Shown: positions 1 through 26,184 of the stretch, in pieces
Layout: every line of letters begins with the position of its first letter
Position numbering within the stretch: the stretch's first letter is position 1
From: a virus
Reading direction: 5' to 3' (one strand)
Length of the DNA stretch: 26,184 nucleotides
Virus record (IMG/VR): IMGVR_UViG_3300032893_000253
Location: 1-26,184 of that record
Notes under the pieces: model-generated
Seen by the model: the letters and a program-made list of their open reading frames with translations, nothing else
The model's database searches: none
What the model was told of the DNA's origin: nothing
Made by a program: the position numbers and the translations under genes

Positions 1-302
1 GCTCTGGTGGCTTTTACATAGTAGAAGATATTCATACGAACGAAGCTGAGGAGATGAATCTCTACAGAATGCTTTTAAAAATCGATCATCTCCGAGATAT
101 AGGAAGAAAAGAAGAAGCAGACGCTATTGACGAGTTTAGTAGTAGCATAGACAAAATCATTTTCTTTAAGCGTGCTCAACTACCTAGAAGTTGTTGGGGA
201 TGCAGAGGAACTGATTTTGATTATGTTAAGTTAAAATGTAGTTGTGGGCACGATTTAATGCGTCAGTGGGACTCCATGGCCTGCATTTTGAGGAAGAAGT
301 AG
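1..302 (+). CDS. C-terminal part of a SAM-dependent methyltransferase-like protein with a Cys-rich tail (5' end outside window)
   Basis: The reading frame is open from base 3 to the TAG at 300-302, so the ATG at 54 is probably internal and the gene starts upstream of the window. The first visible residues read GGFYIVEDIHT. This resembles the late strand of class I methyltransferases of the cephalosporin-hydroxylase/macrocin-O-methyltransferase type, where a Gly-Gly turn precedes an acidic E-D pair. A charged helical stretch follows, then a short tail with CWGC and, eleven residues later, CSCGH, which could bind zinc. The Rossmann core and SAM-binding loop are not visible, so the assignment rests on one motif and on a second, clearer methyltransferase at 3536. 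It could belong to the same surface-modification set. The function call is an inference; that the frame is coding is more secure. Confidence 0.55.
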   Translation, partial: SGGFYIVEDIHTNEAEEMNLYRMLLKIDHLRDIGRKEEADAIDEFSSSIDKIIFFKRAQLPRSCWGCRGTDFDYVKLKCSCGHDLMRQWDSMACILRKK

Positions 303-353
303 ACATAGTTTATCGTCTTACCTATCAGAAGAATAAATCTTTTTAAATTCTAC

Positions 354-380
354 TTGACAGAATTAGTTAAACATTATAAT
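354..380 (+). promoter_or_regulatory. Sigma70-type promoter upstream of terS
   Basis: A perfect -35 hexamer TTGACA (354-359) and a perfect -10 hexamer TATAAT (375-380) are separated by 15 bp. That is shorter than the 17 bp optimum but within reported limits. An AATAAT at 378-383 would give 18 bp with a poorer -10. The site lies in the only sizeable gap before the packaging genes and would start an RNA a few bases before the structured leader at 383-439. Confidence 0.55.
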
Positions 381-382
381 AA

Positions 383-439
383 TCACCCAAAGGTAGAAAC
401 GTATGGTTAGCTGTACGTTTCGATTAACCGAATGGGTGA
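383..439 (+). promoter_or_regulatory. Structured leader over the terS start codon, possible pseudoknot
   Basis: Three complementary pairs lie here. TCACCCA (383-389) matches TGGGTGA (433-439), which includes the last two bases of the terS ATG. GAAACGTA (396-403) matches TACGTTTC (414-421), a perfect 8-bp stem with a 10-nt loop. GGTTA in that loop (405-409) matches TAACC (425-429), which would make an H-type pseudoknot. An AAAGG ribosome-binding site (389-393) serves the ATG at 403, while terS has no Shine-Dalgarno at its own start. The arrangement suggests control of terS translation. As DNA, the dyads could instead be a terminase recognition (pac) or repressor site. Confidence 0.5.
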
Positions 440-444
440 ATTGA
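403..444 (+). CDS. Putative 13-residue leader peptide overlapping terS
   Basis: ATG at 403 follows AAAGG by 9 nt and opens a 13-codon frame, MVSCTFRLTEWVN, ending at TGA 442-444. The terS ATG (432) lies inside it in another frame. Translating it would melt both stems of the leader and bring a terminating ribosome within about 10 nt of the terS start, which fits translational coupling. No homology can be claimed for so short a peptide, so this is inferred from position only. Confidence 0.35.
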   Translation: MVSCTFRLTEWVN

Positions 445-1157
445 ACTCGTTACCGGATATAACGACCGCACTTCCGCTACGTCCTCTTGATTATCCTGAA
501 TCCCCGCAATTACCTGCAACTACCAATCATAATCCTCTACCCGAACTCACGCGTAAGCAGAAGCGGTTTGTTGAATATTACCTCCGGGGAGATTCACCCA
601 AAGAAGCAGCGCTAAAGGCTGGATACTCTACAAGTACAGCAGATCAGGCACTTGATGCTGTCTTGTACCGTCCGGCTGTAGCGCGAGAGATTCGTCGTCG
701 CCAGGAAGCCCTTTACCGTCAGATGGAGTTAACGACGGACGATGTTGTTGATGAAATTAGGCGGATGGCGTTCGCAAATATTTTGGATTACGTAGAGCGT
801 GACCCCGATAATCCAAACAAGGTATATGTTGACTTGAGGAAGATTGACCGCCAGCAGGCAGCAGCAATACAAGAATTAGGTTATGATGCCGATGGCAGGC
901 TAAAAATACGTCTAGTTGATAAGAAGGGTTGTTTAGATACATTAGCTAGATTCAAGAAGATTGGTGAAGATTCGCGTCACCCCCTAGGTGCTGACGGAGC
1001 TCCTCTAACCATCCAAGCCCTAGACGCGCTGATTCAGCAGTCCAGCAACATTACAATAAACAACACGACGATTAACGTCGGACACGATAGCTCAAATGGG
1101 CGTTTGTTGAGAAATAGCACTGGCGTTGCGAATAAAACAATAGAAGCAGAGCAGTAG
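432..1157 (+). CDS. terS: Terminase small subunit (Terminase_2-like)
   Basis: This 241-residue protein should recognise phage DNA and recruit the large terminase at the start of packaging. Residues about 38-95 carry the Terminase_2 signature: LTRKQKRFVEYYL, then EAALKAGYS, a helix-turn-helix, then PAVAREIRRRQ. A helical region (MELTTDDVVDEIRRMAFANI) follows, then a conserved-looking DLRKIDRQQAAAIQELGYD stretch. The C-terminus is Asn/Thr-rich and low in complexity. Length fits the family (150-250). There is no Shine-Dalgarno before ATG 432; a stop at 408-410 limits the frame upstream, so only non-ATG codons (CTG 411) could lengthen it. A strong terminator follows and terL lies one gene downstream. 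Confidence 0.87.
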   Translation: MGELNSLPDITTALPLRPLDYPESPQLPATTNHNPLPELTRKQKRFVEYYLRGDSPKEAALKAGYSTSTADQALDAVLYRPAVAREIRRRQEALYRQMELTTDDVVDEIRRMAFANILDYVERDPDNPNKVYVDLRKIDRQQAAAIQELGYDADGRLKIRLVDKKGCLDTLARFKKIGEDSRHPLGADGAPLTIQALDALIQQSSNITINNTTINVGHDSSNGRLLRNSTGVANKTIEAEQ

Positions 1158-1192
1158 CTGTTCGACCCAGCAATAATGCAATAACAGGTGCG

Positions 1193-1242
1193 AACCCGGT
1201 TCGAAAAACAAGAATGTTTTTCGTGATCGGGTTATTTTCTTT
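1193..1242 (+). terminator. Intrinsic terminator after terS
   Basis: CGAAAAACA (1202-1210) and TGTTTTTCG (1215-1223) form a perfect 9-bp stem with an AGAA loop. An outer stem AACCCG (1193-1198)/CGGGTT (1228-1233) encloses it. ATTTTCTTT (1234-1242) follows as the T-tract. CGAACC/GGTTCG (1191-1196/1198-1203) is also a DNA palindrome, so this edge could double as a protein site. Because it sits between terS and terL, it should lower terL expression relative to terS unless read through. Confidence 0.75.
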
Positions 1243-1250
1243 AAATCAAG

Positions 1251-1613
1251 ATGCGAATCGGAATATTAGAAAAAGTACAACAGCCAACAGACTTCCCCCG
1301 TCACTTCTCATCTAAAAAACTGGCCGATACGCTCGTTTCTAATGGCGACGCAGTTTGGTGTGGAAGAAAGAGAGTACAGCTCACGTCCTGTCGCACTTGG
1401 GCTGTTGTTAAGCTCTCATACACAGAAACGGTCGTAAAGAAGCCTAACTCAAATGTTGAAGTAGTCATACCTAGGATCAAACCCTACCGGCCGGAAGAAC
1501 ATTGGGGTTTGATGTTACACTATCCTCCCACAGACCAAACTTCTTATGCGAAAGCAAATTTCATAAGGGTCTGGGGGAGCAATCAAAGGCAAGAAAACGA
1601 GTGTCAGCAGTAA
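1251..1613 (+). CDS. Hypothetical protein, 120 residues
   Basis: I do not recognise this protein. It is basic and soluble-looking, with a segment (about residues 21-50) reading SSKKLADTLVSNGDAVWCG followed by RKRVQL, and a Pro/Tyr-rich C-terminal half. No signal peptide or membrane segment is seen. It starts 8 bases after the terminator T-tract with no clear Shine-Dalgarno. The end overlaps the proposed GTG start of terL by 13 bases, which supports it being a real gene in the packaging operon. Small proteins between terS and terL are common in phages and often unassigned. Confidence 0.55.
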   Translation: MRIGILEKVQQPTDFPRHFSSKKLADTLVSNGDAVWCGRKRVQLTSCRTWAVVKLSYTETVVKKPNSNVEVVIPRIKPYRPEEHWGLMLHYPPTDQTSYAKANFIRVWGSNQRQENECQQ

Positions 1614-3346
1614 ATCTGGTTCCAGTTAATCTTGACGAGTTTGATGGAACAATTAGTAGTGTTACTGCTTCCGTTCCAAATTACAACGTCGCTCAAGCAT
1701 TAGTAGAACCTGATTTATTTGTTGAATACTTCCTCCAAACCGATCTGTGGGAAGTACCAAAGCAAATCCTCCATGCTTTGAAGAAGCCGTCAAGTCAGGT
1801 AGCCGTTAAGAGCTGCCACGCTTCTGGTAAATCACACCTCACAGCTCGAGCACTGCTCTGGTTCTTAGCCAGATTTCAGAATTGCACAGTTGTAACAACT
1901 GCTCCAACCTGGAATCAGGTAGAGAAAGTAATTTGGGGTGAAGTACACTCCGCGTTAAGTAAAAGTCGATACCCCTTCCCCAAGCCTCTTCAAACGGAAT
2001 TAAAGATTAATAGTAAGCGATTAGCTTACGGATTTTCGACTTCGGTTACTAACCAGGATGAAGGCGTTCGATTCCAAGGTATTCACAACGAGAATGTCTT
2101 GGTAATTATGGACGAAGCACCAGGCGTTGATCCGAAGATCTGGCAAGCGATAGAAGGCGCACGTGCCGGCGGTAACGTGCGAGTACTAGCGATAGGCAAC
2201 CCTACAATTTCATCTGGCCCCTTTCATGACTGCTTTACGAAGAATCGCTTTGCTTGGGATTGCATTACGATCAATGCTTTTGGTACTCCTAACTTCAGGG
2301 ATATTCCTGGACACGATGATCTGGTTACTGAGGATAACAAAGTAGTCGAGGGTTCGAAGCTTTGGAATTTGCTAAAGCTTGGTAAAGAGAATCCAGATTT
2401 CCTTAATCAGAACGTGCGCCCTTATCTTACCCGTAGAGAATGGGTATTTGAGAAGTTTCATACCTGGGGTTTGGGGCATCCTTTATGGGAATCCCGTGTC
2501 ATGGGTAATTTCCCGAAACAGGATGAATTCGCATTGCTTAGCTTGGGGTGGCTTGAAGCAGCGAGTAGAAACGAACGGAAAGGCACTGGTAGAATCTCTT
2601 TTGGTTTGGACGTTGCCGGTCCTGGTGAAGCTGAGACATCGCTCACAGGGCGTCGAGGCTGTGAGATTATTGTTCATAAACAGTGGCCGATCTCGGATCC
2701 ACGCGGTGAGATAGTTAATATTCTTAATCAGTATAGAGGTGAGATTGATACAATCAATGTAGACGCTGTAGGTATTGGGTGGTACATTTATAAGCATCTA
2801 CAGGATCTTGGTTTTCCTGCTACACCAGTTATTGCACAGTCTGCCAGTGGTGACTCAGAAAAATATCATACAACAAAAGATGAGTTCTACTGGGGATTTC
2901 GTTTGAGATGTCAAAGCGGTGACCTCTCGGGATTAACAGACGAAACAACAATTGGGCAGTTAGCAGGAATTCGTTACAAACACAACTCACGCGGTCAGGT
3001 AGAAGTTGAATCGAAGGAAGATGCTGCGAAGAGAGGCATACCCTCACCTGACCGCGCTGAGTCTGTTATGCTCGCCTTTGCCAAACGCCTAATGTGCTTT
3101 GGCGTTTTAGATGTACAGAAGGAAGAGAAAACTGAGTTTGAGAAGAGCAGGGCGGAAGCGCTTTCTAAAGCCTCGCGGTCCAATGATCCGACATGTGAGA
3201 AATGCGGATCGAAAGCGTTGAGCATATCAAACAATAACTTTCATTGCAATGTGTGTGGGACAGATAAGCAGATAAAGCCTGTTCAGCCGCAGCGTATAAC
3301 AAGAAAGAATATATTTAGTGGAGCTGATGCGTACAATCAATTCTAA
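1601..3346 (+). CDS. terL: Terminase large subunit (ATPase-nuclease) with C-terminal zinc ribbon
   Basis: The packaging motor and headful nuclease. Numbering from GTG 1601 gives 581 residues. Walker A-like SCHASGKS is at 71-78, an adenine-side TTAPTWNQVEK at 99-109, Walker B VLVIMDEA at 166-173, and the coupling motif LAIGNPT at 196-202. The RNase H-like nuclease shows FGLDVAG (D337), NVDAVGIG (D388) and PSPDRAES (D484), the three expected acids. An extension, residues 532-552, has CEKC...CNVC, a zinc ribbon not usual at the end of TerL. An ATG at 1502 in the same frame would add 33 residues but overlap the previous gene by 112 bases and adds sequence without terminase motifs, so GTG 1601 is preferred. 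The stop overlaps the next start as TAATG. Confidence 0.94.
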   Translation: MSAVNLVPVNLDEFDGTISSVTASVPNYNVAQALVEPDLFVEYFLQTDLWEVPKQILHALKKPSSQVAVKSCHASGKSHLTARALLWFLARFQNCTVVTTAPTWNQVEKVIWGEVHSALSKSRYPFPKPLQTELKINSKRLAYGFSTSVTNQDEGVRFQGIHNENVLVIMDEAPGVDPKIWQAIEGARAGGNVRVLAIGNPTISSGPFHDCFTKNRFAWDCITINAFGTPNFRDIPGHDDLVTEDNKVVEGSKLWNLLKLGKENPDFLNQNVRPYLTRREWVFEKFHTWGLGHPLWESRVMGNFPKQDEFALLSLGWLEAASRNERKGTGRISFGLDVAGPGEAETSLTGRRGCEIIVHKQWPISDPRGEIVNILNQYRGEIDTINVDAVGIGWYIYKHLQDLGFPATPVIAQSASGDSEKYHTTKDEFYWGFRLRCQSGDLSGLTDETTIGQLAGIRYKHNSRGQVEVESKEDAAKRGIPSPDRAESVMLAFAKRLMCFGVLDVQKEEKTEFEKSRAEALSKASRSNDPTCEKCGSKALSISNNNFHCNVCGTDKQIKPVQPQRITRKNIFSGADAYNQF

Positions 3347-3534
3347 TGCAAAACCCGACAGATGTAATTCGGGAGTATAACGATAGAGTTTTATCCTTCT
3401 GTCACATTCATAATTGTTATTGTCCTTGTATGGACTGCTTGTATCCAGAAGTAATGCAGTTGCTTACAAAATATCAACGTCAGAAATCCACGGCGTTAAT
3501 CTTTATAGTAGACGCCAACTTGGGGAATAACTGA
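3346..3534 (+). CDS. Small Cys/His-rich protein, probable zinc knuckle
   Basis: A 62-residue protein whose ATG shares its A with the terL TAA (TAATG), implying translational coupling. Residues 19-31 read CHIHNCYCPCMDC, giving Cys-x2-His-x5-Cys-x2-Cys plus two extra cysteines, followed by a helix starting LYPEVMQLL. The same Cys-x2-His...Cys-x2-Cys pattern occurs at the C-terminus of portal and the N-terminus of the MuF-like protein in this window. Metal binding is inferred from the pattern. The function is unknown; a terminase accessory or nuclease-linked role would fit the position, but nothing shows it. Confidence 0.6.
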   Translation: MQNPTDVIREYNDRVLSFCHIHNCYCPCMDCLYPEVMQLLTKYQRQKSTALIFIVDANLGNN

Positions 3535-3535
3535 G

Positions 3536-4057
3536 ATGCAACAACCAGATATTGCAAAGAGTTTACAAATTACAGGGTGGATGTCAGCTTTAGAGCTGAT
3601 ATGGTTAGCTGAACGCGCGCAGAGAAGTTCCGTGATAGTTGAGGTAGGTTCTTACCTTGGGCGTAGCACACGTTCACTGGGTGATAATACGCAAGGTATC
3701 GTGTACGCGGTTGATACATGGAATGGACCTCTAAGCTTGATAGGAACAAAAACAGATTCTTTCTACAGTCAATTTTGTGACAATGTTGAGGATCTTCTCG
3801 AGAAGAAAAGAATCGTCCCCTGTTCGCCTGAAGATAAATTCCTGAAGAAGCTCGAACCTGATTTTGTATTTATTGACGGTGATCACTCGTATGATGCCGT
3901 TAAGCTGGATATTCTTACATGGAAGCCGAGAATAAAGAAGGGCGGAATACTTTCAGGGCACGATTTTGGTGCCGAATCTGTGACCAACGCCGTTCTAGAA
4001 CTTCTCAAAGAACCGAAACAAGTTCCTGAAACACAGATTTGGTATGTCAATGTCTAG
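3536..4057 (+). CDS. Class I SAM-dependent methyltransferase (Methyltransf_24-like)
   Basis: A 173-residue methyltransferase. Motif I is VIVEVGSYLGRST (34-45 region), the acidic end of strand 2 is VYAVDTW (D60), and strand 4 is FVFIDGDHSYD (110-120), the family's hallmark D-G-D-H-x-Y-x-x metal/substrate segment. GGILSGHDF (136-144) follows as the strand-5 turn. Members methylate sugars or small hydroxylated substrates in glycan and antibiotic pathways. Neighbouring GT-like genes make a glycan substrate the best guess. It begins one base after the previous stop and ends overlapping the next gene by 14 bases, so it is part of one translationally linked run. The exact substrate is unknown. Confidence 0.85.
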   Translation: MQQPDIAKSLQITGWMSALELIWLAERAQRSSVIVEVGSYLGRSTRSLGDNTQGIVYAVDTWNGPLSLIGTKTDSFYSQFCDNVEDLLEKKRIVPCSPEDKFLKKLEPDFVFIDGDHSYDAVKLDILTWKPRIKKGGILSGHDFGAESVTNAVLELLKEPKQVPETQIWYVNV

Positions 4058-4682
4058 TCGAGCTTGTGTATACTCGGTGTATATGCCAAATATTTCATCC
4101 AGTGTTGTGTCTGCTCAGAAAGAATGCGTGCAGAAATTTCTGCCCGATGGGTGGACTTTTACACAATACAGGACGATGAGAACCCACGCACAGGCACTAG
4201 ATGAGATTATTAAGTTGGATTCAGCCCCTATAGTAGTTTTTCTAGATATAGATTGTATCCCTCTTAGAGAAGAATCATTTCGATTTCTGGGAGAGAACGC
4301 ATCTCGAGGAATGCTAGCAGGAGGTGTTCAGAGAGCTAATCATAAATCTAACAACGCTCATCTGTATGTCGGTCCATTCTGTATGGCATTTGCAAAGGAA
4401 GATTACCTCCGTTACGGTTCGCCGTCATTTGAAGAAACAGCTAGAGGCGATATAGGCGAAGAAGTTTCGTACGCTTGGGAGGAGAATAACGCGCCGCTGT
4501 GTTTTATGTGGCCGTCTCAGGTAGATACGCCGTTATGGGATCTTCGCGATGAAGAGAAATTTGGTTTGGGTTCGACATACGATGGCTTATTTTTCCATTC
4601 ATTCTGTATTCGTGATGGAATGATGCATAACTACTTTATCAAGAAGTGTAAGTCAATTCTGGGAGAGAAGGTGAGTGTATGA
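4044..4682 (+). CDS. GT-A fold glycosyltransferase-like protein
   Basis: A 212-residue protein with a probable nucleotide-sugar metal site at APIVVFLDIDCIPL (DID 68-70). It is preceded by an RTHAQALDEIIKL helix, as expected before the DxD strand of a GT-A fold. Later stretches include YVGPFCMAFAKEDYLRYGSP, an acceptor-side motif seen in phage glycosyltransferases, and a His-containing LFFHSF near the end. A second ATG at 4050 is an equally good start. It overlaps the methyltransferase upstream and the tandem GT downstream (ATGA). It probably transfers a sugar to a phage component or host surface polymer. Donor and acceptor cannot be deduced. Confidence 0.62.
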   Translation: MSMSSRACVYSVYMPNISSSVVSAQKECVQKFLPDGWTFTQYRTMRTHAQALDEIIKLDSAPIVVFLDIDCIPLREESFRFLGENASRGMLAGGVQRANHKSNNAHLYVGPFCMAFAKEDYLRYGSPSFEETARGDIGEEVSYAWEENNAPLCFMWPSQVDTPLWDLRDEEKFGLGSTYDGLFFHSFCIRDGMMHNYFIKKCKSILGEKVSV

Positions 4683-6304
4683 CCACGCGACCTGTCACGC
4701 TGGTTGTCTTGTCGAAGTACAAGAGTGTACTGGCTCCGTTTATGGAGAGCCTAGCGAAACTCCAACCTCCGTTTGATGGAAAAGACGGAGTTGTTAAAAA
4801 TATTGTTTTTGTACTTGATGGAAACGATATTCCTGAAGAATACTGCGCGGGTCCTTTCTCTGTTATTGTTAAGGGACCGGAAAAGTTCTCGATGGCAGGA
4901 AACGGTAATTTAGGGTTAAAAGCTGTTCCTGCTGACAATGACGTTTTGTACTGTGGAGATGACGTCAGATTTTTAGAATACGATACCGTTGTCAAGCTGC
5001 AAGAAATAGCTTACAAGGACGAGACGTTAGGGATCCTGTCGCCACGGATTGTTGGGCGAGGCAGTCCTACACAGTGTAATCCAAGTGATGAGATAACGTT
5101 TTGCAGACCACTCGAAATGTGGTTTCCGTGTGTTTATATTAAGCGAGAGCTAATTAACAAGATCGGGTATTTAGATGAGAGATTCGAGAATTTTGGCAGT
5201 GATGATCTTGACTATTGCATTCGTGCTCTCCTTGCTGGTTATTCACTTGGTGTTACTAACAAAGTAGCTGTTCAGCATGAAGCAACGGATGGTGGACCGA
5301 CTACATTTGTTAAGAATATTGGTTTACAGGAATATAAGAAGCAAGAGAAAAACTCATTTGAGAAGATCATCGCGAAGTATAACGTTACGCCTGAGAATTT
5401 TGCGAAGTTTTTAACCGTAGGTGATCTCTCGCTTTTATCAAATCAACCTCCTGCGTTATCGTTAACTGAGCAGCAACAAAGGGAACAAGCTAAAGAGAAG
5501 CTCAAAACGAGAAGTTTGTATATTGCCACGCCTTGTTACGGCGGAATGATGACAGTGAACTATACAAACTCGTTAATCGCATTGATTAATCAATGTCAGA
5601 ACTTAGGGATTAGATATACAATTTCGTTTATCTACAACGAAAGCCTTATTACGCGTGCGCGCAATAAGATGGTTGATGATTTTCTGAGAAAAACAAATTA
5701 CACAGATTTTATCTTCATTGACGCTGACATAGGGTTTAGCGCTCAGGATATTCTATCGTTTTTGCTTTACGATGAGGGAGTAATTGGTGTTCCCTGCGTT
5801 AGGAAGAACTTGAGACTTGATCGTGTAGTTGAGGCCGTTAAGAAAAACGGCAGGTCATACACGATCGAAGAGCTTGAGCAGTTACTTGGGGAGTTTGTTA
5901 TCAACTTTCCTCCAAATGGGCAACCGGCGAAAATGGACTTGTGGCATTTAGCTGAGGTTCAGGACGTCGGTACTGGAATTATGCGAGTAAGGAGGGAAGT
6001 GTTTGAAAAAGTCCGGGAAGCTTTTCCTGACCGTTGGTACGCTCCGATGCTCGGTGAGGCAGATGCCGACCCAAACAAACCGATGTTCATGTTTTTCCAG
6101 TCCTGTATTGATAAAGATTCTGGACAGTATAATCCCAACGGACTCCCTCAATACATTCCTGAAGACTACGCATTCTGCCGGTTGTGCCGCCAAGTCGGAA
6201 TAAAGATATATGCAGCACCGTGGGTTGAAAGTTCACATGCCGGAACGTATATCTTCCGTGGAAGCTTGCCTGCAGTAGCAAAAGCAGGCGGTAAACTAAG
6301 ATGA
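4679..6304 (+). CDS. Tandem two-domain glycosyltransferase
   Basis: A 541-residue protein that looks like two GT-A domains fused. Domain 1 (about 1-210) has DVLYCGDDVRFL (GDD 93-95), GSDDLDYCIRALLAGY (about 173-188) and QHEATDGG with a candidate metal-binding His (H200), a GT2-like layout. A charged linker (about 210-275) contains EQQQREQAKEKLK. Domain 2 begins SLYIATPCYGG near 279 and has FIFIDADIGF (about 343-352), then PEDYAFCRLCRQVG (about 493) and a terminal HAGTYIFRG. A good Shine-Dalgarno AAGGTG lies 5 nt before ATG 4679, inside the previous gene. Both domains keep an acidic metal motif, so both may be active and could add two sugars in sequence. Confidence 0.77.
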   Translation: MTTRPVTLVVLSKYKSVLAPFMESLAKLQPPFDGKDGVVKNIVFVLDGNDIPEEYCAGPFSVIVKGPEKFSMAGNGNLGLKAVPADNDVLYCGDDVRFLEYDTVVKLQEIAYKDETLGILSPRIVGRGSPTQCNPSDEITFCRPLEMWFPCVYIKRELINKIGYLDERFENFGSDDLDYCIRALLAGYSLGVTNKVAVQHEATDGGPTTFVKNIGLQEYKKQEKNSFEKIIAKYNVTPENFAKFLTVGDLSLLSNQPPALSLTEQQQREQAKEKLKTRSLYIATPCYGGMMTVNYTNSLIALINQCQNLGIRYTISFIYNESLITRARNKMVDDFLRKTNYTDFIFIDADIGFSAQDILSFLLYDEGVIGVPCVRKNLRLDRVVEAVKKNGRSYTIEELEQLLGEFVINFPPNGQPAKMDLWHLAEVQDVGTGIMRVRREVFEKVREAFPDRWYAPMLGEADADPNKPMFMFFQSCIDKDSGQYNPNGLPQYIPEDYAFCRLCRQVGIKIYAAPWVESSHAGTYIFRGSLPAVAKAGGKLR

Positions 6305-6657
6305 TCGACGAAACAGCCACAGAAGATATTAGACTGACAATTAATCCTCTAATCTGGATTAGTTGGATTTTGTCGTTACCTCTGAGATTTTTTACATTTG
6401 TAGTTGTCTCGTATCGCAGACATCAACTCAAGAACTACGACCCAACAAAAGATCCGTGCCCGGCGTGCGGATTTAGAGGTGATAAGGGAACAGCAGGGGC
6501 TGCGTGCAGGGTACAAACACGGAAAACAATGGGTCCAGAAAAACTTGGATTGTGGCACGAATGTTATCGATGTTCGGCTGAGTACTGGACCAACATCTTA
6601 ACAAAAGCTGACGCGTGGTATAGAGAACCTATTCCTGATCCAAGGCCAAGAAGCTAG
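6301..6657 (+). CDS. Membrane-anchored zinc-ribbon protein
   Basis: A 118-residue protein joined to the previous gene by an ATGA overlap. Residues about 16-37 form a hydrophobic helix (INPLIWISWILSLPL, then FFTFVVV) followed by positive SYRRHQLK, which predicts an N-out/C-in single-pass or interfacial anchor. The cytoplasmic part has CPAC (53-56), C69, H86, and CYRC (88-91), a probable zinc ribbon. The C-terminus is Pro-rich. It may hold the upstream glycosyltransferases or another partner at the inner membrane. That role is an inference from order; I do not recognise the family. Confidence 0.65.
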   Translation: MIDETATEDIRLTINPLIWISWILSLPLRFFTFVVVSYRRHQLKNYDPTKDPCPACGFRGDKGTAGAACRVQTRKTMGPEKLGLWHECYRCSAEYWTNILTKADAWYREPIPDPRPRS

Positions 6658-6659
6658 TT

Positions 6660-8924
6660 ATGAAAAGACTAGTTGTACCCCTAATATTGCTTGCCAGTGT
6701 AGTTGCTTACGCTCAGACTTCTTCTGAGACTAAGTCAATTACAACGAGTGGAAATTCGGCTACGTTTCAGAACCCCAAATATGCTACAACGGTGGCTATC
6801 ACGATTTTCCCAAGTGGTAACCCTACATCCTATACTGTTACAACAATAGGGTGTTCAACCGGAGGAGCATCTTGCGGAGCTGTTGATAGCTACACAGGAT
6901 CTGGAAACACGCTTATTACTCGTTCTCCTTCTACTTCACAATATGCCTACTTCCAGATTAAAGCAGTATGGAGCGGAGGAACGAACGTTTCAATTCAGCT
7001 TACAGTTACGCTTACAGGAAACAACTCAACACAACCATCAACTCCTATTGGTTACATCAGCTTATTACTGAGTACAGGAGCGCCAACAGGAAGTTGTACA
7101 CAAAACCAGCGTGCGATGGACATATCCAGTTCACCTGGTGCTGAGTATAATTGTCCCAACGGAGCGTGGAACGCCATAACAGGCGGAGGCGGCGGTGGGG
7201 GACTAGCTGATCCTGGTTCAAACGGTATCGTTAAGCGCACAGCATTGAATATTACTGCTGTTGCAGCGGCTGCCGATATAACAGGGCTTTTTAGTGGGTG
7301 CTCAGGAACTCAGTATTTGGGTGCTGATGGAGGTTGTCATACTGCAGCCCCTGCAGCGAGTCCAAGTTTTTCCGGTACGGTTACTATGCCGGACGGCTCA
7401 ACGAATAACTCAAGTGGGTATTCGTTCGCGCATTCACTTAATCTCCCTTCCGGATCCCAGTTGAATGGCAACGCGTTTAATTTATTGGCTACGCTCAATC
7501 TGACAGGCGGTCCGGCATATGTGGGCATTGATGGTAGCAATGCTCCGACAATTATTGCAGCGCCTGCGGGTCCCACAACGATCGCAAATTGTTCTTCAGC
7601 GACCTGGGCTTCAGGAGCTTTTTATTTAGTAACTTCTGCTTCATCCTGTACACTGCCAGCAATCCCAAGCTCAACTAGTTGGTCTTCTGTTGTACAAAAT
7701 GGGAGTGGAGGAAGTGTTACAATAACTCCACCGGCAGGTGTTACAATCTATAGCGGAACAAGCACGTACTGTAGCACGTCCTGTACAGCAACGGCAATGA
7801 CATTAACATCGAATCAGCAGACTTTGTTTATTGCATCAGGTACAGCTTACTATGCGTCAGCTCCAGTAACAGTTCCGACAAGCGCAAGCTGGCCTAATGC
7901 TGGATCATGCTCTGCAAATCAGTTCGTGGACGCACTGACGAATGGGGCGACTCCAACATGCGCGGCGCTTACGGCGGCGACAGTTGGACTAGGTAATGTC
8001 ACGAATGACACACAGACGAAGGCCTCCGTTATGCCGAATACCGCTCCTGCTGCTGGGACAGTGCCGGTCGGCAACGGTTCATCTTACTCTGCACAGCAGC
8101 AGGGAGTTGTGGTAGATCCAAACGATGGCGCAACGAGTGTCACGATTCACGGAGACGGAGTAGGAAGCGATCGAAATGGCATTGTTTGGCTGAATAATGG
8201 TAGTAACGCTCAGGTCGCGTCGATTGCGAACCCTAATTCAACAGGGTTCGGAAATAACTATAGAACAACAGTGTGTAACGTTACTCCTCTTGTTTCTATT
8301 ATCTATAACAGCGGCACAAGTGGAACAATTAATGGCGTAGATAAAAACTATGCTATTCTGCCTGGATCAGTCTCAAATCCATATTGTGTTGATCTGGTCA
8401 TTGATCCAGTAAACACGACAACACAATGGGATGCCATTGTTAAGGGAGCAGCTTTTTACACGCACCACGTCCTGGCTGATGTAACGCCCGCCGGTACGGT
8501 TACAGTTGAGTCACTAGTTATTCCACAGAACGGTACATCTACTAGTGCTCCACCAATCTCTTTAGGATTTGATTGTCAGATTCCATGGAAGGGCAGCGGT
8601 TCGTCTCCTACTGTTACATTTTACGTGGATGATGTGGCAACAGAAAATCCTACGAACTTAGAAGCAACATCAATTACACAATCAACAAGCGGCACAGCAG
8701 TCGCAGGCGGTTCTATCGTTGATATAACGACTGCAACGTCTGCCGGTACAACAGCAATTGCGATTCCCGTTTGGACTGCGGGCAAGTATATGATTGCCAT
8801 TAGAGGTACTCTTGAGCTGGCAGCAAATACTCACGCATCTACATTAACATTTACTGCTATCGCATCAGCTGGAACTGTGTCTCTATACCGTGGTCAGTCT
8901 TGCCGCTATTGGGTGCTGCCGTGA
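6660..8924 (+). CDS. Large exported beta-rich, tail-fibre-like protein
   Basis: A 754-residue protein with a clear Sec signal peptide: MKRLVVPLILLASVVAYAQ, likely cleaved after AYA. Two short beta-rich repeats rich in Thr/Ser/Gly follow, then a poly-Gly hinge (seven Gly around residue 175-182) leading into LADPGSNGIVKR and a DITGLFSGCSG segment, sequences of the kind found in phage fibre shafts. GLGNVTNDTQTKASVMP (about 442) and a C-terminal beta-sandwich-like region (about 510-754) follow. Cysteines appear in pairs (CSTGGASCG, CSTSCTA), consistent with an exported oxidising environment. Virion fibres normally lack signal peptides, so this may be an envelope or secreted adhesin carried by the phage. 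It starts 3 bases after the previous stop. Confidence 0.75.
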   Translation: MKRLVVPLILLASVVAYAQTSSETKSITTSGNSATFQNPKYATTVAITIFPSGNPTSYTVTTIGCSTGGASCGAVDSYTGSGNTLITRSPSTSQYAYFQIKAVWSGGTNVSIQLTVTLTGNNSTQPSTPIGYISLLLSTGAPTGSCTQNQRAMDISSSPGAEYNCPNGAWNAITGGGGGGGLADPGSNGIVKRTALNITAVAAAADITGLFSGCSGTQYLGADGGCHTAAPAASPSFSGTVTMPDGSTNNSSGYSFAHSLNLPSGSQLNGNAFNLLATLNLTGGPAYVGIDGSNAPTIIAAPAGPTTIANCSSATWASGAFYLVTSASSCTLPAIPSSTSWSSVVQNGSGGSVTITPPAGVTIYSGTSTYCSTSCTATAMTLTSNQQTLFIASGTAYYASAPVTVPTSASWPNAGSCSANQFVDALTNGATPTCAALTAATVGLGNVTNDTQTKASVMPNTAPAAGTVPVGNGSSYSAQQQGVVVDPNDGATSVTIHGDGVGSDRNGIVWLNNGSNAQVASIANPNSTGFGNNYRTTVCNVTPLVSIIYNSGTSGTINGVDKNYAILPGSVSNPYCVDLVIDPVNTTTQWDAIVKGAAFYTHHVLADVTPAGTVTVESLVIPQNGTSTSAPPISLGFDCQIPWKGSGSSPTVTFYVDDVATENPTNLEATSITQSTSGTAVAGGSIVDITTATSAGTTAIAIPVWTAGKYMIAIRGTLELAANTHASTLTFTAIASAGTVSLYRGQSCRYWVLP

Positions 8925-8926
8925 GA

Positions 8927-10213
8927 ATGAAAACTCTGCTTATTGTTATATTGCTGGCAGGCAACGCTTGGGCAGCACTTCCATGCAACAACTCAACTGC
9001 CAACTGCACGACAGGCGTGTCATCTGTAACTTACAGCGGTCATACACGCTATTACGATGTTTTTGTTCCTCTTGGTATATCGACAGGTTATCCTGTATTC
9101 GTTTATCTGCCTGGAGCCGGTATTAGTTGCGGAGGTGTGGCTGCGGGATGTACGCCTTATACAACACCAACAGATGTAATGACAGGGCAGATGCAAGCTT
9201 TCGCGATCGCCAATCAAGTTATGCTGTTGGAACTTTTCTCGGCCTGTGTGGATAATACAGGTTCGAACGTTGCGCCCTTCTCCGTGTGTACGGCAGGGAC
9301 AGGAACAGGCAGTCTTCTAACTGCTCCGCAGTGGATCTGGCGCGCTGGAAATCTTAGTACATCATTCGGGTTTGATTGGGACGATTTCGGTTATATTAGC
9401 TCGATGATTAATACAGCAACGACAACCTGGAGCGGCGATGCCTCGCGCGTAACACTTATAGGATTGTCAACGGGCGGGATCATGGCCCAGCAGTACGCAG
9501 CAACGTTTAATTCAAATTCTCGTAAAGCCATTAACGGTCTTGGCATTTGGGCAGGGACCTCAGTTGTTGATATTTGCTTTAACGATTTCCAACTTGGTCA
9601 TGCGTATACGGTTGGTAACCAAATACTTCCTCAATCAGGAAATACAGCGCAAAACTACTTTCAAGCTGGTAACAACGGCACAAGCGGAACGGCGCCAAAC
9701 TGGAACACATGTAATCCAAACTGTGTTGATGGTGGAACGATTGTTTGGAACAATCAAGGTCCTGGTCTTGGAGCTGTTTGCTACAATGCGGAAGCTACTC
9801 CGCCAACGGTTGATACTACTCTCGGAATTCCAATTTTACTTTTGCAGGGCGATAAGGACACGACGCTTCCGTATTGTGGTAAGACAGGAACACAGCCATG
9901 GACTCAGTTTCCAGTTATGTCTACTGTTTCCGGAGACGTCGCATATTCGTACTGGTATTCAGGCATGGCTTGTACAACATCAAGTACAGGGACGAATGCG
10001 TGCACAGGTGAGGGAGGCACGGTTAATGCCAGTTTTTCAACAAAGCAAGCGACAGGGTGTCGCGGTAGCGGAACAGTCCTTCAAGTTGATTATGTAGGGC
10101 AGCAGCACACTCGTGTCGGGCCAGACAACGCAGGCATGTGCATACTTTGGAATCTTCTTTATCCATCAACACCATGCAAATTTGGCTATAGCACTCCAGT
10201 AGGGGGAATGTGA
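8927..10213 (+). CDS. Exported PHB-depolymerase/feruloyl-esterase-like alpha/beta hydrolase
   Basis: Numbered from ATG 8927 (428 residues; GTG 8921 overlapping the previous stop and TTG 8900 are alternatives, but the signal peptide is best from ATG). MKTLLIVILLAGNAWA is a signal peptide cleaved after AWA. The mature part follows the esterase-PHB/LpqC plan: a FVYLPGAG strand, WDDFGYISSMI, then RVTLIGLSTGG with nucleophile S181, IPILLLQGDKDTTLPY with D311, and QQHTRVG with H394. Residues about 220-280 insert a module (AYTVGNQIL...GGTIVWNNQGPG) resembling small carbohydrate-binding inserts of phage fibres and CBM5/12. Several Cys suggest disulfides. It likely hydrolyses an ester in a polymer outside the cytoplasm. 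The substrate is unknown. Confidence 0.82.
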   Translation: MKTLLIVILLAGNAWAALPCNNSTANCTTGVSSVTYSGHTRYYDVFVPLGISTGYPVFVYLPGAGISCGGVAAGCTPYTTPTDVMTGQMQAFAIANQVMLLELFSACVDNTGSNVAPFSVCTAGTGTGSLLTAPQWIWRAGNLSTSFGFDWDDFGYISSMINTATTTWSGDASRVTLIGLSTGGIMAQQYAATFNSNSRKAINGLGIWAGTSVVDICFNDFQLGHAYTVGNQILPQSGNTAQNYFQAGNNGTSGTAPNWNTCNPNCVDGGTIVWNNQGPGLGAVCYNAEATPPTVDTTLGIPILLLQGDKDTTLPYCGKTGTQPWTQFPVMSTVSGDVAYSYWYSGMACTTSSTGTNACTGEGGTVNASFSTKQATGCRGSGTVLQVDYVGQQHTRVGPDNAGMCILWNLLYPSTPCKFGYSTPVGGM

Positions 10214-12075
10214 ACTTCATAGTAAAAACAAAAACGACAGTGAGTATTGTTAGTCTGTTAGCAGGCGTGGCTATCAGTCAATGCCAAATACCCGGATATA
10301 GTTGTGCTCGTACAGATACAAATATTACGGCCAACCCTACAGGTGCACAGTTGGTTACATGGGCAGGCGGAGATACAGGGCAGGGAAGAGTCTGGTACGA
10401 TACTGGATTTAACTCGGTCCATCCGCCGAAGTACTTGCGACTGACAGACCGTTCTACATATACACAATGTGGCGGCACAGCTCGTCAAGGTTATGTTGTA
10501 CAGGGCGGTGGTGACGGAAACTGGCTTGTCTTTAACCGTACCGACACGATGATCTCGATTGGGGATTGCTTCTTCGCTGTAGATCCGGTGTCACTGTCGA
10601 TGCAATTCCTGATGCCGCAGCAATCGAATATGTGGGGCGGCACGAACGGAGGACAGTGGAGTATCGTTGATCCGAGTGTATGGTACGAACTCACACCGAG
10701 TACGTTAAATAAATGGACGCTTCTGGATAACAAAAACAATGCATGTCATGTCGGGAGTGTAGGGTGCACAGCGACTTTGAGTCAGCTCCGTAACTATGTA
10801 AATCATTGCGGAACACCCAATAACAACGGAAACGGTGTGTTCTCCTTATACGGTATTGGCGCTGCTGATGATAAGTTTGTCAGCTTATCGTCAACATCAG
10901 TACAAGATACTCCTCCGGCAATTGTTGTGTATCAGAAGTCTACAGGTGTATGTTACGTTTATAACACTTACTTCGGATCAATTCGAAGCTACCCACAAGC
11001 AACAACAACATTTACCGGTACACTAAGTTGTGACGGGAGTCGAAACTTAACTGCTACTTCAGGACAATTTTTAGATCCAAGCACGCCGGCTGATCCGTGG
11101 ACCGGACTAGGTATTACGGTAACAATTCCGAACGGTCCGAATGCAGGAACATACTACTGGTATCTGGGTGCGTCTACGACTTCGTCAACAGCGGTCGCGA
11201 AGACACTAACCAGTTCTCCTGTAGGAGTAGCTGATGCGTCATGCCCGGCAGGATCTGGGTACACCTGGTCAGTTCAGCCGGGAGTCTTGATGGGCTTGCC
11301 AACGACGTCAGATTTCTTTCAGGTACATAACGTACAGATTGATCCGAGCGGAACGTGGGCCGTAGCAAGTTATTCGGCCTGCCGCTTTTCGGGTTGTGGT
11401 CAGTTCTACGCATGGCAAATTGGAGGACTGACGGTTAAGAAGTTAACTAACTTTTCCGGTGGACACTGGACGTTGAACGCGAATGGAATCTTTAATCTCG
11501 ACCAGTATGATTCTGATGCGACGCTTTCGCTCTCAGTGTTGTTTCGGAATTGGGCAAACTTCGACCAAATTACTCTTTCAGGACCGTTCGGAGGAGTAGG
11601 AGTACAGAACGCTGGCAGTGGACTAGTTCATCTTCCTAATTTCCACAATATTTCAACCTCTATTGCTGATGGGCATCCGACTAATCATGATGACCCGACA
11701 GGACTACTCGGATATCCTGTTTTAGATTCAGTAGAGGGAAGTGAACAGTGTACTGGAATTGGAACATGTCCTATCAACGGGCCTTGGAGTAACGAGATCG
11801 TTGGTTACGACCAGACGAACGCGAATGTATACCGTTTTGGACATACCTATAATTCGCGCAACGAAAACTCTAGCACAAGCTTTGCAGCTTCGATTTCAGT
11901 AGGAGGAGCAGGGCAGACGGGACAGTTATATGCAGTAACTTCTGACGGTATGGGCAAATTTGATTCGCTTTGTACATATGCGGTCCCATGGACTTGCGCA
12001 TCTGATGTGCTCATAGTGCAACTAGGAGTTAGCGCATTAAACGCTCCGCTTCTACTGCGACTCTCAATTAATTAG
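10210..12075 (+). CDS. Exported beta-structure protein of unknown function
   Basis: A 621-residue protein starting at GTG 10210, overlapping the esterase stop (GTGA), with AGGGGG just upstream. The N-terminus (VKTKTTVSIVSLLAGVAIS) is a signal peptide without a proper lipobox. The mature part is rich in Gly, Thr, Ser, Trp and paired Cys. Stretches such as VQIDPSGTWAVASY and GGHWTLNANGIFNLDQYDSDA look like propeller blades, and GTYYWYLGAS looks like an Ig-type strand. No catalytic motif is clear. Tight coupling to the esterase suggests the two are exported together, perhaps as binding and cleaving partners. The propeller idea is a weak inference. Confidence 0.68.
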   Translation: MNFIVKTKTTVSIVSLLAGVAISQCQIPGYSCARTDTNITANPTGAQLVTWAGGDTGQGRVWYDTGFNSVHPPKYLRLTDRSTYTQCGGTARQGYVVQGGGDGNWLVFNRTDTMISIGDCFFAVDPVSLSMQFLMPQQSNMWGGTNGGQWSIVDPSVWYELTPSTLNKWTLLDNKNNACHVGSVGCTATLSQLRNYVNHCGTPNNNGNGVFSLYGIGAADDKFVSLSSTSVQDTPPAIVVYQKSTGVCYVYNTYFGSIRSYPQATTTFTGTLSCDGSRNLTATSGQFLDPSTPADPWTGLGITVTIPNGPNAGTYYWYLGASTTSSTAVAKTLTSSPVGVADASCPAGSGYTWSVQPGVLMGLPTTSDFFQVHNVQIDPSGTWAVASYSACRFSGCGQFYAWQIGGLTVKKLTNFSGGHWTLNANGIFNLDQYDSDATLSLSVLFRNWANFDQITLSGPFGGVGVQNAGSGLVHLPNFHNISTSIADGHPTNHDDPTGLLGYPVLDSVEGSEQCTGIGTCPINGPWSNEIVGYDQTNANVYRFGHTYNSRNENSSTSFAASISVGGAGQTGQLYAVTSDGMGKFDSLCTYAVPWTCASDVLIVQLGVSALNAPLLLRLSIN

Positions 12076-12113
12076 AAGATCTTTAGCGACAAAGAAAGAA
12101 AAGTGTAACATAC

Positions 12114-12128
12114 AATGTATAATACATT
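12114..12128 (+). promoter_or_regulatory. Palindrome with embedded TATAAT upstream of portal
   Basis: AATGTAT (12114-12120) and ATACATT (12122-12128) form a perfect 7-bp inverted repeat around one base. TATAAT (12118-12123) lies across its centre. I see no good -35 at 16-18 bp upstream. It could be a phage or activator-dependent promoter, an operator, or both. It lies in the only gap (12076-12207) between the exported-protein genes and the head genes. Confidence 0.35.
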
Positions 12129-12207
12129 TTCTAGATTGTCTGCTGCCCTTAAACTACAAGTTGTATTTGATTTTCTAGTCGATCTTATAGATGTGATGGC
12201 GCTATAA
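12115..12207 (+). CDS. Putative 30-residue peptide abutting portal
   Basis: ATG 12115 opens 30 codons that end at TAA 12205-12207, directly followed by the portal ATG at 12208. The product starts MYNTFSRLSAALKLQ and ends DFLVDLIDVMAL, an amphipathic or hydrophobic helix. Neither it nor portal has a strong Shine-Dalgarno, so it may act as a coupling leader. Its start codon sits in the palindrome at 12114-12128, so transcription starting at that TATAAT would miss it. Chance occurrence is possible. Confidence 0.35.
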   Translation: MYNTFSRLSAALKLQVVFDFLVDLIDVMAL

Positions 12208-13845
12208 ATGCCTAGTGGAAATTTGGTTGTACGAAATCTAGCACCATTAGTTGCGGCGATGAACGGGGCGCGAAGTGCTCTTTACCGTCCTCCGCAAACT
12301 ACTATTACAGGGATTGACGAGTCGTTGTGGCCCAATCCTTTACAACCTGTTACGCCCATGGGTCCGCCACGAGCGGAGCCTTTGGGTTGGCCTTTTGATT
12401 GGGGCCGCAACCTTATCTTTACACCGCGTGACGACGCGGAATACTCAGCATCACAACTTCGTCAACTTGCGACATATCCTTTGGCTAGAATCTGTATTGA
12501 AAATACAAAGGATATGATTTCGAGAATGCCATATAGAATTCAGCTTAAGCCTCTCCCTGGCGAAACAAGTAAGGCGCGAGCTGATAGAAGTAAGAATGAT
12601 AAGCAATTGGGCTGGTTAAACGATTTCTTTTCTCGTCCTAACAGGCAGCAGAATTGGCAAGAGTTTTTACGCCCTGTTTTAGATGACATGCTCGTAATTG
12701 ATGCTGCTTCGATTTTTATCGGGCGAGATAAGAAAGGTAAAGTTCAAGAACTACGGTGGATAGAAGGAGCGTCGATTACTTGTTTGGTTGATGAGCATGG
12801 CTGGCGTCCAGCTCCGCCAAATCCTGCTTATCAGCAGCTATGGCAAGGTTACCCTAGAATTGACCTTACTACAGATCAGTTGATTTATGCTCCCCGTAAC
12901 ATAGTTCCCCGTAATACTCAGGCTTCTTACCTTTACGGGATGTCACCGGTTGAGCAGATAGCAAAAGAGATTAAGATTGGTGCAGCCAGACTACAGTTCA
13001 TTTACGATTTCTACAGAGAAGGATCAATTCCTGGAATGATTCACTTTGTGCCTCCGAATGTTTCAGTAGAAAAGATTAAAGAGGCGCAACAGTATTTAGA
13101 TTCTGCATATGCAGGAAACTTGCCAGCACGTCGTAGATTGCAGTTAATTCAAGGTTGGCATGAGGCGGGACAAGGCAACGAGCAGACAATTATTCCTAAA
13201 GAACCAGCACTTGCTGATGCGTATGATGAATTGCATACGCGCCGTATCTGTTTTGCATTTGGGACAAGTCCGCAACGGTTAATGCGTCAGATGAACAGAG
13301 CGTCTGCTCAAGTTGCTCAATTATCGGCTGAAGAAGAAGGCACACTTCCATGGATGGAGTGGTTGAAGAGCGTTATAGATAATATTATTCAAAACGTTCT
13401 CGGGATGAAGGAATATGAGTTTGCGTTCGATCCTTATCACGAGATGGATCGGATGAAACAGTCACAGGCTGACGAGAAAGATGTTGATAATGGTATTTAC
13501 ACACGTAATGAAGTTAGAGAACGGCGTGGAGATGATCCTCGACCTGAACCTTTAGCTGATACGCTGTCGGTTAAAACAGCGCAAGGTGTTGTGCCGCTAG
13601 GTCAGATCCTGCAACCAACAGCGGCTGTTGCATCAGGTAGTTCAAGCGGAACGATAAAACGTCCAACAATTACTTCTAGCCCCGGCGGCGGATCTGTCGG
13701 GAAATCAAAGACTAACGGGCATACAACACATGCTACATGTGCTAAGCATAAGGATAGTTATCCAAGAGCTTTCTGCGCAGATTGCTCAGCCATTGAAGCT
13801 ATACACTACGCGGCTCAGCAGGAAGCTTTAACGGAAAGATATTGA
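12208..13845 (+). CDS. Portal protein (HK97/SPP1-type) with C-terminal zinc knuckle
   Basis: The dodecameric DNA gate at the head vertex, 545 residues. Recognisable portal features are the ARICIENTKDMISRMPYR helix (about 94-112), the SIFIGRDKKGKV hairpin (about 168-180), the TTDQLIYAPRN and YGMSPVEQIAKEI segments (about 230-262), and the C-terminal IYTRNEVRERRGDDP (about 430-445), the classic portal stem/crown motif. A Gly/Ser-rich linker then leads to an unusual tail, CAKH (511-514) and CADC (523-526), a Cys-x2-His-x8-Cys-x2-Cys pattern. The next gene, MuF-like, begins with the same kind of motif. Portal overlaps it by one base. There is no strong Shine-Dalgarno for ATG 12208. Confidence 0.88.
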   Translation: MPSGNLVVRNLAPLVAAMNGARSALYRPPQTTITGIDESLWPNPLQPVTPMGPPRAEPLGWPFDWGRNLIFTPRDDAEYSASQLRQLATYPLARICIENTKDMISRMPYRIQLKPLPGETSKARADRSKNDKQLGWLNDFFSRPNRQQNWQEFLRPVLDDMLVIDAASIFIGRDKKGKVQELRWIEGASITCLVDEHGWRPAPPNPAYQQLWQGYPRIDLTTDQLIYAPRNIVPRNTQASYLYGMSPVEQIAKEIKIGAARLQFIYDFYREGSIPGMIHFVPPNVSVEKIKEAQQYLDSAYAGNLPARRRLQLIQGWHEAGQGNEQTIIPKEPALADAYDELHTRRICFAFGTSPQRLMRQMNRASAQVAQLSAEEEGTLPWMEWLKSVIDNIIQNVLGMKEYEFAFDPYHEMDRMKQSQADEKDVDNGIYTRNEVRERRGDDPRPEPLADTLSVKTAQGVVPLGQILQPTAAVASGSSSGTIKRPTITSSPGGGSVGKSKTNGHTTHATCAKHKDSYPRAFCADCSAIEAIHYAAQQEALTERY

Positions 13846-14750
13846 TGCATTTTAACGAAGACAAAGCTCATTGCAGTGCGCATACATACTGGGCTAACGG
13901 GTGCCCGGAGTGTAAGTGCGCTGAGGATCTCGCAGAGAGTATTCGCGAGTCCCGTAGGATGCATAAAGCGGCAATTAGACCGTTACGTGTTGAAATAGGC
14001 GCTAATGCTAGCCCAAAAACACAACTAATACAGCAACAACTAGCTCGAGTGTTTGGTGTGTTCTTTGCGAGAGCCAAAAATAAAGCAGCCGCTACTGCAG
14101 GCAAAGAAGCTAGAAAATTACAAAAAGCTGACGAGATTAAGAAAGAAGATGCAGAGAAGATTGCCTTACTCGCTTGGGGCGCGATTAATTGGGAAGAATT
14201 AGTTAATGGAGTATACCTGGATTTGCTAGCAGCGGCGCAGGTTGGAATCGAAGAGAGTATGAGTCAGTTAGGCGCAATGCCTGGAAGTACACAGAAGTCT
14301 TTACTTGAACTTGCTGAAGCATACGCAAAAAGTCGTTCTGTTGAGATGATCGGTAAACAATACATCAACGGAAAAATCTATGACGACCAGGCTGCTAAGT
14401 TTGTTATCGCTGACACTACTCGTGATGATCTTGTTGATATTGTAGAAAATGTTTCTACTCAACAGCTTACAATTGACGACCTTGAAAAGCTAATTCGTAC
14501 AGCGAAGACATTCAGTGATGCACGAGCGCAGTTAATCGCTACTACAGAAACATCAATGGCTCAGGTTAAACTACATGTTAAATCTTGGAAGACATTTGGC
14601 GTGCGGAAAGTAAATATTGAGTTAAGTCCTACTCATCCTGAGACTGATGAATGTGACGATCTTGCTGCTGGATCGCCCTACGAGATTGATAAGTGTCCGT
14701 TTATTCCCGCGCATCCGCATTGCCAATGCACGATCGTCGGGATTGAATAG
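13845..14750 (+). CDS. MuF-like head morphogenesis protein with N-terminal zinc knuckle
   Basis: ATG 13845 overlaps the portal TGA by one base and has GGAAAG 6 nt upstream, so it is preferred over TTG 13842. The product has 301 residues. Residues 10-23 (CSAHTYWANGCPEC) give Cys-x2-His-x6-Cys-x2-Cys. A long helical middle follows. The C-terminal third has the MuF signature: ATTETSMAQVK, then SPTHPETDECDDLAAG and FIPAHPHCQCTIV, the His/Cys pattern of the Mu gpF/SPP1 gp7 family. Such proteins bind portal and are packaged as minor head proteins. Position directly after portal agrees. The N-terminal knuckle is not part of the usual family core. Confidence 0.87.
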   Translation: MHFNEDKAHCSAHTYWANGCPECKCAEDLAESIRESRRMHKAAIRPLRVEIGANASPKTQLIQQQLARVFGVFFARAKNKAAATAGKEARKLQKADEIKKEDAEKIALLAWGAINWEELVNGVYLDLLAAAQVGIEESMSQLGAMPGSTQKSLLELAEAYAKSRSVEMIGKQYINGKIYDDQAAKFVIADTTRDDLVDIVENVSTQQLTIDDLEKLIRTAKTFSDARAQLIATTETSMAQVKLHVKSWKTFGVRKVNIELSPTHPETDECDDLAAGSPYEIDKCPFIPAHPHCQCTIVGIE

Positions 14751-14847
14751 TATCTGACCATTAGTAATTAGAAAGAATGCTTGCAGACAGCGAATAACGC
14801 AAAGCAAACGGCAGTTAATAAAGCATTTAAATTAGGAGACTAGAACA

Positions 14848-15204
14848 ATGAGCTTTTTTCCAAAGGTTACGCCAGGTGTACAAGGAGGACCAGTAACTGC
14901 AGACGTTTACGTTGCAGTACAGGAGACGAATAAAAAACCTTTTGGTGACGATTCGGGCCTCTCGACTTCAGCGGCGTATAGGACAGAAGTATCAGCTAGA
15001 ATAGCTGAACCCCCAAAACATGTAAGTAATAGAGCAAACGTATTTGCAACTAAGTTTGAAGAAGTTGTTTCAGTTCCCGCAGAAGCCACTCCGGTTCAAG
15101 CTGCACCGGAACCGACTCCTGCGCCAACTCCTGCACCTGTACAGCAGCAGTGGCGTAAACAATGGACACCACCAACAGAATCTACTCAAGGAGAGAGTCA
15201 ATGA
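14848..15204 (+). CDS. Hypothetical head-region protein, Pro-rich C-terminus
   Basis: A 118-residue protein with a strong ribosome-binding site (AGGAGA, 9 nt before ATG 14848). The N-terminal half is soluble and featureless (SFFPKVTPGVQGGPVTADVY). From about residue 78 it turns into a Pro/Ala/Gln-rich tail (TPAPTPAPVQQQ), likely disordered. The stop overlaps the next start (ATGA), so the two are coupled. The family is not recognised. Location between MuF and protease suggests a minor virion or assembly protein. Confidence 0.7.
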   Translation: MSFFPKVTPGVQGGPVTADVYVAVQETNKKPFGDDSGLSTSAAYRTEVSARIAEPPKHVSNRANVFATKFEEVVSVPAEATPVQAAPEPTPAPTPAPVQQQWRKQWTPPTESTQGESQ

Positions 15205-15416
15205 CTTATCTACCCACAAGTGGGCAGGGCGCAAATACAGTTACTGCTACTGTATCAAATACAAATTCTAATGCAGGTAGCGGATCAGGAACGTTTGCCT
15301 CATCAGGTACAGCTGGCGTCGGAACAACGGCTACAGCACAGGCAACTGAAATCTACGAAGCTGCGGATTTGAATGTACTTAACGTTGGTACAACACCTCC
15401 TGCGGCTAAGAACTAA
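15201..15416 (+). CDS. Small Gly/Ser/Thr-rich hypothetical protein
   Basis: ATG 15201 overlaps the previous TGA and has AAGGAGAG about 5 nt upstream, so it is preferred over the in-frame ATG at 15162. The product has 71 residues of low complexity: alternating Thr/Ser/Gly/Ala with no charged core until EIYEAADLNVLNVG. It resembles short head-decoration or spike-like beta peptides, but no family is recognised. Confidence 0.65.
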   Translation: MTYLPTSGQGANTVTATVSNTNSNAGSGSGTFASSGTAGVGTTATAQATEIYEAADLNVLNVGTTPPAAKN

Positions 15417-15418
15417 GT

Positions 15419-15583
15419 ATGACTGAAGAAAACAAAATCGAGCAGCTCCCGGCGGATTCAACGCACCAACTTGCTGACAACTACGTGCGTTATGGCAGCA
15501 CGGCTCCTCAGACCGTGCGTCCGCCGGGAGTGGGCACGTGGTTAAAGTACAACTACTGGGATGGTCCTGCGCCAAGAGAATAG
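15419..15583 (+). CDS. Small hypothetical protein, 54 residues
   Basis: ATG 15419 begins two bases after the previous stop and runs 54 codons to TAG 15581-15583. The start is MTEENKIEQLPADSTHQ and the end is GVGTWLKYNYWDGPAPRE, with a Trp/Tyr-rich terminus. The upstream signal is weak (CTAAG). The next gene starts three bases after the stop. The tiling with its neighbours, and an otherwise unexplained gap, support coding. A long GC-rich inverted repeat (15446-15530) lies inside it. Confidence 0.52.
   Translation: MTEENKIEQLPADSTHQLADNYVRYGSTAPQTVRPPGVGTWLKYNYWDGPAPRE
15446..15530 (+). repeat. Eleven-bp GC-rich inverted repeat enclosing a nested stem
   Basis: CTCCCGGCGGA (15446-15456) and TCCGCCGGGAG (15520-15530) are perfect reverse complements, much more GC-rich than their surroundings. 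Within the loop, CGTGC (15484-15488) and GCACG (15498-15502) can form another stem. It lies inside the 54-codon gene. It could be an mRNA structure or a protein site; chance is unlikely at this length but not excluded. Confidence 0.45.
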
Positions 15584-15585
15584 TT

Positions 15586-15993
15586 ATGCCATACTCATCA
15601 GAAAGTGAAGTTCCAAGCAGGATCAAAGGTAAGAAAGCAAGAAGGCAGTGGATGCAAGTTTGGAATAGCACCTACGCTTCTACTCACGATGAGGGACGAG
15701 CTTTTGCTGCCGCTAACAGCGTTTATAATCAACGTAAGAATAAAACAAAGAAGCTGGAAGAAGCAACAGAGTTACTAAAGTTCGGCACAGATCTTGCAGG
15801 ATATACGCCCGCAGAGTACGGACCATTCAAATGTGCTACATGTTCCTGGTCACGGTCATTAGGCGATGAGCATATCTGTGCAAACTCACTTGTTCAAGAA
15901 GATGACGACACACCCCGTGATTCTTACGGGAACGTATTAATTGAACCTGAAGCTTGTTGTAATTATTGGAATCCAGTAAATGATGAAGATTGA
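15586..15993 (+). CDS. ChaB-like N-terminal domain with cysteine-rich C-terminus
   Basis: A 135-residue protein from ATG 15586; an in-frame GTG at 15538 would overlap the previous gene. Residues 1-47 (MPYSSESEVPSRIKGKKARR, then QVWNSTY and GRAFAAANSVYN) match the compact helical ChaB-like module common in phage head operons next to XkdF proteases. The second half has CATC (83-86), C98 and CC (124-125) around acidic residues, a likely metal site with an EACCNYW end, also seen in phage proteins. It is followed by a protein whose start overlaps it by 14 bases. Role in the virion is unknown. Confidence 0.72.
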   Translation: MPYSSESEVPSRIKGKKARRQWMQVWNSTYASTHDEGRAFAAANSVYNQRKNKTKKLEEATELLKFGTDLAGYTPAEYGPFKCATCSWSRSLGDEHICANSLVQEDDDTPRDSYGNVLIEPEACCNYWNPVNDED

Positions 15994-16153
15994 TACAAAC
16001 AAAATAAAGCCTGAAGCTGAAACATGTCCCAAATGCGCGGGCTACAAAAAGCTGGAATGCGGCGATATTTGCCCAACCTGTGATGGAACGGGAGTTGTTT
16101 GGAAGGCAGAGCGAAGACCAAAAGCTGGTGACAGCTTTATAAAAGGAGTTTAA
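15980..16153 (+). CDS. Small DnaJ-type zinc-finger protein
   Basis: ATG 15980 (or 15983) begins inside the end of the previous gene and runs 57 codons to TAA 16151-16153, two bases before the protease ATG. Residues 16-39 read CPKCAGYKKL, then CGDI and CPTCDGTG. That is the C-x2-C-x-G...C-x2-C-x-G-x-G pattern of the DnaJ central zinc domain. The C-terminal ~18 residues are basic and mixed. A single pair of such motifs should bind one zinc. It probably assists folding or binding of the neighbouring protease or capsid, but this is a guess. Confidence 0.66.
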   Translation: MMKIDTNKIKPEAETCPKCAGYKKLECGDICPTCDGTGVVWKAERRPKAGDSFIKGV

Positions 16154-16155
16154 CA

Positions 16156-17418
16156 ATGCCTATTGAATTTACACCTGGCTACGAGATGGTAAAGTACTTC
16201 CCGTTAGTCAAGGTTGATAGTAAGCAGCACACAGTTTTTGGTATTGCCTCATGCGAAATTGCTGATAAGGATGGTGAGATTGCTGACTATGATGGTACGA
16301 AAAAAGCGTATCAAGATTGGTCAACAGAGGCGCTGGAATCGACAACAGGTTCCGGACAACAACCATCACTTGGTAATATTCGCTACATGCACAAACTGAT
16401 TCTTGCCGGGAAGGCAACGAAACTTCAGTTTGATGATGTTAAAAAACAGATTTGGGTTGAAAGCACTCCCGCTCCGCCGATCAGTAAAGAAGATCCGGAT
16501 ATTTGGCCTTTACTTGAAGGAGGTTTCCTTCGCGGATATAGTCATGGCGGAAAGTATGCTTCGCGTGTCTGCAATGAGTGCAGAAAAGATATTCAAGGGA
16601 ACTTTTGTGAACACTGCAACAAACGCGTTGTAGTTCGCTATACGCCAATTCTTGCAGAACTTAGCTGGGTAGATAATCCGTGCCTAAAACAAGCCACGTT
16701 CACTCTTGTTAAATCAGACGGATCGATGGAGGTAAGAAAGTTTGCTTCGCCTCCACCATTGCCCCCACCGGCTGAAGGAGTAAAAACTGTGACAAAGTGC
16801 AACTGTAAGTGCGCTAATTGTGGTAAAGGAGACTGCTCAGCCTGCTCTGCCGATCAGAAATGCTCGATGGCCGCCGGCAGCAAGTCTGCAACTACAACAG
16901 ACATAAACAAAGAGGTTAAATATCTGGTAGAGTCTGGAGGAGACAAACATCTTCCTTATACGGATTCATCCGGTAAACCAAATCATCGGCTGATGGGTGC
17001 AGCCTGGGCTGCTCTACATGGCGGATATCGCGGCAATAAGTATGCAGGGCCGGGCAAGCAGGCAGCTATTCGTAGGTTGAAACAGGTTTACGCAAGAGAA
17101 GGAATGGATACTCCTGCTGAGAAAGCCGAGAAGTACGGGTCGTTGATCAAGTCGTCACTTGAGACTTCAATTCAGCGGAAAGCTTACGGGTACCTTGGTA
17201 AAGGACTTTACACAGTTAGCCGGTATGCTGAGTTGATGGAAAGTTTAAAGTATCTCTGTATGTCAATTGAGTATGAAGCTCAACAGGAAGGTGGAGATGA
17301 CGCTGATGTTGAGGTTTCAGACACCATTAAGGAAGCTCTCAGCGGATTGCTAGATTCTCTTCTTACCTATACAGAGAACCAGATTGAAGAAGTTAAGGAA
17401 GGTTTCGCAGAAGTATAG
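16156..17418 (+). CDS. XkdF-like prohead protease fused to a C-terminal module
   Basis: A 420-residue protein with a strong ribosome-binding site (AAAAGGAG, 7 nt before ATG). Residues about 25-190 follow the XkdF-like protease plan: VFGIASCEIADKDGEI, MHKLILAGKAT (H79), FLRGYSHGGKY (S129), and ELSWVDNPC before ATFTLVK. His and Ser are the candidate catalytic pair by position. Cysteine clusters interrupt it: CNEC/CEHC (139-154), and CNCKCANCGKGDCSAC (215-230). A further module (about 265-320: HLPYTDSSGKPNHRLMG, then GGYRGNKYAGPGKQAAIRRL) resembles a domain seen in other phage proteases. It likely cleaves scaffold and capsid during maturation. Location just before scaffold and MCP agrees. Confidence 0.77.
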   Translation: MPIEFTPGYEMVKYFPLVKVDSKQHTVFGIASCEIADKDGEIADYDGTKKAYQDWSTEALESTTGSGQQPSLGNIRYMHKLILAGKATKLQFDDVKKQIWVESTPAPPISKEDPDIWPLLEGGFLRGYSHGGKYASRVCNECRKDIQGNFCEHCNKRVVVRYTPILAELSWVDNPCLKQATFTLVKSDGSMEVRKFASPPPLPPPAEGVKTVTKCNCKCANCGKGDCSACSADQKCSMAAGSKSATTTDINKEVKYLVESGGDKHLPYTDSSGKPNHRLMGAAWAALHGGYRGNKYAGPGKQAAIRRLKQVYAREGMDTPAEKAEKYGSLIKSSLETSIQRKAYGYLGKGLYTVSRYAELMESLKYLCMSIEYEAQQEGGDDADVEVSDTIKEALSGLLDSLLTYTENQIEEVKEGFAEV

Positions 17419-17458
17419 TGAGAAGCTGCACGTAACCGTTATAAGGAGACAGTAAAAC

Positions 17459-18289
17459 ATGAAACAAAACTTAGCACTAGCAAAAGCGAAATCTCTTGCT
17501 GCGCACTTCAAGAAGATGGCTGCGCATCACGAGAAAATGGCGGATCATCATGAGAAGTGCATGAAGGCTCATGAAGCTCATAGTGCTCATCACGAAGAGT
17601 GCATGGGCAAAGGAGCAGAAAATCCGCTACATGATCACCACAAGGCATCGGCAGCTTTTCACAAAGCTATGGCAGGACACCATGAAAAGCTACATAAGAG
17701 CCACAAAGCGATTGCTGAACATCATTCGTCAATGGCAGATGCGCACGATGACAATGAAGATACAGCAAAAGCTGCGTTAACAAAGATGGAAATTGCTATT
17801 CCAGATGATTCTACACAGTCAGGAGACAACGTAACCATGACAACAACTGCAGCACAAGACACGGCAGCCGCTGTTAGTAAAGCTGTTGGAACGAGCAATC
17901 CAACTGCGGCAGCTCAAACCTCAACGACTACGGCTACTGCTGCTCAGACTGCTGCCGCCGCTACAACGGCTACTCCAGTTACGGCTGCTGTTGTCGGGTC
18001 AGAATTCCTCGATAGCGCACTTGAAAAAGGCTTGAAGGGCGCAATCGAAGCTGGATTAGATCGCATTTTGAAGAGTCCTGAATTCAGCGCTGTTGTACAA
18101 GAAAAGCTAGCTGCAATGATGCTCGAGAAGTTGGGATCCGCTCCAGCAGCTCGGACGTTTGCAGTTCCTCGCACTCCAGATCCGATGCAGGTTCAGCAAA
18201 AGGTTGCAGCAAGTGGAGCGCAGGCGGTTGTACCGTCGGCAGGCACAGTTGATGCAGAACTAGCTGATCTTGTTTCAATGGGCAACTAA
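17459..18289 (+). CDS. Scaffold-like protein with histidine-rich repeats
   Basis: A 276-residue protein between protease and MCP, the usual scaffold position, with AAGGAG before its ATG. The first ~96 residues carry about 20 histidines in a near-seven-residue pattern (AHHEKMADHHEKC, AHHEECM, GHHEKLHKSHK), likely a helical bundle that could bind metal. Residues about 120-180 are Ala/Thr-rich and disordered-looking. A helical segment follows (about 180-225: LDSALEKGLKGAIEAGLDRIL, then FSAVVQEKLAAMMLEKLG), the likely MCP-binding end. No scaffold family is recognised from sequence, so the role is from context. A hairpin follows before MCP. Confidence 0.62.
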   Translation: MKQNLALAKAKSLAAHFKKMAAHHEKMADHHEKCMKAHEAHSAHHEECMGKGAENPLHDHHKASAAFHKAMAGHHEKLHKSHKAIAEHHSSMADAHDDNEDTAKAALTKMEIAIPDDSTQSGDNVTMTTTAAQDTAAAVSKAVGTSNPTAAAQTSTTTATAAQTAAAATTATPVTAAVVGSEFLDSALEKGLKGAIEAGLDRILKSPEFSAVVQEKLAAMMLEKLGSAPAARTFAVPRTPDPMQVQQKVAASGAQAVVPSAGTVDAELADLVSMGN

Positions 18290-18312
18290 GTAATAGATTC
18301 ACGACTTCCGAA

Positions 18313-18337
18313 CTTCGCTTTTCTCCTGTCAGCGAAG
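18313..18337 (+). other. Hairpin between scaffold and MCP
   Basis: CTTCGCT (18313-18319) and AGCGAAG (18331-18337) form a perfect 7-bp stem with an 11-nt loop. No T-tract follows, so it is not a typical intrinsic terminator. It could be an RNA-processing or stability element that raises MCP mRNA over upstream genes. A good Shine-Dalgarno (GGAG, 18388-18391) lies 8 nt before the MCP ATG. Confidence 0.38.
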
Positions 18338-18399
18338 AAAGGGGTTACAAGAAGAAATAAATTGTAAGTAAAACTTCTTTCGTTGATGGAGAATAGAAA

Positions 18400-20364
18400 A
18401 TGAAGATTAACCAGGAAAATTACGTCCAGAGAGTGCTAATCGGACGTGAAGCCGTCGCAAAGGCGTTGAATCAGGATAGCATTAAAGACCTGTGCAAACG
18501 CACGCGTGAATTAAGTCCTTCAGCCACCGATCCGTCTAAGCGTTGGTCGTTGGACCATCCTCTTGTGAAAGCGACAAGCCGAGCGCTGTTGAAGGCTCAG
18601 TACGAAGCGATCCAAGAGCTGCAAAAAACAAATCCTCCCGGAATGGGAACTTGGCTTGGTTTTAACTTCTACGATCTTCGTGGACCGGCATACTTCCTGT
18701 TCCCATTGCTTACGCCATTTATTCAGATGATTCCGAAAAAAGGGAAAGTCAACGCTGGCGTAGGTACAGTGGCACACTGGAAGGCAACCCGCAACCCGAA
18801 CTCGACATATATTTATGCCGGTGTTCAGGAAGGGCAGCGCAACGCAACAGCCACGCCGAATGAAATTGACTACCTTGCGACGTACAAGGAACTCGGCATG
18901 GAAGGTGGAAACACGTTCACGTCACAGTGGGCTGGTGAAGGCTACACTGATAACCTGGCAGACGAACATTTCCGTAACCTTGCTCGCCTTCGCTTGCAAG
19001 AGGAAATGATCACACTGTTGGGCAACTCAGGTACTGGAACCGGCAACCTGGGCTTTACACTCGGAACGCCAAGCAATATCACAACATCGTTGCTGACGTC
19101 TGACACGTTCAATACACCAGCAACGAGTGGTTTTGCGGCTAACACGAACGTCGCATTTTGCGTTGTCGCAATTACCGGTATGGGCATGAATCCTGGCGGG
19201 CAGGGCGGTTACAACGCTCCTCCAACAGTTGCTTCAGGCTTGACCGCAACATCAACACGTACTAACGTTGACGGAACAACATTGCAGGTTAACGGCGGAA
19301 CGTCAATCGTTTCGAACGTAACATCTGTTGTTGCGACGAACTCCACAGCGAAATGGGTACAGTTGACCGTACCTGCAATTGCTGGTGCTGTTGGATATGC
19401 GTGGTACGTAAGTGCTACAAACGCTACATCAGCCACGACTGCTGCTCAGTGTAACTTAGCTGCAATTACACCGTGGCCGAAGGCTGTTATCGGCGGCGCT
19501 CCGGCCGGCACAACCAATGCTGGTGCATTTACAACCGACTACAGCTATCAGACAACAGACTTTGATGGTCTGTTGACCTATGCGTTCAAGAATGGTTATT
19601 GGAACGACATGGGCGCTGGCTCGTTTACTCCTGTGGGTAATGGCCAGATTGCTGAAATCGAAACAGACTTGCAGTATCTGTGGAACAACTACCAGGCGCA
19701 ACCGGACGCAATTTGGTGCTCATCCGACGTGCGTGCTGAGTTGGATCAGGCAGTACTGTACAGTTCGACAGGAACCAATAGCTACATCTTCCAGTATACT
19801 CGTGACAGTCAGGGAGCAATCCTTGGCGGTAACATGGTAACTGCTTACAAATCGAAGTACTCGATCAGCCCTGAGGGCGGAGCTGCTATTCCGATTCGTT
19901 TGCACCCAATGTTGCCTCAGGGCACGATGTACTACGACATCAATACGAACCCATACCCGCATAGCCGTATTCCTGCGGTGCGTGAGTTCATGACACAACG
20001 CGATTACTATGCGATTGAATGGCCGATCGTAACTCGTGAATGGACGTACGGTACGTATATTCACGAAGTACTCGCGCACTATATGCCGTGGGTAAGCGCT
20101 GTGCGTACTGGTATTGGGAAGTTTGTTGCTCCGTGCTTCATCGCTGCGGTCGTATTCGACGAAGACTTTACGACTGGTCCTCGCGTAAACATCGTCCGCA
20201 ACTACTTGCTGGATTGGGAGAAGAAGTCCGGTCTTGGCAAGATTGTTGTTGGCTTGTACAGAATGCATGGAGAAGCTGTTGCCGAAATCACGAAGAAGAA
20301 TGCCACGCTGAAGAAGTTCTTCACGAAGGTATTCAACTACGCGCTGAAGAAAGCACAGCAGTAA
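18400..20364 (+). CDS. Major capsid protein, HK97-type, with a large Ig-like insertion
   Basis: A 654-residue protein; most HK97-type capsid proteins have 300-400. The N-terminal part includes FYDLRGPAYFLFPLLTPF, a conserved-looking NATATPNEIDYLATYKELG, and NLARLRLQEEMITLLGN. Residues about 215-370 are Gly/Thr/Ser/Ala-rich and end in VQLTVPAIAGAVGYAWYVSA, an Ig/FN3-like strand pattern, suggesting a surface domain inserted in the capsid fold. After it, PDAIWCSSDVRAELDQAVLY is the hallmark C-terminal MCP segment, followed by a P-domain-like strand (YYAIEWPIVTREWTYGTY) and a basic helix. Codons appear richer in C-ending triplets than in neighbours, as in highly expressed genes. The position after protease and scaffold agrees. 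Confidence 0.84.
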   Translation: MKINQENYVQRVLIGREAVAKALNQDSIKDLCKRTRELSPSATDPSKRWSLDHPLVKATSRALLKAQYEAIQELQKTNPPGMGTWLGFNFYDLRGPAYFLFPLLTPFIQMIPKKGKVNAGVGTVAHWKATRNPNSTYIYAGVQEGQRNATATPNEIDYLATYKELGMEGGNTFTSQWAGEGYTDNLADEHFRNLARLRLQEEMITLLGNSGTGTGNLGFTLGTPSNITTSLLTSDTFNTPATSGFAANTNVAFCVVAITGMGMNPGGQGGYNAPPTVASGLTATSTRTNVDGTTLQVNGGTSIVSNVTSVVATNSTAKWVQLTVPAIAGAVGYAWYVSATNATSATTAAQCNLAAITPWPKAVIGGAPAGTTNAGAFTTDYSYQTTDFDGLLTYAFKNGYWNDMGAGSFTPVGNGQIAEIETDLQYLWNNYQAQPDAIWCSSDVRAELDQAVLYSSTGTNSYIFQYTRDSQGAILGGNMVTAYKSKYSISPEGGAAIPIRLHPMLPQGTMYYDINTNPYPHSRIPAVREFMTQRDYYAIEWPIVTREWTYGTYIHEVLAHYMPWVSAVRTGIGKFVAPCFIAAVVFDEDFTTGPRVNIVRNYLLDWEKKSGLGKIVVGLYRMHGEAVAEITKKNATLKKFFTKVFNYALKKAQQ

Positions 20365-20376
20365 AACAACAAGCTA

Positions 20377-20393
20377 CTGCTCTCCCAGAGCAG
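20377..20393 (+). other. Short perfect hairpin after MCP
   Basis: CTGCTCT (20377-20383) and AGAGCAG (20387-20393) form a 7-bp stem with a CCC loop, 13 bases after the MCP stop. No T-run follows. It may be a 3'-end stabiliser or part of a weak terminator. Confidence 0.5.
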
Positions 20394-20405
20394 CTAGATC
20401 TGCAA

Positions 20406-20459
20406 GGGGCGGACGGAACGTGTCTTTGACAGGAGGCGTTCGCTGCACAAATCCGCCCC
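20406..20459 (+). promoter_or_regulatory. Nested stem with an internal AGGAGG before the fibre gene
   Basis: GGGGCGGA (20406-20413)/TCCGCCCC (20452-20459) is a perfect 8-bp outer stem; GAACG (20416-20420)/CGTTC (20437-20441) is an inner stem. A perfect Shine-Dalgarno AGGAGG (20431-20436) lies in the loop, 41 nt upstream of the fibre ATG, too far for normal use. TTGACA (20426-20431) is present without a clear -10. The fibre's own ATG has only a weak upstream signal, so this structure may control its translation or MCP/fibre ratio. Confidence 0.48.
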
Positions 20460-20477
20460 AAGCAGAAAAAGAGCCCG

Positions 20478-23400
20478 ATGCCAACAACGACTCCGTACCT
20501 ATCACTCACCTTACCTGATCGCGGACAGGTAAACTGGGACGGATACGTCAATGGCGATCTAACAATCCTTGACGCTTCTGTTGCTGCTTTATCTTCCTCA
20601 CTAGGGTCCTCCACCCAACTTGCTCGCGTAGTTTCCCTGAATAGTTCAACCGGCGCTGTTGTTCTCACAGCCGGGAATAACATTACTCTTAGCCAAAACG
20701 CCTCTACAATTTCAATTAACGCTGCCAGCCAGTCTATTCAAACAGACAACATGGTTAGCGTGAATAGTTCTACCGGCAATATTATTCTTGTCGGTGGAAA
20801 TAACATCACGCTTAGCCAAAATGCCTCGACAATCACTTTTATCGGGCAGACGCAATCCATACAAACTCAATCGACGGCAGCGATCAACGGTTCGACCGGA
20901 CTGATATCACTACTTGGCGGAAGTAATGTTACACTAAGTCAAAATGCATCGACTATTACAATTGTTGCGGCTGGACAGACTGTACAGACACAATCTACAG
21001 CGGCTATCAATGGTAGTACCGGTAATATTAGCCTTATTGCTGGCAATAACATTTCACTTAGTCAGAACGCTTCATCAATTACGATCAGTGCTTCTAACCA
21101 ATCGGTTCAGACACAGAACGTAGTAGATGTATCACTAAGTGGAAATACTACTGGTACATTAGCGCTCATCTCGTCTGGTACGATGATTTTGGCTGGTGGT
21201 AATAATATTACACTCAGTCAAAACGGGCAGTCAGTAACAATTGTAGGGAATGCGGGCGGAGGCGGGAATTTCACGGCTGGTGTAAGTGGAGGAAATACAT
21301 CCGGTACATCCGGAACTGTTAATAGTGAGTTTATCTTAGCTGGTGGCAATAACATTACTCTTAGTGCCGGAACTGCTGCAGGCGGAGTAATGTCTGTAAC
21401 TATTTCCGGTGCTAATCAGTCCATTCAAACCCAATCGACTGTAGCAGTTAATGGTTCTACAGGTAATATTAGTTTTGTAGCTGGCGCGAATATTAGTTTA
21501 AGTCAAAATGCTTCCACAATTACGATTAGCGGAAGCAATCCACCTGCACAAACCGTACAGACCATTGGTGTTTATGCTTCTAGCCAAACTGTTGGGCAAA
21601 GTAGTAGTAGCACGGTAGATGCTCGTTCATTTACTCATGTTGGACAGGGTATTGTAAGTGTTGGATTAAGTGGTGGAAGTTTACTAATCTCAGCTACAAC
21701 TGCTGCCCAATCAGTTCAACCCATAGGGACAGGCACATTTGGAATCAGTAATCTAGGTAATACGTCCGGAACGACAGGTGTAATTTCCGGCACAAGTCCG
21801 CAGTTAATCTTAGCTGGCGGAAACAACGTTACACTCAGTCAAAGCATAAACGGTTCATCGGCTACAATTACAGTATCAGCCGCAAATCAATCTGTTCAAA
21901 CCCAGAACCTTGTTGATGTAAGTTTATCAGGTAATACGGCCGGAGCATTAGCCCTTATTTCGTCCGGAACTCTTATCCTGGCCGGCGGTAATAATGTCAC
22001 ACTCAGTCAGAATGGGCAATCTGTAACAATCAGCGGTGTCAACACTATTGCCCAAACAAATCAGACTCTCGGTCTTTATGGGTCAAGTCAGACTGTAGGA
22101 CAAAGTTCTTCTACTACAGCAGACGCTCGATCGCTAACGTTAGTTGGACAAGGCGCGTTGTCAGTTGGTATGAGTGGTGGCAGCGTGCTGTTATCTGTAC
22201 AACCTGGAGCGCAATCAAATCAAACTGTAGGATTGTATGCGTCAAGTCAGACTGTTGGGCAAAGTAGCAGTAGTACCGCTGACGCTAGATCAATTTCAAT
22301 TGCCGGTCAGGGAATTGTAAGTGTCGGACTTAGTGGCGGATCGTTCTTAATTTCAGCTACAACTGCTCAATCTGTACAGACACAAAACTTACATGTAGAT
22401 GTAATCGCAGGCAATACTGCAGGCGCCACCGCAAGCATATCGTCAGGTACGATGACGTTGGCTGGCGGAAATAATATTACGTTGTCTCAAAACGGCAACG
22501 CGATTACTATTTCTGCTGCTAACACAGTTGCTCAGACTGTTCAATCACTTGGTATTTACGCTTCAAGTCAGACGGTCGGTCAATCATCGTCCACAACACT
22601 TGATGCAAGAAGCGTTTCAATTGTAGGGCAGGGGATTATCTCTGTAGGCGCTTCTGGCGGGTCGATACTTCTCTCCGCAACAACCGCTGCGCAGACAAAC
22701 CAGACTTTGTCGTTTGCTTTGACAGGCAATACGACAGGTAATACGTCTGGTATGAGCGTAGACGCTCGCTCGTTAACAATCCAAGGTACAGGGATTGCAT
22801 CGGTTGGATTAAGTACCTCAGCCGGTGGAAGCACATTAATCGTTTCTGCTACACAATCCGTTCAAACACAAAATCTTGTATCTGTTAACGGGTCTGTAGG
22901 AGCGCTTTCAATCAGTGGTGGAAATAACATCACTGTTGGAAATAACGCTTCCACGATTACTATTTCTGCTAACAATGAAATGCCTGTAGGTATTTCTAAT
23001 ATTGGAAATACTTTAGGTAGTTCAGGATTAATGACAGGTCAACTTGTATTGGCTGGTGGAAATAATATTACACTAAGCCAGTCAACTGTTGCTGGACAGT
23101 CAGCTACACTTACAATTAGTGCTGCGGCCCAATCAAACCAAACTGTTGGAGTTTATGCAAGTTCGCAAACTGTAGGACAAAGTTCTTCCACTACAGTTGA
23201 TGCTAGATCACTCAGTTTAGTTGGGCAAGGTATTGTTAGTGTTGGAGCTTCAGGTGGAAGCATTCTAATCTCTGCTTCTGCTGCTCAGACCAACCAAACT
23301 GTTGGAATTTATGCTTCAAGTCAAACCGTAGGTCAGAGTAGCAGTAGTACAATAGATGCGAGATCGTTTACGCATGTAGGGCAAGGTATTGTTTCGGTTG

Positions 23401-26184
23401 GAATGAGTGGTGGTAGTTTGCTAATCTCTGCTACTACTGCTCAATCTGTTCAAACTCAGAATTTGCATGTAGATGTAATTGGAGGAAATACAGCCGGAGC
23501 GACAGCAAGTATTTCATCAGGTACGATGACACTTGCTGGTGGTAATAACATCACGCTTAGTCAGGCTGGCAATGCAATTACAATTAGCGGTGCAAATACT
23601 GTAGCTCAGACAAACCAGACACTATCATGGGCTGTAACAGGTAATACAAACGGAAATACATCAGGCCTAAGTGTAGACGCACGCTCTCTAACTTTACAGG
23701 GAGCAGGAATTGTTACTGCCGGATTAAGCACTTCGGCTGGTGGAAGTTCGATTATTATCTCCGCTACAACGGCGGCCCAGACTAACCAAACGGTTGGTAT
23801 TTATGCTTCATCACAGACTGTAGGGCAGAGTTCATCCACAACGGTAGACGCCAGAAGCTTGTCCTTAGTTGGGCAAGGTATTGTTTCAGTCGGTGCTTCG
23901 GCAGGGTCAGTTCTACTCTCAGCTACACAATCCGTTCAAACACTTGGGTTGTATGGAGTATCAAATACAACAGGTGCTACATCCTCAACAACAGTAGATG
24001 CTCGATCATTCTCAATTGCAGGGCAAGGTATTGTTTCGGTTGGAATGTCGAACGGCAGTGTCGTTATTTCTGCCGGTGCTGTTGGTGGCGGATCATTTAG
24101 TGCTGGCGTTTCAACAGGTGGAAACACATCAGGCAATACTGCAATCGTTGCTAGCCAGTTAGTATTAGCTGGCGGCAATAACATTACACTAAGTCAAAGT
24201 GTAAACGGTAACTCTGCTACTGTTACAGTCAGCGCGTTTAATCAATCTGTACAAACACTCGGTTTCTATGCGTCAAGTCAAACAGTAGGACAGAGCAGTA
24301 GTAGTACAGTAGATGCCCGTTCTGTAACAGTTGTAGGCCAAGGTATCATCTCGGCTGGGTTGAGTGCTGGATCGCTACTGCTTTCTGCTACAACGGTTCA
24401 GACAAATCAAACCCTCTCGTTGGCTATGACAGGTAATACTGCAGGCAATTCGTCTGCAGTAACAGTTGATGCGCGTAGCTTAACATTACAGGGTCTTGGT
24501 ATAGCGTCAGTAGGTGTAAGTACCTCAGCCGGTGGAACCTCTGTTCTCGTTTCTGCTTCACAAACCGTACAGACACAAAACTTACATGTAGATGTAATTG
24601 CAGGAAACACTGCCGGAGCAACTGCTTCTATTAGTTCCGGTACGATGACACTGGCTGGCGGAAACAACATTACATTAAGTCAAGCCGGAAATGCAATTAC
24701 TATTTCAGGGCCAAATACTGCAGCCCAGAGCGTACAGTCACTTGGATTTTATGCTTCAAGTCAAACCGTAGGGCAGAGTTCTTCTACAACAGTTGATGCA
24801 AGAAGTGTTACGCTTGTTGGACAAGGTATTGTTAGTGTCGGTGCTTCAGGCGGATCGTTACTGATCTCAGCAACAACGGCTCAGTCCGTTCAGACGCAAA
24901 ATGTTGTTGACGTAAGTTTATCAGGTAATACGGCTGGTGCACTAGCTCTGGTTAGTTCCGGAACTGTAATCTTTGCTGGCGGAAACAATATCACACTTAG
25001 CCAGAATGCCCAGTCAATTACAATTTCCGGCGCTAATACAGTTGCTCAAACAAACCAAACTTTATCACTTGCAATGACAGGCAACACTACCGGAAATACT
25101 TCCGGTATGACTGTTGATGCAAGATCATTAACGATCCAAGGTTTAGGTTTGGCTTCTGTTGGACTAAGCACTTCAGCTGGCGGTAGTTCGTTAATTGTAT
25201 CTGCCACATCAGCAGCTCAAACAAATCAGACGGTTGGAATTTATGCTTCAAGCCAGACAGTAGGACAATCAAGCTCAACTACAGTAGATGCTCGGTCGCT
25301 GACATTAGTTGGACAAGGTATTGTTTCAGTTGGTGCTTCTGCAGGGTCTGTTTTAATCTCTGCCTCTGCTGCTCAAACAGTACAGACTCAAGGTTTCTCA
25401 AACACCTTGGGAATGTCTAACCTTGGTAATACAAGTGGTACGACAGGAGCAGTAAGCGGAACAGGGCTGCAACTATTCTTTGCCGGTGGAAACAATGTTA
25501 CCCTAAGTCAAAGTCTAAATGGGTCTTCCGGTACGATTACGATTAGTGCAGCTAATCAGACGAACCAATCACTCTCATATGCAGTAACAGGTAATACGAC
25601 AGGTAATACGTCTGGTTTGTCTGTAGATGCCCGTTCGTTGACATTACAAGGGCTTGGAATTATTTCGGCAGGACTAAGTACATCCGCCGGCGGCTCGTCG
25701 ATAATCATTTCTGCTACTACACCTTCTCAAACTGCTCAAACAGTTGGTGTTTACGCTTCAAGTCAAACAGTTGGGCAGAGTTCAAGTTCGACAGTAGACG
25801 CAAGATCATTTACTCACGTTGGACAAGGAATTGTAAGTGTAGGGTTAAGTGGTGGTAGCCTTCTCATATCAGCTACTCAGTCAGTACAAACGCAAAATGT
25901 TGTAGATGTATCGTTAAGCGGAAACACGGCCGGAGCATTAGCCCTTATTAGTAGCGGCACAATGATTCTGGCCGGCGGCAATAATATTACACTCAGTCAA
26001 AACGGGCAGTCAGTAACAATTAGTGGCGTTAATACAGTTGCTCAAACAAACCAAACAATAGGAATCTATGGATCGAGCCAGACGGTCGGCCAGAGTTCTT
26101 CATCAACCGTGGATGCACGGTCGCTCTCGTTGGTTGGTCAGGGTATTGTGTCGGTTGGTATGTCGGGAGGATCTGTACTGCTCT
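20478..26184 (+). CDS. Giant repetitive tail-fibre-like protein (3' end outside window)
   Basis: One open frame runs from ATG 20478 to the right edge, about 1,902 codons without a stop. The N-terminus MPTTTPYLSLTLPDRGQVNW then DGYVNGDLTILDA resembles the virion-attachment adaptor of phage fibres. From about residue 50 the protein is made of beta-rich repeats using mostly G, S, T, N, Q, A, V, I, L. I see no Lys or Cys anywhere, and Arg only in the adaptor and in the recurrent DARS. Core units are AGGNNITLSQ followed by TITIS (18 copies) and YASSQTVGQSSS followed by VDARS (13 copies). A long beta-solenoid or shaft is likely. Receptor-binding tip and chaperone lie beyond the window. It could alternatively be a surface adhesin. 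Confidence 0.83.
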   Translation, partial: MPTTTPYLSLTLPDRGQVNWDGYVNGDLTILDASVAALSSSLGSSTQLARVVSLNSSTGAVVLTAGNNITLSQNASTISINAASQSIQTDNMVSVNSSTGNIILVGGNNITLSQNASTITFIGQTQSIQTQSTAAINGSTGLISLLGGSNVTLSQNASTITIVAAGQTVQTQSTAAINGSTGNISLIAGNNISLSQNASSITISASNQSVQTQNVVDVSLSGNTTGTLALISSGTMILAGGNNITLSQNGQSVTIVGNAGGGGNFTAGVSGGNTSGTSGTVNSEFILAGGNNITLSAGTAAGGVMSVTISGANQSIQTQSTVAVNGSTGNISFVAGANISLSQNASTITISGSNPPAQTVQTIGVYASSQTVGQSSSSTVDARSFTHVGQGIVSVGLSGGSLLISATTAAQSVQPIGTGTFGISNLGNTSGTTGVISGTSPQLILAGGNNVTLSQSINGSSATITVSAANQSVQTQNLVDVSLSGNTAGALALISSGTLILAGGNNVTLSQNGQSVTISGVNTIAQTNQTLGLYGSSQTVGQSSSTTADARSLTLVGQGALSVGMSGGSVLLSVQPGAQSNQTVGLYASSQTVGQSSSSTADARSISIAGQGIVSVGLSGGSFLISATTAQSVQTQNLHVDVIAGNTAGATASISSGTMTLAGGNNITLSQNGNAITISAANTVAQTVQSLGIYASSQTVGQSSSTTLDARSVSIVGQGIISVGASGGSILLSATTAAQTNQTLSFALTGNTTGNTSGMSVDARSLTIQGTGIASVGLSTSAGGSTLIVSATQSVQTQNLVSVNGSVGALSISGGNNITVGNNASTITISANNEMPVGISNIGNTLGSSGLMTGQLVLAGGNNITLSQSTVAGQSATLTISAAAQSNQTVGVYASSQTVGQSSSTTVDARSLSLVGQGIVSVGASGGSILISASAAQTNQTVGIYASSQTVGQSSSSTIDARSFTHVGQGIVSVGMSGGSLLISATTAQSVQTQNLHVDVIGGNTAGATASISSGTMTLAGGNNITLSQAGNAITISGANTVAQTNQTLSWAVTGNTNGNTSGLSVDARSLTLQGAGIVTAGLSTSAGGSSIIISATTAAQTNQTVGIYASSQTVGQSSSTTVDARSLSLVGQGIVSVGASAGSVLLSATQSVQTLGLYGVSNTTGATSSTTVDARSFSIAGQGIVSVGMSNGSVVISAGAVGGGSFSAGVSTGGNTSGNTAIVASQLVLAGGNNITLSQSVNGNSATVTVSAFNQSVQTLGFYASSQTVGQSSSSTVDARSVTVVGQGIISAGLSAGSLLLSATTVQTNQTLSLAMTGNTAGNSSAVTVDARSLTLQGLGIASVGVSTSAGGTSVLVSASQTVQTQNLHVDVIAGNTAGATASISSGTMTLAGGNNITLSQAGNAITISGPNTAAQSVQSLGFYASSQTVGQSSSTTVDARSVTLVGQGIVSVGASGGSLLISATTAQSVQTQNVVDVSLSGNTAGALALVSSGTVIFAGGNNITLSQNAQSITISGANTVAQTNQTLSLAMTGNTTGNTSGMTVDARSLTIQGLGLASVGLSTSAGGSSLIVSATSAAQTNQTVGIYASSQTVGQSSSTTVDARSLTLVGQGIVSVGASAGSVLISASAAQTVQTQGFSNTLGMSNLGNTSGTTGAVSGTGLQLFFAGGNNVTLSQSLNGSSGTITISAANQTNQSLSYAVTGNTTGNTSGLSVDARSLTLQGLGIISAGLSTSAGGSSIIISATTPSQTAQTVGVYASSQTVGQSSSSTVDARSFTHVGQGIVSVGLSGGSLLISATQSVQTQNVVDVSLSGNTAGALALISSGTMILAGGNNITLSQNGQSVTISGVNTVAQTNQTIGIYGSSQTVGQSSSSTVDARSLSLVGQGIVSVGMSGGSVLL
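20628..21120 (+). repeat. Four 123-nt (41-codon) in-frame tandem units
   Basis: The first Asn codon, or its equivalent, of each GNNITLSQ-type core falls at 20676, 20799, 20922 and 21045, exactly 123 nt apart. The units read VNSSTGNIILVGGNN, then ITLSQNASTITI, with a linker ending QSIQTQ. Silent changes are frequent between copies, so the protein period is kept while the DNA has drifted. Confidence 0.85.
21201..21242 (+). repeat. 42-nt exact repeat, second copy at 25980-26021
   Basis: Bases 21201-21242 and 25980-26021 are identical over 42 nt, encoding NNITLSQNGQSVTI. A homologous module near 21990 encodes nearly the same residues but with several silent changes. The flanks of the two exact copies differ. 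Such identity over 4.7 kb within otherwise drifted repeats suggests recent duplication or gene conversion. Confidence 0.8.
21573..26184 (+). repeat. Shuffled ~52-residue modules, 13 copies of the YASSQTVGQSSS type
   Basis: The Tyr codon of this module starts at 21573, 22077, 22236, 22557, 23154, 23310, 23802, 23952 (variant YGVSNTTGATSS), 24267, 24750, 25242, 25752 and 26067. Gaps of 150-159, 315-321, 483-510 and 597 nt are close to one, two, three and four units of about 156 nt. Between them lie other modules: TGNTTGNTSG followed by VDARSLT (five copies, near 22707, 23624, 24410, 25064, 25570), LHVDVIAGNTAGA (three), VVDVSLSGNTAGALAL (several) and SNLGNTSGTTG. Each ends in a short beta-strand plus AQTNQT or QSVQTQ linker. 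Confidence 0.82.

Follow-up and report, generated by a model that had tools for sequence, protein, structure and literature searches.

Long virion fibres of the adenovirus type are built as a triple beta-spiral, i.e., a long uncharged shaft of short beta repeats, with a beta-sandwich knob at its end. Among phage proteins, the central fibre gp20 of mycobacteriophage Douge (PDB 8zdp) is a trimeric virion fibre and the first to touch the host (PMC13033339). It is a part of a siphophage tail tip, its own shaft is different and multi-domain, and its likeness to the tip domain analyzed in this work is one of fold alone. ORF25 of Anabaena phage A-4L (AGR48552), which was recognized as chain Z of the PDB entry 9jwb by a full-length sequence match, is a 202-aa stand-alone protein without a repeat shaft. 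Chain Z is listed under the A-4L capsid asymmetric unit, and the ORF25 gene stands among tail genes. Finally, the complete circular podovirus ctKR88 (MW202524, Manatee Spring) encodes a 598-aa "hypothetical protein" (UOF78257.1), in which GGNNITLSQ-type modules are combined with the tip described below (profile E-value 8e-16). Its gene is localized between the capsid gene and the tail genes, with glycosyltransferase (GT) and methyltransferase genes nearby.

The DNA analyzed here (the window) is the whole IMG/VR record IMGVR_UViG_3300032893_000253, a linear fragment of 26,184 bp, the end of which is occupied by a giant modular fibre gene (20,478–26,183, plus strand). The gene starts with ATG and covers 1,902 codons with the 3′ end open, as it runs off the contig. 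This corroborates the initial annotation, made from the sequence alone, which reported an ORF of about 1,902 stop-less codons, open past the window and built almost only of G, S, T, N, Q, A, V, I, and L (93% of the residues). The absence of Lys and Cys over the whole length was also confirmed by counting (K 0, C 0, E 2, R 20, D 30, W 2); the window's other proteins contain on average 4.7% K and 2.0% C, and aromatic residues are scarce in the fibre alongside Cys and Glu. The trypsin-resistant shaft that had been deduced from this composition is, in turn, an unsafe sequence-based claim, given the presence of 20 Arg, which sit mostly in a conserved DARS motif.

The non-repetitive N-terminus (20,478–20,625, plus strand; MPTTTPYLSLTLPDRGQVNWDGYVNGDLTILDASVAALSSSLGSS) is a putative virion-docking segment, as judged from its position only. 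The adaptor search suggested by the initial annotation, performed with the first 54 aa as a query, found no relatives in IMG/VR or in the phage collection. Downstream, there are four modules of about 41 aa (20,626–21,098, plus strand; type D, ..NGSTGxIxLxxGxNITLSQNASTITI, DNA family D4), followed by a mosaic of about 50–57-aa modules of types A, B, C, and E (21,099–26,183, plus strand). The respective patterns are SSQTVGQSSSxTVDARSxxxVGQGIVSVGxSGGSxLISA for type A (about 52 aa), SSGTxxLAGGNNITLSQxGxxITISG for type B (about 55 aa), TGNTxGNTSGxxVDARSLTxQGxGIxSxGLSTSAGGSSxIxSA for type C (about 57 aa), and GNTSGTxG..LAGGNNITLSQ for type E. A recurrent Q[TS]xQ motif splits the fibre into 33 segments, three of them double-length, which corresponds to about 36 modules in a non-periodic order (the four 41-aa modules, then the A/B/C/E mix). 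With about 41–57 aa, the repeat differs from the adenovirus-type one (about 15 aa), and the Pfam Adeno_shaft model gave no match to the window shaft at E-values up to 5, i.e., the shaft was not recognized as a triple beta-spiral.

The comparison of paralogous modules of types A (n = 12, the last one cut by the contig end), B (n = 6), and C (n = 5) revealed protein identities of up to 96% with DNA identities of only 60–77%, and the synonymous sites between modules proved saturated (mean pS 0.67–0.71, pN/pS 0.13–0.30). Near-identical module proteins combined with saturated synonymous sites point to strong long-term selection on each repeat. The repeats are genuine and selected at the protein level, and the pattern of substitutions shows a translated and constrained reading frame. 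The longest exact repeat within the fibre gene is 42 nt and the terminal bases of the contig are found elsewhere over only 9 nt, which, together with the synonymous saturation, excludes the assembly collapse of repeats that the initial annotation had named as a possible origin of the ORF. Codon scrambling against inter-repeat recombination was also considered and rejected, because the codon identity of paralogues lay slightly above the codon-shuffle expectation (z 1.5–5.8), not below it; the excess of shared codons between modules is residual ancestry.

Following another suggestion of the initial annotation, consecutive modules were modelled as a monomer with AF2 (residues 885–1150). One beta-hairpin was predicted in each of five consecutive modules, but the model is a low-confidence one (pLDDT 52, pTM 0.19). 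None of the Pfam, PHROG, and NCBIfam models describes the shaft or the tip, no named shaft family was matched in these databases or in the PDB by sequence, and the PDB sequence searches with tip and shaft queries gave no match beyond chance. Weak Pfam/NCBIfam hits (DUF1582, MaoC, arcadin) were below the cut-offs and were taken as low-complexity chance matches. Searches of bacterial genomes with the modules were also negative.

The fibre gene begins 113 nt past a major capsid protein-type gene (18,400–20,364, plus strand; phrog_13692), which was designated based on position and conservation. Further upstream, the window encodes TerS, TerL, a DNA methyltransferase, a phrog_1574/glycosyltransferase-like protein (4,679–6,304, plus strand), three secreted-looking proteins, the portal protein (12,208–13,845, plus strand; phrog_2662, PF04860), a head-morphogenesis protein, a head protease, and a His/Ala-rich scaffold-like protein. 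With the portal gene, the locus can be assigned firmly to a phage head module, and the fibre sits in a block of phage structural genes, as expected of a phage adhesion fibre. Seven contigs with a related capsid protein (60–81% identity) keep the gene order of the window over the stretches compared. Two of the capsid-sharing contigs (180 and 176 kb) contain tape-measure-like ORFs that are devoid of Cys and encode 2,767 aa and at least 1,877 aa, respectively, from which a large phage with a long tail appears probable for the window as well. The window fibre found no match in the capsid-sharing phages, in which other, shorter proteins follow the capsid gene (some of them signal-peptide-like), and thus belongs to the accessory genes of a variable post-capsid region.

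Two other features of this region should be mentioned. The capsid–fibre gap (20,365–20,477, plus strand) is structured, with two strong RNA hairpins (−47.5 kcal/mol, z = −3.8) that match no Rfam family. The post-capsid gaps of loci L009, L010, and L011 are also strongly folded, with a loop motif (GACAGGRG) resembling that of the window, yet the next gene differs. Moreover, three consecutive genes within positions 6,660–12,075 start with apparent Sec signal peptides; their products are a 754-aa fibre-like protein, an esterase-like protein of about 430 aa with a GLSTGG box, and a 621-aa protein, and none of them has a counterpart in the related phage stretches compared.

A search of IMG/VR with a 161-aa composite of modules as a query revealed 43 loci, none of which shares the capsid or portal genes of the window (at blastp sensitivity, within the stretches compared). 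The relatives and the window fibre form one family by module homology, with 29–50% identity across long stretches and up to 86% locally. Closed relatives span 364–1,900 aa, and the presence of proteins of 1,603, 1,674, 1,836, and 1,900 aa among them shows that the length of the window protein is not exceptional, as had been supposed. Their N-termini vary (SELP..PIARGG and RPSDWNSxH types, some collagen-like), and the shaft and the tip persist. Of the 31 closed relatives, 30 have a C-terminal domain in common (the tip), which is about 200 aa long. A profile of this domain matched 37 fibre proteins from 35 loci, including some not used in building it, the second fibres of some loci (L056, L057), and UOF78257.1 of ctKR88, and it matched no other genes of the fibre loci. 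The ctKR88 fibre is about one third as long as the window fibre and differs in its phage backbone and N-terminus. The architecture of closed relatives is therefore the one predicted by the initial annotation for a giant repetitive fibre, i.e., a modular shaft between an N-terminal segment and a tip, the latter lying outside the window. Within the window, the tip profile gave no match because the contig ends; the protein, which stops at residue 1,902, appears to be a fibre cut short of its tip, and we infer that its full-length form should exceed 2,100 aa.

In some phages, the tip family is represented by two fibre genes, e.g., in contig IMGVR_UViG_3300047496_000053 (L053/L060 and L064), and in L056 and L057 the two genes are adjacent. 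In another locus (L036:4532-6151), a 540-aa protein encoded beside the fibre gene shows a weak match, just below the cut-off (E-value 2e-5), to Gp38 (PF05268), the T-even-type phage tail fibre adhesin. Overall, the family has no name in the databases searched and occurs in dozens of environmental phages, and the window ORF appears to be a real, large, accessory phage fibre of this widespread family.

The fold of the tip was predicted with AF2 for the closed relative of 1,900 aa, L020, using 30 sequences (pLDDT 78.7, pTM 0.77), and the model is all-beta (a β-sandwich). In the Foldseek search against PDB, the best match was chain Z of 9jwb, i.e., A-4L ORF25 (E-value 1.9e-4, probability 1.00, TM-score 0.46), followed by the Douge central fibre 8zdp (E-value 2e-3), and minor tail proteins and fibre-like proteins of phages were numerous among the BFVD matches. 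The fold likeness to ORF25 is significant, concerns the tip of L020 and not the window itself, and is accompanied by a modest TM-score; at the sequence level, the tip profile finds no homology between them.

Taken together, the window ORF very likely encodes a phage virion adhesion fibre. In the proposed mechanism, the short N-terminal segment would dock the fibre onto the particle, at least 36 degenerate modules of about 41–57 aa with one beta-hairpin each would form a long stiff shaft, presumably homotrimeric (the hairpins come from the low-confidence monomer model only), and the C-terminal β-sandwich tip of about 200 aa would bind the host surface, as its fold and its presence in nearly all closed relatives suggest. 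This reading follows from the location of the gene behind the capsid gene at the end of the TerS-TerL-portal-head morphogenesis-protease-capsid order, the conservation of module proteins despite synonymous saturation, the occurrence of the family in 43 loci, the fibre-specific tip profile, the tip fold matches, the predicted hairpin per module, and the variation of N-termini beside the persistent shaft and tip. Against it stand the tip missing from the window, the shaft without a named match and with a low-confidence model, the modest tip TM-scores, and the capsid-cluster phages without the fibre at the same place. That the ORF is instead an artefact, i.e., repeat collapse or expansion, or a wrong frame, is hardly conceivable: the contig does terminate inside repeats, as contigs often do, but the modules are too divergent in DNA, with a strong synonymous excess, and the same architecture is found, closed, in independent contigs and in one complete circular genome. 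The attachment site is a matter of closer balance. A head fibre anchored in the capsid, which would decorate it and act as a tether between the virion and either cells or an extracellular polymer, could take the place of a tail fibre, a point not raised by the initial annotation, and we give it somewhat less than an even chance. It would fit the gene directly behind the capsid gene, the PHROG-matched genes upstream of the relatives' fibres, where capsid and portal families recur most (five PHROG families of major head proteins, with about 11 members, plus portals, whereas tail genes are almost absent), and the best tip-fold match, which belongs to a capsid asymmetric unit as one of its chains. 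However, the second-best match is a tail-tip central fibre, many BFVD matches are minor tail proteins, and the ORF25 gene itself lies among tail genes, so gene order alone is not decisive.

The composition and the neighbouring genes allow further interpretations. In 29 relatives (30,767 residues), Lys and Cys constitute 0.34% and 0.09%, respectively, whereas the remaining genes of these loci reach 5.45% and 1.0%, so their scarcity is not peculiar to the window protein, as had been assumed. The family shaft rate predicts about 5 Lys and 1 Cys per 1,902 residues, and the zero counts are at the low end of the family range, yet inside it. Avoidance of lysine as a counter-defence, leaving no attachment point for host lysine-directed conjugation or proteolysis, could be read from the K/(K+R) ratio (0.23 in the fibres, compared with 0.49 for the remaining genes of their loci and 0.40 for G/S/T-rich proteins other than these) and from the window fibre and L020, which both lack Lys entirely over about 1,900 residues (L020 is also devoid of Cys). 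We consider it very improbable, because Glu is reduced as well (E/(D+E) of 0.30 versus 0.50), and so are Cys and, in the window protein, aromatics, which suggests the composition of a structural beta-fibre; moreover, many relatives retain 1–20 Lys. Scarce Lys, Glu, Cys, and aromatic residues are a signature of the shaft family, best explained by a tightly packed uncharged beta-fibre rather than by a trait selected in the window protein alone. More room is left for a glycosylated fibre, in which the S/T/N-rich shaft would be the substrate of a neighbouring GT (and a sugar methyltransferase) and would display a glycan brush, a reading we hold as doubtful. One GT family (identified by profile) was found no more than 6 kb downstream of the fibre gene in 19 of the 35 tip-bearing loci, 22 of which have at least 6 kb of downstream sequence; the GT gene was adjacent (within about 400 bp) in 11 loci and upstream in only one, and a methyltransferase family was present downstream in 16 of the 35. 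The tally of downstream genes comprised phrog_1574 (12), methyltransferase (10), GT (5), and nucleotide-sugar epimerase (2); phrog_1574, the most frequent of them, is also encoded by the window phage. In ctKR88, the fibre gene is followed by a methyltransferase gene and then by a gene annotated as "has synthase". On the other hand, phage GTs can modify host surface glycans or DNA instead, the GT assignment is weak (Glycos_transf_2, E-value 1e-3, under the Pfam cut-off), adjacency does not equal modification, and the window stops before any fibre-downstream gene. In several loci (L018, L017, L032, and others), the start of the GT-family gene overlaps the fibre stop by 4 bp, which suggests translational coupling.

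The recurrent linkage of the fibre with downstream GT genes is new here, goes beyond the initial annotation like the accompanying methyltransferase genes, and, being asymmetric and maintained across phage backbones, suggests a functional unit. Whether this unit is a mobile cassette spread across unrelated phages, composed of a swappable dock, a charge-poor shaft, a β-sandwich tip, and a GT (often with a methyltransferase) that glycosylates the shaft, is a tentative idea, which we regard as rather unlikely as a whole; if true, such a cassette would give the virion a long sugar-coated tether. The module profile, the tip profile, and the linked genes make a definable family out of large proteins without a functional name in the searched databases, and through this family, fibres of environmental phages that are uncultured can be related to virion parts already known. 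Its linkage with GT genes poses the question of whether phages glycosylate their own adhesion fibres.
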